DNA of 64,000 nt from NCBI GenBank assembly GCA_033675265.1, contig JAUJYZ010000447.1, positions 248,001 through 312,000 on the forward strand, given 5' to 3'. The position numbers were made by a program, and so were the translations under genes. The number at the start of each line of letters is the position of its first letter. The stretch's first letter is position 1. The notes beneath the pieces are model-generated. The model worked only from the letters and a program-made list of their open reading frames with translations. It made no database searches and was not told the origin of the DNA. The stretch comes from Actinostola sp. cb2023. Taxonomy: Eukaryota > Cnidaria > Anthozoa > Actiniaria > Actinostolidae. Positions 1 through 64,000 of the stretch are shown here, piece after piece.

Positions 1-331
1 TAGCTTCAAGAAACAACGCAATAACCGTGCACGAGAAAGACTTTTTTGACGCGCGTCCACACTAATGCATTTTCCTTAGAAAACACATACATTCCGCTGC
101 TTTTCGGTCAAATTATGGAAAACGCAGTAGTATACATACATGTAAGGGGGGCGCGAACACAGTTTGTCCCATGGGGGCCCCCACCCCCTAGCGGTCCCCT
201 ATCCCTTGATCCTCCAAATCTCAAACACATTTGACTTAGCAAATAAGTAACCTACGCAGCGGCAAAACAAAGAGAGCCCCAGGAACGGCAACAGGGTTTC
301 GTAACTTTCTCATAGAGGCTGACCCATTACT
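1..331. other. Non-coding flank
   Basis: AT-moderate sequence with a short C/G-rich patch near 160-200. The only open frames are short and unrecognised. I see no gene, RNA or repeat here. Confidence 0.5.
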
Positions 332-3300
332 ATGGAGGGGGGATCTGGTCATAAATGCCATTGGATCGTACCTCATGCCATTCGTTCGTAACCTCCTCGC
401 CATTGGATCGTGCCATTCGTTCGTAACCTCCTTGCCATTGGATCGTACCTCATGCCATTCGTTCGTAACCTCCTTGCCATTGGATCGTACATCATGCCAT
501 TCGTTCGTAACCTTGACATTGGATCGTGCCATTCGTTCGTAACCTCGTTGTCATTGGATCGTACATCATGCCATTCGTTCGTAACCTTGACATTGGATCG
601 TGCCATTCGTTCGTAACCTTGCCATTGGATCGTACCTCATGCCATTCGTTCGTAACCTTGACATTGGATCGTACCTCGTGCTATTCGTTCGTAATCTCCT
701 TGCCATTGGATCGTACCTCATGCCATTCGTTCGTAACCTCCTTGTCATTGGATCGTACCTCCTGCCATTCGTTCGTAACCTCCTTGCCATTGGATCGTAC
801 CTCATGCCATTCGTTCGTAACCTACTTGCCATTGGATCGTACCTCATGCCATTCGTTCGTAACCTCCTTGCCATTGGATCGTACCTCATGCCATTCGTTC
901 GTAACCTACTTGCCATTGGATCGTACCTCATGCCATTCGTTCGTAACCTCCTTGCCATTGGATCGTACCTCATGCCATTCGTTCGTAACCTCCTTGCCAT
1001 TGGATCGTACCTCATGCCACTGATTCGTTCCTAACCTCCTTGCCATTGGATCGTACCTCATGCCATTCGTTCGTAACCTTGCCATTCGTTCGTAACCTTG
1101 ACATTCGTTCGTAACCTCCTTGACATTCGTTCGTAACCTCCTTGACATTGGATCATACCTCGTGCCATTCGTTCGTAACCTTGCTATTGGATCGTACCTC
1201 ATGCCATTCGTTCGTAACCTCCTTGCCATTGGATCGTACCTTATGCCATTCGTTCGTAACCTTGCCATTCGTTCGTAACCTCCTTGCCATTCGTTAGTAA
1301 CCTCCTTGCCATTGGATCGTACCTCGTACCATTCGTTCGTACGAACGAATAGCATGAGGTACGATCCAATGTCAAGGAGGTTACGAACGAATGGCACGAG
1401 GTACGATCCAATGGCAAGGAGGTTACGAACGAATGGCATGAGGTACGATACAATGTCAAGGAGGTTACGAACGAATGGCAAGGAGGTTACGAACGAATGG
1501 CATGAGGTACGATCCAATGGCAAGGAGGTTACGAACGAATGGCAAGGTTACGAACGAATGGCATGAGGTACGATCCAATGGCAAGGAGGTTACGAACGAA
1601 TGGCATGAGGTACGATCCAATGTCAAGGAGGTTACGAACGAATGGCATGAGGTACGCTCCAATGTCAAGGAGGTTACAACGAATGGCATGAGGTACGATC
1701 CAATGTCAAGGAGGTTACGAACGAATGGCATGAGGTACGATCCAATGTCAAGGAGGTTACGAACGAATGGCATGAGGTACGCTCCAATGTCAAGGAGGTT
1801 ACAACGAATGGCATGAGGTACGATCCAATGTCAAGGAGGTTACGAACGAATGGCAAGGAGGTTACGAACGAATGGCATGAGGTACGATCCAATGTCAAGG
1901 AGGTTACGAACGAATGGCATGAGGTACGATCCAATGTCAAGGAGGTTACGAACGAATGGCAAGGAGGTTACGAACGAATGGCATGAGGTACGATCCAATG
2001 GCAAGGAGGTTACGAACGAATGGCATGAGGTACGATACAATGTCAAGGAGGTTACGAACGAATGGCAAGGTTACGAACGAATGGCATGAGGTACGATCCA
2101 ATGGCAAGGAGGTTACGAACGAATGGCAAGGTTACGAACGAATGGCATGAGGTACGATCCAATGGCAAGGAGGTTACGAACGAATGGCATGAGGTACGAT
2201 CCAATGTCAAGGAGGTTACGAACGAATGGCATGAGGTACGCTCCAATGTCAAGGAGGTTACAACGAATGGCATGAGGTACGATCCAATGTCAAGGAGGTT
2301 ACGAACGAATGGCATGAGGTACGATCCAATGTCAAGGAGGTTACGAACGAATGGCATGAGGTACGCTCCAATGTCAATGAGGTTACAACGAATGGCATGA
2401 GGTACGATCCAATGTCAAGGAGGTTACGAACGAATGGAATGAGGTACGATCCAATGTCAAGGAGGTTACGAACGAATGGCAATGAGGTACGAACGAATGG
2501 CATGAGGTACGTCAATGTCAAGGAGGTTACGAACGAATGGCATGAGGTACGATCCAATGTCAAGGAGGTTACGAACGAATGGCAAGGAGGTTACGAACGA
2601 ATGGCAAGGAGGTTACGAACGAATGGCATGAGGTACGATCCAATGGCAAGGAGGTTACGAACGAATGGCATGAGGTACGATCCAATGTCAAGGAGGTTAC
2701 GAACGAATGGCAAGGAGGTTACGAACGAATGGCAAGGAGGTTACGAACGAATGGCATGAGGTACGATCCAATGTCAAGGAGGTTACGAACGAATGGCATG
2801 AGGTACGATCCAATGTCAAGGAGGTTACGAACGAATGGCAAGGAGGTTACGAACGAATGGCATGAGGTACGATCCAATGTCAAGGAGGTTACGAACGAAT
2901 GGCATGAGGTACGATCCAATGTCAAGGAGGTTACGAACGAATGGCAAGGAGGTTACGAACGAATGGCAAGGAGGTTACGAACGAATGGCATGAGGTACGA
3001 TCCAATGGCAAGGAGGTTACGAACGAATGGCATGAGGTACGATCCAATGTCAAGGAGGTTACGAACGAATGGCAAGGAGGTTACGAACGAATGGCAAGGA
3101 GGTTACGAACGAATGGCATGAGGTACGATCCAATGTCAAGGAGGTTACGAACGAATGGCATGAGGTACGATCCAATGTCAAGGAGGTTACGAACGAATGG
3201 CATGAGGTACGATCCAATGTCAAGGAGGTTACGAACGAATGGCAAGGAGGTTACGAACGAATGGCAAGGAGGTTACGAACGAATGGCATGAGGTACGATC

Positions 3301-3376
3301 CAATGGAAAGGAGGTTACGAACGAATGGCATGAGGTACGATACAATGGCATTGATGACGAGATCACCCCTCCAACG
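332..3376. repeat. 3-kb inverted minisatellite (giant palindrome)
   Basis: A roughly 42-bp unit (core ccattggatcgtacctca plus tgccattcgttcgtaacc) is repeated head to tail from about 355. It flips to the reverse complement at a perfect centre between 1340 and 1341 (attcgttcgt|acgaacgaat) and continues to about 3350. Units vary by single substitutions and by loss of the ggatcgtacctcatgccatt half. The non-repeat edges also match in inverse (334-360 against about 3346-3372), so the whole block is one palindrome with unequal arms of about 1.0 and 2.0 kb. Open frames through it are an artefact of a unit length divisible by three. Confidence 0.95.
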
Positions 3377-4085
3377 AATCGAGGGCAAAGTGATCACAAC
3401 TCCTCCCCCCGAAAAAAAACTGCCTGGGAGCCCATGGGGACCCTGGAGTGAGAACTAAATCTGAACGCCATTAAATTGCCCAATAACTCCTTTATTGATT
3501 CGTGAGGCTGCTGTGTACCTCTAGTTGCTGTTAATTCTACATATGTCAATGATGAGCTTCCTGTTTGTATAGATAAACGTTTCGTTACATTTCAAGAGCT
3601 TTTGATATGGAAATGCCTTGAGTTATTGTGTAGCCGACTTCTTTCTCGATCCAATCTTTCCAGCTGTTGCAACGCCCTCTACTTCTGGTCGATTTTTGTA
3701 GTGATACCTCGAAAATGAAATCCAACGACCCAACTGAAAAGTGTGAAGTAGAAAGCCAGCTAGTGTTATAATGGCTAAGGCCTAGTCAGTCAGACGTCGT
3801 GCTAATCATAAGCCGTTCTTAATATAATCACTTCAAAAGAAGCGTTAGCCGCCTCATTATCTATTGTTTTAAATGAGAACGACTCATGATTAGCACGACG
3901 GCTGAACTTGGCCTAAGTCTTTGAACTCCCAGTTTGACCTCCCAACTAGCTTGCGACTATGGGAGGGGTGGTATGCATTCTTAGCTTCAGTGTCGCTAAT
4001 TGGTGTCTAAAATCAAACCGAAACAAATTAACAAACTGATGTATTATAGATTTACGTCATACAATATAAACATCAGGAAGTTATC
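3377..4085. other. Intergenic, no gene
   Basis: No coding signal. It holds one short inverted repeat (3774-3918) and otherwise unremarkable AT-rich sequence leading into the LINE fragment. Confidence 0.5.
3774..3918. mobile_element. Short inverted-repeat MITE candidate
   Basis: Imperfect arms of about 45 bp (ctaaggcctagtcagtcag... and ...gcctaag) both contain cgtcgtgctaatcat. They flank an AT-rich centre of about 50 bp. The target duplication is not clear, so the superfamily is unassigned. Confidence 0.5.
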
Positions 4086-4700
4086 TTGGTTCTACTGGAT
4101 CTGTCATCGGCATTCGACACAATCGACCACTCATTGCTGCTGGAAAGATTACACGACCGTTACGGAATAAGTGGGATAGTACTTCAATGGTTTCAATCTT
4201 ACCTTCTCAACCGTACTCGGTCAGTGAAAATCGGTGATGTTATATCATCTGACAGAACATTGCTTTATGGTGTTCCCCAGGGCTCTGTTCTCGGCCCTCT
4301 TCTGTTTTCACTATTATTTGCTCCCTTGGAAGATGTAACTGATGACACACAACTCTATATTTCCATTGACTCCAAGCAAGATCATCTCAATGCTTCCACT
4401 AGCTAATTGAGTTGTGCATGAAATATATTATCATCTGCATGGTGTACTGCAAATGGCCTTTTGTGTAACCCTGACAAGACCGAGGTTCTCTATCTTACAT
4501 CCAGATACAAGCAATATGATAAGATCGGTCTCAACATGGATGGCACAACTATCACCCCTAAACTGACTGCGCGCAATCTTGGAGTCACTGTAGATCCTCA
4601 TCTTCAAATGACCAACCACATTGAGAACACTTGTAAATCTGCTTATCTTGCATTGAGAAACATAGGCAGGATTAGAAAATACCTTGACCAGGATGACTGA
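4086..4700 (+). pseudogene. CR1/L2-like LINE reverse transcriptase, central part, broken
   Basis: The frame at 4086-4406 has RT motifs VLLDLSSAFDTIDH and YGVPQGSVLGPLLFSL, typical of CR1/L2/jockey-clade non-LTR reverse transcriptases. The stretch that should hold the catalytic YADD is deleted: the frame jumps from APLEDV to TDDTQLYI, losing the first half of the motif, and stops soon after. A second frame at 4461-4700 continues the RT (NPDKTEVL, LGVTVD, thumb region). No start codon or 5' end is present. The copy is dead. It is continuous with the C-terminal piece at 5508 across a Penelope-like insertion. Confidence 0.85.
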
Positions 4701-4790
4701 AAGACTAGGCTTTTATCAAAGCTTGCAACAGCCTACTAGATAAAACAATGGTAAAACAAAATTATTTTAAGTGTCAATTGTATTTTTACA

Positions 4791-4817
4791 GACGTTTCGG
4801 GCATAGCCCTTCATCAG
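4791..4817 (-). ncRNA. Hammerhead ribozyme core
   Basis: Read on the minus strand, CTGATGA is followed by a 4-bp stem II (GGGC-TAT-GCCC), GAAAC and GTC. These are the conserved catalytic-core elements of a minimal hammerhead. Short hammerheads of this form are known from the terminal repeats of Penelope-like elements. I infer the flanking stems I/III are short, as in those elements; cleavage is untested. Confidence 0.8.
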
Positions 4818-4939
4818 TGTGATCAACCGTTGTGTTTACACGTGATTATAATTGAATGCGCGCGCGCTCCGCGAGCTGACTAACAAGAATGGAATTACAG
4901 TGAAATTGAATGGAATAAAGGGTGTACAAGCTATAAAAT

Positions 4940-5455
4940 TTATATATAATGAAAATTAATGTTCATTCCGCGAGGTTGTAATGTTGCCAGTTTATAAATA
5001 AGCTCCATTTCTGTTTGTTTACGCTTCAGTGCAGAACCATGACAGAGCTTAAGTCCCCTCACTCTAATGTCCCTGATAGAATGGCCACCTGAGCTAAAAT
5101 GCTCTGCAACGGGAAAACCGGGAGTCTGTTTCCTTATACTGCGGAGATGTTCGGCAAAGCGTTCTCTTATAGTTCTACCGGTTTCCCCGATGTAGAGCTG
5201 GGGGCATCGACAGCACGATAAAACATATATTACGTTCTCAGTCTTACACGTAAAGTTCTCGCGAATGGTGTACGTCATCTTAGGGGCACGCACCTCAGTA
5301 TCAGGTGTTATGTACTCACAGGTGTGGCATCTTGGATGTCTGCAAGCATTTGAACCAGCTTGCGAAGTGACGCAACCTTCGGTTGTGTGGACGAGGGTAT
5401 CACGTAGACTTTGGTCGCGTCTGTAAGCGACAACAGGTGTATTTTCAAAAATCAC
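4940..5455 (-). CDS. Penelope-type GIY-YIG endonuclease, C-terminal ORF fragment
   Basis: 171 residues with no clear native start. It holds the C-terminal third of a Penelope-like polyprotein: a linker with VVAYRRDQSLRDTLV, a zinc-binding cluster CRHPRCHTC, then the GIY-YIG nuclease with NVIYVLSCCRCPQLYIGETG, R..ER..EHL and a late N in RGMNINF. The domain nicks target DNA for target-primed reverse transcription. The frame is open, so the insertion may be fairly recent, but without RT it is not autonomous. Confidence 0.85.
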   Translation of the reverse strand: MIFENTPVVAYRRDQSLRDTLVHTTEGCVTSQAGSNACRHPRCHTCEYITPDTEVRAPKMTYTIRENFTCKTENVIYVLSCCRCPQLYIGETGRTIRERFAEHLRSIRKQTPGFPVAEHFSSGGHSIRDIRVRGLKLCHGSALKRKQTEMELIYKLATLQPRGMNINFHYI

Positions 5456-5507
5456 CTGAAATCAATCAAGAACTTCTAGTTCATTTTCTATATTAACAGC
5501 CTACTAG

Positions 5508-5918
5508 TTGGGCTACCATCAACAGAAATCGATAAACTCCAACGCGTGCAAAACTCTGCTGCACGACTGGTGGTTAGAGCTAAGAAGAACGATCACATTA
5601 CGATCGATCACATTAAAACGTCTACATTGGTTGCCCGTCACAGCGAGAATTGATTTTAAGATCTTACTGTTGACTTACAAATCTCTCAACGATCGAGCAC
5701 CTGAATATATCAAAGAACTTTTGACAAAATACAAGCCTCAACGCAACCTAAGATCATCTACCCAAAGTCTGCTCACAATACCATCATCAAACTCAAAGAG
5801 CTACGGCGACAGAGCATTCATGGTATCAGCTCCAAAACTTTGGAATTCTATTCCAATACATGTCCGCTCTGCGGAAACTTTATGTAAATTTAAATCATTA
5901 CTCAAAACATTTCTTTAA
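5508..5918 (+). pseudogene. LINE RT C-terminal domain, after the Penelope insertion
   Basis: Continues the LINE interrupted at 4739. LKRLHWLPVTARIDFKI, AP-EYI-KELL, LRSS and WNSIPIHVRSAETLCKFKS-LLKTF are the hallmark tail of CR1/L2-type reverse transcriptases. The first residues are frameshifted against the expected RVQNSAARL-like segment. The frame ends at 5918. The 3' UTR ends near 6031 in an (ATT)n tail, the usual microsatellite terminus of this clade. Confidence 0.85.
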
Positions 5919-6035
5919 AAAAAATATTTTAACTAAATGATAAGACTTTTAAGGTTTATTTTAAATTATTGTAAGAGCGCTGAGACCCAGTGTGGCGCTC
6001 CTAAAGCCATTTTATTATTATTATTATACTAAACG

Positions 6036-7345
6036 GACATGCTATGTCCTCCAGTTTTACGTCATGCAAATAAAGCAGACATGCTATGTCCTCCAGTATC
6101 ACGTCATGCAAATAAAGCAGACATGCTATGTCCTCCAGTATTACGTCATGCAAATAAAGCAGACATGCTATGTCCTCCAGTATTACGTCATGCAAATAAA
6201 GCGGACATGCTATGTCCTCCAGTATCACGTCATGCAAATAAAGCAGACATGCTATTTCCTCCAGTATCACGTCATGCAAATAAAGCGGACATGCTATGTC
6301 CTCCAGTATCACGTCATGCAAATATAATGTCCTCCAGTATCACGTCATGCAAATACAGCGGACATGCTATGTCCTCCAGTATCACGTCATGCAAATAAAG
6401 CAGACATGCTATTTCCTCCAGTATCACGTCCTGCAAATAAAGCAGACATGCTATGTCCTCCAGTATCACGTCATGCAAATAAAGCGGACATGCTATGTCC
6501 TCCAGTATCACGTCATGCAAATAAAGCGGACATGCTATGTCCTCCAGTATCACGTCATGCAAATAAAGCGGACATGCTATGTCCTCCAGTATCACGTCAT
6601 GGAAATAAAGCAGACATGCTATTTCCTCCAGTATCACGTCATGCAAATAAAGCGGACATGCTATGTCCTCCAGTATCACGTCATGTAAATAAAGCAGACA
6701 TGCTATTTCCTCCAGTATCACGTCATGCAAATATAATGTCCTCCAGTATCACGTCATGCAAATAAAGCAGACATGCTATGTCCTCCAGTATTATGTCATG
6801 CAAATAAAGCGGACATGCTATGTCCTCCAGTATCACGTCGTGTAAATAAAGCGGACATGCTATGTCCTCCAGTATCACGTCATGCAAATAAAGCAGACAT
6901 GCTATTTCCTCCAGTATCACGTCATGCAAATAAAGCGGACATGCTATGTCCTCCAGTATCACGTCATGCAAATATAATGTCCTCCAGTATCACGTCATGC
7001 AAATAAAGCAGACATGCTATGTCCTCCAGTATCACGTCATGCAAATATAATGTCCTCCAGTATCACGTCATGCAAATAAAGCAGACATGCTATGTCCTCC
7101 AGTATTACGTCATGCAAATAAAGCGGACATGCTATGTCCTCCAGTATCACGTCATGCAAATAAAGCGGACATGCTATTTCCTCCAGTATCACGTCATGCA
7201 AATAAAGCGGACATGCTATGTCCTCCAGTATCACGTCATGAAAATAAAGCAGACATGCTATGTCCTCCAGTATTACGTCATGCAAATAAAGCGGACATGC
7301 TATGTCCTCCAGTATCACGTCATGGAAATAAAGCGGACATGCCAT
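6036..7345. repeat. 42-bp minisatellite with CRE-like and octamer motifs
   Basis: About 31 tandem units (core acatgctatgtcctccagta then tcacgtcatgcaaataaagc). A few are shortened to a 24-bp form lacking the aagcggacatgct part. Nearly every unit holds ACGTCA next to ATGCAAAT. Because the unit is 42 bp all frames stay open; the apparent proteins are not credible genes. Confidence 0.95.
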
Positions 7346-8068
7346 GTCCTCAAAATTAGACAGTATGAAAAGTGATAGTTTCAAAGAAAATTACAAATCG
7401 TGCCTACCTCAACAATGGGTGCCTTCAGATGTCGCATTAGTCTTTCGTCTGTCAATAAATCGTAACCTTTATCATCTCGTTTACGGGCTGCTCGAGGTTT
7501 CTTTCGTTTTGGCTCTCGGCTCTCTCTCAGTTGCACTAATTAAGCTCTGCTATTAGCCGGTTTGGACTTGTTTTTCAGATTTCTCCCTGATTTTTTTCAG
7601 GCATTATCTGATGCTGGGTCTTTTCCCTTAACTCGCTGTAGGACGTTTTGAGAGCATCGTAACTGACCAAGGCATTCTACAATAATCGTCTTAGTCGTCT
7701 GTTAGACTATCGTCTACGACGAGAGAATAATTTCATGAAAAAATACTATAAAAATCGTTGAAAATGAAGCTTATTTTGTAGTTCGTCAGAGAGAAAGAAA
7801 TCCGCCACTGTCGACCGGACTGAGCTCCATCTCGAGAAAAATGAGCGCTGAAGCACTGCTACGCATTCTAAACAGCCACAATCAATAGCATAGCAAAACG
7901 TAATTGCCCTGAAATATACCAGTTTGCTAGAATATTCAAGAAGATTCGAACATCGAGAAATCGAACTAAAGCATGCTCGTGTTGTTTCAGATGCTGTTCT
8001 ACAGCATCATCGACCTTACCATATGTCCGATTTCGAGAGAGAAATCTTTGAAAAAGCCAGAGATACGA
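7346..8068. other. Intergenic, no recognised gene
   Basis: An open stretch at 7924-8124 (plus) encodes a charged, helical-looking 66-residue peptide (SDFEREIFEKARDTIKAL) that I do not recognise. It may be a fragment of the eroded element to the right. Nothing else supported. Confidence 0.35.
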
Positions 8069-8539
8069 TCAAGGCACTCGAGAAACGAGGTCGAACAAAA
8101 GTAAACAGACCCGCTCTGGATTGAAACCGTTGATCAATGAAAATTCTTCTCCGACCGGGCCGAAGCCGGTGATGGCATTCGCAAGGCTCCCCACGGACAG
8201 GAGGACTGTCACACTACCTGTGATTAGCGAAGCCTTGTGGAGTCCCGAGTGAGATCGTTTGTACTTATTGAGGACCTGCGTGCTCATAGTGGCTGAGCTC
8301 TGTTTCGATAGACGTCTGAACACCGCTATCTTTTTCAAGCGGTAGTTCTCGACACCCCCGATCCTCGATCCGATTCTCGGAAGGGGGAGGTGTAGGTAGA
8401 GGGAGTCGCTCGCCATGATTACAAATGAAGTCAGGTGATCTCTAATACTAAGCGCAGCGGTCGGCCATTGAGGTATACCACACTGTCCGCACCTGCGAAG
8501 GTTGTGAACATACTCCAGGAATCTTGCTTTTGTGCGCAA
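8069..8539 (-). CDS. Unrecognised ORF with hydrophobic C-terminal half
   Basis: 156 residues. The N-terminal half is basic (SRIGGVENYRLKKIAVFRRL). The second half is glycine/serine-rich and hydrophobic (SLITGSVTVLLSVGSLANAI), resembling a membrane segment. I do not recognise the family. A diverged copy of its middle part lies just to the right (8660-8960), which suggests decayed mobile-element coding DNA. No promoter is visible. Confidence 0.3.
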   Translation of the reverse strand: MRTKARFLEYVHNLRRCGQCGIPQWPTAALSIRDHLTSFVIMASDSLYLHLPLPRIGSRIGGVENYRLKKIAVFRRLSKQSSATMSTQVLNKYKRSHSGLHKASLITGSVTVLLSVGSLANAITGFGPVGEEFSLINGFNPERVCLLLFDLVSRVP

Positions 8540-8960
8540 TGAAGTGGGGGTGCGTATAACACTATCTCCGCACTTGGTGTTGGGGCGTCCGACCTCGCGA
8601 AGATATCAGTTCTTTGAGCGACACCCTAGCGAACCAGAGTAACCACCGAAGAGTCCACGAGATCATAGTGGCCGAGCTCTGTCTCGATAGCCGTTTGGAT
8701 ATCGGCTATATTTTTCAAACGATAGTCCTCGACACCCTCCCGATCGTCGCACTGATTCTCGGAAGGGGGAGGGGTGGGTAGAGGGAGTCGCTCGCCATGA
8801 TTACAAATAAAGTCAGGTGATCTCTAATACCACACCGTCTGCACTGCCTTTAACACGAATGCAAAGGTTGTGAACATACTCAACGGATCTTGCTTTTGTG
8901 CGCAATGGAGTCGAGGGTGCGTAAGTCACTTTCTCCGCACTTATTGCTGGCGCGTCCAAC
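8270..8960. repeat. Diverged tandem duplication, about 385-bp period
   Basis: The segment with ctcatagtggctgagctctg and ggaagggggagg then tagagggagtcgctcgccatg (about 8277-8420) recurs at about 8665-8805. Further matches run to gcgcaatgaagt/gcgcaatggagt. Rough identity by eye is 85 percent, so the duplication is old. Confidence 0.7.
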
Positions 8961-9253
8961 CTCGCCAAGATATCAGCTCTTTCAGCGACAGCCTCTGGGC
9001 TTTTAAGCCCTCACTATTAAGGCTCTCGTTGAAAGAGCTTCACACTGACCTAGAGGCCTTATCAAACGGCCCTCAAAGTCACTCCGCAGCACTCTTTCAT
9101 CATCGATCTCCTCAACAGCTTTCAAGAGACGCTTTACCAAGCATCTCAAGCCCATCAGAGTATATTCTTAATGGCTCTCAGGGCCTGACCTCCACGTACT
9201 TTTGGTCTCAACAGCTGAATCTCGAGTTATGATGTGCAACGTCTGGCTGCGGC

Positions 9254-9640
9254 GTGGCTTGGGATATGCTTGACATGCTTGACATGCTCGACACGCAGTT
9301 AGCGTGCTTCTTTTGTTTCCATGTGCTGTTCACCATCCGACAGATCCTAACACAGCTAAAGAGTCCTCCCCCCTGGGAGGACAATTTCGACTACCAAAAG
9401 AATCACTACTCGGAGGCGGGCTTACAAGCTCTTTCCAATGAGTTCAATCTCAAAAATCCTCCTGACTTTCGTTTCATGGGGGAAAGCACGACTGATGATA
9501 TCTATTTGGTGGAATGGAAGGGCGATCTATACAATAGCACCCACAAGAATCACCGGCAATACGATTGGTTCGTACAACAAAAGGGGCTCGGCTTAGCGAA
9601 ACAGCAGGCCTCGCACCGTTGAATCGGATCATCGAAGCCT
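9254..9640 (+). other. Eroded open frame, unknown
   Basis: About 120 codons with protein-like composition (YQKNHYSEAGLQALSNEF, DDIYLVEWKGDLYNSTHKNH). The frame opens in low-complexity MLDMLDMLD, so the true start is lost. It lies among fragments I attribute to an old Polinton-like element, but I cannot assign a function. The stretch from 9640 to 10160 holds only shadow frames. Confidence 0.25.
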
Positions 9641-10161
9641 ACGTCTACTGTGTCCTATCTGCGAAGGGCGACACGCGGACAAGCACTTCCGGCAGCTGAG
9701 GAGGAGCAGTCGAGACAAAACAGGCATTTGCCTCACGCTTTGAGTCCGTCGGCGCTAAGCAACGACATCGCCTCCAGCATCCAGCATCCAGCACTTTCAG
9801 ACGAAATCCGTCTTCTTCAATTCGTGTCCCCAGGTCTTTGGCTGATGCCAACTCGGCTCATTATCAACGAAGGGGTCATCTATAGATACAACAACAACCT
9901 CCGAAAGGCGACTCCACAAATGACCCTTGGCGTCAACATTCATGTGAACACAGCCACTGCATGCCCCAAGCACATCCCACCCCTACAGGGGTCCCACCAC
10001 AAGCAATCAGTTCCAGCGCCAAGGCGCGGACCTTCCCCGTGGTCTCGCCGCCATGTTACTTGGCCAGGGCAAAGTGCGGTTTCACCCCAACCATCAGCTC
10101 ACGAGACAAATCTCGTCATGGTGGGCCTTGTCGCCACCAGCGTTGGTTGGTGGGTGTTCCG

Positions 10162-10461
10162 CTAACGCCGTCGTTTCTTCATCGACTCGACGAGCCACAC
10201 GACGACCGCAACGATCAGCAGCCAGGCGTTTTTGGCTAGGAAACCGACCGCCTTCCCAGCCGCTCGAAGTGGAAAGCTCGCGATAGCACCGATGGCACCA
10301 GGGAGGTCGAGGAGTCCCCGAGTACTTTTGCCCAGCGTCTTTAGCCCGTCCCTGACTCCTCTCGCTAAGAGGCTGGTCGTTTGAACAAAGCAGTTACGAT
10401 CGCGCCGATGACGGCGCCGGCCGCGAGGGTCAGCGTGACTATAGTGTGATATCGACACCAT
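10162..10461 (-). CDS. Small basic protein with C-terminal membrane segment
   Basis: 99 codons from an ATG at 10461. An Arg/His-rich N-terminus precedes an amphipathic glycine/alanine-rich middle (LLDLPGAIGAIASFPLRAAG). Then comes one strong hydrophobic helix, LLIVAVVVWLV, capped by ESMKKRRR. The pattern fits a tail-anchored membrane or membrane-active virion peptide. Given the fossil polymerase nearby it may belong to the same old element. Family not recognised. Confidence 0.35.
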   Translation of the reverse strand: MVSISHYSHADPRGRRRHRRDRNCFVQTTSLLARGVRDGLKTLGKSTRGLLDLPGAIGAIASFPLRAAGKAVGFLAKNAWLLIVAVVVWLVESMKKRRR

Positions 10462-10829
10462 ATTTTTTGAAGATTCGTTTGACTCGCTCTCGCAGTCATG
10501 CGCTCTTCGATATATCTCCCGCTCCCATAATAGTAATAGCGTTTATTTAAACACGATGAAATTACAGCACGGCTGGTTTGGTCGATACTGACGTTCGCTC
10601 ACAGCTTCTCTGTCTTTTCACTGGCCTCGAGATCGCGTAGGACGGCCTCAGCCTGGAGGATGGCCACCGAGTTTCGGTCCATAACTGCATCATTTTGTTC
10701 TGTAAGTTCCGTATTTGAGGGCCCTAACGCGTCTCTGATTGTTTTCGGCAGTTTGGGGTCCAGTTCGCCGTCTGTAAATAAGGGTAAAGCAGAGGTATAT
10801 ATTCCGCCTGCGCACTATCCCATTGGTCT

Positions 10830-11015
10830 CTAGCGGTCCATAAATGGTCTCGGAGCGGTTTGGATAATGAGCCCAATCTCCCCTATCCGCGCTTCCCAAC
10901 TGTCTCGGGTTTCCTTTTCTCCTGGTCGCAAGAGCTGGCACTCATCGGCAATTGGGTCGTTCATGTCCGCACGCCCTTCCCCGGTGGTGGGATCGAAATC
11001 AGGTTCGCTTTCCAT
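10830..11015 (-). CDS. Short acidic ORF, unknown
   Basis: 61 codons from the ATG at 11015, acidic (ESEPDFDPTTGEGRADMNDP) with a C-terminal IGEIGLIIQTAPRPF segment. I do not recognise it. Between this ORF and the LINE tail at 11601, an (ATT)n tail at about 11410 marks another retroelement 3' end. A further eroded plus-strand frame at about 11452-11582 (ENLARPDLVDVLADDLYMAI) is readable. Confidence 0.25.
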   Translation of the reverse strand: MESEPDFDPTTGEGRADMNDPIADECQLLRPGEKETRDSWEARIGEIGLIIQTAPRPFMDR

Positions 11016-11600
11016 GTTGAAGACGTGTGTTGGTTGCAATTATGATGGACTACGCCCATATCTCTAAAAGTGTTTGACTCTTTGACTCTTATTATTATTG
11101 CGAGAGGTCCCGAAGCTCCAGGGCTTTTAAGGGCAAACGCGTGACGCACCGCGCGCCTGATGTTCGATAGGACTATCGGTAACCCTGGAGAGACCCTATA
11201 TGTCAATGTGCCTATCAGTTACCGGGAAACACCGCTCTCGTGCCTGCTGGCACGCTAGCGCTCTTGGCCAAAATGGAGTTCACGGGAACAGAGCGGCATG
11301 CCAACAATCGTGTTGTTTCGAATTGTAATCAGTAGTTATTGTATCTAGTGGGCCAAATTGGAAACCAGTATTGTTGTATTGCTGTATTTGTAAACCCACT
11401 TAAGATAAAGATTATTATTATTATTATAATTTGGGATGCTACCTAGTCGCCAGACGATTCATCAAAATCGGGGACAAAACGATCGAAAACCTGGCTAGAC
11501 CGGATCTGGTTGATGTTCTTGCAGATGATCTGTATATGGCGATCAAAAGAGGACCGAGATCACCGATCGGCCGCTGGGGATAGAAACAGTGATGTATAGA

Positions 11601-11706
11601 TCAATCAATCAATCAATCAAAGCTTTTATTTAACAACGGAGTCTCTTCAATACAATATGATTGGTCTCCCAGAGAGCCGTATATATAGATATAAATAATA
11701 ATTTAC

Positions 11707-11748
<42 letters not shown>

Positions 11749-11945
11749 TTATAAAGCGCTTATACAAATCGGTTCTAAGCGCTGATTACAATAAAAAGTA
11801 AAATATGAAAAAATATAGATATAAAAATATAGATTTTAAAAAGTTAAAAAGTTTCTATTTACATATCATATATTATTAATAATAAATTACATGTATTATC
11901 AATGTACAACTTATATATAATGAAATATTATAAGATGACACTTGC
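11601..11945 (-). mobile_element. LINE 3' end, copy A (minus strand)
   Basis: Starts with (TCAA)n, the reverse of a (TTGA)n tail, and matches in inverse the 3' end at about 16045-16273 (aagcttttatttaacaacgg, ggtctcccagagagccgtat). An internal (AAT)n tract and about 60 bp of unrelated sequence (aaagcgcttatacaaatcgg) interrupt it at about 11700-11830. L2/CR1-type tetranucleotide-tail LINE, heavily 5'-truncated. Confidence 0.75.
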
Positions 11946-11959
11946 GGCGGCCTTCCCGT

Positions 11960-12470
11960 AGTATAGGAATTGGAGCCGGTGAGATCTTCAGAGCGCACGG
12001 GGCCCTCGAGTCTCTTAGAAATACGCATCAAGCTCACTCGTTCGCTCGCAATCGATGTGATTGTAGGCTCGGACACCTTGAAGGTCGGTACTTATCAACT
12101 AACCGACATTCGCTTCGAGTATCAAACCATCTCTCCGGACGACATTATCCTACACGAGCCCACCCAATTAGTGTTCAACCACATCACGCACCATAGCACG
12201 ATCCCCTTTGCCAAGAGGACGAAGGCGTTGATCCGGGATCACATCCCAGTGCAGATCAGGAGGCATCGTCGGCCTACTGTTTGATCCACACAATTCTCGG
12301 GGCGCGAGTTAGCGAGACTTTCATCGATCCGGGTGTCACGAAGGTAGACTTTGATCTTGATGGATTGGGCAGCCCAACGCCTTATATCCGGATGGGATAC
12401 CGCCATCCGACGTTTGGTCGACAGCACACTCTGGTGCAGAGTGGCTACTAGTATAAGGTTAGTAGTATAT
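11960..12470 (+). pseudogene. Possible fossil Polinton-type capsid protein
   Basis: A continuous frame at 11970-12284 (SLAIDVIVGSDTLKVGTYQL, DIRFEYQTISPDDI) is followed, across a frame change, by VTKVDFDLDGLGSP then IRMGYRHPTFGRQ (about 12330-12420). The wording resembles the C-terminal half of Polinton/Maverick major capsid proteins of a lineage different from the intact element at 28.7 kb. This rests on remembered family patterns. Stops and shifts show it is dead. A profile search would decide. Confidence 0.35.
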
Positions 12471-13198
12471 GAAACAGTATATACCCTCCATTTCCCATGC
12501 ACGGAATTTTCCTTTTCAAAAAGAATTGGTTTATATTTCAATCCCACTCGTGATGAGATGTTTAACAGGTGGGTCCAAAGTCCTAGCAAAGTGAAACGCG
12601 GTTGGAACGCTTGGGCAGAAGTCCGTGGAACCACCCATCGTGAGGGGATCATGCATAAAAACGTAGACAGTTGATCAACAGAACGAGTTATAAAATAGGC
12701 TGCCGCTCTTCAATAAAATGACTGTTGAAAACAAACTGTGTCTTAGTTCTGGGGAGATTGTAAGGGAAACATGAGCGGGATGCGCGGCGATGAAAAAGTG
12801 TGTCTATCGATGTAGGAGATGAGAACAGACCAGCTGTGTTGAAAGTATTAATTGACCTGGCCCATTACGAGTGCCTTTTGTGTGGAGAGAAGTTACACGT
12901 CACGAAATAGAAATAGAAGTCGTAATGGGTCGTTTGTACAGTTTGTTGTTTGAAATGACCAACGAGTGAATTAGAGAAACGAAGGGAACCGTTGGTAATG
13001 GTATAAAGATTTTGGCTCTTTCCATCGTCACACGTATAGTCGAGATGGCCAACAGCAAAGAACAAGAGATGTGTCAAGAAACCTGTGAAGACGTACGTGC
13101 AAGTCTCGTAAGAGAATCGTTCGCGCCATTTGTCGGGAACGACTCCCGATAACAAGGAAAAGATCCTGGGATGTAATTTGGACGTTCCATTGGCCGAC
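12471..13198. other. Eroded intergenic segment
   Basis: A protein-like stretch (DEMFNRWVQSPSKVKRGWNA, about 12545-12674 plus) ends at a stop. The rest shows only scattered short frames. No gene can be supported. Confidence 0.3.
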
Positions 13199-13202
13199 TT
13201 AA

Positions 13203-13878
13203 GGTGGTTCCCCCATAATGAATGACCGGTTTGCCGTATTTTTAACTCGCTCCGGCTCCGCGTCAATATTGCTTGGATTTTATTGTGCTTAACACAAATA
13301 CTAATTCAACTATTCTGCCTTTCGACGGTGTATTCAAAATTATCATTGTAAGCCGCGTTTGTGAATGCCAGCTGATATTCAAACGACACTATTTTCACTA
13401 AAACTGCTGCCAAGCGTTATTCCCTCGTACGATATTTTTTAAACTTCGTGAACGGCCTTTTAAGGTCCCTAGTAATGTTCTGACTAGGTAAGAAAAAAAT
13501 TGTTCGAGCCGAAATCACGTAACAACCGATTTGTCCAAATTTTGACAACAAAAATATGAATTGGTGATTTCAGCTCGATCAATTTCCTTCTTACCTCGTC
13601 AGAACATTACTAGGGACCTTAAAAGGTCGTTCACGAAGTTTAAAAAAAATCGTACGAGGGAATAACGCTTGGCAGCAGTTTTAGTGAAAATAGTGTCGTT
13701 TGAATATCAGCTGGCATTCACAAACGCGGCTTACAATGATAATTTTGAATAAACCTTCCAAAAGCAGAATAGTTGAATTAGTATTTGTGTTAAGCATAAT
13801 AAAATCCAAGCAATATTAACGCGGAGCGAGCGAGTTAAAAAATACGGCAAACCGGTCATTCATTATGCTGGAATCACC
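13203..13878. mobile_element. TTAA-flanked fold-back element
   Basis: Two arms of about 310-325 bp are reverse complements (with small differences such as a short extra tract in the left arm) around a loop near 13510-13550. The tips read GGTGGTTCC... and ...GGAATCACC and are flanked by TTAA at 13199-13202 and 13879-13882, the TSD of piggyBac-type transposases. There is no internal ORF, so it is non-autonomous. Confidence 0.8.
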
Positions 13879-13884
13879 TTAAAG

Positions 13885-15160
13885 CTGCCGGTCTGGAAGA
13901 CGTTGAAAGAGAGCGCACGGTTCCGTGAAGAAGCCGAACCCTTGGAATTTATCACAGAGATCCACAACTTATATGCAAGGTTCGTGGTTTCAAAATCTGA
14001 AAAGAACAAAGATCGTGTGTCCATCACGATGCTCGAAAGCCTAATGACTAATGACTAATGACTAATGACTAATGACTAATGAACGGTTTTCAAATGACCG
14101 AAATGGGGTGACGACGCTTTTGGTTTTAAGCGTGAATTCGACACCGAATGGCGCGCCATGAAAGAGAACAAAGATATGGTTGTGACAGACATCGTAGACC
14201 TGCAGACTGACACAGAATACGAAGCGGTTCCTCCTCCCAAGAGCAAGAAGGAAATTAATAAAAGAGGAAGACTAGGGCGTTAGAGGAAGATGACTGAGCG
14301 GAAGATTCACAAGGATGGGAACCCTCCCCCCCCCCCCCCCCAAATAAAAAATAAAAACCAAGAAGAAGAAGAAACAACAAGACAAAACTAGAGAGTTGAA
14401 CAACAGCGAACAATGAAAATGTAATATTTTCGTTTTCATTATTTGTACATTAAAATCATTGTAATAACGACCGTACAGTCACTGAAAACACGGTAAAAAA
14501 ATTAACAAATTAGCCGAAATCTTGCCAGCGCGCGTAAAAGTCTTCATGAATATGCGGGTGGCTATATTCGATCATTGCAGCAAGAAATCGCTGCATAATA
14601 GCAAGGTCGCACTCGTTATCAGTCACATGGGCATGCATTTATATGCCTGAGAGCCTTTTTTGGCGCCGAAAAGGGTCAATATATGAATGTTTTTCTGGTG
14701 TGTGTGACAGTGAAAATATGGGCGTAGAATCGCTGTGATATACTTTCAGGCGTGTGGCTAAATTCCTGCTTGGCTAATTCATGTGGAAAAACATTCCCAG
14801 CTTGATGCAAACAAAGAATGTTCACAAGAATGAGATGAACGCGACATGCATCAGTGATCTCCGGCTGGTTTAGAGACTTACGCAAATCGGAATCTCGAAC
14901 TGTGGCGCAAGGAGGAGGCGAGTATATTTGCATTGCGAGTGCTTGATGGACTCACAAACCTCTGTGTCGCTACTGGTCAGCTGCCTGTTTTAGAGTCACC
15001 ATGCTACTGGAATACTGATCGCCGAGCTTTCATGATGGGGGTGCACTCGCTCGTCTGAGAGGAATTGCTCGTGGTGCCTCCCGACACCCAGCTGCCGTCG
15101 GATGATGTTCTCACTCGCTGAGTATTTCGATCATCCAGCAGCGTTTCTCAGGTATCGTAT
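13885..15160. other. Non-coding/eroded stretch
   Basis: A plus-strand frame just right of the fold-back (PLEFITEIHNLYARFVVSKS, about 13930-14040) reads like a broken gene. It is followed by a run of ctaatga repeats (14041-14080) and, at about 14327, a poly-C tract. Nothing else recognised. Confidence 0.35.
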
Positions 15161-15719
15161 GGCACTGCGCCCATATGGCCATACGCCAGGGTGTCCACAC
15201 CGTTGTCAGCGATCCAACGCTTCGAGTGGAACGGGGACGGGGACACGTACCTTATTCAGGTGCTGTCCGTAGATTTTGTGGCCCTTGGAACGCAGTACAT
15301 CCACACCGTGGCGGAAGGTCTTTCTCTGGGAGAGAGCCTCTTTATACTGCTCGTGGTGAATGTGCTTCTTCACAACTCACTTTTTCACGCCCTTACCTCT
15401 TTTTGATGTTTTTTACCGCCGGCCTCAAGGATAGAGTACATCTTCGGACGCAAGTGCACTCGTCCTTCATCTTCCCAAGGACCTTCTTGTTCGCCGTGCT
15501 GTGGAGCGGGTGTTTCTTCGGGTAGTCGGACGTGTCGTAAAGGTCCTGGTCCTCGGCCATGTTCTTATATATACGTCCATCCTCACTCTCGATCTCGAGG
15601 TGGAGGCTATCTGTGTCGGTATAAGCAGACTGAGCTACACCGTCCAATCTACGTTGGGATGAACGTCCTCGACCTCTCTAAACACCTCATGTTCGACTTC
15701 TACTTCTACTTGGATGACT

Positions 15720-16273
15720 GCTGGGTTGGGAAAAATTGGAGTACAGACGAACCAGAAAATTAGCAATAATTATGTATAAAATATATACTGATTTATCACC
15801 CTCCTATTTAAAGGATATTTTTACCTCTATCACGGATATACATTCGTATAACCTGAGAAATTCATCTTCTAATTTACATATCCCTAGACCTAAATCAGAG
15901 GCAGGGAAATGTACCTTCCACTATAGAGGTTCTGTACTCTGGAATAAAATCCCTGCTGAGGCGCGTGTCCAGCATATAGCATAATTACTTTTAAAGCCCA
16001 ATTAGACGACAAACATTTATTTAGTAAGCTCGTAATGTAGATATGTATTGTTATTTATAAAATTAATATTATATTTCATTATATATAAGTTGTACTTTGA
16101 TAATACGTGTAATTTATTATTAATAATATATGATATGTAAATAGAAACTTTTTAACTTATTGTAAACTATTATTTATATCTATATATACGGCTCTCTGGG
16201 AGACCAATCACATGTATTGAAGAGATTCCGTTGTTAAATAAAAGCTTTGATTGATTGATTGATTGATTGATTC
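15720..16273 (+). mobile_element. 5'-truncated L2/CR1-like LINE, copy B
   Basis: The frame at 15736-15984 encodes the RT tail (IMYKIYTDLSPSYLKDIF, NLHIPRPKSEAG, FHYRGSVLWNKIPAEAR). An AT-rich 3' UTR ends in (TTGA)n at 16240-16273. It is inserted in the fossil polymerase. Its 3' end matches copy A at 11601-11945 in reverse. Confidence 0.85.
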
Positions 16274-16688
16274 TACTACAACCATGTTTTTGGACGGAGA
16301 ATAGCACCAGCCTGCTTTTATGAACTTGGACCGCCGCCAGATCGTCATGGAATATGTTAGCGAAGGCTGGCTATCAGGCGCACACCCACTTTACGTCAAC
16401 ACGCTTCCGCAGGTTCTCCATCGTTTTTCGGAGGTTTCTTGGTGTTGCAGAACACCAGATGACGTTAGACAATGAACACGTACAAAGGACGAGAAGAATG
16501 AACTAAACCAAAACAATACCCTGCATACAAAGAAACCTAACCACGAATACAATGCAGACTGCACGCAACACCAAGAAACACCCCGTTTTTCCGAAGACCG
16601 AGTTGTTCCTGAGCTTGTATATTGTATATATTCCTGCTTTTCAACCTAAGTCGGCCGCCTCCTGCTTGTGGCAGAGCACAGGGTCTGT

Positions 16689-16833
16689 TACCCTGCTAGC
16701 AGAGTTTTCTCTTTGGTCGATGTTTTTGTATTTATCTTTTGCTGTATGGGCTTTTGCTTCAGAAGCAAAAGCCAATACAGCAAAAGATAAATACAAAAAC
16801 ATCGACCAAAGAGGAAACTCTGCTAGCAGGGTA
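16689..16833. mobile_element. 145-bp MITE with 9-bp target duplication
   Basis: A near-perfect hairpin with tips TACCCTGCTAGCAGAG and its reverse complement, centre cttttgcttc|agaagcaaaag at 16760/16761. It is flanked by agggtctgt at 16680-16688 and 16834-16842. A 9-bp TSD fits Mutator-like families. It interrupts the fossil polymerase. Confidence 0.85.
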
Positions 16834-16949
16834 AGGGTCTGTATACTCCTCGCTGCCATTACAAGCTGGAACTTTACTCCATTAAGATCCAGAATCTCTT
16901 CCATGGGTTTTTGATAGATCTGGGGGCGCACGCCCTCCAAGAAAGCTTT

Positions 16950-17560
16950 AGAGTCTGCGCCTGAAGACTATCTCATCCGTCTTTTCCTGTTTAGCTCCAG
17001 AATCTCGTGTTAGTCCAGTGTGGTTCTTAGTGCCTTCTGTGAGGGTAGAGGGTCGAACTCTTCCACAACGGCCTACCTCTTTCTCACCCACCTTCCTCGT
17101 TTTAGGTGGAGCAGAAGGTCGGAATTTCCTCGGAAGCAGGGGCTTGAGCAAGCAGCTCTTCACTGATTCCGTAATGGGCTCATCTATGATGTTCTGAACA
17201 TCAACGTGGAGAGGCCTCTAGCTGTTCTTGCATTTCTGCAAGTAGTTGGTCAATGTACTCATCCATTATGACGCGGGGTGAGTAAACCCAATATCGCCAT
17301 CTCTCTAATTGGAAATATCGATCCCTGGCTCGCAACAGCTCTCTGCTCCCTGTGCCAGAATCTCGTTTTTTCGTTGTTTGTATCCACAACGCACGCATAA
17401 CGAAACCTCGTTTGTCACTCCTTTTCCACTCACACGGCAAGGCCAGGCTTTGTGCCAGGGTTCTTGCGCAGCCGAGCTAGCGACATAGACCTCACAGTAG
17501 TCTCCCAAACAGCTTTTGCCACATAGTTCCGTAGAGCAAAGAACAAGCCAACGGTATACC
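16950..17560. other. Eroded coding-like sequence, unknown
   Basis: Minus-strand frames such as SPRVIMDEYIDQLLAEMQEQ (about 17210-17280) and PLLPRKFRPSAPPKTRK (about 17090-17145) lie upstream of the fossil polymerase on the same strand. They could be its lost N-terminal region. No intact gene. Confidence 0.3.
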
Positions 17561-17562
17561 TC

Positions 17563-18278
17563 GGGTATATCCATTGCATCCCCTGCGCCTCAGGTAGAAA
17601 TAGACAAAATAAAGCCGGGCAGGCGGTGCCCGCTGGTATATCCATTGCATCCCCTGCGCCTCAGGTAGAAATAGACAAAATAAAGCCGGGCAGGCGGTGC
17701 CAGCTGGTATATCCATTGCATCCCCTGCGCCTCAGGTAGAAATAGACAAAATAAAGCCGGGCAGGCGGTGCCCGCTGGTATATCCATTGCATCCCCTGCG
17801 CCTCAGGTAGAAATAGACAAAATAAAGCCGGGCAGGCGGTGCCCGCTGGTATATCCATTGCATCCCCTGCGCCTCAGGTAGAAATAGACAAAATAAAGCC
17901 GGGCAGGCGGTGCCCGCTGGTATATCCATTGCATCCCCTGCGCCTCAGGTAGAAATAGACAAAATAAAGCCGGGCAGGCGGTGCCCGCTGGTATATCCAT
18001 TGCATCCCCTGCGCCTCAGGTAGAAATAGACAAAATAAAGCCGGGCAGGCGGTGCCCGCTGGTATATCCATTGCATCCCCTGCGTCTCAGGTAGAAATAG
18101 ACAAAATAAAGCCGGGCAGGCGGTGCCAGCTGGTATATCCATTGCATCCCCTGCGCCTCAGGTAGAAATAGACAAAATAAAGCCGGGCAGGCGGTGCCCG
18201 CTGGTATATCCATTGCATCCCCTGCGCCTCAGGTAGAAATAGACAAAATAAAGCCGGGCAGGCGGTGCCCGCTGGTAG
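17563..18278. repeat. 71-bp minisatellite, about 10 units
   Basis: Units (ggtatatccattgcatcccc, ctgcgcctcaggtagaaata, gacaaaataaagccgggcag, gcggtgcccgct) are nearly identical. Variants are almost limited to one C/A and one C/T position, which implies recent amplification or gene conversion. Confidence 0.95.
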
Positions 18279-18345
18279 GTACCTGTGGCCTGGTGTGGGT
18301 CCCGCCCGTTTCGGCCACGCTTGCGCGCCGCAATTCTTTGTGTAC

Positions 18346-18395
18346 CGACCGGCTTTATTTTGTCCATTTCTGTACCCGCGGGCGCAGGAGACCGA
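18346..18395. repeat. Inverted partial copy of the 71-bp unit
   Basis: gaccggctttattttgtcca then tttctgtacc and gcgcaggag is the diverged reverse complement of the unit's ctgcgcctcaggtagaaata, gacaaaataaagccggg core. It lies about 70 bp beyond the array. The stretch 18396-18690 has no recognised feature. Confidence 0.6.
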
Positions 18396-18699
18396 CTCTA
18401 ACCTCTATTCGCATTTAGTAGACTTGAAAGTGATTATACCATTTCTCTTTAAATCTGCAGCTATTCTCGAGCAAAGAGTTTCAACAAATTGTTTGGAGCG
18501 TTAATTGGTTAGGTTGTCTGAACTGAAGACGATGTCACCTTCCAACAACATCAATACACATATACCGGATCTAATCCTTCCAATTCTTCGTCCCCTGGGG
18601 GCCGCGACGGTGGGTGGAATTTCGAGTGCGTGCTGGGAGCCTCACCGCGTTCGCTGCGGCTCTTGGAGTGTGTCGGTATGTTTATGACTCAGTATATAC

Positions 18700-19106
18700 C
18701 ACAGGCAGCCCAACCATTCCTTTTGAGGCTACTAAATAATTCAATAAAATGATATTTGCGTCTTTTTTTGTTGGGTTTCCTGTTGTAGAGCGCGCGCGCA
18801 TTTATATATTGGGTTCCCTGTGTATAGAAATGTATAATATTGGGCTTCCTGTGTGCGTCCTGCGGGATGCGCCCGCAGCAATGTGTATATTGAAAGAGTA
18901 TATTGAATATACACATGTACTGCGGGACGCGCGGGATACACACAGGGAGCCCAACATTATACGTTACTCAACACAGGGAACCCAACATATCTACGTATTA
19001 TATATCGCGCTCGCGCACTCTACCACAGGGAACCCATAAAAAAGACGCAAATATCATTTTATTGAATTATTTAGTAGCCTCAAAAGGAATGGTTGGGCTG
19101 CCTGTG
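18700..19106. mobile_element. Fold-back element with CACAGG ends and 8-bp duplication
   Basis: Tips CACAGGCAGCCCAACC and the reverse complement, arms about 95 bp (tttgaggctactaaataatt). It is flanked by gtatatac at 18692-18699 and 19107-19114. The interior repeats degenerate CACAGGGAGCCCAAC motifs. An 8-bp TSD fits hAT-type non-autonomous elements. The same tip motif recurs at 53-62 kb. Confidence 0.75.
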
Positions 19107-19114
19107 GTATATAC

Positions 19115-19592
19115 CAGTGTTTTGTCCAATTTAATTTTGACGTCAGTTAAATGGGAGGGGGTGGGAGGGGCGTTTGGTAGGGCAATTAGTTATCTATGCG
19201 AAGTCAAATATGCTTGCGATTTGGCGGAACAAGGGCTGGGGGGGGGGGGGGGGCCGCCAGGGCGGTGGGGATGGTGCAAACTGTGCTCGTCGATGTGAGC
19301 CCCCTAGAAAAGCTACGTTGCTTCTGGGGCAAACGTTAAGTCAAATATGTTTAAATTAAAAAAACCTGTGCTCGTGCCCCCCTTATTTGACTACTAACGC
19401 TGTTTGCGTACACCGAGAACACTAGACGTGGCGTCAGCGTTTTCGAAGACTCCGTGGTTCGTCCACACGAAAACGACACCGAGCCGGCGTTTTCAAATCG
19501 CTCCACGGCTCTGGAGAGTGTTTTCGAAATTAAAGTTTCCGTTTTTGGTGACCGAAAACGGCGTTTACGTGCCGCGGGAGGCCAAAACGGAG
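19115..19592. other. Non-coding flank of the Ngaro-like element
   Basis: Contains a G-run (19239-19252) and GC-moderate sequence with motifs such as cgttttcgaagactccg. No gene seen. Confidence 0.4.
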
Positions 19593-19665
19593 AGAATAGT
19601 AATATATTCACGTACTAAACAATGCATGCGAGTATACATATTTAGATATGGGTGCATGAAAATGG
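19593..19665. repeat. Split direct repeat B2
   Basis: 73 bp beginning agaatagtaatatattcacg, matching B1 at 20236-20308 essentially base for base. It marks the 3' end of the minus-strand element. Confidence 0.8.
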
Positions 19666-20107
19666 GGAGCTGTCCACAGAAGTGGACAGCGGTATACTCG
19701 CATGGAGGGACAGAGCGGAAAAACGGGTTTTGGCCTCTCGTTATAAGGAAACCTTTACGTATATAAGCTACATATTTTGCAAACATATTCTTTCACGGCC
19801 AAAGAACAGCATATCAAATGCACCTGAAATTTTATTAATGCGCATTTGAGATACAGCACCTTGTATCCTGGGAGAGGAGGTACTCTGATCAACAGAAAAA
19901 ACTGACATTTCCGGGAATATCCCCAAGCAGCTTTATGATACTTCAACATAATTTTTCCACAGGTTTTGAGTGACGATGCCACAAATAGAGGTTAAATTTC
20001 ACCAGATACCGAAGAAAATTGTGAAATTAGCTGCCTTGCGGTTTTTCGGCTCTGTGGCATGGAGGGGGTAACTTCGCAGCGCGTCATCCAGGGCGGGAGG
20101 GCGGGAA

Positions 20108-20308
20108 GTCGAAACCAGCTACACGGCGTCGTAGATGGGAATGACACAAAAGACAGGGTGTGCGGTAATATATGCACGCAAGGCATGATGGGATATCTAT
20201 TGTTATGCAAATACTCGCTATTATTATGAGTACTTAGAATAGTAATATATTCACGTACTAAACAATGCATGCGAGTATACATATTTAGATATGGGTGCAT
20301 GAAAATGG
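20108..20308. repeat. Split direct repeats A2 and B1, abutting
   Basis: A2 (20108-20243, starts gtcgaaaccagctacacggc) equals A1 at 26671-26806. B1 (20236-20308) equals B2. The two overlap in agaatagt, the presumed crossover core. Confidence 0.8.
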
Positions 20309-20507
20309 TCCACGTATCACAGGTAGGAGCTGCTAAAAAGTCCTGGGAGCACCCTGGTGCCCACCAAAATAGCCTACTCTCCCATTCTACAACGCTCAAA
20401 GAACCGATAATGCAAGATACCGTATGAATTCATTGGAGTGTAACAAAGCTAGGAAAAACTTTTTTTGTTTTTTTGTTTTTTTGTTGTTGTTGTTGTTGTT
20501 ACCAACA

Positions 20508-21671
20508 CTAAGGTTGTTGTGGGAAAGCGGGGGAGAAGTTTTCTAAAGTGTTCATTTGCCGGTAGGCTAAGCCAGGGTCAGCCTCCTTGGAAGACGCCTC
20601 GGCCAAGCGCGACGAGGCGGAGGATGCAGACATGACCTTGGACAGCTGCATGTAGTGCGAAGCTGTGGCTTGTGACTTCCATCCCACGTGGGACATGATG
20701 TCCTGAAGCTCAGCCCCCGACAATGCCAATGTAATAGCGCAACCCGACCGGAAGCCATGCAACGTGTGAGACTCGTCCATATGGAATTCCTTCAAGTACA
20801 ACTTCAGGCGAGACTCTGCTGCAGACGACGATAAACTTTTGTTTGCCACTCCGCGGTCGGGGGTAATAGGGCGGAAAAGGTAGCCAGATGTGAGGCTAAT
20901 CCCGATGGCTTTTGAGTGGTTCACGTAAAGTTCAGTTGCATAAACAGGACGTATTATCAGGTCACTACTACGACGGATTCCAAACAAATTTGTAGAGCCG
21001 TCGCGCAGGGTTTTCCCCCATGTGTGATTAAAGAGGAGTCCATCGTTGTTGGGAAAACGCAATATTTCCTGAGACTTCACCTGGCCTAAATCCCCAGGTC
21101 GGTCCCCGCTGAAGAAAAGGATCTTAAAGTAGGCCTGATCGCGTAAAATGCAATATATTTCTATCGGCGATAGATTTCCTGAGGCCAACTTTGCGTTAAT
21201 GCCACGGCCTAGCCGTACTAGGTCGCTAACGAAAAACGGGGTGGCTTGTTTAGGCAATGTCCGAGCCTGAAGCTGTTCGGCAGTGATGACCTTTATGTAA
21301 CGTCTTAGCGATATGTCAGTGGCGGGATTGCCAACCAGGAGTCGTGGATCCCAATCCCCTCTACGACCGTTTTCATTAAATATGGCCCGCAATTTTCCCA
21401 CCTGCGAGTCAACGGAGCCATAAGCCAACCTAACCGGGCATCCGCACGCTGAGACCCCTTTGTTTCCCAAAAAATGGCATCCATATCTATGCACCTGGGT
21501 CTTACCGTGGCTGTCTTTCCAGACTAGAAAACGGCAAAGATCTCGTGGACAGGCCGATGAGATATCCTGGGGCTGAGGCAGCGAAAGCAGAAAGGATTGC
21601 AATTGCTTTTGTAAAGATGACTTCTGTTTTGAATAATTTGTACTAGTGCACAGGGATGAAACTTCGGACAA
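20508..21671 (-). CDS. Tyrosine recombinase (YR) of Ngaro-like element
   Basis: 387 open codons with no ATG at the left edge; the frame may join the upstream part by a shift. The catalytic set of the lambda-integrase fold is visible: first Arg in SGDRPGDLGQVK, H-x-x-R as HGFR, a further His in HVGW and the nucleophile Tyr in ASHYMQL. A small Cys cluster (CGCP near residue 76) precedes the catalytic domain. It would insert the circular DNA copy by strand exchange. The frame is intact to the stop at 20508. Confidence 0.85.
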   Translation of the reverse strand: MSEVSSLCTSTNYSKQKSSLQKQLQSFLLSLPQPQDISSACPRDLCRFLVWKDSHGKTQVHRYGCHFLGNKGVSACGCPVRLAYGSVDSQVGKLRAIFNENGRRGDWDPRLLVGNPATDISLRRYIKVITAEQLQARTLPKQATPFFVSDLVRLGRGINAKLASGNLSPIEIYCILRDQAYFKILFFSGDRPGDLGQVKSQEILRFPNNDGLLFNHTWGKTLRDGSTNLFGIRRSSDLIIRPVYATELYVNHSKAIGISLTSGYLFRPITPDRGVANKSLSSSAAESRLKLYLKEFHMDESHTLHGFRSGCAITLALSGAELQDIMSHVGWKSQATASHYMQLSKVMSASSASSRLAEASSKEADPGLAYRQMNTLENFSPAFPQQP

Positions 21672-21956
21672 GCGTGTATCTAGGGCTACAATGTCTGGGG
21701 AGGGGGAGAGGGTCGGTAGGTCGCTTCTACTCAGGATTTTCCTCTGATAGCCACACCTCTGGCAGAAACGGAAGTCCGAGTCGTTGGCGTAACAGCAAGA
21801 TGGGCATGCTGCAGATGGCGTGAATAGCTTGGGTACCGTAGGGAGAGGCTATGAATTAAATAAAGATACAACAGACTTAGGTGCGGTTTTAAATTGTGTA
21901 TTTTATTGTGCAATCACATTTGATATTCTCCAGAATCATTAAATGCCATATAACAC
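21672..21956. other. Spacer between RT-RNase H and YR
   Basis: No independent gene. An AT-rich part (21840-21950) follows the end of the RNase H frame. Confidence 0.4.
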
Positions 21957-24249
21957 TTATGGCTGGAGCTGGGCGGTTTTAAAGTTACTACCAGGGATCT
22001 TAAAGCCGGAAAGCCCATAAATCCCACTGGAGATTGAATTCGCTGCGGTAACCTTCTTTAGAGGGGGGCGGATCGCGCCGAGCTGTCCTCTCGACGCGAG
22101 GCGTAGAGAGGTCCGGGCTACATGGTTCAGAGTCGGCCACCAGTACCGCCTGGGACGAACGTCTGGGATCACGATGGTGGAAGAGCAATTGTTTTCTTGC
22201 AGGAGTCGGATGACAGGTCCAATAAGGATAATAGGGGGGAAAACATATAGGTTTCGCAGCAACGGGTCGGACTCTGGGCTGCTCAGGTCTTGTGCAAAGA
22301 TATCTACTCCCGAAGAACCTGGCATCGGGTAGGGAGTGAAGTGGGGCAGAGGTTTTCCATCCTTCCCGTCCTGAGTGTTTGAATCGAGCGCCATGAGGTC
22401 GATAGAGTGACCGGATGGCCCGCCAAAGCGAGGGTGTTCCTGGAGTAGAGACCACAGATGTGGCGCCAATTTACAATCTGCCGGGGATAATTTTCTTGAT
22501 GGTTCGTCAGCAGGGTTTTCTCCTGAGGAGATGTACGATACTGCCAGGTGAATGTTTTGGTCGGCGACAGTGGAATAGAGCTCTTTTAGTGCATCGGAGA
22601 AAGGGCCAGCTCTGGCGGCCTTGTGTTTTCCAAGCTTGCACAAGACATTGGTTGTCTACGAACGCATCAACCCGGGCGTTCACCAGGGATTCGCGGAAAG
22701 TTAGAATGGCGTTCGTTAGGGCCTTGGTTTCCTTTACTGCTATGTTGTGAAGGCTCATATCAGGGCTCCAATAATCCGACACAGGGATCAGACTGTGTTC
22801 AGGAAAGAGGGCCCCCCAAGCAAACTTCGAAGCATCGGAGAATATTACAAATTGGGAGTGCTTCTCATGTCGCCATTTTCCAACCTTTGAAACCACCTCA
22901 GGGGAGGCCCAATGCTCTATCTCTAACCGCAGGGCTGGTGATAGGTGGGCTGGCTTAGATGTCTTTAAAGCTTTCCCGATGGCCATGTTCATTTCATTGG
23001 TATATAAACGAGCGTCTTGAATGGCTAAATTGAAGGAGGAACACTTGCCAGCGAGTCGCTGCAGGGTGTGGACTGACACGTGGCGTTTTGCGAGGATTGA
23101 GGCTACTAGGGCAAGGAAATCCTTCTGCTTGTTGATAGGTAGATAAAAGGCCTCTTGCTCAGTGTCGGATATGAAACCAAGAAATTTGATTTGTTTTTGT
23201 GGGGTGAGCACGCACTTGGGCAGACCAAGGGTATAGCCGAGGTGTGAGAGGGTGTAGGCCACCACATAAACAGCATCCTGAGCGTTGGTTAACTTCGTCC
23301 TGTCCCGGGGTGTTGCCGACAAGGGTATTGTCCCGGGGGTGCCGAGTTGTAGTTCTCCAATGTGTCGATCGTCGATATATAAGGAGGAGGGAATTCCTAT
23401 GGAGCGGAAGAAATGGGTCGCTACCAAGCCTGTCGAGTGGTATATCCATGCGGAGAGTTTCCAACCAAAAGGAATTGTGTTGGAGACAAAATACCATCCC
23501 TTCCATTGTAGGCCGAAAAACGCCCGGCTTGGCTCCTCTAACAAGATATGGTTATGCCCTGACTTATCGTCGAGAACGGATTGGTACGAGTCCTTAGTTA
23601 GGTATCTCGGCAGGTGTGACAAGTTATCCAGTCTAAAGGGTTTATCCACCATCCATAAATTTAAATAGCGATTGTCGTGGCATAGGCGTGGCTTCGTTGG
23701 CTCGACGGTGAGAGGTGAGGTAGTGAGGTAAGGGGCGTTCACCTCTCCTACCTTGCCGACGACTGAGATTGATCCATTCAGCACTCTTTCCAGAAGGGTG
23801 TTATCAATAAATTGCGTGAAACCCTCGCAAGATTTATTGTTTTTGAGGAGCGTCGGGGGCGGAATATCACTGTCAAATTGTCGGCCTTGAAAACTACCAC
23901 GGAAGTGGCGAAAGAATTTAACGACGGAGACTTTGTTCTTTACCCAATCAAGGACCTCGTATGCATCGTCATAGGGGGCTCTAGCTACAAGCTCTTCCCA
24001 ATCCCGGGCGTGGAGGTGAAGTTGGCCCGCTAGGAAGTTGTTAGGGTCGCGGAAAGGCAGATCTGCGATGTTAGGCGACTGGGCACCCTGTGCAATCTTG
24101 TCAATGAAATCAAAGTCACAGGGTGGGGCTGACATCCCTTCCATAGCCTCCAGGGGGGTCAGGTCCCTGGTGACCCACCTCATGGGTCTTGGTCGTTGAG
24201 AGTTGATATGTGCAGACGGGTCAAATAAACAGCCCTGGGAATAAAGCAA
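21957..24249 (-). pseudogene. DIRS-type reverse transcriptase-RNase H, one frameshift
   Basis: The RT fold has PRLCHDNRYLNLW, FGWKLSAWIYHS and the catalytic SLYIDDRHIG. The RNase H part follows with FSDASKFAWGA (Asp), KETKALTNAI (Glu) and VDNQCLVQAW (Asp). Near 22610-22640 the reading switches frame: the RNase H tail and C-terminal region (SSGENPADEPSRK, IVIPDVRPRRYWWPTL) continue in a second frame to 21957. No ATG at the 5' edge. The single shift is the only lesion I see. Confidence 0.85.
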
Positions 24250-24668
24250 AACGAACGAATAGTCTTAGGGATATTCCCACGGCCAAACTCTCAACAAGTA
24301 GCGCAATTTTGCGTGCCGCAAAACTGGGTATACCGATCATCCTAAATATGGGACCTAAACCTCCTGAAGGGAAGGGATGACAGCCTGACCCAGATAAACC
24401 GGGGGGAGAGATTATCCTCCTGTTTCGAGCTGACACCCATCCCACCAGCACAAACAACCGAATAGGGGGCAGACAAAATGAGGGTGAAAATAATCTAAAT
24501 ACTACCAAGCTGATGGACTACAGGTGAATAATCTTTTATTGCCTATATCAAATGTTTTAATGAGGTAGTAAACTCGGGGAATAACTGTTCCCATTCTAGT
24601 CAGATGCTTTATAAATTACAACGACACTAAACTGGAAACAAACTTTCCATAACTCAGGCGACCGTGGG

Positions 24669-25277
24669 TTACTGTCGCTTTGTCCTCTGGGGACAGTTCC
24701 TAGCAAAGTGACTCTCGGAATTACACAGGAAGCATGTGAGTTGCGCCATGTTAGGGCGACGAGCGTATGGACTTCTCCTATTCTCCCGCCAGGAAGGCAG
24801 TCGGCGGGATGCTGTAGCCCTATCTGGCCATGGGTGACCATGGTTGTTCAGGTCCATCAAGGGCTGAGGACCTCCGTGATTATATGCCGGCGGGCGGGGG
24901 TTGTCACTCAGCGTGCCGATGTTCTTCAGGACCTTATTTGCTTTCTCTAGAATCTTGCTCTTGACCGGGTCGCCGACCAGGGCAACGAACAGGTCTTTTA
25001 AGGCGGTGCGCGACAGGGTCTTGGAATGTCTCTGGACTTCATCCAGAACACACTCAAATTCTCTTGCTTTGGGGTCATTGTTTACCTTGGCCTGGCGGAC
25101 GAGGGTCTCCAAGTCGGCCAAAGCCTCGTCCGCGTCGAACCTGGCTTTGTCCAAAGTTCTGTGTAATGACTGCAGTGCCATGGCTACAGAGTTTGCTTTA
25201 CCCTGGTCCTCAAGCTTCTTTAATCTTTCCTCCATGGTAGGAATACACTGGGAAAAACAGGCAAAAGACGGGGTCAA
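24669..25277 (-). CDS. Gag-like nucleocapsid protein with CCHC knuckle
   Basis: 202 residues. A coiled-coil-like N-terminus (MEERLKKLEDQGK), a helical middle (LEKANKVLKNIGTL), a basic proline/arginine stretch, then a CCHC zinc knuckle CFLCNSESHFARNC near the C-terminus. Typical Gag architecture. The upstream edge lies past an ATG and may be joined to the small ORF at 26368-26640 in the original element. Confidence 0.8.
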   Translation of the reverse strand: MTPSFACFSQCIPTMEERLKKLEDQGKANSVAMALQSLHRTLDKARFDADEALADLETLVRQAKVNNDPKAREFECVLDEVQRHSKTLSRTALKDLFVALVGDPVKSKILEKANKVLKNIGTLSDNPRPPAYNHGGPQPLMDLNNHGHPWPDRATASRRLPSWRENRRSPYARRPNMAQLTCFLCNSESHFARNCPQRTKRQ

Positions 25278-25552
25278 AGGATGATACGGTACATAGGGGC
25301 TATGTGGGGAGTAAAGCTAGTCTCCGGGGAAATGAACTTGTAACGGTTAAAGGACTCTAATCATGATCCATTGTTTCAAAATATTTTGTTTGCCACAAGG
25401 GAAAGGGGAGAATAGAAAGCCTATATAAACAAACGAACTAAGAGAAATCTGCATAAAATTCCTACTAAACAAACATAACCAGGAAATATGTTTTAAAATT
25501 GAATATGGCTAAACAGTGAGTCCGAGGGTAGATTTGACTGAATTGTTTTCCG

Positions 25553-26397
25553 GTAGACCTCTACCTGGTTAAATCAGTTATACATTCGCAGGGAAAATTA
25601 AACACTTGAGCGGTAGACCTCTACCTGGCTAACCCAGTTATATATTTGCAGGGAAAATTAAACACTTAGCGGTAGACCTCTACCAGGCTAAACCAGTTAT
25701 ACATTTGCAGGGAAAATTAAACACTTAGCGGTAGACCTCTACCTGGCTAAACCAGTTATATATTTGCAGGGAAAATTAAACACTTAGCGGTAGAACCCTA
25801 CCTGGCTAAACCAGTTATATATTTGCAGGGAAATAAGCACTTTTAGCGGTAGGCCTCTACCCGGCTAAGTCAGTTATACATTCGCAGGGAAAATTAAACA
25901 CTTAGCGGTAGGCCTCTACCCGGCTAAGTCAGTTATACATTCGCAGGGAAAATTAAACACTTTAGCGGTAGACCTCTACCAGGCTAAACCAGTTATACAT
26001 TCGCAGGGAAAATTAAACACTTAGCGGTAGGCCTCTACCCGGCTAAGTCAGTTATACATTCGCAGGGAAAATTAAACACTTTAGCGGTAGACCTCTACCA
26101 GGCTAAACCAGTTATACATTTGTAGGGAAAATTAAACACTTAGCGGTAGACCTCTACCTGGTTAAATCAGTTATACATTCGCAGGGAAAATTAAACACTT
26201 AGCGGTAGACCTCTACCTGGCTAAACCAGTTATACATTCGCAGGGAAAATTAAACACTTAGCGGTAGACCTCTACCTGGCTAAACCAGTTATACATTCGC
26301 AGGGAAAATTAAACACTTAGCGGTAACCTCTACCTGGCTAAACCAGTTACACATTTTGTAGGGAAAATTAAACACTTAGCGGTAGACCTCTACCTGG
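25553..26397. repeat. 59-bp minisatellite inside the Ngaro-like element
   Basis: About 14 units (ggtagacctctacctggcta, aaccagttatacattcgcag, ggaaaattaaacacttagc). Each contains the imperfect palindrome ggtagacctctacc. Variants (ggtaggcctctacccggcta) occur as interspersed types, suggesting higher-order duplication. It lies between the first small ORF and gag. Confidence 0.9.
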
Positions 26398-26640
26398 CTC
26401 AAACAGAAAACGTAGCAGATTATAAAGGGGGAACCCAATATCATAAGACCGTACCTCTAGAGGTTGACCTGCTGCGTTGGCGTTTTGATCCGCTGCCGGG
26501 GCGTTCTGGCCTTGAGGCGGGTTCTGGACTTCAGGCAGGTTAACGTTCTGGGCTGCATCTTCTACAGGTAGAGCAGCAACGGGTAGAGCAGCAACGGGTA
26601 GAGCAGCAACGGCCGGGAATTGAACAGGATTATCGGCCAT
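26368..26640 (-). CDS. First small ORF of Ngaro-like element (Ala/Pro/Asn-rich)
   Basis: 90 codons from a clear ATG at 26640. A six-residue repeat (VAALPV) occurs three times, followed by NVNLPEVQNPPQGQNAPA. It lies just inside A1, where a Gag N-terminus is expected. The end runs into the minisatellite, so the natural C-terminus is uncertain. Confidence 0.5.
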   Translation of the reverse strand: MADNPVQFPAVAALPVAALPVAALPVEDAAQNVNLPEVQNPPQGQNAPAADQNANAAGQPLEVRSYDIGFPLYNLLRFLFEPGRGLPLSV

Positions 26641-26670
26641 GACGCGCTGCGAATTTGAGGACTAACAAAC

Positions 26671-26806
26671 GTCGAAACCAGCTACACGGCGTCGTAGATG
26701 GGAATGACACAAAAGACAGGGTGTGCGGTAATATATGCACGCAAGGCATGATGGGATATCTATTGTTATGCAAATACTCGCTATTATTATGAGTACTTAG
26801 AATAGT
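26671..26806. repeat. Split direct repeat A1
   Basis: 136 bp identical by eye to 20108-20243; forms the 5' terminus of the minus-strand Ngaro-like element. Confidence 0.8.
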
Positions 26807-28305
26807 ATGCGTTTGGAACGGATACGTGTTGGACGGGTCCTCGGATTAAATAGAGAATAGGGACTTTTTAAAGTCATTTTAAAAGCATTGAGGACGGGGA
26901 CGTGAGGACGATGAAGTTCGAATAAAGTGTTTTGTTGTCTATTGTTTTCATATTTGTTTCTTTTTTCGTGTTTTTCACTAAATTTGCGCCCTCTTTGATG
27001 AATGACATCGTCGTTTTGTGGTCCGGTTGACTAAAAACAACTATCTGCACAAAGTAACGAATTGACGTTCTCGTTCTCTTTGCAACGTCAAACATAGGCA
27101 TTTCACGTTGTAGCTTTGCACAGAACGCCTGAAGTAAGACCAAATCGAGCTCATTTCATGCATTCCAACAAGAAATTATTGAATTTTGTAATTAGCGTTA
27201 TTGTTTCTCTGCCGTCGTCCTCACGTCCTCGATGCAGGGGCGTAGACAGGATTTTTTCGGAGTGACGCAAAATTGTGAAATCAGTCACGAAATGTATACA
27301 TTCACTCAATTTACCACCTGCTATTTCTTCTATATTTTTGTTTCGATGCAATGGAGTACTGTAGCAATGGAGTACTGTAGCAAGGGTGAATTGTAGGGAG
27401 GCAATCTGACGAGCGGCGAAGTCGCGAGCTGCTGGGGGGATGTGGGGGCATGCTCCCCTGAAAAATGTTGAGGTATAGGGTATCTGAAATAGCATTTACT
27501 GCATGCCTTCTGAAAATAGTTTCCAGCAAGTTTAAACTGACAGAAAATCGATCTTGTGGCCAAATCGTAGGTCATTTGAGGGGCTGCAGACATGTAAATC
27601 ATATCATTATGTGTACATAATGATGTGTGTTTTGTAGCTATTCAAACGAGATCTAGTGTTCATATAAAGGCAAAACCATTGAATCATGCAACTTGTCAGT
27701 GTTGCACAATATATCAATGAACGTACCTACACCCCACCTACACTAACAGTTCCGTTTGCCTAACTGGCTGGCTGTTTGAGTTGACTTTGACAGAAACGAC
27801 AACTTTCGAGGTTTTTCGTTGTTGTTTTTTTGTTTGCAGTACATCTTCCAAATAACTGCTCAGTTCTGTTTTCATTTCGCCCCACAAATTCGTTGGCAGC
27901 AGCTATACAAGGTCAGTCTTGTGCAGGACTGTGCCACTCACGGCACGCGGTCCACCTTGCAGGACACAAAGCATGAACGCCTTTGGATTCATTTTCAATG
28001 TCAATTCGGATTATATCCAATTTTGCATTTCTCAGTTCAGTTGAGGGGATTTCTTAACCAGTTTTTCTATCAAGACCGTCACATTTTACTGATTTTATTC
28101 AATCAGCGACAGCTAGATCGATATCAGAACATGCTCATATAGCAGTGTGTGTATAGGCATTGGCTATTCAGGATGTAAAGGTTATAAAAAATCATTGTGG
28201 GGGAGGCGGTCCCCCCTTGTCCCTCGCCCTGCTACGGGCCTGCAATGGGATATTAGTGTAACTTTCCTTCATGACCGACGACTTAATGATGAGAGAAAAC
28301 AAGGG
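26807..28305. other. Intergenic, no supported gene
   Basis: Contains a small tandem duplication (caatggagtactgtag at about 27350-27380). Several frames under 115 codons lack recognisable domains. Confidence 0.45.
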
Positions 28306-28698
28306 TACATAAGATAGGACTAAGATAAGTATAGGCAGAGCGATTCTTCTTCCCTGTTACATAAGATAAGACTAAGATAAGTATAGGCAGAGCGATTCTT
28401 CTTCCCTGTGACATAAGATAGGACTAAGATAAGTATAGGCAGAGCGATTCTTCTTCCCTGTTACATAAGATAGGACTAAGATAAGTATAGGCAGAGCGAT
28501 TCTTCTTCCCTGTGACATAAGATAGGACTAAGATAAGTATAGGCAGAGCGATTCTTCTTCCCTGTTACATAAGATAGGACTAAGATAAGTATAGGCAGAG
28601 CGATTCTTCTTACCTGTGACATAAGATAGGACTAAGATATGTATAGGCAGAGCGATTCTTCTTCCCTGTTACATAAGATAGGACTAAGATAAGTATAG
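28306..28698. repeat. 52-bp minisatellite, left half (Maverick target)
   Basis: About 7.5 units of acataagataggactaagat, aagtataggcagagcgattc, ttcttccctgtt. The same array resumes in the same orientation at 52103. The Maverick therefore inserted into one continuous minisatellite. Confidence 0.95.
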
Positions 28699-28704
28699 GC
28701 AGAG
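28699..28704. repeat. Left target site duplication gcagag
   Basis: Six bases duplicated at 52097-52102. Six bp is the length produced by Polinton/Maverick integrases. Confidence 0.9.
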
Positions 28705-28880
28705 AGTAGTGAGGTAGTTCTACACTTTCGCCCCCCCCCTAATTTTATACACCCGCTAGACCAATCAGCGGCCGCCAGGGCAAACCCCGCACCAATCACA
28801 ACCCCGGATTTCGACCCCCACCCCCCACCCACAATGCACCGCTAAAGGGACCTGGAACCGAACCACCCCCTCTGCCAAAA
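28705..28880. repeat. Left terminal inverted repeat
   Basis: Pairs with 51922-52096. The only visible differences are C-run length near 28730 and one substitution near the inner end. It includes CCAAT-like ccaatca motifs and a taattttataca stretch near the tip. Confidence 0.95.
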
Positions 28881-29023
28881 GAAATCCCCACCCCTCGACC
28901 GACTGAGACGGGGTCAACACGATGGACCCAAAGGGAGGGAAAAATCGCATTCGCCAAGGACGGCAGAGAGAGACAGACAGACAGACAAAGAGAGAGACAC
29001 ACGAGTTTCAGTGATTGAATATT

Positions 29024-29029
29024 TTTAAT
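29024..29029 (-). terminator. ATTAAA poly(A) signal, minus strand
   Basis: About 20 bp downstream of the stop of the leftmost gene. Mirrors the AATAAA near the right TIR. Confidence 0.5.
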
Positions 29030-29048
29030 GAAGCACCACGTTTCTCAT

Positions 29049-29691
29049 TTACATTTTTGGACCGTACAGGGTGCCCGGCTTTCTAGCCGCGGTGGCCTCG
29101 ACGATGGAATCCTCGATCTCGTCCTCCTCCGCCTCGATCTCCTCGGCCTCGTCCACCTCCTCCTCGTCGACCCTCCTCCTCCTGGGGACCGCCCGCTTCT
29201 CCTTCTTCCTCTTCGTCGTTCTCTTCTTCTTGGGGGGCTCCTCCTCCTCCTCGGAACTGTCCGCGGAACTGTCCTCGGTCTTGGGCATGGTGCCGTTGTA
29301 CCACTCGAAGAAGCCGCAGCCCTGGTCCGGGAAGGAGACGGGGCAGGTGAAGAAGGTGCGGCCCGAGTTGAGCGCCGACTGGCACACCCCGGTCTTGACG
29401 TAAAGATCGTGATGGCAACGGGGAAATTCCCTGAAGTCCATCGCCAGCAACTTCGGGTGCAGGAGGGCGTAGTGGTCCTCCTTCATGTTGAGGTTGCACC
29501 CCAGCTTCATCCTGGCCAGCCGGGCCCCCCCCATCGCTCCGGTTCTTGTATTTCTTCTGCTTGGTCCTAATGGCGCCGTAATCCAACTCGACCCCGCACT
29601 TCAGGTAGGTCTCCTTCGTCGCCTTCGACTGGTAGGTCTGGCAGGGCTGGATGCAAAAGCACGTCGGCACGAGGGCGCTTCTTCTGGCCAT
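29049..29691 (-). CDS. GRF-type zinc-finger protein, frameshifted
   Basis: The N-terminus (ATG at 29691) has CFCIQPCQTYQ and CGVELDYGA. A frameshift lies at the C8 run 29525-29532. The second frame holds CHHDLYVKTG, C and GRTFFTCP, then CGFFEWYNG, the pattern of GRF zinc fingers, which bind single-stranded nucleic acid in topoisomerase III and APE2-type proteins. The tail has an acidic Ser/Glu tract, a Lys/Arg nuclear-localisation-like block (PPKKKRTTKRKKEKR) and an acidic end. A role in genome replication or repair is inferred. It is the outermost left gene, and about 214 residues is its expected size. Confidence 0.75.
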
Positions 29692-29852
29692 GACCTCGAT
29701 CGTTCGAACCGTTCGAGAGAGTGAGGCGTTCCACCGCGGAACGCTTTCGGATATCCTTTCGGTATCCCCCGCAGAGCCGGTCCCTCATTGGCGGATCCTC
29801 ACTTCCCGTCACGTGGTTCAGCTCTCGTCCCAGCGAGGGGCTGACAGCAACG

Positions 29853-30083
29853 CTAAGAGCTCTTCGCTGCCACGCGGTTTCGACATCCCGTCAGGGTCGT
29901 ATCGACGATTTCCTCCATCCGTTCCAGCAGCGCGCGAAGACGGACCAGGTGATCGCGTAGGGCCTGGCGGTGGGGACAGCACAGCCGCACCAGGCGTCGC
30001 GCGTAGAGCTCGGCCTCGTAATCGTGCAGGTCGAGTCGAAGGTGACAGAGGAAGTCGTGCTGCAGTGCCTCCAAGACGTCCAT
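29853..30083 (-). CDS. Small helical protein, unknown
   Basis: 76 codons from an ATG at 30083. Leucine/arginine/histidine-rich and probably all helical (RDHLVRLRALLERMEEIVD) with two Cys (RLCCPHR). It lies about 28 bp downstream of the PX-like gene on the same strand, so it may share its transcript. Family not recognised. Confidence 0.5.
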   Translation of the reverse strand: MDVLEALQHDFLCHLRLDLHDYEAELYARRLVRLCCPHRQALRDHLVRLRALLERMEEIVDTTLTGCRNRVAAKSS

Positions 30084-30111
30084 GGAGAATGGTCCCGATC
30101 TCTCCCCCTCC

Positions 30112-30336
30112 CTACCCGCCCGAGGCCTTTATGGCCCTCTTGAGGCCGTACCCGGCCGCCGCGCCCGCGGCGCCGATGGCCGCGGGGATGAGGGCCAACA
30201 GGGGCAGGAACCCCCCGACCTGGCCCCCTCGTTGGATTCGGCGCCGCCGTCTTCGTCGTCGTCGTCCTCCTAACATTTCTTTGACGAGAAAGGGAGGAAG
30301 GCGTCGTGCCGCTCGTCGACGTCGTCGTCCGACCAT
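30112..30336 (-). CDS. PX-like basic virion peptide (adenovirus pX/mu type)
   Basis: 74 codons. I chose the ATG at 30336 because a TATA box sits just upstream (30364-30373). Two Arg-rich blocks (GRRRRRAARR, GGRRRRRRRRR) precede GGFLPLLALIPAAIGAAGAA and GLKRAIK. This resembles the C-terminal hydrophobic end of adenovirus core protein X and the PX protein of adintoviruses. It probably condenses packaged DNA or is membrane-active. Confidence 0.65.
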   Translation of the reverse strand: MVGRRRRRAARRLPPFLVKEMLGGRRRRRRRRRIQRGGQVGGFLPLLALIPAAIGAAGAAAGYGLKRAIKASGG

Positions 30337-30363
30337 GGTTGTCCTTTCCCCCCCTCCCCCCTT

Positions 30364-30373
30364 TACTTTTATA
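30364..30373 (-). promoter_or_regulatory. TATA box for the PX-like gene
   Basis: Minus-strand TATAAAAGT about 28 bp upstream of the ATG at 30336. It overlaps the 3' end of the neighbouring basic-protein ORF. Confidence 0.6.
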
Positions 30374-30574
30374 GCAAACCCTGCCGTTTGCGCCACTGCC
30401 GATACGGGGCCGGGGGCATGGTGGTCGCGATGTCGTGACTCAGGTCTGGCCTCGCCCGGGCCCTCATCTCCTTTCGAGTGGCCCCGCCGCGCTGCTTCTT
30501 CATCAGCGACGTCTTCAGCAGTTTCTTCATCACGGTGGCTAACAAGATCGTCCCCCCGATCTGCCGTCCCCCTC

Positions 30575-30610
<36 letters not shown>

Positions 30611-30617
30611 TCCCCAT
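30369..30617 (-). CDS. Second small Arg-rich protein
   Basis: 82 codons from the ATG at 30617. It starts with MG and an uninterrupted arginine tract encoded by a (CGT/CGA) run, then GGGRQIGGTILLATVMKKLL and a basic tail. Its arrangement (poly-Arg, GG, hydrophobic segment, Lys) parallels the PX-like neighbour, so the two may be diverged duplicates. DNA-condensing virion core protein is the likely role. Confidence 0.5.
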
Positions 30618-30648
30618 GACCGTAACGGTCGGCGCTCCCTCCCGCCCC

Positions 30649-30659
30649 TTATATAAAAG
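30649..30659 (+). promoter_or_regulatory. TATA box, plus strand
   Basis: ttatataaaag about 40 bp before the ATG at 30697. Confidence 0.65.
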
Positions 30660-30696
30660 TGAGAGAGACGGGGGGAGGAGGGATAAATTCGAAAGC

Positions 30697-30984
30697 ATGC
30701 CGAAAAATCTGCTGAAGCTCCTGACGGGGGTCGTGGCGGGGGGAAGCGTGAAGAACCAGATCGTCGGGGCGCTGGTGAGGGCGGGGCAGAACAAGGCCAA
30801 GAAGCTCGTCCGCAGCAGGGTCAAGAGCAGATTCGCCAAGGCCCTCCTGGAACGCCAGATCGACGCGGTGGCCCCGTTTGTTACAAAAGCCATCCGGGAC
30901 AAGGGGTTCAAGGGAGGACAGTCCGGAGGCCGACGCGCACGACGACGACGCTCGAGACGACTGAGGCGAGCCCCAAGATGGTGA
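30697..30984 (+). CDS. Basic helical protein, likely virion component
   Basis: 95 codons; the start is fixed by the TATA box at 30649. Glycine/valine-rich amphipathic N-terminus (KLLTGVVAGGSVKNQIVGAL), Lys/Arg helices, then a C-terminal poly-Arg tail (RRARRRRSRRLRR). It resembles pVI/VII-like small virion proteins in style, but no family is recognised. Its stop overlaps another ATG (30978) that opens the frame of the next gene. Confidence 0.55.
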   Translation: MPKNLLKLLTGVVAGGSVKNQIVGALVRAGQNKAKKLVRSRVKSRFAKALLERQIDAVAPFVTKAIRDKGFKGGQSGGRRARRRRSRRLRRAPRW

Positions 30985-31139
30985 TCGGTTTCTTCGTCTT
31001 GCCCGCTGTCCTGTGGATGATCTGGTGGGAGGAAGGAGTTTCGACGGCGCTGGACCAATCGGGACGGGCGGGCCCCGTCCTCATCAGAGCGCGCGCTCTA
31101 CGCGGCGCTCATTTCGAAGCCGCCGCCGACACCGCCACC

Positions 31140-31412
31140 ATGAGCTCCTCCGACCCCATTTTCAAGACGATGGGGATGTTGCGTCACCTCATAGATCAGC
31201 ACAAAGATCTCATAGCGCCCTGGAAGATCTGCATGCTCGAGGCCAGCCACAAGTCGATCAAGAACGCCTTCAAGACCCTGGAGCACCAGTTGGTCGCCTT
31301 CGTGATGGGGACCGAGAAGCGCACTGCCAGCCGCGACCTCCTCACCAGCATGAACGAGCTAGTCGCGATGATGAGCGGCCCCCAGCCCGCCGTCTACCGC
31401 CAGGACCCAGCG
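31140..31412 (+). CDS. Helical protein, 3' end uncertain
   Basis: The ATG at 31140 is in good context (gccaccATGA). The first 80-90 residues look real and helical (FKTMGMLRHLIDQHKDLIAP, NAFKTLEHQLVAFVMG, DLLTSMNELVAMM). The frame then runs on with no stop to 32192, antisense to the protease and MCP, with shadow composition, so the true stop has been lost or shifted. An in-frame ATG at 30978 would add a hydrophobic N-terminus (VIGFFVLPAVLWMIWW). Function unknown. Confidence 0.5.
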
Positions 31413-31778
31413 GGGGTCGTTCGACTGGAGGCGCGGCGCCGTCACGGGCCGGACGCGGCGCAGGAGGGCGCGCGCGTCGGGCGCGCCGGGGTAGCGCGAG
31501 GCGGCCGCCGTGCCGAACGAGTCCAGGCACTCGACGGTCGGGTCTCCGGCGGGGGAGTACAGCGCGAGCCAGTGCTGGCCGGGACGGTCGGCGGGGTCGA
31601 CGTTGAACACCATGCCCCATTCGCGCTCGGGGGTCTCTTGGAGGCGGCCCAGTTCGGCCAGGGCCTGGTCCGCGGCCCGCGTCCCCACGTAGGTGTAGTT
31701 TCGGTGGTCTCCCCGGTTCGGGGGGTAGCGGGCCACGACGTCGATCTGACCGGTCGACAACCGATTCCCCGAGTTCAT
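31359..31778 (-). CDS. Adenain-like maturation protease, C-terminal Cys not found
   Basis: 139 codons from the ATG at 31778. The adenovirus-protease pattern is clear: N-terminal STGQIDVVARY, WGMVFNVDPADRPGQHW with the catalytic His, LYSPAGDPTVECLDSFG with the acidic residue. Further on, LQSNDPR marks where the nucleophile block (usually ...CG...) should follow, but the frame reads WVLAVDGG and stops. The C-terminal region is missing or frameshifted, exactly where it overlaps the 3' end of the convergent gene at 31140. Such proteases mature capsid proteins. Confidence 0.75.
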   Translation of the reverse strand: MNSGNRLSTGQIDVVARYPPNRGDHRNYTYVGTRAADQALAELGRLQETPEREWGMVFNVDPADRPGQHWLALYSPAGDPTVECLDSFGTAAASRYPGAPDARALLRRVRPVTAPRLQSNDPRWVLAVDGGLGAAHHRD

Positions 31779-31799
31779 CGGGACCGCTCTTCTAGTAGA

Positions 31800-33213
31800 C
31801 TAGTAGTCGTTCTTCAGGGCCCAGTTCTTCGACCCGTCGCACCACACCTCCTGTTCGAACTCGCCGATGAAGACCAGCGTGGTGTTGTTGGCCGTGGGGG
31901 CGGAAAACTCGATCTCGATCGAGACGTTGCCGAGGGTGCGCCCGTAGACGTAGCCCGCGTTCAGCGCCCCGTCCGGGTTGAAGTTCCACAGCAGGAGGTA
32001 GTTGCCGTCCTTGTAGTCCTCCCTCGAGATGCCGAAGGACTGGAAGTCGAAGAGCTTGCCGGCGAAGTTGGCGAGGGTGAGGTAGCCTTCGCACTTGTCG
32101 TGACTGTCCAAGACGATGGGGGGGGGGGGGGGGAAGCTCTTCTCCGTCCACCGTCACCTTTATCTGCTTCTGGTTCATGTCGCCAAAGTTGAAGGGGTTG
32201 CGCGCGTAGCTCCCCGTGTAGGCGTCGCCCCGCACCAGGCCCACGACCATGTAGTTGGGGCTGAAGCCCGTGAAGACGTTGGAGAACTTCTCCCGGGTGC
32301 GCCCGTTGATGATGGTGTGCGTGACGATGCGCTTCTCCATGACGGGATAGAAGGCGATCTGCTGATTCTGCAGCATGGCGGCCTCGTTCTGGAGGTGCAG
32401 CTGGGGATTCGCCTCGACGTGGTAGATCCACACCGCGGGCGACTGCGGCACGATCTTGAACTTGGGGAGGGTGACGGTGGTGTCGCCGCTCATCAGTACC
32501 AGGGCGGGAAGGTTCCAGCGCACGCGGAAGTCGATCTGCGTGCCCGGGGTCAGGTACTTGATCTGGTCGAAGACGCTGACGACGGGGCTGATGACGAAGG
32601 TCACCCGACGATTCTGACAGCACAGCCCGTGACGGGCCGCGGCCCCCGCGTTCGGCGTGGCGCGGACCAGGGCGTTGGCGATGGCCGTCTGGATGTTGGC
32701 CGCCGCGTTGTCCGTGGGCGCCACCACCGGCCGCGCCAGCGGGTCGGTGTCGTCGAACTTGCCGGGGGTGTCGGTGTACCAGCCCTCGACGGACAGGAAC
32801 TCCTTCTTCTCTGCATCGCTGAACTTGAGCAGCCTGTCGACGTAGGCGGTGTAATGGTAGTCGGCGAGGCCCGAGGGCACCAGCGTCTTGTTGAAGTGGA
32901 CGTCGAACTGTTTGATCAGGGAGTGCCCGATCAGGTTGATGGGGGCGACCTTGTTCGCGGCCAGCAGCAGGGTGGTGTTGTCGTTCGCCACGAACTCCAC
33001 GGTGTAGACGAACAGGGTCTTGCTGAGGTCCACCCACCGACGCGTCGGGTCGACCTTGATCTGCAGGGGGTTGGTGGTGAGCTCGCTCTGCGTGAACACC
33101 TCGTAGCGGGTCTTCTCGACCGTGGTGTCCACCGGCAGCGTCTGAAACAGGTCTCGCATGGTGCCCTTCTGCACCTCCGTCACGGCGGGGGCCTTCTTGT
33201 TCTTCGCGTTCAT
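31800..33213 (-). CDS. MCP: Major capsid protein (double jelly-roll, F54H12.2-like)
   Basis: ATG at 33213 with a TATA box about 40 bp upstream. About 470 residues. MRDLFQTLPVDTTVEKTRYE, GHSLIKQFDVHFNKTLV, FRVRWNLPALVLMSGD, NPFNFGDMNQKQIKV, and in a second frame GISREDYKDGNYLLLWNF follow the Maverick MCP (C. elegans F54H12.2-type) pattern. It builds the icosahedral shell as trimers. The sequence is broken only at a G16 run (32118-32133) in a proline stretch, where the reading shifts; the last 100 residues are in the second frame. The homopolymer makes an assembly error plausible. Confidence 0.92.
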
Positions 33214-33252
33214 GGTGGCGGCGGTGGAGGAGGAAAAGGGGGGAGAACCACG

Positions 33253-33260
33253 TTTTTATA
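33253..33260 (-). promoter_or_regulatory. TATA box of the MCP gene
   Basis: Minus-strand TATAAAAA about 40 bp upstream of the MCP ATG, overlapping the end of the upstream gene. Confidence 0.65.
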
Positions 33261-33263
33261 GGG

Positions 33264-33935
33264 TCACGGGGGGGAATAGCGAAGGGTCGCCTTGCGCCGA
33301 CGGCCCGACTTCAACTTGCGCTGCTGGGCGAGCAAGAGTTTCCTGATCTTGACCTGTTCCGGGCTCGGCTCGGCGACCCGTCGGAGGGCCTCGAGCTCGA
33401 ACCGTATTTGGTCCGTCTGGGACGTCGAGGGCGGCGTGTCGGGAAGGTGGGGCCGTTTGGCGGACGCGGGGGTCTTGGCGGAGAGGGGCGTGGCGGGCGT
33501 CTGCCGCTGCTGTTGTTGTTGTTGCTGTGGTGGTGGTGGTGGTCGGGGGGTGGCGGGCTTGGGGGGGACGGCGGGCTTGGGAGGCGCCGGCCCCGCGGCG
33601 GCGGTGGCCTCGTTCCGCTGGGACCGGTAGGCCGAGGTGTACGACTCCAGGGCATGGATCTTGCCGTCGGTGCTCCGCGAGGGGTCGTCCAGGATCCTCT
33701 TGATGGCCTGGTAGGCGTACTTGACGAATTCCATCTTGGGCGACTGCGCGAGCGAGGCGTTGACGGCCATGGCGTGCAGCAGGGCCGCGGAGTCCACCCC
33801 ACTCGACGTCGTGCCGGCCACGGTGCCCCCCTTCTGGTCCCCCTTCTTCAGCGCCTTCCACTCGCCGTACACCCGATCCCACAGGCGCTTGGGGATGACG
33901 TAGGCCACGGAACCGCCGTTGGATTCTGTTGCCAT
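33264..33935 (-). CDS. Late protein with helical N-terminus and Pro/Gln-rich middle
   Basis: 223 codons from the ATG at 33935. A helical part (PKRLWDRVYGEWKALKKGDQ) and a segment FVKYAYQAIKRILDDPSRS precede a PPPPP-QQQQQQQ tract and a basic C-terminus (KIRKLLLAQQRKLKSGRRR). Small Maverick proteins with an 'I-L-x-D...K...Y' segment followed by a linker and basic tail are familiar to me only as hypothetical virion genes. It sits next to MCP in the late block. Confidence 0.55.
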   Translation of the reverse strand: MATESNGGSVAYVIPKRLWDRVYGEWKALKKGDQKGGTVAGTTSSGVDSAALLHAMAVNASLAQSPKMEFVKYAYQAIKRILDDPSRSTDGKIHALESYTSAYRSQRNEATAAAGPAPPKPAVPPKPATPRPPPPPQQQQQQQRQTPATPLSAKTPASAKRPHLPDTPPSTSQTDQIRFELEALRRVAEPSPEQVKIRKLLLAQQRKLKSGRRRKATLRYSPP

Positions 33936-33954
33936 GCTCTCTCTCTCTCTAATC

Positions 33955-34236
33955 TCAGGCGCCTACCTTGACGCCGCGGCGTCCCTTTCCGAACAGCATC
34001 AGGGGTCGACCTTTTATGATGACTTCCACGCCTCCCGCGGTGACGGGGCGTCGGCGACGGCGGCGGACCACGACGCTGCGGTGCCGTCGGAGCATCACCC
34101 CCTGGTCGGGCACGGTGGGCACCGGTTCCGAGTACTTCACGTTGAAGGGGTTGTGGAAGTTGGCGTACGAGGGCAAGGAAGGCCCCAGCATGCCGCGCAG
34201 CCCACCCCCGCGCGATGGTCTACGTCGTTTTCCCAT
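33955..34236 (-). CDS. Small Arg-rich protein, unknown
   Basis: 93 codons from the ATG at 34236; overlaps the end of the preceding gene by about 17 bp. Basic at both ends (MGKRRRPSRGGG; VVVRRRRRRPVTAGG; GKGRRGVKVGA) with a central NFHNPFNVKYSEPVPTVPDQ. Possibly a DNA-binding virion protein. Confidence 0.5.
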   Translation of the reverse strand: MGKRRRPSRGGGLRGMLGPSLPSYANFHNPFNVKYSEPVPTVPDQGVMLRRHRSVVVRRRRRRPVTAGGVEVIIKGRPLMLFGKGRRGVKVGA

Positions 34237-34750
34237 CCCCTCTCGACTGGCGCGAGCGCTGGAGCAGGGCGTTCAAATCGGGGTCGTCGGCGTCGTCTCC
34301 TCCCTCCTTTTTCGGGGTGGGGGGTTCTTTTTCTTCGTCTTCTTCGTCTTTCTTCGGACCGGCGAGTTTCTGGGCGATTCGATTCGACGCCGCCTGCACT
34401 CCCGTACTTATACCTTCCTTCAGCAATTTCGCCCCGACCTTCTTCAGTTTCGGGACCGCCGCCTTGGCCAGCAACTTCAAGACCTTGCCGGCCAGCACCG
34501 CCTTGCTCCCACCGCGCTGCAGCGTGGCCCGGCGCATCCGTCCGGGCTCGGTGTGACGGTGGGCGAGGTTGGAAAGCCAGCGGTGGGCGCTGCGGGGCAG
34601 GCGTTCCTCGGGCACGACCTTGCCCTCCAGGGTGCGCTGGGCCAGTTCCTTCAGGGCCAGCCAGTGGGCGTCGTTGCCCTGGCGCAGCAGGGGGACGACC
34701 TGGGTCGGGTGGGCTGCGGTCAGGGCGCGTATAAAGGAGGCACCGTCCAT
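34220..34750 (-). CDS. Maverick late gene of unknown function
   Basis: 176 codons from the ATG at 34750. N-terminal FIRALTAAHPTQVVPLLRQG then LKELAQRTLEGKVVPEERL and RWLSNLAHR follow a pattern I recall from a conserved small Maverick protein ('...ll..a....l.al.Ei..N.l.G...l'). A basic amphipathic middle (KVLKLLAKAAVPKLKKVGAK) and an acidic C-terminal tail (KKDEEDEEKEPPTPKK) follow. Probably structural. The promoter is the TATATATA at 34783-34790. Confidence 0.55.
   Translation of the reverse strand: MDGASFIRALTAAHPTQVVPLLRQGNDAHWLALKELAQRTLEGKVVPEERLPRSAHRWLSNLAHRHTEPGRMRRATLQRGGSKAVLAGKVLKLLAKAAVPKLKKVGAKLLKEGISTGVQAASNRIAQKLAGPKKDEEDEEKEPPTPKKEGGDDADDPDLNALLQRSRQSRGDGKTT
34730..34736 (+). 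promoter_or_regulatory. TATA box, plus strand, inside the divergent gene
   Basis: TATAAAG 58 bp before the ATG at 34794. It lies within the first codons of the minus-strand gene starting at 34750. Confidence 0.55.
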
Positions 34751-34782
34751 GATTTTACGAGAGGGGTGCACGAGTCCCCCCA

Positions 34783-34790
34783 AATATATA
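34783..34790 (-). promoter_or_regulatory. TATA box, minus strand
   Basis: TATATATA about 33 bp upstream of the ATG at 34750. It overlaps the 5' leader of the plus-strand gene, so the two promoters cross over. Confidence 0.5.
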
Positions 34791-34793
34791 TAG

Positions 34794-35526
34794 ATGGACG
34801 ACGCCAACGGCCGACTGACCGCCGCCTCGGGCACCCCCGTCCACCTCGACTTCGAAGACCTGGCGGCCGCCTGGTTGGGCCGGGAGGAAGAAGAGGTACC
34901 AGAAATCCCCACTGGGGAAATCGCCAGTTTGCCCGCCGCCACTCGAGATGGCGAAATCGCCAGTTCGCCCGTCACCAGCCGAGATGGCGAAATCGCCAGT
35001 TCGCCCGTCGCCAGTTCGGGCATCGCCAGTTCAACTGGCGAAATCGCCGGTTCCACTGGCGATCGGACCCCCGTGCGGGGGAAACAGACGGGTATTGTTG
35101 CGTCTGCCCCCTCAAAAAGCGCCTCAGCGCAAGGAAGCCCCATCGCCACCCGGGTAGGCGATTTCACCAGTCTGTGGAACTCTCTCCACGCCGATAGCGA
35201 CGGCAGCACCACCAGCAGCTCCCCCGTCCGCATCGTCACCCTGCCCGCCCCGCCCGTCACCAGTTGGGGGGTGAGCGGCTTCGCCCCGTCGGTCTTCCGT
35301 CCGGTGAAGGAGCTCGAGGAGTGGAAGCCGGCAGAACGGGTGGCGTACTTCCACGTCCTCAAGACCCTCTTGATCGGCACCGGGTCCGACCCCCGGACCC
35401 TGGGCCCGATCTTAGACGAACACAAGAAAGTGCTGGACATGGTCACCTGGAGCGACCCCCACACCGCCGAGGCGGTGGCCCGGAGCGCCCCGTCGTCCAT
35501 CGGGAGCACACCAGCACCACCGTCCC

Positions 35527-35574
<48 letters not shown>

Positions 35575-35719
35575 GGCGGGCCCCTCGAGGCCGAAGCGCC
35601 TCGCCCGCGTCCCCAAGACCAAGGCCCGACGTAAGAAGCTGTCGCAGCAGAGGGGAGGGGCCGGCCCCGCCGCCGTGGATAAATACCTGCAATACCTGCG
35701 CGAGTGCAGGACGAAATGA
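34794..35719 (+). CDS. Repeat-containing acidic protein upstream of the ATPase, frameshifted
   Basis: The ATG at 34794 starts MDDANGRLTAASGTPVHLDF. Residues about 40-85 are imperfect repeats (DGEIASSPV). A compact domain follows (EWKPAERVAYFHVLKTLLIG, LGPILDEHKKVLDMV). In the GAC repeat at 35529-35570 the reading changes frame: the continuation has an Asp tract, a basic block (SRPKRLARVPKTKARRKK) and ends KYLQYLRECRTK at 35719. The stop overlaps the ATPase start as ATGA. Not recognised; its position suggests a packaging or virion partner. Confidence 0.55.
34915..35075. repeat. Iterated GGCGAAATCGCC palindromes
   Basis: Several copies of ggcgaaatcgcc(a/g)gtt spaced 36-48 bp, in the coding repeats of the gene at 34794. 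Each copy is self-complementary apart from the AAA core. Confidence 0.7.
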
Positions 35720-36389
35720 CGCAACAGTGGGACAGCCTCGACCCCCGGTGGGAGCACCCCTCCAACGTCATGGTGGTGGGACCGTCCAAGAGCGGCAAGA
35801 CCCTCTTCGTCCAGAAGATGATCCGGCACCGCGCCTGGCTGTTCTCGAAGCCCATCGCCACCGTCGTCTTCTGCTACGGGGTCTGGCAGTCGAGCTACGA
35901 CGAGATGAAGCGCGAGTTTGGGGCCGACGTGACCTGGGTCCAGGGCCTGCCCGAGGACCCCTACGAGCTGTTCCCCAAGACGCCCGGCCTGCTCGTCGTC
36001 GACGACCTCATGGGGGAGATGGAGCAGAGTCACAAGCGGGTCGCCTCGTGGTTCACGAAGGGCACCCACCACATGGACGTCACCCTGGTCGTCCTGATGC
36101 AGAACCTCTTCCCAAAGAACATGAGGACGGCGTCGCTCAACGCCCACGTCATCGTCCTCTTTCCCAACCCCCGGGACCGCTCGCAGTTTCGACGCCTGGC
36201 CTCGCAGGCCTTCCCGGGGCGCCCGAGTGGGTGCCCAAGGCCATGCGCCACGCCCAGCAGAAGCCCTAACGGCCCCTGATCCTGGACTTTTCCCAGAGGA
36301 CCCCCAACGAGCACCGCCTCCGCGTCGACCCGTTCCCCGAAGACCTGGCGCGCAGCGGGCATCCCTTCGCCCAGGTCGTGACGCCGTAG
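35716..36389 (+). CDS. Genome-packaging ATPase (FtsK/HerA-type), broken C-terminus
   Basis: The ATG at 35716 overlaps the upstream stop. Walker A is GPSKSGKT (residues about 22-29); Walker B is LLVVDDLMGE; a sensor-like Gln lies in VVLMQNLFPKN. This is the A32-like packaging ATPase of Mavericks, adintoviruses and other PRD1-adenovirus lineage viruses, pumping DNA into capsids. Near the GGGG at about 36214 the reading shifts to a frame giving PEWVPKAMRH, hits TAA at 36267-36269, then continues in that same frame with LILDFSQRTPNEHRLRVDPF to TAG at 36389, which fits the family's C-terminus. So there is one frameshift and one in-frame stop. Confidence 0.88.
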
Positions 36390-36444
36390 CGCGCGAGAGA
36401 GAGAGAGAGAGAGAGACGGGGGGTTTGGTTTAGAATGGATTTTT

Positions 36445-36450
36445 AATAAA
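36445..36450. terminator. Shared poly(A) signal between convergent genes
   Basis: AATAAA on the plus strand for the ATPase unit. The overlapping minus-strand sequence reads ATTAAA for the gene ending at 36457, close to its stop. Confidence 0.5.
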
Positions 36451-36456
36451 GAGCTC

Positions 36457-36960
36457 TCAGTAACAGGTGTACACGCCGTATTTGTCTAAGAACAATCTCC
36501 AAGCCCCGTCGTGCTTGAACGTCACCAGGGCGTCGGCGCGCCAGCACTCTTGGCAGACGGTCATGAAGTCGGCGTCCTCGACCAGGGTGGTGACGAGGGG
36601 CGTCTCGTCGCTCGTCTGCCCCAGCAGGTTCCGCTCCTCGATCCTCTGCTCGTCCGGGGACAGGTGGTGCAGGCTCCGACGTCCCATGTGCTCGTACCTC
36701 TCCCCCTCGGGGGCGCCCCGGGCGAGCGAGAGGCAGGCCCACGCCTGGCAGCGACGGGGCGGGGGCTCTCCCCGCTTCTTCGCCTCTCTCTCCTCCGCCG
36801 CCTCTTGCGCGCTCCTGGGGCGGCCGACGACGTAGTGGCGGGGCAGTTCGAACCTGGCGTTCAGCACCCGACCGAATTGCAGTCCGTACAGCAGTTTTCG
36901 TCGGACGTCGTTCGCGGCCTCGGACGGTCCCCGTCCCCGGAAATGACGCTCGTTGAACAT
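36457..36960 (-). CDS. Cys-containing protein, unknown
   Basis: 167 codons from the ATG at 36960. Arg-rich N-terminus, a charged linker (EEREAKKRGEPPPRR), CQAWACLSLARG, then MTVCQECWRADALVTFKHDG and C-terminal KYGVYTCY. Four of its Cys could bind a metal (CxECW). Last gene of the minus-strand block that begins with PolB. No family recognised. Confidence 0.5.
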   Translation of the reverse strand: MFNERHFRGRGPSEAANDVRRKLLYGLQFGRVLNARFELPRHYVVGRPRSAQEAAEEREAKKRGEPPPRRCQAWACLSLARGAPEGERYEHMGRRSLHHLSPDEQRIEERNLLGQTSDETPLVTTLVEDADFMTVCQECWRADALVTFKHDGAWRLFLDKYGVYTCY

Positions 36961-36998
36961 GGGACCTGAGAGAGAGAGAGAGGTCGCCTATTAGGTCT

Positions 36999-37505
36999 CT
37001 AGTCTTCGAAGAGCGCGCTCAGCGTGCTCTTCTTCGGGCGGGACGGGCGTGGCTTCTTCTGCTTCGGCGCCAGCTCGGTGGCGGCGCTCAGCGTCTGGTG
37101 GGCCACCTCCTCCATCTTGCGCTTGAGCCCGATCTTGGCCGCCGTGGCCTCGTCGGTCAGGGCCTCCTTCAAGCCCTTGCCCTGGATCACCTCCTCGGCC
37201 ACCCCGGCCAGAGACTTGGCACCGGCCCGGACGAGCGACGTCTTGGCCTCCTGCACCTTCTCGCTCAGCTTGGGACGGACGGCGCGCAGGACGGAGCCCA
37301 GGCGGCGCCCCAGCCCGCCCCCGCGCTGCCAGGACGTGGAGAGCGTGGGCATCGTGTACTCGGACCACGCCACGGTGGTGCCACCCTCCTGGGGCACGTA
37401 GACGGGAATGTTCGTGCCGCCCCCGCCACTCTGGTGGGGCACGTAGACGGGAATGTTCGTGCCGCCCCCGCCACTCTGGTGGGGGACGTAGACGGGGATG
37501 CTCAT
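36999..37505 (-). CDS. Maverick virion protein with IPVYVP repeats
   Basis: 168 codons from the ATG at 37505. The first 45 residues contain IPVYVP three times, twice followed by HQSGGGGTN. The remainder is helical and basic (RLGSVLRAVRPKLSEKVQEA, KSLAGVAEEVIQGKGLKEAL, LKRKMEEVAHQTL) with a Lys/Pro-rich end. The 'glycine linker, amphipathic helices, LKRK' layout is common in a hypothetical protein beside the penton gene of Mavericks, and is reminiscent of adenovirus pVI. Only 11 bp separate it from the penton-like gene. Confidence 0.6.
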   Translation of the reverse strand: MSIPVYVPHQSGGGGTNIPVYVPHQSGGGGTNIPVYVPQEGGTTVAWSEYTMPTLSTSWQRGGGLGRRLGSVLRAVRPKLSEKVQEAKTSLVRAGAKSLAGVAEEVIQGKGLKEALTDEATAAKIGLKRKMEEVAHQTLSAATELAPKQKKPRPSRPKKSTLSALFED

Positions 37506-37516
37506 CTTCTTCTTCT

Positions 37517-38856
37517 TCAAGGACTCTTTCGAAACTGTATGGAAACGGTGGTCACGCCCTCGGGATCCAACGGCAGCAGGCGGCCCTGTTCGTCTTCGAC
37601 GGCAAAGGCGACGGATTGAAAGACGGTGGTGGCGAGCGGCTGATATTTAACGTGTCGGGGCTCGTAGACGTACCCGCCGGGGCGCTGGCTCGTCCCCAGC
37701 CCGTCGTGGGACGTCGTCTGGAGGGGGATCGAATCCAGCAGGGGGACGAGGCGGTCGCCCAGCATGACCGCGTCGAGGAGGTCGCAGCTCACGTACCCCC
37801 GAGCCCGTGCCCCGTCGTGGTGAAAGTCGTGGACGATCGGGCCCGACGACTCCACGTTGACCATCCGGTAGTCGGTCGCCGTCCCCCACCCCGCCAGGGC
37901 GGGTTCCATCGAGACGCGGTGCTTCGGGTCGATCTGCAACTCTTTGCAGACGTCGGAGTCTCCGCTGTTGTCCACGGTGTACACGGTGATTGAGCTCCCC
38001 CCACTTTGGGCTCGGAGCCTGCTCCGAAGTTTGGAATCCAGGCGGAACAGCTCTGCCAGATCCTTCGAGAGGTCCACGGTCACGAACGCCAGGTCGGGGT
38101 CCAACCACCCCGTCTCCAGCCTCACCTTGCGCGTGGCGGGGTTCCAGACGAACTCCACCCCGACTATCTTCGGTATCGAGATGTCCCTATTGGGGTCAAA
38201 CGGATTCAGCGAGGCCCTGTGCGAGTAAGACAGACCGTCTCCCCCTTTCTCTTTCAAAGGACCCGCCCATCGGAGGACGTCGGCCTCCGTGAACCCCAGT
38301 CGTTGGAGGAAGGTGCCCAGGTCCCTTATCTCGATGGAATCTCCCCGGACGAGCACGTAGAGGGTCTCCTTCGGGGTCGGCCCGTAGACCCCCCACTTCA
38401 GGACGAGCCCCGTCGCGGCCTCGATCGTCTCCACCATGTGGCGGACCGATTGAACCATCCCCATGTCCCCCATCACGAAGGGCGGGAACGTGTCGTTCTT
38501 GCTCACGATGCTTCGCTCGCCGAGGGTTCCCCCGAGGCCGATCTTCTTCTCCACCTCGGTGTAGTGCCACTGGACGTTCTGACGGATCCTGCGGTTCAAG
38601 AGGTCGATCAGCGCCTCGATCGTCTCCAGGTGGTCCTCCGCCTCGATCTTCGTCGTGACGACACGCCCGTGCAGATGCACCCCCACGAACCAATCGCCCC
38701 GTCGCAACAGCGTCGTCGGCGGGAGGGTGAGCTTGACGATGCCCATCTCCCAGCGGCCCCGGTCCATGCGCTGCAGCGTCGGTAGCTGCGCGACGAAGCG
38801 GGGGCGTTGTCCTTGTGGAGGTCTCGCGACTGGTTGCTCAGGAACGTGTACTCCAT
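37517..38856 (-). CDS. Penton-like minor capsid protein (module B)
   Basis: About 446 residues, ATG at 38856. N-terminal MEYTFLSNQSRDLHKDN with a frameshift at the G5 run 38800-38804, then LQRMDRGRWEMGIVKLTLP. Near the C-terminus, YVSCDLLDAVMLGDRLVPLL is followed after a variable gap by VFQSVAFAVEDEQGRLLPLD and ends FRKSP. This start ('L.sN....DN...F...L') and end ('F..i.i.i.d..G...p...G.v.v.l.Fr') match the Maverick protein usually assigned to penton/minor capsid; the assignment is inference. beta-rich. It probably seals the five-fold vertices. Confidence 0.65.
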
Positions 38857-39334
38857 GAGGGTCTCGTCGAAGTCGGGTTCCTGGGGCTCGAACTCCAGAC
38901 ATATAAGCGTGGGCACGGAGGAGACGAAGACGGGGGCGCGACCTCTCACGTCCACGATCTTGAACCCGATGCTCTCCAGGCGCTGAACGGCCACCCGACG
39001 TCGAAAGGGATGGCGCGACTGTTGGTACGTGGCGCAGGTACCGGTTCGACTGATAGGGCATCCAGTCCAGCAGGGGGAACTTGTCATGGCCGACGATCTC
39101 GTAGACCATGACGTCCGAGTACAGTAGCAGTTCGCGGCGCGGGGCGTCGAGGTGCACCTCGGCCAGGCTGCAGTTCAGGACGCGGACCGACCAGTCCCCG
39201 TGCAGGGACCACGGCCGGTCCAGCACCACCACGAACTCGTCCTGGGTTTTGTCCGCCGTGCGCGGCGAGCGGTCCGGGTCGGGGGTCGAGCCGAACCAGC
39301 GCACGAAGCGCCGGCGTTCCTCCCCCTCGTTCAT
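38857..39334 (-). CDS. Penton-like module A, short paralogue fused or adjacent
   Basis: ATG at 39334, 11 bp after the integrase stop. DEFVVVLDRPWSLHGDWSVR echoes the 'L.g.WevgL' signature of module B. The C-terminal part, in another frame after a shift near 39015-39030, has IGFKIVDVRGRAPVF and LICLEFEPQE, again like the family's terminal strand pair. There is no stop between A and the ATG of B in that second frame, so A-B could be one two-module protein or two genes. Length about 159 residues. Confidence 0.55.
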
Positions 39335-39345
39335 TTCGAAGATTG

Positions 39346-40686
39346 TCAAGACAGATTCTCCAGTCGGGAAGCCGGTAGCCACTCGTCGAACTTCTCGGGC
39401 CAGCCCAACCAGCGGACGAACACCTCTTCTCGGGCGGACCCTCGGGCCCCGCGACGCTTTATGACTTTCTCGACGCGGAAGGTGGCCGTCTTCTGTTCTT
39501 CTGGCGTCACCTTCTGCAGCTCCGGCTCGTAGAACAGGCCCTCCACCGGCTCGTCCTGCAGGTCCTCCAGACGGTAGTGGGGCGGCGGGCCCCGGTCGCG
39601 GGCGCGCACGCGAAACCACTCCTCCGACCAGCGCGGCAGGTAGCCCTTGCGAAAGAGGGTGCCCTGCCGACTGATCCTCACCGTGTCGCCGACCGCGAAG
39701 CCGAAGGCGAGGGGCGTCTCGCGCTCGGCCGCCCGGGCCCCGTGCACCGTCTTCCAGACGGCCTCCTCGTCGGCCCTGGTGATCGAGGCGGGGGACCGCT
39801 TCAGTGTGGCGTGCCGGGCGTGGATGTACGAGTCGACGATGGCGGGCAGCACCGTCACCCACTCGGAGTCGCCCTTCTCGTAGAGGCGCTTCCAGAGGCG
39901 GGTCTTGATCGTGCGCTGGACCCGCTCCACCACGGCCGCCTTGGTGTGGTCGTGCCCCGACTGCAGCAGGGCGGGGATGGGCAGGCCCGCCAGCAGGTCC
40001 CCGACGTGGCGGTTGTAGAACTCCTTCCCCCGGTCCACGTAGACGACGCGGGGCAGGCCGTGCTGGCCGTCCCCGTCGGGCGCCGTCACCTCTCGAAAGA
40101 TGTCCTTCAGGGCCGCCGCCGTCTCCTCCCCCGTCTTGCGACGCATCGGGCGGGTCCAGACGTGGCGCGAGAAGACGTCGATGGCGAACAGGATCCAGGC
40201 GTGGCCGTCGTTCTGCCCCTTGTACCACTGCATGTCCGAGAGGTCGAGTTGCCACATCTCGTCGAGGGAGTGCACCACGAAGGCCCGTCGCGGGTAGTTC
40301 TTGCGCGACGGTCGGTGGATCTGGTGGGTGGTCTGCGAGGCGATCCAGGCCTCCTTGTCGGAGCGGTCCTTGCGCGGTTCTTCGCCCAGCACGGATCGGG
40401 TGCCCGCGTAGGCCTGGGGGTGGTGGGCCCCGGCCTCAAAGTACTGTCGAAACCACCGGTCCGTCTTGGCTCGCGTCTTTGCCAGGGACGCCTTCTTCGC
40501 CTTCTTCGGGAGGGTTCTCTCTCCTTCCGTCTTCGTCGTCCCAGGCCTCGCGCTCCGACGCCTCCCGACGCCGCCTCTTTGAGAGACCCCGGGACACGAT
40601 GCGGCCTCCGCAGCAGGCCATGTTGCAGCATCGCGTCTGGGCGTCTCGTCCGACGCGGTGGGTGGCGCTGACGGTGGGCAGGGCAT
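39346..40686 (-). CDS. INT: rve-family integrase with C-terminal chromodomain
   Basis: 446 codons from the ATG at 40686. The DDE triad is intact: MWQLDLSDMQW (Asp), RVVYVDRGKEFYN (Asp) and HTKAAVVERVQRTIK (Glu). A C-terminal chromodomain reads TFRVEKVIKRRG and EEVFVRWLGWPEKFDEWLP. It makes the 6-bp TSD insertion. The first 60 residues look compositionally odd. An overlapping frame starting with an ATG at 40714 (MGLTSAKPKDALPTVS) may be the true N-terminus with a frameshift near 40500. That ATG lies 18 bp past the polymerase stop. Confidence 0.92.
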   Translation of the reverse strand: MPCPPSAPPTASDETPRRDAATWPAAEAASCPGVSQRGGVGRRRSARPGTTKTEGERTLPKKAKKASLAKTRAKTDRWFRQYFEAGAHHPQAYAGTRSVLGEEPRKDRSDKEAWIASQTTHQIHRPSRKNYPRRAFVVHSLDEMWQLDLSDMQWYKGQNDGHAWILFAIDVFSRHVWTRPMRRKTGEETAAALKDIFREVTAPDGDGQHGLPRVVYVDRGKEFYNRHVGDLLAGLPIPALLQSGHDHTKAAVVERVQRTIKTRLWKRLYEKGDSEWVTVLPAIVDSYIHARHATLKRSPASITRADEEAVWKTVHGARAAERETPLAFGFAVGDTVRISRQGTLFRKGYLPRWSEEWFRVRARDRGPPPHYRLEDLQDEPVEGLFYEPELQKVTPEEQKTATFRVEKVIKRRGARGSAREEVFVRWLGWPEKFDEWLPASRLENLS

Positions 40687-40731
40687 CTTTCGGTTTGGCA
40701 GAGGTCAGTCCCATCGTTTTAATAATGTGCG

Positions 40732-43700
40732 TCAATACCCGAAGGGGTACGTTTTTATACCGTCCTCCTGCAGCACGCGCTTGGTGTAGACCATGCGCAG
40801 GCGCTTGGTCTGGGGTCGGGTCACGAGCCGCTTGTTCTCGACGTCGCGGACGATCTTTCGCGGGTAGTGGGCCGCGATCGACGCCTCCCGCCCCGTCAGC
40901 AGGCCCAGCAGGCTCTCGAGGTAGACCTTCTCCTTCACGAGGGGGGTCAGGCTGATGCGACCTTCTCGTCCTTGTGGGTGCGGTACGCGTACGTCTTGGG
41001 TCCCAGCGCGACGAATTTCTCGATCCAGTCTTCCTCGGGGTTGCCGCACACGTCGTCCCACTGACCGAGTCGGCTGCCGATGGGGATCTCGGGCTCGTCG
41101 CCCCGGGTGGTGTAGATGATCGAGTCCGTGTCGTGGTAGAGGACGCGTTCGCCCAACCGCTCCAGCTGGTCGAGGAGCCGGAGCCGTCCGTGGGCCGTAA
41201 CGAACGAGCCGACCACGACGTTGCCGTCGGGGTTGAAGTCCACGGTCTCGCGCCACCGCTCTCAGCGCACCTGCAGGACGGAGTCGGACAGGACCAGCAC
41301 CTTCACCACCGAGAGCGCGTCGTCGTGCAGCAGCTCGAAGAGGCGCGCCGGGGAGGTCACGTACTCCGTCTTGGCGCGGAAGGGGTTCTGGCAGAGCTTG
41401 CCCCACGCCGTGTTGAGGTTGCCCTTGGCCATGGTCCGCAGTCCCTCGTTCCTCACCATGTTGTCGCGGTCCAGGGCGATGCCCTGGTGCTCCCAGACCT
41501 CCGCCAGAAACGCAGCGCGTTCCTCTTCCGTGTTGCAGTGCTCGGGCCATCCCGACGCCTCCATCTTCAACCGGAGGTTCTCCCTCAGGTATTCGCGAAA
41601 GATCAACGTCGAGCGGACGTCGTAGAGCCAGGCCTCGTGCACGACGTGCAGACGGTAGCCTCGTTCCAGGGCCCTCTTCAACTCGACGGTGGTCCAGACC
41701 CCCTTCATCCGTCTCTGCGCCGCGTCGTGGGGGCAGGCGGCGGCGGCGGCGTCGGTCTCGCCGGTCTCGGCACACGTGGCGCACAGGGAGAACATCAGCT
41801 TCTGCCGGACGATCTGGGGCAGCACCGGAAAGTACAGACGGCGCGGCGGGTCCACCTCGCAGCGGACGAGACCGCACCACTCTCCGGAGAGCACCCCCGC
41901 CAGGCACTCGGCCAGGGGCGGCAGGCGATCGCCAAAGTAGAGCTCGGGGTGGCCCACGGGGAACTCCTCCTCCCACATCACCGCGGGGTACAGCGACACC
42001 ACGTCCACGTAGCGGATGCGGTCCACGAGGGGACTGGCGGTGGTGGCGTACAGGGTGATGGCGTTGGTGCGTCCCCCCATCAGGGCCTCTCGCGGCAGGA
42101 TCGGCGTCTGGTCGGCGATCCAGTCGGGGAAGGGACGGTGCTTCTCTCGCTCCACGTCCCACTCGTGCCCCCACTTCTCCAGGACGCGGTAGCCCGCCCC
42201 GCGCAGCGCCCGCGTCCTGGCCGCCGTCTGGTCGTGGAGGTCCTCCATCGTGCGCCCCGTCGGGAAGTAGACGCGGTGTCGTTTCTGCTGGAAGCAGCGG
42301 GGACAGCCGTGAAAGACACACCCGTGGTACTGGTACACCGTGCGCGTGTCGGGGTAGTACCCGTCCAACTTGGCCCCGAGGATCGTCTCCTCGCCGTCCT
42401 GGTGCCCCCGCCACCGCATTCGCGGGCGCCGTCCCAGCGACCAGAGCCACTCCATCGCCTCGATCGACTGCACGTCGCGGTGCCGGTACCCAGCGGGGGC
42501 ACCACCGCCAGAACGTTCTCCTGCAGGTAGTTCTTCTTCAGCACCGTCAGGCAGGTTCCGGCGAGCGTGACGCACTCTTGAAATGGGTCCACGCGAAACA
42601 GTCCGGCGTACAGTTCTCGGAATTTCAGACAGCCCCGGGCCAGCACCACGACGTCTTGGATGCAGTACGCGAGCAGCTCCCGTTGAAAGTCGAACACGTC
42701 CCCCGTGCGACGGCGTTCCTCTTCCCACCAGGTCGTCAGGGCCTCGCGCTCCTTGGGGTGCATGTCGTCGATGCCGTAGTCTTCCAGGGACGGGTGGGGG
42801 CCCACGTAGTCCTCGTTCTCCTCCCGGTTGAAGAAGTGGGGGAAGTAGCCCTTGACCGCGTCGAACTCGAACGTCTTGGGGAATTTTCGCAGCCCCGTCG
42901 TGATGTAATTGAACGAGTCCTTGAACGTCAGCCCTTCCACCGTCATTATCATGACCTTGGCCCCTTGGTAGATGCAGTTGGGCAGGTACCCCGCGCCGAT
43001 CAACCACTCCAGGAGAGGGTAGGAGTCGTACCCCTTGAAGTTGTGGGCCAGGAACGTGTACAGGCCCAGCATCTCGCGGTCGGGACCCAGGAGCCAGAGC
43101 CCAAAGGCCGCCACCGTGTCGAAGACGTGGAGGCGCTCGCGACCGCAGAACGCACAGCCTCGGGTGCGGAAATGGTCGAGCGTGTGAGCGCAGCGGTGGC
43201 AGACCAACAAGGCCACCACCTTGTTCACCACATGGTGGGCGTCCAGGCACCGCGCTTCGAAGTCGAAGAAGCAGAGGTGGAAGGGCATCGGTTTGTCGTC
43301 GGGCGGGCGGTCCAGGGGCTGGATGAAACAGCGGTGCGTGGGGGTGTGCACCGCCTTGACCTTGCACACAGTGCAGTCGCGCACGTCGCACTGAGGGTGC
43401 GCACCCGCCATCGTCTGGAGCCTCCCGTCCCGCAGCAGCAGGTCGACCATCTGCAGACACCGGGGACAGCGTCGCCAGCGCTGGCAGGTGGAGTGGCGGC
43501 GCCCCCTCGAAATCTTCCTGTGGGCGGTCCTGCAGGCGAGGTTCCAAAACGGACGAAGGCAGTCCGGGCACTGAAGACGAGCATTGACGTGGGGGGTGTA
43601 GTGATCGATCCCCTCTTCGTTCTTGCACCGCTGACAGCTCTTCGTGCAGCGGTGCTGCGACTTGTCCGAGTACCCCTTGTGGCAGCGGGTGCAAAAGTAG

Positions 43701-45098
43701 TTCCTGCCGAGCCATCCCGTCATCGAGGTGATGAGCTCGAAGTGGTCTTCGTCCAGATTCAGGTACAGCGGGCGGGCCTCCCTCTTCCCCGTCCCGACGA
43801 AGGTGATGCGCCGGTTGGCCTCGTCGAACACGTGGAGCTTGACGGGGCGGGCGTAGACGCGCGGCAGGTTTGCCTGGAGCCGAGTCAGGGCCGCGAAGCC
43901 GCAGGGCTCGTTCCAGGCGTCCGTCATCCCGACCTTTCTTGTACCAGGCGCGCAGGTCCGTCGCGGCGTCCTCCATCCCGATGCGTTGAAGCCCTCTCAG
44001 GACCGCCCGACCCATGCAATTGCGAGGTTCGAGATCGAGCACGAGCGACGTCTTTCTCATGTGCGCCTCTTCCTTTCGATAACGGAAATAGGGACGTTTG
44101 GAGCGGGGGCGGTAACGTCGCACGTCCCCCACCGTGATGCACTGGTGCGTGACGTGTCTGTTGTAGCTCAGCCCGCAGAGGTGGCAGAAGCGGGTGTCCC
44201 GGTCGCGATAGATTCGGTGGTTTGCCGTCACGCGGTAGATCCTTCCTCCGAATCGAAAGAAGACCCAGCCGTTCGGGGAGGGGTCCCCCGACACCCAGGC
44301 GCACCAGTCGTCCACGCCGGGGGGGTTGCTCCCCTGCAGCACCATCAGGGTGTGCGTCCACTCGGGCACGCTCGCCCACCCCTCCATCATCTCTTCCCAC
44401 GTGCAGGGGTCCGGCAGCCCCAGGCGGGCGAGGGCGACGGCGGCGTCGAACTCGTAGTCGAAGGTCCTCAGTCGGTGCGCGCGCGTCAGGGCGTGGAGGA
44501 GGTCGCGCCACTCGCTCCGAGGCTCCTCGTACGCGGCCGCCCAAAAGACCCCGCTCGCCAGGTTGTCCGCCAGGCGTTCCTCGGTCATGCGGCGCAGGAC
44601 GGTCCTGCCGTGGGCCCCGTGGTCCCTCACCACCGTGACGACCAGGTCCAGCCGTCGTCCGAGGAGCCACTCCTTCTTGGACTGCTGCACCCGACCGATG
44701 GCGTCCAGCATGGTGCTGGTCTGTCGCTCGCTCGAGTGGTAGAGGCGAAACGGGATCGTGACGGGGTGGTTGAGGTCCCCGCCCGAGATCTCGAGACTGA
44801 CGTGGTCGCGAGGCGTCAGTCGTTCCCGTCGCTCGATCTCCCCCATCGCCTCGTGCAGGCCCCCGAGCACGCGGTCGACGCCCTCGAGCAGGGCCATCTC
44901 GGGGGAGCCCTCTTCGATCGTCGAGCCCCTCAGGACGATGCGGTACGCGATGACGTTTACCCGAAACAGCGCGTTCGAGCGAATCACGTCACGATGGACA
45001 GATTCGACAAAGCGTGGGGCCTCGGTCGGTGGCGTGCGTGACGACGACGACGCCTGCGCCGCGGACGACGCTGACGTGTCCCCCGTCCCAGCCGACAT
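40732..45098 (-). CDS. POLB: Protein-primed DNA polymerase B, several lesions
   Basis: About 1,455 codons. The N-terminal region (ATG at 45098) has zinc-binding clusters (CHLCGLSYNRHVTHQC; CTRCHKGYSDKSQHRC). Exonuclease motifs: FFDFEAR, AHNFKGYDSYPLLEW, YCIQDVVVLA. Polymerase motifs: DVVSLYPAVMW (A), KGNLNTAWGKL (B), YHDTDSIIY (C). All catalytic residues are present. Lesions: frameshifts near 43925-43940, 42494-42498 (G5) and 40950-40975, and an in-frame TGA at 41262-41264 between motifs B and C, after which the same frame continues. It replicates the linear genome with a terminal-protein primer in related systems. Confidence 0.92.
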
Positions 45099-45351
45099 GG
45101 CACAACTGCTCCCACCCCGTTCGCTTGAACGTTCTGTCCGCCTCCCTCGCGCGCCGCTTCCCCCTCTTCTCTTCCAGGATCTTCCGGTACTCGTCCTCCT
45201 TGCCGCACAGCCACCGCTGGTAACTACCGAGGGTTCGCGGGTGTGTACTGGTCCTCTTCTTGTTCTTTCTCTTACTCCTCAAGGGACCCGGGGCGAGTCC
45301 CCACTCCTCTCCCTCGCGTTCGTCGGATTCGGCCTGTGGGGGGAAGGGCAT
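44989..45351 (-). CDS. Basic ORF overlapping the polymerase 5' end
   Basis: 120 codons from the ATG at 45351. The first 85 residues are charged and plausible (RSKRKNKKRTSTHPRTLGSY, KILEEKRGKRRAREADRTFK). The rest overlaps the polymerase frame and looks like shadow. It may be the native polymerase N-terminus separated by a frameshift near 45100, or a small separate gene. Confidence 0.4.
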   Translation of the reverse strand: MPFPPQAESDEREGEEWGLAPGPLRSKRKNKKRTSTHPRTLGSYQRWLCGKEDEYRKILEEKRGKRRAREADRTFKRTGWEQLCHVGWDGGHVSVVRGAGVVVVTHATDRGPTLCRICPS

Positions 45352-45590
45352 GCGTGACAAGATTGTGTGACAAGGACCCTTTACATAGTCACCCGGGTGC
45401 GTGACAAGATTGCGTGACAAGAACCCATTTACATAGTCACCCGGGTGCGTGACAAGATTGCGTGACAAGGACCCATTTACATAGTCACCCGGGGTGCGTG
45501 ACAAGATTGCGTGACAAGGACATATTTACATAGTCACCCGGGGTGCGTGACAAGACTGCGTGACAAGGACCCATTTACACAATCATCCAC
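45352..45590. repeat. Five 48-bp repeats upstream of PolB
   Basis: Unit gcgtgacaagattgcgtgac, aaggacccatttacatagtc, acccgggt. Each contains gcgtgacaa twice. It sits between the two diverging arms of the element, where regulatory or replication sequences would be expected. It is open in one minus frame only because 48 is divisible by three. Confidence 0.85.
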
Positions 45591-46196
45591 TCACCCTAAC
45601 TTCTTCTTCTTCTTCTTCTTCGCCGCCTCCTACTTCGTCACAACAATGGTAATCGATCAAGCAAGGCCCCCACCAGATATCTTCACGGTCCTGCAAAATA
45701 AATAAAGAATTTAAAATTTAAAATAAATCAATAAATCAATTAGGATTTAATTATCCCACCTCTTCGATTAGATTCCAAGCTTGCTGGTATCCCCAATCTT
45801 CTATGTCCATCTCTTCACGACTCCTTGCCGTTGTCGAAATGATCGATGTTGGTGGGTCGTATTTATGAGGACCGTTCTTCATTAATATTAATTTCAATGT
45901 TCCGTATATGGTCCTATAAGCAGGGTTACGATATCCGTTCCAGGCGCGTTCCAGAGTATGGATTTCCGTTCCAAGTTCGTTCCATGGGGCGTTCCAGCGT
46001 ATGGATTTCCGTTCCAGGGTCGTTCCAAGTAATGATTTCCGTTCCAGGATCGTTCCGGGGTCGTTCCAAGTAATGATTTCCGTTCCAGGATCGTTCCATG
46101 GGTCGTTCCACGACCTGAATCGAAAGTGATCAGAGGGGGGTGGGGGGACCCCCCTAGGAAGTCAACCCCTCTGTGATGAATTCATTAGCGTGCGTG
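45591..46196. other. Intergenic region between the two arms
   Basis: No gene. It holds a (TTC)n tract (45600-45620), AT-rich sequence with overlapping AATAAA hexamers near 45697-45706, and the GTTCC repeats at 45929-46115. Confidence 0.55.
45929..46115. repeat. GTTCC-rich tandem repeats upstream of the right-arm promoter
   Basis: Seven to ten copies of (gatttcc)gttccagg(g/a)tcgttcca spaced 28-40 bp, ending 85 bp before the TATA box of the leader. Could be an upstream regulatory array. Confidence 0.7.
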
Positions 46197-46198
46197 CA

Positions 46199-46206
46199 TA
46201 TATAAG
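46199..46206 (+). promoter_or_regulatory. TATA box of the right-arm cassette
   Basis: TATATAAG, 104 bp upstream of the leader ATG. A cagtctagtcatc stretch at about 46220-46232 would suit a start site. Confidence 0.7.
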
Positions 46207-46309
46207 AGACGTGTTCGGGCAGTCTAGTCATCTCGCTCTAGAAGCAACATCAGAGAGAAGAAGAAGAAGAAGCAGAATAATAAGAAGATAAAGAAGAAGA
46301 AAGATAAAT

Positions 46310-46461
46310 ATGGAAAGTCAGGTAAGATAAAATATATATCAATTTTATTATAACTTAATTTAATTTCGATTAATCCAATAGCGTTTAATTTACAGAATAA
46401 CGAAGCAAATAACGAAGCAAATAACAAGAGAGCCGGCGATCAAGGGAGCGAGGAAATTGTG
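46310..46461 (+). CDS. Two-exon ATG leader of the alternative-exon cassette
   Basis: Exon 1 is 46310-46321 (ATG GAA AGT CAG) with donor CAG|GTAAGA. The intron 46322-46395 ends in tttacag. Exon 2 is 46396-46461 (22 codons, with an AAYAACGAAGC-type repeat giving NNEANNEANN) with donor GTG|GTGAGT. Total 78 nt, so the leader ends in phase 0 and encodes a 26-residue acidic/asparagine-rich peptide. It provides the only good ATG for the downstream bodies. The leader peptide may be a shared tag or simply carry the start codon. Confidence 0.75.
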
Positions 46462-46468
46462 GTGAGTA

Positions 46469-46579
46469 GGGGAAATCCCCCATTTGCATTTTGTCCTCAT
46501 TTTGCGAAAGTGAAATATCTCTCCGCGTCCTCATTTGCATTTTGCGAAAGTGAACTATCTCGGTGGCGGGGAAATCCCC
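46469..46579. promoter_or_regulatory. Paired kB-like and IRF-like motifs in leader intron 2
   Basis: GGGGAAATCCCC occurs at 46469-46480 and again at 46568-46579. GAAAGTGAAA at 46506-46515 and GAAAGTGAAC at 46546-46555 lie between them. These match the NF-kB (GGGRNWYYCC) and IRF (GAAANNGAAA) consensus sites of animals. The function is inferred from motif identity only. The rest of the intron (to 46802) is mostly (ATTT)n. Confidence 0.5.
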
Positions 46580-46802
46580 CATCGTCCTCATTTGCCTTTT
46601 GAAATGTCTCGGTCACGAAGGCCCCCCATATTTATGTATTTATTTATGTATTTATGTATGTATTTATTTATTTAAATTTATTTATTTATTTATTTATTTA
46701 TTTGTTACCCGGTATTTATTTATTTATTTATTCATTAATTTATTCATTAATTTATTCATTCATTTATTTATACATTCATTTCTTCATTTCTTCCTCCGTC
46801 AG

Positions 46803-47351
46803 GCCAAAAAGAGGTGCGAGGGAGAGACGGACGGGGCGGCGGCTTCTTCATCGAGCGGCGCCCAAGGAGGAGGAGGAGGAGGAGGAGAGGCTTCGAGCAG
46901 CGGGGGGTCGGGGCTCGTCGAGAAAGACAAAGAGAAAGAGAGCGCGGAATCGAACAAGGAGGTGGCCGACGAGACGCTGGTAGGTACCCAATGTACTCTA
47001 TGTTACGATTACGATATGAGCGATCCCCGAGGCCTGATGCCCATGCCGTGCTGCAAACAATCGCAGCACTGGCACTGCCTGTCCCTGTGGGGGTCCACCA
47101 ACTTCGAGACGGCGAAGTCGGCGGTCGTGATGTGTCCCGTCTGTCGGGGGAGAGTGCTCCCCGTGCCCGACTACACGATGTCCAAACTGGGGAGGAGCCG
47201 GGTGAGAGAGATGGAGAGCACCGGCGATTGCACGCTCGCCGTCGTGCCCACGCCTGCTCTGAAGGAAAGTGCCCAACGTCTGGGAATGGGGAGCGAATTT
47301 TATTTCCGCATGGTGAAGGTCCTGCTAGAACCCCCACCCACCAACTCCTAG
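46803..47351 (+). CDS. Cassette body 1: linker plus RING-like domain
   Basis: Acceptor ...ctccgtcag|GCC, frame 0 with the leader. The first 59 codons are a low-complexity Gly/Ser/Glu linker ending at a possible phase-0 donor CTG|GTAGGT (46979), which would let it act as an extra leader exon. Reading on gives CTLC, PCCKQSQHWHC and CPVCRGRV, a variant RING finger with zinc-binding Cys/His pairs. It ends at TAG 47351. RING domains recruit ubiquitin-conjugating enzymes; a ligase role on host proteins is inference. Confidence 0.7.
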   Translation, partial: AKKRCEGETDGAAASSSSGAQGGGGGGGEASSSGGSGLVEKDKEKESAESNKEVADETLVGTQCTLCYDYDMSDPRGLMPMPCCKQSQHWHCLSLWGSTNFETAKSAVVMCPVCRGRVLPVPDYTMSKLGRSRVREMESTGDCTLAVVPTPALKESAQRLGMGSEFYFRMVKVLLEPPPTNS

Positions 47352-47368
47352 CGTCTCTCTCTTTGCAG

Positions 47369-47608
47369 CTGATCGGTCGCATCTTCGACAAACACGCCGG
47401 GGCCCTCGTGAAAAATATCGAGGACGGGGTGAAGCTGAAGGCCTTTCTGGAGGGGGAGATTAAGTGGCTGACGGAGCGCCTCGACATCGAGATCAGCACC
47501 TACCCCAACGAGTTGATCGACACCCTCTGCGATGTGATAGAAAATGCGGTCGAGCCGGCGCTCGTCAAGTATCGCGATCTGGTCGAGGAGTACACCCTCC
47601 TCCGATGA
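47369..47608 (+). CDS. Cassette body 2: helical, no methionine
   Basis: Acceptor ctctctctttgcag|CTG, frame 0. 79 codons to TGA at 47608, with no Met anywhere, so it needs an upstream start codon. Helical and charged (ALVKNIEDGVKLKAFLEGEI, NELIDTLCDVIENAVEPAL). Family unknown. Confidence 0.65.
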   Translation: MIGRIFDKHAGALVKNIEDGVKLKAFLEGEIKWLTERLDIEISTYPNELIDTLCDVIENAVEPALVKYRDLVEEYTLLR

Positions 47609-47651
47609 AAAAACCCACGAGAACCCAGGTCTCTTTTTTTCTCTTTCTCAG

Positions 47652-47966
47652 CCATTGGAACAGAACCTGCGCTGTCGCATGCGAACAGACATGGTCGTGT
47701 TGTACTTTGAACTGGGAATCAACATGGCACTCCTTGCCAGCCTGCAGCATTTTGCGATAGAGAACGAGATGTGGCTGCACGAAGACGGGACCGGGGTGGC
47801 CTTTGGACTCTTTGGGACGCGTACCCACCCCTATTGGAAAGCTCTGCATCGTTACCGGGAGGGGTTGCGGGATTATCGGGACCGTCTCGGTCGCCAGTAC
47901 AAAAACATAATAGCCGGGAAGACCACGAACGAGAGAATACGTCTGGTTCTGGCGGTCTTATCTTAG
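47652..47966 (+). CDS. Cassette body 3: helical, unknown
   Basis: Acceptor tttctctttctcag|CCA, frame 0. 104 codons to 47966. The first Met is codon 10. Contains DMVVLYFELGINMALLASLQ and YREGLRDYRDRLGRQYKNII. Unrecognised; not similar to its neighbours by eye. Confidence 0.6.
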   Translation, partial: PLEQNLRCRMRTDMVVLYFELGINMALLASLQHFAIENEMWLHEDGTGVAFGLFGTRTHPYWKALHRYREGLRDYRDRLGRQYKNIIAGKTTNERIRLVLAVLS

Positions 47967-47991
47967 TCGTTTTTTTATTTCTCCTGTGTAG

Positions 47992-48850
47992 TGTTCCGTC
48001 ACCTGTTCCATCTGCCTGGGGGGGGCTCGGGGACGGCACGGTGGAGATGCTCTGCTGCCACAACAGATTTCACGAGCTCTGCCTCGCGACGTGGTTGGTG
48101 ACCGCCCCCGCGGTGAGCTGTCCCCACTGCCGGTGCACCGCCATCCGGTTGAATTTTTACAGCGGGATCGTCATGCAGTACCTGACGCACATGTTCGACA
48201 AAGTTCACAGGGTGTTGGGGCACCGGAACAATGCGGTGCAACACTACATGGGAACCTTCGTGACCCGCCTGATGTTGAACGTGCTGGGGTATCGTGCGCA
48301 AGGGTTCCCCGACGGGTATCATTTCTGTCGCACCGACATGTGGGAGATGAGGGACGACCACCGTCGGTGCCTCCTGTGCGGGGCGGGGGAGAAGGCAGAC
48401 AGTTGGCATCGCTTCTGCTGCGAGGCCCACCACGGGCGGGGGTGTCGGCACAGTGGATGGGGTCCCACGGGGGTGTATTACGCTCACGGGGTCTGCATGT
48501 CCAATTACATCATAGCCCAGCCCTACCCCACCCCCTGCCCCGTGCCCCAGTCGGCGAGCCCCAGGGAGGAACTTGTTCCCACTCTGACGAACCTGGTTGT
48601 GCTGGAGCGCGTCTTCCTCAGACAGATGGGACAACACCACCCGGGGAGCTGGTGCCTGCGGTGGATGATCGGGATGATGAGGATCTACTGCAAGGAGCTG
48701 TTCTTCTGCCTGCTGCTGTTCAGCCATCGCAAGGGGAAGGCCCGGCAGCGTGGCATGCGACACATCGACCTCCGCGTCAACTGCCCGGCCTTCTTCCGCG
48801 GTCACGTCCAGTCCTACTTCACCCGCCTGGAGCAACTGGAGTTCCTCTGA
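47992..48850 (+). CDS. Cassette body 4: RING finger plus Cys/His-rich region
   Basis: Acceptor tctcctgtgtag|TGT, frame 0. It opens with CSVTCSICLG, the first RING Cys pair. A G8 run (48018-48025) then shifts the reading into the frame with EMLCCHNRFHELCLATW and CPHCRC, completing a C3HC4-type RING. A second Cys/His cluster follows (CLLCGAGEKADSWHRFCCEA, HHGRGCRHS), then a hydrophobic stretch (YCKELFFCLLLFS). TGA at 48848-48850 ends it. Probable E3 ubiquitin ligase; the first Met comes after the first zinc ligands, which supports splicing from the leader. Confidence 0.7.
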
Positions 48851-49066
48851 ACCTGCGAGCAGGGCGATTGTCGCAACGTGCTGGCCCCCTGGGAGGAACG
48901 TCCCGAGAGCGCGGCGTGGTGCGAGGACTGTCGGGAGCAGGCGGCGAGGGTGGCGGCGGTGACGGCGGTCTCCTCGGGAACCTCCTCGGAAACCCCCTCG
49001 GAAACCCCCTCGGAAACCCCCTCGGGAAATGTCGGCATGGTGCTGCGCAGCGGGCGCACCCTGTAA
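48851..49066 (+). CDS. In-frame continuation after TGA of body 4
   Basis: 71 codons in the same frame with protein-like content: CEQGDC, WCEDCREQA (two Cys pairs) and a 15-bp tandem repeat giving SETPSETPS before NVGMVLRSGRTL. No acceptor or ATG precedes it. It is most simply the original C-terminus of body 4, cut by a nonsense mutation, or reached by readthrough. Confidence 0.45.
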   Translation, partial: TCEQGDCRNVLAPWEERPESAAWCEDCREQAARVAAVTAVSSGTSSETPSETPSETPSGNVGMVLRSGRTL

Positions 49067-49097
49067 TTGATCATTCCTCTCTCTTCGTTTTCTCCAG

Positions 49098-49931
49098 CCC
49101 TCCCGTGTGTTCGCGATAGAGCCCCGTTACGTGGTCTTCTTTGCGGAGGCGTTGATGTTCGAGGGGTTCGGGCCCGAGGACTCTTGGACCATGGGGACCA
49201 TCGACACCCCCGCGGACGTGCCCGAGCCCGACGACTACGAGGGTAATTTTCTAGAACAGTTCGTCAGAGCCTACGCCTGGTTGACCACCTACCGTCTGGA
49301 GAACTCTACCCGTGCCACTTTTCCAGGACTCCTCAGCACGGACATGATCGTGGAAGTCAACCAGCTGGTGACGGGGCATCCGAGAGGCAAGCTCAGCGAG
49401 CGCCCCCGCATCACGTCGTTTGACGGCAAGGTTCACCGATACCCCTGCCAGAATCTGGAGCTGGGGTTGGACCGTCTCGTCGACGAGGTCAACCAGCGCG
49501 CGTTCAAGCATCGTTATCGGGGGCGCACGCTGGAATACTTACTGCACGCGGTGGGGCGATTCGTTCACGGCTTCTTGGAGCTTCACCCGTTCCCCGACGG
49601 CAACGGGCGCACGGTGAGGCTGCTCTACGCCTACCTGATGGAGAGCGGGGGCGTTCCATTTCCCCCCCACGTCACGTCCCAGGCCGCCGCCCTCTCGAGC
49701 TCGTGCGTCGAGTTCTCGGGGGAGGGGGGCCAATGGCGGGTCTGCTGGGGGCGGGATGCCTTTAACATCGCGGCCGAATCCCTGAAGGACTGGTGCCGTC
49801 TCCTGACGGCGGCCCGAGAGAGCGAGTGCGGGTGGATGCGGGTGGTGGACGAATTGCGCGGGGCCCTGGAGCGTCAGGCGCGACAGCTGGGAATGTGGGA
49901 CACGAAGGCCTTCTGGTCGGGGGAATGGTGA
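49098..49931 (+). CDS. Cassette body 5: Fic-domain protein (AMPylase-type)
   Basis: Acceptor cgttttctccag|CCC, frame 0; 277 codons. Residues about 163-171 are HPFPDGNGR, the full Fic active-site motif HPFx(D/E)GNxR including the catalytic His. It is preceded by LEYLLHAVGRFVHGFLE as in Fic folds. Upstream, TYRLEN (residues 64-69) matches the (S/T)xxxE(G/N) autoinhibitory motif of class II Fic proteins. Fic enzymes transfer AMP or other nucleotide moieties to target hydroxyls, and several bacterial effectors act on host GTPases or chaperones. Catalytic competence is expected from the motif; the target is unknown. The first Met is codon 20. Confidence 0.85.
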   Translation, partial: PSRVFAIEPRYVVFFAEALMFEGFGPEDSWTMGTIDTPADVPEPDDYEGNFLEQFVRAYAWLTTYRLENSTRATFPGLLSTDMIVEVNQLVTGHPRGKLSERPRITSFDGKVHRYPCQNLELGLDRLVDEVNQRAFKHRYRGRTLEYLLHAVGRFVHGFLELHPFPDGNGRTVRLLYAYLMESGGVPFPPHVTSQAAALSSSCVEFSGEGGQWRVCWGRDAFNIAAESLKDWCRLLTAARESECGWMRVVDELRGALERQARQLGMWDTKAFWSGEW

Positions 49932-49960
49932 TTGACCTCCTTCTCCTCCTCCTCTCTCAG

Positions 49961-49964
49961 ACCC

Positions 49965-50000
<36 letters not shown>

Positions 50001-50218
50001 TCGTCGCTCATCTGGTGGCGGTGGCGGAGACGGTGCCGATGGAGGACGACGACGACGACGACGCCGAGGGGTGGATAGAGGAGGAGGAAGAGGTGGAAGA
50101 GGATGCGGATTTCGAAGTCCCCGGATTTTACGTCGACATAAAGGGGAGGTGGTGGCATGGGAACGGGGAGCCCGTGCTCTCGGAGACGGAGTGGCGCTGG
50201 GTGAAGGCGGAGGCTTAG
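49961..50218 (+). CDS. Cassette body 6: acidic Asp/Glu-rich protein
   Basis: Acceptor cctcctctctcag|ACC, frame 0; 85 codons. Two Asp tracts from GAC repeats, then EGWIEEEEEVEED, and a folded-looking end VPGFYVDIKGRWWHGNGEPV. Possible nucleic-acid mimic or chaperone-like tail. Unknown family. AATAAA at 50419 could serve its mRNA. Confidence 0.6.
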
Positions 50219-50475
50219 ACATGCGTCGTATAATCATTTTTTTTTAAACTCGATCTCTTCCGCTTCTTTCTGGAGGTGCAGCTGCGGTTAGAAGAGGAAG
50301 AAGAAGAAGAGGCGGACTTTGAAGTCTTCGTATTTAAAGTCCGCGACATAAAGGGGAGTTGGTGGCGGGAGGGCGGGGAGCCCGTGCTTAGATTTTAGTA
50401 ATGTAATCACTTTTTCAAAATAAATTCTTTTAATGAAACTCAATCTCTTCCGCTTCTTTCTGGAGGTGTCCACAC
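50083..50475. repeat. Partial duplication of body 6 and the antisense gene's end
   Basis: 50083-50180 (gaggaagaggtggaagagg, gacataaaggggaggtggtg, cggggagcccgtgct) recurs diverged at about 50290-50390. ctcttccgcttctttctgga at 50255-50280 recurs at 50445-50470. A single tandem duplication of about 190 bp explains both, leaving a broken second copy. Confidence 0.75.
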
Positions 50476-50873
50476 CCCGCGGGCGAAGATTCTTCTCTGA
50501 GGAGGGCCTCCATTCGAAGGTTTCGAACCTCCAGGTGGGGGGCGTCGAACCCGACCCGATGGGCCCATTCCCCATTTCCGTAGTGGCGATGGATGCCCTC
50601 CGCGTACCGCGCCATCACCTTGCGAAGCTGGGGGAAGGTGGGGTAGGTCCAACGGAGACGCCGAAGGAGCCCTCTGAGGTGGGGCGAGCAGAAGGGCTTT
50701 CGATCGTAGCAGAGTCGGTCCATCTCCACCTCGGCGGTGTCGTGGTAGTCGAGGAGGAGGGAGGTGTAGTCCATCTGTGTGCCTTTTCTCGAGAGCTCGT
50801 GGACGCGCTCGTCGAAGTGGAAGCCGTGGGCCTCGAGGCGCTCGATGAGTCTGGCGTGCAACCTCGTCCGCAT
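50430..50873 (-). CDS. Antisense gene between cassette exons, unknown
   Basis: 147 codons from the ATG at 50873. Charged and His/Arg-rich (RLIERLEAHGFHFDERVHEL, DYTSLLLDYHDTAEVEMDRL, FPQLRKVMARYAEGIHRHYG). The stop overlaps a minus-strand ATTAAA signal. It lies wholly within the intron that would be removed when bodies 7-9 are used. No family recognised. Confidence 0.5.
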   Translation of the reverse strand: MRTRLHARLIERLEAHGFHFDERVHELSRKGTQMDYTSLLLDYHDTAEVEMDRLCYDRKPFCSPHLRGLLRRLRWTYPTFPQLRKVMARYAEGIHRHYGNGEWAHRVGFDAPHLEVRNLRMEALLREESSPAGCGHLQKEAEEIEFH

Positions 50874-50918
50874 CGTCGTGCCAAATGATGGGTTTTAATC
50901 CCCCCTCTCTCTTTTCAG

Positions 50919-51503
50919 GAGTTCGCAAGACGGTTGCGAATCGGAGGCGTGCTCCGCCCTCGGCCCGACGAGCTCCTGGCGTTCTGCGACTGTGTCTGTT
51001 ACTACATCGCCAAGAGACTCGCCGAGCAGGAGAAAGTGCGGGAGCAGGCCCTCCTGTACGGGTGGCACGGGCGGTGGGACACGTGGCACTTTCACCAAGT
51101 GGATTTTTGGAACTCGATGTTCGAAGTCGTCCGGCGGCGGATGACGTGCCCCCTGAACCACAAGTCCCTGCTCGCGTTGATTCCCTGCCTGCTGGACAAG
51201 TACCGTCCCCGGGGGGGCCAGCGCGTGAGGCTTCGGCACCTGCTGTCGGAACGCGTTCAGGCCATCCTCGACAACCTCTCCGTCGCCTCCCTGCTTCGCA
51301 TGCGCGACACCAAGCGACGGGTGAAGGGAGGCGGTCCGAGGGAGGTCATGCACTGCCTCCTGGCCAAGAGGCTGTCGTCGTCGTTCCACACCCGCTTGGG
51401 GTACCCCTACTACACCTACTCCCACCCCATCACCCCGAACTGGACCCGCCGGATCGAGCAGATTTTGGACCTCGTGTGCTGGAGGTCCAAATCCTTGTTC
51501 TAG
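50919..51503 (+). CDS. Cassette body 7: unknown, 194 codons
   Basis: Acceptor tctctcttttcag|GAG, frame 0. EFARRLRIGGVLRPRPDELL, CDCVCYYIAKRLAEQEKV, HGRWDTWHFHQVDFWNSMFE and a basic C-terminal half. The first Met is after residue 60. Not recognised. Confidence 0.6.
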   Translation, partial: EFARRLRIGGVLRPRPDELLAFCDCVCYYIAKRLAEQEKVREQALLYGWHGRWDTWHFHQVDFWNSMFEVVRRRMTCPLNHKSLLALIPCLLDKYRPRGGQRVRLRHLLSERVQAILDNLSVASLLRMRDTKRRVKGGGPREVMHCLLAKRLSSSFHTRLGYPYYTYSHPITPNWTRRIEQILDLVCWRSKSLF

Positions 51504-51532
51504 TTCTTGCCTGTTTCTTTTTTTTTCATCAG

Positions 51533-51784
51533 TGTCTCGACTGTCAGCAGCCCATCCATCCCTTCGAGACCCCCACCAAGTCCTACTGTTGCAGCGCCTC
51601 GTTCCACCCCGACTGCATCGCGAAGTTTGCGGTGGCGCGGGTCGGTGCCTCCTGTCCCAAGTGCGGAACGACGGCCCCCCTCATCATTGCCATTGGGGAC
51701 AACACTAGGGCCCCCGGGTTGTACAGCCCCGCCCTTGCCTTTGTTTATCTGCCCTCTGAAAGGAAGTCAATAAATCCATGGTGA
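51533..51784 (+). CDS. Cassette body 8: compact RING-like finger, no methionine
   Basis: Acceptor tttttttcatcag|TGT, frame 0; 83 codons with no Met. CLDCQQPI, KSYCCSASFHPDCIAKF and CPKCGTTAP form a C-C / C-C-H-C / C-C RING-like pattern. Translation must begin in another exon. An AATAAA (51770-51775) lies inside its last codons. Confidence 0.7.
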   Translation, partial: CLDCQQPIHPFETPTKSYCCSASFHPDCIAKFAVARVGASCPKCGTTAPLIIAIGDNTRAPGLYSPALAFVYLPSERKSINPW

Positions 51785-51815
51785 TGACGTGTCTGTTGTT
51801 GTTTGTCCACTTCAG

Positions 51816-51875
51816 GATCCGGAGATGGCCGCTCGCATCGTGAGGCGTCACCTGTTCCGGATGGGCTATTACTAG
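51816..51875 (+). CDS. Cassette body 9: 19-codon terminal exon
   Basis: Acceptor tttgtccacttcag|GAT, frame 0; encodes DPEMAARIVRRHLFRMGYY then TAG. It is followed 14 bp later by AATAAA (51889-51894). Could be the default last exon of the longest transcript. Confidence 0.5.
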   Translation, partial: DPEMAARIVRRHLFRMGYY

Positions 51876-51888
51876 AAGTCGAAAATTC

Positions 51889-51894
51889 AATAAA
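51889..51894 (+). terminator. AATAAA poly(A) signal at right end of element
   Basis: caataaaaatattc, 33 bp inside the right TIR; common 3' end candidate for the cassette transcripts. Confidence 0.6.
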
Positions 51895-51921
51895 AATATT
51901 CATAAATCTCGACTGGACTCT

Positions 51922-52096
51922 TTTTGGCCGAGGGGGTGGTTCGGTTCCAGGTCCCTTTAGCGGTGCATTGTGGGTGGGGGGTGGGGGTCGAAATCCGGGG
52001 TTGTGATTGGTGCGGGGTTTGCCCTGGCGGCCGCTGATTGGTCTAGCGGGTGTATAAAATTAGGGGGGGGGGAAAGTGTAGAACTACCTCACTACT
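51922..52096. repeat. Right terminal inverted repeat
   Basis: Reverse complement of 28705-28880 with one indel in the G-run and one substitution by eye; ends CTACCTCACTACT. Confidence 0.95.
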
Positions 52097-52102
52097 GCAG
52101 AG
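52097..52102. repeat. Right target site duplication gcagag
   Basis: Copy of 28699-28704; continues straight into the minisatellite unit. Confidence 0.9.
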
Positions 52103-52953
52103 CGATTCTTCTTCCCTGTTACATAAGATAGGACTAAGATAAGTATAGGCAGAGCGATTCTTCTTGCCTGTTACATAAGATAGGACTAAGATAAGTATAG
52201 GCAGAGCGATTCTTCTTCCCTGTTACATAAGATAGGACTAAGATAAGTATAGGCACAGCGATTCTTTTTCCCTGTTACATAAGATAGGACTAAGATAAGT
52301 ATAGGCAGAGCGATTCTTCTTCCCTGTTACATAAGATAGGACTAAGATAAGTATAGGCAGAGCGATTCTTCTTACCTGTGACATAAGATAGGACTAAGAT
52401 AAGTATAGGCAGAGCGATTCTTCTTACCTGTGACATAAGATAGGACTAAGATAAGTATAGGCAGAGCGATTCTTCTTCCCTGTTACATAAGATAGGACTA
52501 AGATAAGTATAGGCAGAGCGATTCTTCTTCCCTGTGACATAAGATAGGACTAAGATAAGTATAGGCAGAGCGATTCTTCTTACCTGTGACATAAGATAGG
52601 ACTAAGATAAGTATAGGCAGAGCGATTCTTCTTCCCTGTGACATAAGATAGGACTAAGATAAGTATAGGCAGAGCGATTCTTCTTCCCTGTTACATAAGA
52701 TAGGACTAAGATAAGTATAGGCACAGCGATCTTCTTCCCTGTTACATAAGATAGGACTAAGATAAGTATAGGCAGAGCGATTCTTCTTCCCTGTTACATA
52801 AGATAGGACTAAGATAAGTATAGGCAGAGCGATTCTTCTTCCCTGTTACATAAGATAGGACTAAGATAAGTATAGGCAGAGCGATTCTTCTTCCCTGTTA
52901 CATAAGATAGGACTAAGATAAGTATAGGCACAGCGATTCTTCTTCCCTGTTAC
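52103..52953. repeat. 52-bp minisatellite, right part
   Basis: About 16 units in the same orientation and sequence as the left part. G/T (gtgac/gttac) and c/a variants occur on both sides, consistent with one original array of about 24 units. Confidence 0.95.
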
Positions 52954-53203
52954 AACTCTTACCAACTTCTACTTTATTTTACGAACTCCGAATAATTATA
53001 TGCTTGAAAAAGCCCAATTTCAAGCACGAATACCTAATCCCTACAATCCATAGGGTGATAATATTTTGTTATTTATTTACTTGTTTCTTTGGCTTTTTTC
53101 TTTCTTTTCACTTTTTATTTTATTCTAAAAGAAGCTACTTTTTTTATTCAAAATTTTGCGAGTGGCGCATTTGCGTCCTTGCGTCCGGCTAGCTACGCCC
53201 CTG
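52954..53203. other. AT-rich intergenic
   Basis: T-rich low-complexity sequence with no supported gene. Confidence 0.5.
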
Positions 53204-53207
53204 TTAA

Positions 53208-53868
53208 AGGGGCAGTGTCAAGCCATATGACCGCGTAAGCCTGGGTACGAAGAAGCGAGAAATAATAAAAGTCCACCGTGGACTTTTATTATTTTCGATG
53301 TTTTGAATCCGTTTCCATCGAATCATGTTTGTTCAAGCGTCTAATGGATCACTAGTAATAATTCAAAGCATGTTCTTCATTTTCAACAATTCCTAGTGAG
53401 GATTATTTCATCTTAGAACTGACTTTGAAGCCGTTGAAAAAAGTGTCAAACAGCCGTTGAGAGGCAGGCCGCCATCATCCTCGAGTGAAGAAAACCGAAT
53501 TGTAAACCGGCAATTCTGGTCGATTGCGAAGGAATCTTGATCATCAATCGTAGGTGCAGTACTGTTCATGACATTTGAAGAGAAAAACTCACGTAGAACT
53601 ACTTGTAAACCGGTGAGCTTCCCACCATCTACTTATGTGTTGGGCTTCCTGTGTTTTATTTGATCGGCCGTTGGAAAATGATATTGCCGTGAATTCACTT
53701 CTTGAATTCAGTCTTTTTGATATATTGAAGTTCTAAAATTGCTTTCTAAATAAAGATTAGAACGGTTTTAGGGGGGTTTTGTAACTCACTACCGGGCAAG
53801 GTAGGCTTCTCAACCGAGTGTTATTGTTTTGATTTTAATGCGCATGCGTGAGGCTTGACACTGCCCCT
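53208..53868. mobile_element. TTAA-flanked MITE, 661 bp
   Basis: TIRs AGGGGCAGTGTCAAGCC and GGCTTGACACTGCCCCT; TTAA at 53204-53207 and 53869-53872. A perfect small palindrome (aaaagtccac|cgtggactttt region at about 53262-53294) lies inside. piggyBac-type non-autonomous element. Confidence 0.85.
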
Positions 53869-54028
53869 TTAAGGTCCCTATTTAATAATAATATTAAATG
53901 TAATACTTTAGAAAATTTAGAAAGAAAACGCTCCTAGTAGAGTGCAGACACCACAGGTAGCCCAAGCTCACCATTTGAAGCTTTATATAGAAATTATACA
54001 GTGTAAATTTGGGTGTTCGGAAAACTAA

Positions 54029-54154
54029 GACCCCCAAAACTAAGACCCTAAGACCCTAAGACCCTAAGACCCTAAGACCCTAAGACCCTAAGACCCTAAG
54101 ACCCTAAGACCCTAAGACCCTAAGACCCTAAGACTCTAAGACCCTAAGACCCTA
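54029..54154. repeat. Telomere-like octamer array (CCCTAAGA)n
   Basis: About 15 copies of ccctaaga (TTAGGGTC on the other strand). A shorter array in opposite orientation lies at 59583-59627. Confidence 0.85.
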
Positions 54155-57100
54155 TAGTCAGGGCGCAGAGACCGGAAAATTGGAGTTTCGTTCAACCACA
54201 GAAAAGGTTTGACAGCTGATTTTGATAGAACAACACCTCCTGAACAACGCTAGGTAGTTCGTAAAGTTGAATTGTGGTATCAGTCCCGAGTTATGGCCGT
54301 ATTTTGTTGCGTAACTAGCGATTCGACATGAAAACGAGGCTGACTACTTTGTTTTGCATCTTACTTGATTTATTCTCAACAAAGCTGCTTAAAAACCACC
54401 GAGGCAGTGAAGTGTCAACGTCGAGATCAAATAGATGCAACATTTAGTGTCAAATATAGATCACGTGACCTGTCACGTGACTAAAATCGTGAAATTTGGA
54501 CCAATTAATCTATGTATTTTGAGGGGCCAAGTTTCAATTATACTTCAAACTACGTTTCCTCGTCGCCATGCAATCACGTATTGTTCACGCACTAACATGC
54601 CGAAAATCCCCATAATCCGGTCGGTGGAACACGGTGAGTCGGCATTTTCAAGCGTTTACCACAGGAAGCCCGCGTCAGATGAAAATTGGAAAAATTGCTC
54701 TATTAATTTGAACAATTATTTACAACGTGAGAAATGGCTAATATGAACGCAATTTATGTAAAGAACATCCAAGTTGTGACAGATAGATACAATATTCAGG
54801 AGTAAAATTCCCGGAAAGTGACAGTGTGTACGAGCTACTTGAATGTGCGTCTCATGGCAGAGGGTCCGCAGTTACACACACAGTATGTTCATCAGGTCAA
54901 GAATGAATGGTTCAGTAGTCAGAGAGAGTCCAATACTCTTAAGGATGATGATATTTGGCTTCTTCTCCGAATGAAACCGACTGGTCTAACGCCGGCAACT
55001 GTAATGGCACAATCAGTCCCAGGCTGGAGCAATTATAACATAGATGATGTTTCCTGAAGAGTTCTAATAGTTCTCTAACACACAGGCTGTCATACGACTT
55101 GGTGGTTTCCACGTGGCAATTTCTTGTCCTTGCTTGGCAAGAAGTTCATGAATTCAGGTCTAGATCACAGATCTACTTATCGAATCAAGAGTTTATGCAG
55201 CCAGTACATGACATCTGCCCTGATGAAAGGCAAATCGTACAATCAAAGAGCGAGGACATACAAACTTTTCATGGATGCATTGAACCGTCTTATGTGGAGT
55301 GCTTTTGACCAGTCCTTGTTCGTGGAGATCAAGGCAAAAGCAGCTTCACAGTCCATGACGTTTTTCCTCTGGGAACAATACTGTATCTCTATGGTTAAGC
55401 TGCTCCTGCAAGTACATCAAGGCTGAAAGGACGGGGAACTGACTGGAGTTTGCATATCATCTTTCGTCTACTGCAGCCATGATTCCCCATTTCTTTGCCA
55501 TGGATAGACCAATCTATGCCAGATGGCTACAAGTGTACATCTCTGACATGAAGCAGCTGCAAGTCAAACATCCGCGAGTTCACTAGGAATTTCTCACTGG
55601 AAACCATGCTGTGAACCGCTCTGCTCAACCCTTCTCTCAGGTAGGCACTAGTCTAAGAACAGACTCCAAATCGAAGGGAGGAATCATTGGGATTTCGCAA
55701 AGTCCAGCTGCTCTACAGATGTGGTTCCTCACAAGTCATGAACGTGCTTTTGTAACAACAGCACTTAAAGAAGCGTATTCCGTGCATGACAGTGATCGAG
55801 TAGGTATCCACAAAGAGGCGGCACCAAAGAGACTTGCACGAGCTGAAGACGACGTCCAGAAGCTTGTCAGCTGCTTTACCTCTGGAATGATGACAAGTCC
55901 ATAATTCTCTTGTGAATTTTGCGACGGGGGTTGTTTTGCCTACCGGGGTATCAAACAGTCTTGTCAATAGTACAGAGAAGGGCCATGAGCAGATGTCTAC
56001 GTTCATAGAGAAATGACCCGCCTCCATTGAGGTCAACTTATGGGACCCCATTCCCAATCTGAAGATAAAGATATTCTACACTGTGAGCAAGAAGATCCAG
56101 GTGAAGGCCACAAATGAAAAACTCGTCACAGTTGGAGCTGATAGAGGTTTGTTGCTGCTAATGCCCTGCAGATCGATCTGAAGGATGTCCTCGGTTGCGA
56201 GCTGTCATCAACTACCATACGCCCTTGCACATCAAGTTGCCGGGTAGCTTCAGAAAGACAAACAAGAGTGCTTTAGCTGCCATTATGTAGACCAACAAAA
56301 ACGTCTGCCCCAGGCTCCCAGGCTCCCAATCTCTACACGAGATACTGTTCACTTCATGGATGCCATGGCACTAGTACAAGCAGTTAAGTCTGGTGGAAGC
56401 AGCACATTTCAGTGGAGCTCTAGTACAGAAGTACTACTCGATAAATAGCCCCCGGCAGCTGCAAGCTGCAATGAAGTTCACCTTGTCTTTGACCAGTACT
56501 GGGGCGTGTTTATTAAAGCAGGAGAACATTACAGGAGGGGATCGACAGCTACTGTATTAATAATATATATAATCAATATATTATAAGAGGGAGCCCACAT
56601 CACTTAGATCAATCCAGATCACTCAGATCATGCAGCAGAACGGCAATCCCAGTATATCTAAACAGTGGGGAAAGTTCTGTCCAATCAGCAGAACAATTAA
56701 GGTCATTTTTGTGACTTTCTCCATAGTTCACTCTAGCAAACAAGAAACTGGTAAGCGGTGGAGGATATAAGAATGGAACTTCGGATCCGTGCTGTATGTG
56801 TTATGAATAGCCGCAGTGAAGATGTAATGGTCCTCAGCCGGCCAGACCATGAGTTTATTTATCCACGCCAAACATGCGGCTGCCGATGGCCATCCAAGCT
56901 GTAGAATCATGATTCAGTTCCCTGGCACTGAGGTTTTTCTACTGGGGTGTAATGCACTTTGTCAGCCTTGGTTGTGAAGAACTTTGGATCAAAACTGCAC
57001 GCGATGTGACTCGCACATTAGCAGACAGAATGTGCAAAGCCCTACCAGCGATTCTACCAGCGCTCTTTCTGGAATTGCTAAGAAGAAAGCGTGGGATGCA

Positions 57101-58333
57101 CTCATGAGCAGTAAAGTACACCAAGAAAGCCTTGGTCTCGTAGTAACCCATGGAGGTGTCTGCAAGGTCACCATGGCGAAATGTGAAGCCAGAGAAGAAC
57201 GACTACAGCTGACAAACTCAGTTATTTTCAGTTCTGTCAGAAGAAGCAGAAGAATGATAGGCTCACGCCCACCTCGGACGGTTTACGGCATCACTTGGAA
57301 CGTGCAAATTGTCAAGCTATGTTGTGTGGAGGCGCTCTTTAGAAGCGATGCACGAACTTCCTTCGCCAGACAGCATCGGTTGGGAACGACCATGGAACGA
57401 GCTGAACTGAGCCAGTGCTTGTGATGAAGTATCCTGCGCCAAGCATATTGTTAGAGTTGACAACCTGTAACTGCAGATCTGGTTGGCAGAGAAATTGCTC
57501 TTGTATCAATAACGTACGGAATGTCATGTTCCGAGTCTTGTTTCTGTATGGCTGATGCGGACTGCAGAAATCCACACGCTGTACGGCTGGACTACTCCTC
57601 TGAGTCAGACGATTCTGTAAAAACAGATTGCCTCATAAGGGTAACTTTTTTTTAAGCAGTACCGAAGTTTGGTTGAATTTTACTTGGTTGAATTTTACAG
57701 GATTTACACACGTGAAAGGCAGGTCATGTATCTGTTTCACCTGGACGTTCTTTACATAAATTGCGTTCATTTAAGCCATTTCTCACGTTTTTCCAATTTT
57801 CATCTGACGCGGGCTTCCTGTGGTAAACGCTTGAAAATGCCGACTCACCGTGTTCCACCGACCGGATTATGGGGATTTTCGGCATGTTAGTGCGTGAACA
57901 ATACGTGATTGCATGGCGACGAGGAAACGTAGTTTGAAGTATAATTGAAACTTGGCCCCTCAAAATACATAGATTAATTGGTCCAAATTTCACGATTTTA
58001 GTCACGTGACAGGTCACGTGATCTATATTTGACACTAAATGTTGCATCTATTTGATCTCGACGTTGACACTTCACTGCCTCGGTGGTTTTTAAGCAGCTT
58101 TGTTGAGAATAAATCAAGTAAGATGCAAAACAAAGTAGTCAGCCTCGTTTTCATGTCGAATCGCTAGTTACGCAACAAAATACAGCCATAACTCGGGACT
58201 GATACCACAATTCAACTTTACGAACTACCTAGCGTTGTTCAGGAGGTGTTGTTCTATCAAAATCAGCTGTCAAACCTTTTCTGTGGTGTGGGTTGAACGA
58301 AACTCCAATTTTCCGGTCTCTGCGCCCTGACTA
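54155..58333. mobile_element. 4.2-kb DNA transposon with ~620-bp terminal inverted repeats
   Basis: Arms 54155-54793 and 57717-58333 are near-identical inverted copies (the left has a short insertion near 54695). Tips TAGTCAGGGC. It is inserted in the octamer array with CTA on both sides, a probable 3-bp duplication. The interior holds one decayed gene on the plus strand. Confidence 0.8.
55080..57600 (+). pseudogene. Decayed transposon gene of a widespread uncharacterised family
   Basis: Frames change often, but order is kept. GKSYN and KLFMDALNRLMWSAFDQ lie near 55240-55310. NRSAQPFSQV, KSKGGIIGISQSPAALQMWF, LTSHERAFVTTALKEA and KLVSCFTSGMM fall at 55611-55904. A C-terminal segment has VVWRRSLEAMHELPSP and ILLELTTCNC at about 57325-57480. 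I recall this pattern from large uncharacterised proteins in cnidarian and other invertebrate genomes, whose C-terminus is Cys-rich. Many stops; clearly dead. Its position inside a TIR element suggests the family is transposon-borne. Confidence 0.6.
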
Positions 58334-58335
58334 CT

Positions 58336-59580
58336 AAGACCCTAAGCAATTATAAAATGTCCATATCAGGCAAATCCAATGTTCTGTACTTTAATAAAAA
58401 AAGAAGAGAACAGAGGAAAGGCTGTGTTCGCACCACGTTTAGCTTCAAAATCCCATGAGTTTCTCTGCCGTCTTGAGCCGGTGATAGTTGGTTCGATGAT
58501 ATCGAATAGGACTTAAAATATCCTGTCTTTTCGGCTTTCCATGAATAAAACCACCCCCAGAATAACAGTTTCTTACTTTGAGGAGTAAAATTCATGTGTC
58601 CAGTGGTTTTCCAGTGGCAGTTTTTCAAATCAGTTGGCAAGATAAGTTTTTACGGATAGTCAGTAGCCGCCATATTTAACACAGGTAACCCAAACACAAT
58701 TATGCCCTACCACAGGAAACCCATAGAGCCGGTCCTAATGGAAGGAAACAGCGTTCCCATACCTGCCAACCCCCTGGAACCTCAAATCTGGAGAATGGAC
58801 AAGTAGGCTGAAGTAGCGTGCTTTCATGCCGAAAACACAATGGCGGACAGCTCCCGTGAAAAAACATTGGGGGAATGCGAGATAAGGCGATTAGAGCGAG
58901 CATCGTATTCCTGTATTGCAACACGATCGTTACGTTGTATAACGCAATTTCGCCGTAAATCGTGGTCGTGACGTGTTTAACCGGGAGATTTTGTCTTCAA
59001 ACCGGGAGATCGTGGTCGTTAACATTTAGCCGGGAGATTTTGTCTTCAAACCGGGAGACCGGGAGTTGAGGTCCAAAATCTGGAGACTCCCGGATAATCC
59101 GGGAGAGTTGGCAGGTCTGGGAAGTTCCTCCTTTAGACTTATCAACCAAAAGAACCATACGCAGTTTAAAACATCAAGAAGATGGATTTAATATGTAAAT
59201 ATGTCATTCAAGAATGAAATTAACTAAGGTTGGAAGAATAGTTCTTTGTATATCCCTGTGTGTATGGGTTACCTGTGTCAAAGATGGCGGCTGCTAAAAC
59301 CGATGACTTATCTTGACTGATTGATTTGAAAAACTGCCACTGGAAAACCACTGGATACGTGAATTTCACTCCTCAAAGTAAGATACTGTTTCTCTGGGGG
59401 TGGTTTTATTCATGGAAAGCCGAAAAGGTCGAAAAGACAGGATATTTTAAGTCCTATTCGGCATATCATCGAGCCCGGCAATTTATCACTCAAACTTTTT
59501 TGAACTAGTTGAGCTGAACGTCACCCAATTAATATTAAAGTACAGAACATTGGATTTGCCTGATTTGGATATTTTATAAT
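58336..59580. repeat. Inverted repeat pair with central spacer
   Basis: Arms about 58350-58693 and 59266-59580 are diverged reverse complements (aaaaccacccccagaataac against ggggtggttttattcatgg). Their inner ends carry CACAGGTAACCC/GGGTTACCTGTG. The spacer has ccgggaga-type short tandem repeats (about 58975-59110). Confidence 0.7.
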
Positions 59581-59654
59581 TTCTTAGGGTCTTAGGGTCT
59601 TAGGGTCTTAGGGTCTTAGGGTCTTAGTTTTGGGGGTCTTCGGTTTTCCGAACA

Positions 59655-59868
59655 CCCGTGTAAATTTATTAAAAATCGAAAATACGATCAATCGTTTTTA
59701 AAATGATTGTAGTTGTTCTTTGTGAGTTTATTTAACTTTGGGGAAAATTTGGTGTTAGTTTTAATCGTAGCGACACCAAATTTTCCCCAAAGTTAAATAA
59801 ACTCACAAAGAACCGTTTAAAAACGATTGATCGTATTTTCGATTTTTAATAAATTTACACTGCATAAT
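59655..59868. repeat. Palindrome near the right end of the composite
   Basis: taaatttattaaaaatcgaa and ttcgatttttaataaattta; inner arms ctttggggaaaatttggtgt and acaccaaattttccccaaag around about 59768. Arms about 105 bp. Confidence 0.8.
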
Positions 59869-60129
59869 CTCTATATAAAGCTTCAAATGGTGAGCTTGGG
59901 CTACCTGTGCAGACACTAGCTAAAACCGTGAATCAGTTACAAACTATTTAGTGCTAAATAGCACCAATGAAACAATATAGAAAACAAACGGACATTGCAC
60001 TATATTTAGTACTGTTTCACGGTTTTAGTGTTGCATTCTATGCAGGAACGAATGATTGAACGAACCATCGAGCTAACTATAGTGAATCAGGAACGCAGTT
60101 TTTATGTATGACTTGTGACGGTATTAACG

Positions 60130-60655
60130 AACGAATGTCATATATGAACGAACGAATGAATGAACGAACGAACGAACGAACGAACGAATGAATGAATGAA
60201 CGAACCGGAACGAACGAACGAACGAATGAATGAACGAACGAACGAACGAACGAATGAATGAACGAACGAACGAACGAACGAACGAACGAACGAACGAACG
60301 AACGAACGAACGAATGAATGAACGAATGAATGAATGAATGAATGAATGAATGAATGAATGAACGAACGAACGAATGAATGAACGAACGAATGAATGAACG
60401 AACGAATGTGAACGAATGAATGAACGAACGAATGTGAACGAATGAACGAACGAACGAACGAACGAACGAACGAACGAATGAATGAACGAATGAATGAATT
60501 AATGAACGAACGAATGAATGAACGAACGAATGAATGAACGAACGAATGTGAACGAATGAATGAACGAACGAATGTGAACGAATGAATGAATGAACGAACG
60601 AATGTGAACGAATGAACGAACGAATGAATGAATAAACGAATGAATGAATGAACGA
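60130..60655. repeat. (GAAC/GAAT)n tetranucleotide array
   Basis: Over 500 bp of gaac and gaat repeats with occasional gtgaac interruptions; open frames are artefacts. Confidence 0.95.
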
Positions 60656-60770
60656 GCTCATCATCATCTCTCTTTGCGCCCGTAGGCGCATAAGACATAC
60701 CACTTTAATTAACTGCATATTTTTCGTTCTCTCTCCACCGTCCTACTCCACGTTGTGTTCGGTCTTCCAT

Positions 60771-61737
60771 AGAATATCATAGACTCTTCCACAGTCCCCG
60801 CTCGGCCGTTGCACTCTCTCGCATAGGGACTGTAATGGTACAATGGTAGCGTTATTCTGATTGGCTAGTAGATCTGATCTACTTATCAAGGTTCTTATTG
60901 GTTGATTAGGACGACCGTTGGTTTCAGTACCGCCAAGACATCACGTACGGATTTATACACGTCGACGGCGATTTGGGTAGAATTATGTTGGATTATCGCG
61001 AATTTCTCGCTTGCATCGAGACAAATTGGTATGGATGGAGAGCAAATTTATCTAAACATATCTGTAGGTATTGTAGCGAGACAAGCGTTGAAATGGGCAT
61101 ATTTTGTTTTTTTTTCTGGCGAATATAGCGGTTGAGTCGAGTCCGAGTCTCCAGCCTTCCACATATTCATGTGGAGAGGAGCAGATATTGAAAATCTTCG
61201 TAAATAGGCCTCGGATCGAGCTGAAACTGTACAAGATGATAAAGTAAGACACAATAAACAACTCAGATAAGTTTTAATAGAATTTATTGAAATAAAAATG
61301 TTCTTCATAAAAGGCTCTAGAAATCTATTGCTTGGGCTGCCTGTGTTTCAATTTCCTGCCTTGTCATTTTTCCGCTACGGGGACGGGTCAGATGGCTAAA
61401 AATTCCACTAAATGACTCGTAAAAAAAACACAAATTAAGTGTAAATAAAGGTGACTTTATTTATGTATATATTTGTTATATTTTAGTTACTTATTTTATC
61501 AGTTGTTGGTTCGTGTCGATGTCTCATACCGAAATAAATGCATGTCTGTTTTGGGCTGCATGTGGAAACCTCAACCGTGTTGATCGTCGTTGGGATCCCT
61601 GTTTTTCGTTTCGCAAGGCATCATGGGTCCAAGATTCTTGGACCCAGAATCCCTTTCGGCATTGTACCATTACAGTCCCTATGCGAGAGAGTGCAACGGC
61701 CGAGCGGGGACTGTGGAAGAGTCTAAGAATATCATTG
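60771..61737. repeat. Inverted repeat pair with 77-bp arms
   Basis: gactcttccacagtccccgc near 60783 matches in inverse gcggggactgtggaagagtc near 61700. The spacer of about 810 bp has short unrecognised ORFs and one GGGCTGCCTGTG motif at 61333. Confidence 0.75.
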
Positions 61738-62035
61738 CTTGGGCAGCCTGTGTATTCGTAAGAGAGGGCCCTGGGTACGATTGGGAGTACTAGCTAACAC
61801 ACAATGGCTACATTAGAAGATAAGATTCTTGGTTATAAAGCTCAAAATTACGTGTCCAGTTCAGAAAGCGAAGGAGAAGAAGAAAGCGAAGAACTTGACG
61901 GCACAACAGCAACAGCAAGTAGTGATTTACGTATTACAGGCGCCAAGGTATCACTATGACAAATGTACATACAATGCGTAAATGGCGGCCATGTCTACCA
62001 ACATAAGCTTACAGTATTTTGCGACACGAAACGAT

Positions 62036-62220
62036 AACGAAACGAAACGAGAACGAAAAGAGAACGAAACGGGAACGAAACGGGAACGAAACGGGAACGA
62101 AACGGGAACGAAACGGGAACGAAACGGGAACGTAACGGAATCGAAACGAAATTTAAACGGGAACGAAATGAAAGGGAAAGAAATGAAACGGGAACGAAAT
62201 GAAACGGGAACGAAACAGGA
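62036..62220. repeat. 12-bp tandem repeat (gaaacgggaacg)n
   Basis: About 15 units with variants; imperfect toward the right. Confidence 0.9.
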
Positions 62221-62409
62221 ATCATATATATAGCAATACATGCGATAATAGTAAAGTATGTAGATTATTATAAAGTAAAGTTGATTCTTATAGAAAATGT
62301 AAAAAGAAAATATATTTCAAAAATATATAAGTTACTATTATTAATTAAAAAATAACTATGATATAACATGCGCTCTGATTGGCCAAATGATGCGTATTCC
62401 GCGTGCTTT

Positions 62410-62602
62410 ATTTAAGGGTTAGAGACTGATGTGAGTGCTTTACCGGCAAATAGACGCACGTGCTGACTGTAGAATGAACGAGAATTCAAATACTGCACGA
62501 GGCGTAGCCGAGTGCAGTATGAAGAATTTCGAGTTCATTCTACAGTCAGCACGTGCGTCTATTTGCCGGTAAAGCATGAACTAGAAGTCTCTAACCCATT
62601 TA
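62410..62602. repeat. Fold-back of about 190 bp
   Basis: Arms gtgctgactgtagaatgaac and its reverse complement meet near 62508 (ctgcacgaggcgtagccgag). No clear TSD seen. Confidence 0.75.
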
Positions 62603-64000
62603 TTATTCAAACTGAATACACTGCAGTTGTAAAATGTTCAAAATATAATTTTAATCATGGTAAATCAAGCAATATATATTTAGCTAGATCTTCCGACGCT
62701 TCCGCTGGATATCTCCTCTACAACCACTCCAATTGCAACCATTCTACAAAGAAAACACAAATAAAGCATTTATATTTTGTTTTTAAGTCATAACAAGGCA
62801 AGTTTCATTCATCATTTTAAGCTCTGAGCTTCTTCACTCAACGAACAAGAACAGACTGATAGCCGACGGCAAAAAGTGCTTGTTTTGAATAATAATTAGG
62901 TTCGTTTTTTACCTTTCATCACTGAATCTCCACAATGAGAGTGACTAACAGTCGTTTTAGGCTGAGCACCTACATGTACATGTAGTTGGTTAAACCTGTC
63001 TTTGTCAGGATCAACAGCCGCCATGACACCGCTGCACCATGCGTTAAACTTGAACAGATGGCACTAGTGCTGTTGTCATCAGATAACACATAATCACTTG
63101 ATCAAGTTTAGCCAATCAGATGCCAGAATTTAGTACAGTGTATGAAGTTTGAACTAGACGCTCTACTAGCGTGAAGTCAGGCTTCTAACTGATACATAGC
63201 CTATTTGAAGTAAATATAGTACGATTAAAACAGTGTTTGTTCGCTCGTTGCGTGACTCGGGACTTGGTAGAACACTGATGTTTTCGGCTTTGTCAAAAAC
63301 GAGTTCACAAACTCAGCGAATCATGGTCAATCATAAATGACAAAGACAATAGTTTATTTGATACCATAAATATATCCATACTACAAATATAAATATAAAT
63401 AAACTAGACACTGCAACAATGTGAGCGGAGGACCACGGACCATCTGAAAATCAGCTACGAACAATCACAAAGAATATTTGCTACATTTCTGGGCATTCAT
63501 GCAACTGAACGATTTAAAAAACTCGCAAAACCTTGAACGGCATTAACATAAATATATATCAGTGTTAGAAGCTTACCACAACACAAAATAACAGCGGTAC
63601 AAAGAATAGAAGACATTGACTTCATTTAGATTTCAATCTTGTGTCAGTTGTGCGATATGATCTAGCATATTTATCTTTGAACTTCTCGCCTTTTGCTTTG
63701 ATCCATTTAACGTATTACTTCAGTACACGGTGCAAAGCTATGCAGTTCCCAGCTGAGACATTAGAGACCTTTAGATTCGAGTACGACTACGAGTACGAGT
63801 TTTGAGCGCGCTCTAACTTGTTGTCGTAACCGTGCTCGCACAAATTCAAATTTTAGATTCAAAAACAACCAAACCACTTTTTTATCGCTTCAGCTTTTTC
63901 TTCAAATTTTAGCAAAAATAACACTGATCTTTAATCCTTGCTTGCCACAACAACAACAACAATCATTATAGAAGATGTTATTGAGTGTTCTAGATTTAAA
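62603..64000. other. Intergenic, no supported gene
   Basis: AT-rich, with short frames only. A small cgagtacgactacgagtacg run at about 63778-63800 is the only local repeat. Confidence 0.5.

Follow-up and report, generated by a model that had tools for sequence, protein, structure and literature searches.

A probable shared coding leader with alternative 3' exons in the right arm of an Actinostola Maverick element

The element and its cassette

The window (the whole 64,000-nt stretch analyzed, from contig JAUJYZ010000447.1 of the deep-sea anemone Actinostola sp. cb2023) contains a Maverick/Polinton element with a cassette of coding bodies in its right arm (Table 1). The assignment to Mavericks, already made by a sequence-only reading of this DNA, is backed by the inverted repeats and the 6-bp duplication, by a family B DNA polymerase (PolB; PF03175, E = 1.5e-18, above the cut-off), whose gene is frame-broken, and by an integrase with a chromodomain (PF00665 and PF00385, both above the cut-off; 39346–40704, minus strand). 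A candidate packaging ATPase (FtsK/A32-like) matched Pox_A32 with an E value of 2.7e-4, under Pfam's cut-off. The major-capsid candidate, an ORF picked by eye (31792–33255, minus strand), had no match in Pfam or among PDB sequences. A search of PHROGs gave no useful matches; the capsid candidate and body 4 each had a weak single match there (E = 0.035 and 0.098, respectively).

Table 1. Positions of the element, leader and bodies in the window
Feature	Position	Strand	Remarks
Target-site duplication	28699–28704 and 52097–52102		GCAGAG, 6 bp; flanks the Maverick on both sides
Maverick/Polinton element	28705–52096		23,392 bp; host insertion site is a 52-bp tandem repeat
Left terminal inverted repeat	28705–28880	+	98.9% identity to the right one (176-column alignment)
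Right terminal inverted repeat	51922–52096	-
TATA box of cassette promoter	46199–46206	+
Leader exon 1	46310–46321	+	ATG, MESQ; donor GTAAGA
Leader exon 2	46396–46461	+	phase 0 end; donor GTGAGT
Leader exon 3	46803–46979	+	second half of bipartite-NLS-like motif, then low-complexity charged linker
Body 1	46980–47351	+	RING-type domain; in line with exon 3
Body 2	47369–47608	+	79 aa; five aligned copies share no Met
Body 3	47652–47966	+	104 aa; no Pfam or PHROGs match
Body 4	47992–48850	+	RING-type domain, Cys/His-rich C terminus
Body 5	49098–49931	+	Fic domain with HPFPDGNGR
Body 6	49961–50218	+	acidic protein, 85 aa
AATAAA after body 6	50419–50424	+	at this place in 6/6 copies
Antisense ORF	50430–50873	-	own ATG; homologues at the equivalent place in five sister cassettes
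Body 7	50919–51503	+	194 aa; no Pfam or PHROGs match; first Met in the window is the 67th residue
Body 8	51533–51784	+	RING-like; first Cys of the RING pattern at residue 1
Body 9	51816–51875	+	short basic peptide; phase 0 in 6/6 copies
AATAAA at or just past body 9 end	51889–51894	+	6/6 copies

We compared the window cassette with five sister copies from the same genome. Body order is identical in all six cassettes. The copies are related: they form two deep lineages, whose PolB proteins are 52%–63% identical, and a third, degraded one (L025).

The TATA box and the two-exon ATG leader ending in phase 0 that had been read from the sequence are indeed present. The TATA box lies 90–111 nt upstream of the ATG in five of the six copies and is absent from L020. 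An AUG-bearing leader with a phase-0 donor is conserved in 6/6 copies: all keep, in phase 0, both the donor GTGAGT after exon 2 and the donor at 46980 after exon 3 (GTAGGT in the window and L020, GTAAGT in the other four). Two copies carry intron 1 and four lack it cleanly, and its gain or loss leaves the frame unchanged; exon 3 varies in length from 162 to 345 nt and is every time a multiple of 3. A bipartite-NLS-like motif, KR-x(9-10)-AK[KR]R, becomes complete only once exon 2 joins exon 3.

Exon 3 and bodies 2–9 each open at an AG with a pyrimidine tract (20-nt pyrimidine fraction, 0.75–1.0), at the nine positions proposed earlier; some sister acceptors have weak tracts (0.55–0.65). The accompanying proposal of nine alternative bodies, each opening in frame 0 and ending in its own stop, stands for acceptors and phase but not for body 1, which is exon 3 read straight into the RING if the donor at 46980 is unused, nor for body 4 of the window, which shifts frame. 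There the acceptor frame opens with CSVTCSIC and then changes inside a G run near 48018–48025; in the sisters it reads into the RING in 5/5 copies. With body 1 as the unspliced continuation of exon 3, the cassette has eight downstream alternatives and one in-line product.

Start codons are scarce at the body starts. The window copies of bodies 2 and 8 lack Met altogether, as claimed, but L021–L024 have internal ones, at the 14th or 15th residue of body 2 and at the 52nd residue of body 8, past the RING. The first zinc ligands of body 4 do stand before any Met. No Met is common to five copies in bodies 2, 8, and 9, or within the first 80 residues of body 7. An in-frame TAG is the acceptor itself in 6/6 copies of body 4, 2/5 of body 5, and 4/6 of body 9. 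When compared with PDB sequences, body 5 matched Fic proteins (best E = 0.0017) and body 1 gave weak matches only. The first part of body 5 is missing from the L022 cassette, and a poly(A)-type signal is also found 3' of body 2 in 5/5 sisters.

Conservation of acceptors, phase, and coding sequence

The comparison with sister copies, which the sequence-only reading had named as a check, found both acceptors and phase conserved. Of the 53 combinations of body and copy, 52 have a phase-0 AG where the body begins, giving several same-phase acceptors, each of which opens a body that ends in its own stop. The two deep lineages share acceptors, phase, and leader donors, and the degraded one keeps part of these: L025 retains the phase-0 acceptor at bodies 3, 4, and 8 and has lost the AG of body 2. 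L020 is without the AG of body 5.

Between the window and L024, dN/dS was 0.44 for body 2, 0.48 for body 8, 0.22 for body 9, and 0.15 for the whole of body 7, and it was 0.20 over the 82 codons ahead of the first shared Met of body 5. At the sequence level, these ratios show that stretches ahead of any shared Met are under purifying selection between the two deep lineages. Ratios above 1, from few changes, were obtained between the window and L020 (body 8, and bodies 5 and 6 ahead of their Met) and between L023 and L024 (body 9). Nucleotide identity rises modestly with position relative to the acceptor, from 0.44–0.51 at -60 to -25 to 0.60–0.64 at +1 to +30 and 0.66–0.71 beyond; the zone from -1 to -4 is distorted by alignment gaps. 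Two phase-0 GTs, 47202 in body 1 and 49614 in body 5, are likewise conserved, which may reflect their codons. We conclude that the copies show conserved acceptors, donors, and phase, together with coding selection without a shared start codon.

Alternative explanations

The AGs listed in the window were chosen by a reader, and in GC-rich coding DNA such a row might arise by chance; at a pyrimidine fraction of at least 0.75 the window has 17 sites, nine of them body starts and the other eight further [CT]AGs inside the cassette. At a fraction of at least 0.85, plus-strand sites are body starts in 7/7 cases in the window and in 26/30 over the six copies. A phase-blind test took the most pyrimidine-rich [CT]AG from -100 to +60, in an interval centered on the body start, and hit the exact start in 49/53 body-by-copy cells, the copies being related; it did so for 8/9 bodies in the window (4.0 expected, P = 0.003) and for 8/9 in L024 (2.5 expected, P = 7e-5). 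This result and the exact conservation of acceptors in five sister copies support the earlier statement that the arrangement is better than chance, and we regard chance or reader selection as very nearly negligible. A constitutive multi-exon gene was also considered and is disfavored because the intact bodies terminate on their own, near the acceptor that follows. Among 40 stop-to-acceptor gaps over the six copies, 21 measure 17–48 nt and eight, after early-ending bodies, 84–990 nt; six of 510–762 nt lie between bodies 6 and 7, the site of the antisense ORF; in four, all from sisters, body 1 overlaps the acceptor of body 2, and one further overlap comes from the broken body 4 of the window.

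Identical acceptors would also be expected if the bodies were separate genes, each with a promoter inside the preceding body and a small ATG-bearing 5' exon spliced to its acceptor. Between bodies 6 and 7, five copies retain weak GT sites at 50535, 50638, and 50643; each of these is preceded in the window by an in-frame ATG, so that bodies 7–9 might use one of them. However, a scan of 45500–53000 for plus-strand TATA[AT]A found none among the bodies, only the box at 46199, one within intron 1 (46333), and one within the right inverted repeat (52053); a non-exhaustive scan for donors kept in five copies, which missed the leader donor itself, found none in bodies 2, 3, 4, 7, and 8, which for bodies 2, 3, and 4 argues against separate genes; and all acceptors share phase 0 with the leader donors. 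Separate genes are, on this evidence, improbable. We judge slightly less probable still that the acceptors take a host spliced leader that brings the AUG, as spliced leaders can in flatworms; spliced leaders are not known in anthozoans. A row of ORFs whose acceptors follow closely on the previous stop does resemble a trans-spliced operon, and Hydra has spliced leaders; Hydra and Clytia are the cnidarian cases in the published accounts consulted. Trans-splicing would, however, require a spliced leader ending in AUG to explain phase 0, and the element itself has a coding leader whose phase-0 donors are conserved.

Proposed expression, relatives, and known systems

The reading best supported by acceptors, phase, and donors kept across lineages is the one first proposed, a shared coding leader with alternative 3' exons: very probably, the right arm of the Maverick is expressed by alternative cis-splicing. 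Transcription from one promoter, at the element's right end, would give a pre-mRNA beginning with a short coding leader, composed of exons 1 and 2 (a single exon in the other lineage) and then exon 3, all with phase-0 ends. Were the donor at 46980 skipped, translation would continue into the RING-type body 1; if it were used, the leader would be joined to one of eight downstream phase-0 acceptors, giving bodies 2 and 3, the RING-type body 4, the Fic body 5, the acidic body 6, body 7, the RING-like body 8, or the basic body 9. Splicing of these donors to these acceptors in the RNA is inferred. Every product would carry a common N terminus with the bipartite-NLS-like motif, followed by a charged flexible linker, and the leader presumably has a nuclear role. 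With two conserved poly(A) signals, the bodies may fall into two 3' families, 1–6 and 7–9. Bodies 7–9 presumably use the same leader, less certainly than bodies 2–6, because a conserved poly(A) signal and the antisense ORF intervene.

At E <= 0.001, neither body 1 nor the downstream part of body 4 retrieved any protein relative from outside this genome. Body 5 had five relatives, three Actinostola proteins and two metagenomic ones, and the metagenomic Fic relative P0004 starts with Met near the start of body 5. Scans of viral contigs gave 11 loci with distant Fic matches and were otherwise empty, and no match to body 5 was found in a phage collection. In 9.9-kb stretches at two further PolB-bearing places (C1201 and C890), tblastn with the bodies of L020, L023, and L024 detected no cassette. 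One public Actinostola model, P0001, has a polyproline stretch at its start, resembling a pyrimidine tract that has been translated. In the public annotation, MAKER was used to combine predictions, and the term "RNA-seq" does not appear in the accompanying paper. A shared coding leader would explain both the genes that lack start codons and their misplacement by gene finders, of which P0001 is an example.

We lean slightly toward viewing the right arm as an open-ended plug-in locus that collects host-manipulating effectors under a unified N terminus. If so, a phase-0 acceptor and a stop would suffice to give a new domain a promoter, a start codon, a nuclear-targeting N terminus, and co-regulation, and the effector set would comprise three RING-type proteins, a Fic enzyme, and several proteins of no known family. 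This suggests a route by which a virus could add protein domains without adding promoters.

Maverick/Polinton and adintovirus elements share the PolB, chromodomain rve integrase, inverted repeats, and 6-bp duplication seen here; a literature search found no report of a shared coding leader in them. Adomaviruses may also have spliced late ORFs, possibly with one leader joined to several. Polyomavirus T antigens combine a common coding N-terminal exon with alternative C-terminal parts, but their products are few and are not encoded as a series of independent bodies with separate stops and acceptors. In Drosophila, mod(mdg4) and lola join a common coding 5' part to many alternative 3' exons, many with zinc-binding domains; these, however, are cellular transcription-factor genes with other shared domains. 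Mavericks are often placed close to the point from which adenoviruses and other DNA viruses of eukaryotes arose. Like the adenovirus major late unit, which also belongs to a linear dsDNA virus, the cassette combines a single promoter and a single leader with many alternative acceptors and several poly(A) sites. The tripartite leader of adenovirus is untranslated, and its bodies use their own AUG, whereas here the leader is coding and carries the AUG, the junction phase is fixed, and bodies 2, 8, and 9 have no shared Met. If our reading is correct, Maverick/Polinton elements would hold a counterpart of the adenovirus late unit in which the leader is coding.

Element and cassette layout

The host assembly (424 Mb, 1594 contigs) is that of a hydrothermal-vent sea anemone and was built from PacBio and Illumina reads and polished, as described in PMC10803348. 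The mobile element that carries the cassette ends in inverted repeats of ~176 bp (98.9% identity) and is flanked on either side by GCAGAG; because it inserted within a 52-bp host tandem repeat, the target-site duplication is easy to read. PolB and an integrase with rve and chromodomain scored above the Pfam cut-offs, a packaging ATPase match fell below its cut-off, and the capsid gene is a candidate. The element fits a Maverick most closely.

Features of the element and cassette, in window coordinates
Feature	Position	Strand	Length	Remark
Host tandem repeat, left	28306-28704			52-bp repeat
Mobile element	28705-52096		23,392 bp	
GRF zinc-ribbon protein	29049-29600	-		close to left element end
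Cassette	46199-51894	+		
Leader exon 1		+	12 nt	
Leader exon 2		+	66 nt	
Leader exon 3	46803-46979	+	177 nt	phase-0 end at donor 46980
Antisense ORF	50430-50873	-		separates body 6 from body 7, window and five sister cassettes
Host tandem repeat, right	52097-52954			52-bp repeat

The TATA box, the ATG leader and all nine acceptors claimed in the sequence-only reading are present in the sequence. That reading had treated the nine acceptors as alternatives. Eight of them lie downstream of the exon 3 donor; body 1, the reading frame opened by the first acceptor, is the in-line product, because the exon 3 frame runs on past the donor into a RING-type domain. RING-type Pfam matches below the cut-off were obtained for bodies 1 (E 1.9e-5), 4 (E 9.2e-5) and 8 (E 0.0039), and body 5 gave a Fic match above it. 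Pfam matches were absent from bodies 2, 3, 6 and 7, and no significant one was found for the antisense ORF. Three relatives of body 5 are proteins of Actinostola sp. cb2023 itself, each on a different contig. A public Actinostola gene model (P0003, contig C7) is predicted to fuse Fic with body 6.

Sister copies, acceptors and leader

A DNA search with body 5 hit at least 8 places, the window among them, and part of body 4, searched as protein, gave at least 10 matches; six stretches were compared with the window. Five of these (L020-L024) share the window's order of bodies 1-8 and antisense ORF, the match to body 5 in L022 beginning only at residue 118; the sixth (L025) represents a third, degraded lineage. 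Searching with PolB gave 17 matches. Measured against the window PolB, the one adjoining the L020 cassette has 92% identity and those adjoining the L021-L024 cassettes have 52-63%. At two other places with PolB matches (C1201 and C890), no cassette was found in the stretches where it would be expected.

Conservation of acceptor and phase, which the sequence-only reading had proposed to check in sister copies, was borne out: across nine bodies in six copies (the window and L020-L024), with L022 body 5 left out, the start of the body is marked by AG in 52 of 53 cells, the sole exception being L020 body 5. Sister body starts were located with tags taken from the alignments. Independently of tag placement, tblastn matches to window bodies 2, 3, 5, 7 and 8 begin at residues 1-6 in L020-L024 (except L022 body 5); those to body 6 begin at residues 16-18 in L021-L024, and those to body 1, whose opening part is of low complexity, at residues 6-44. 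When the [CT]AG richest in pyrimidines was picked near each body irrespective of phase, it coincided with the start of that body in 49 of 53 cells and failed to do so for window body 2, L020 body 5, L023 body 2 and L024 body 3. When bodies 2, 3, 4 and 8 were compared in L025, phase-0 acceptors were present at bodies 3, 4 and 8, and the AG of body 2 was lost.

The leader ends in phase 0 at GTGAGT in all six copies, and donor 46980 reads GTAAGT in four and GTAGGT in two. Exon 3 measures 177, 162, 243, 243, 261 and 345 nt in the six copies. Intron 1 is present in the window and L020 and absent, with the frame unchanged, from L021-L024; five of the six have a TATA box. In every copy, KR precedes the exon 2-3 junction and AK[KR]R lies just past it, 9-10 residues away. 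Set against the consensus, this pair looks like a bipartite nuclear signal and would presumably function as one.

A scan for donors kept in five copies recovered 46980 and 47202 (body 1), 49614 (body 5) and three weak sites between bodies 6 and 7, with none in bodies 2, 3, 4, 7 or 8; the scan was not exhaustive, since it missed the leader donor itself. The GT sites at 47202 and 49614 are in phase 0 and could allow further fusions, or may be conserved through their codons alone.

AATAAA follows body 6 in all six copies, and a second stands at or just past the end of body 9, again in all six. The window has no AATAAA or ATTAAA from body 1 to body 6, and in the sisters a signal directly follows body 2 (AATAAA in four, ATTAAA in one). 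Because they lie after the antisense ORF, bodies 7-9 need either their own promoter or read-through of the earlier poly(A) signal. Beyond the poly(A) signal of body 9, L021-L024 carry an acceptor-like TTCAG, which might open a tenth body.

Several copies are interrupted. Window body 4 changes frame within a G run and the window PolB is split among several frames; among the sisters, L022 body 1, L023 body 3, L021 body 4, L020 body 5 and body 7 of L020, L021 and L022 are interrupted, and L023 body 4 ends early. These interruptions may reflect decay or assembly errors. Downstream of the L020 cassette (reverse-complement 7882-8583) lies another, diverged fragment of Fic and body 6, which suggests nested or recombined copies. 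From reverse-complement 4880 onward in L025, the body 4 frame enters Fic-like sequence, as if the intervening stretch had been deleted.

Source of the start codon

The acceptor of body 4 is an in-frame TAG in all six copies, as are those of body 5 in two of five and body 9 in four of six. Cys is the first residue of body 8 in five of six copies and of body 4 likewise in five of six; that of body 8 is, judged from the RING pattern, a zinc ligand. Selection was analyzed on five aligned copies (L022 left out, and for body 4 the window too). No Met common to these copies occurs in bodies 2, 8 or 9, and body 7 has no shared one in its first 80 residues, to which the test was limited because two of the five are truncated further on. 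Between the window and L024, dN/dS was 0.44 for body 2, 0.48 for body 8, 0.22 for body 9, 0.15 for body 7 and 0.20 across the 82 codons of body 5 that precede its first shared Met. Contrary values, based on few or short comparisons, were obtained between the window and L020 (2.44 for pre-Met body 5, 1.18 for pre-Met body 6, 1.24 for body 8), between L023 and L024 (1.8 for body 9) and between the window and L024 (0.91 for pre-Met body 6). Splicing would have to supply the start, given the in-frame acceptor TAG, the Cys-first bodies, the absence of a shared Met and the low dN/dS between the window and L024.

Cassette products and known systems

The anatomy of the cassette is real and conserved. 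The text of PMC11071308, on related viruses, contains none of splic-, intron, cnidaria or anemone. No Maverick cassette of this kind was described in the titles and abstract openings searched, which does not prove that none exists. On sequence grounds, alternative cis-splicing from the shared coding leader would best explain how the cassette products arise. The known systems with which the cassette compares are those of adenovirus, polyomavirus and adomavirus, together with mod(mdg4) and lola.
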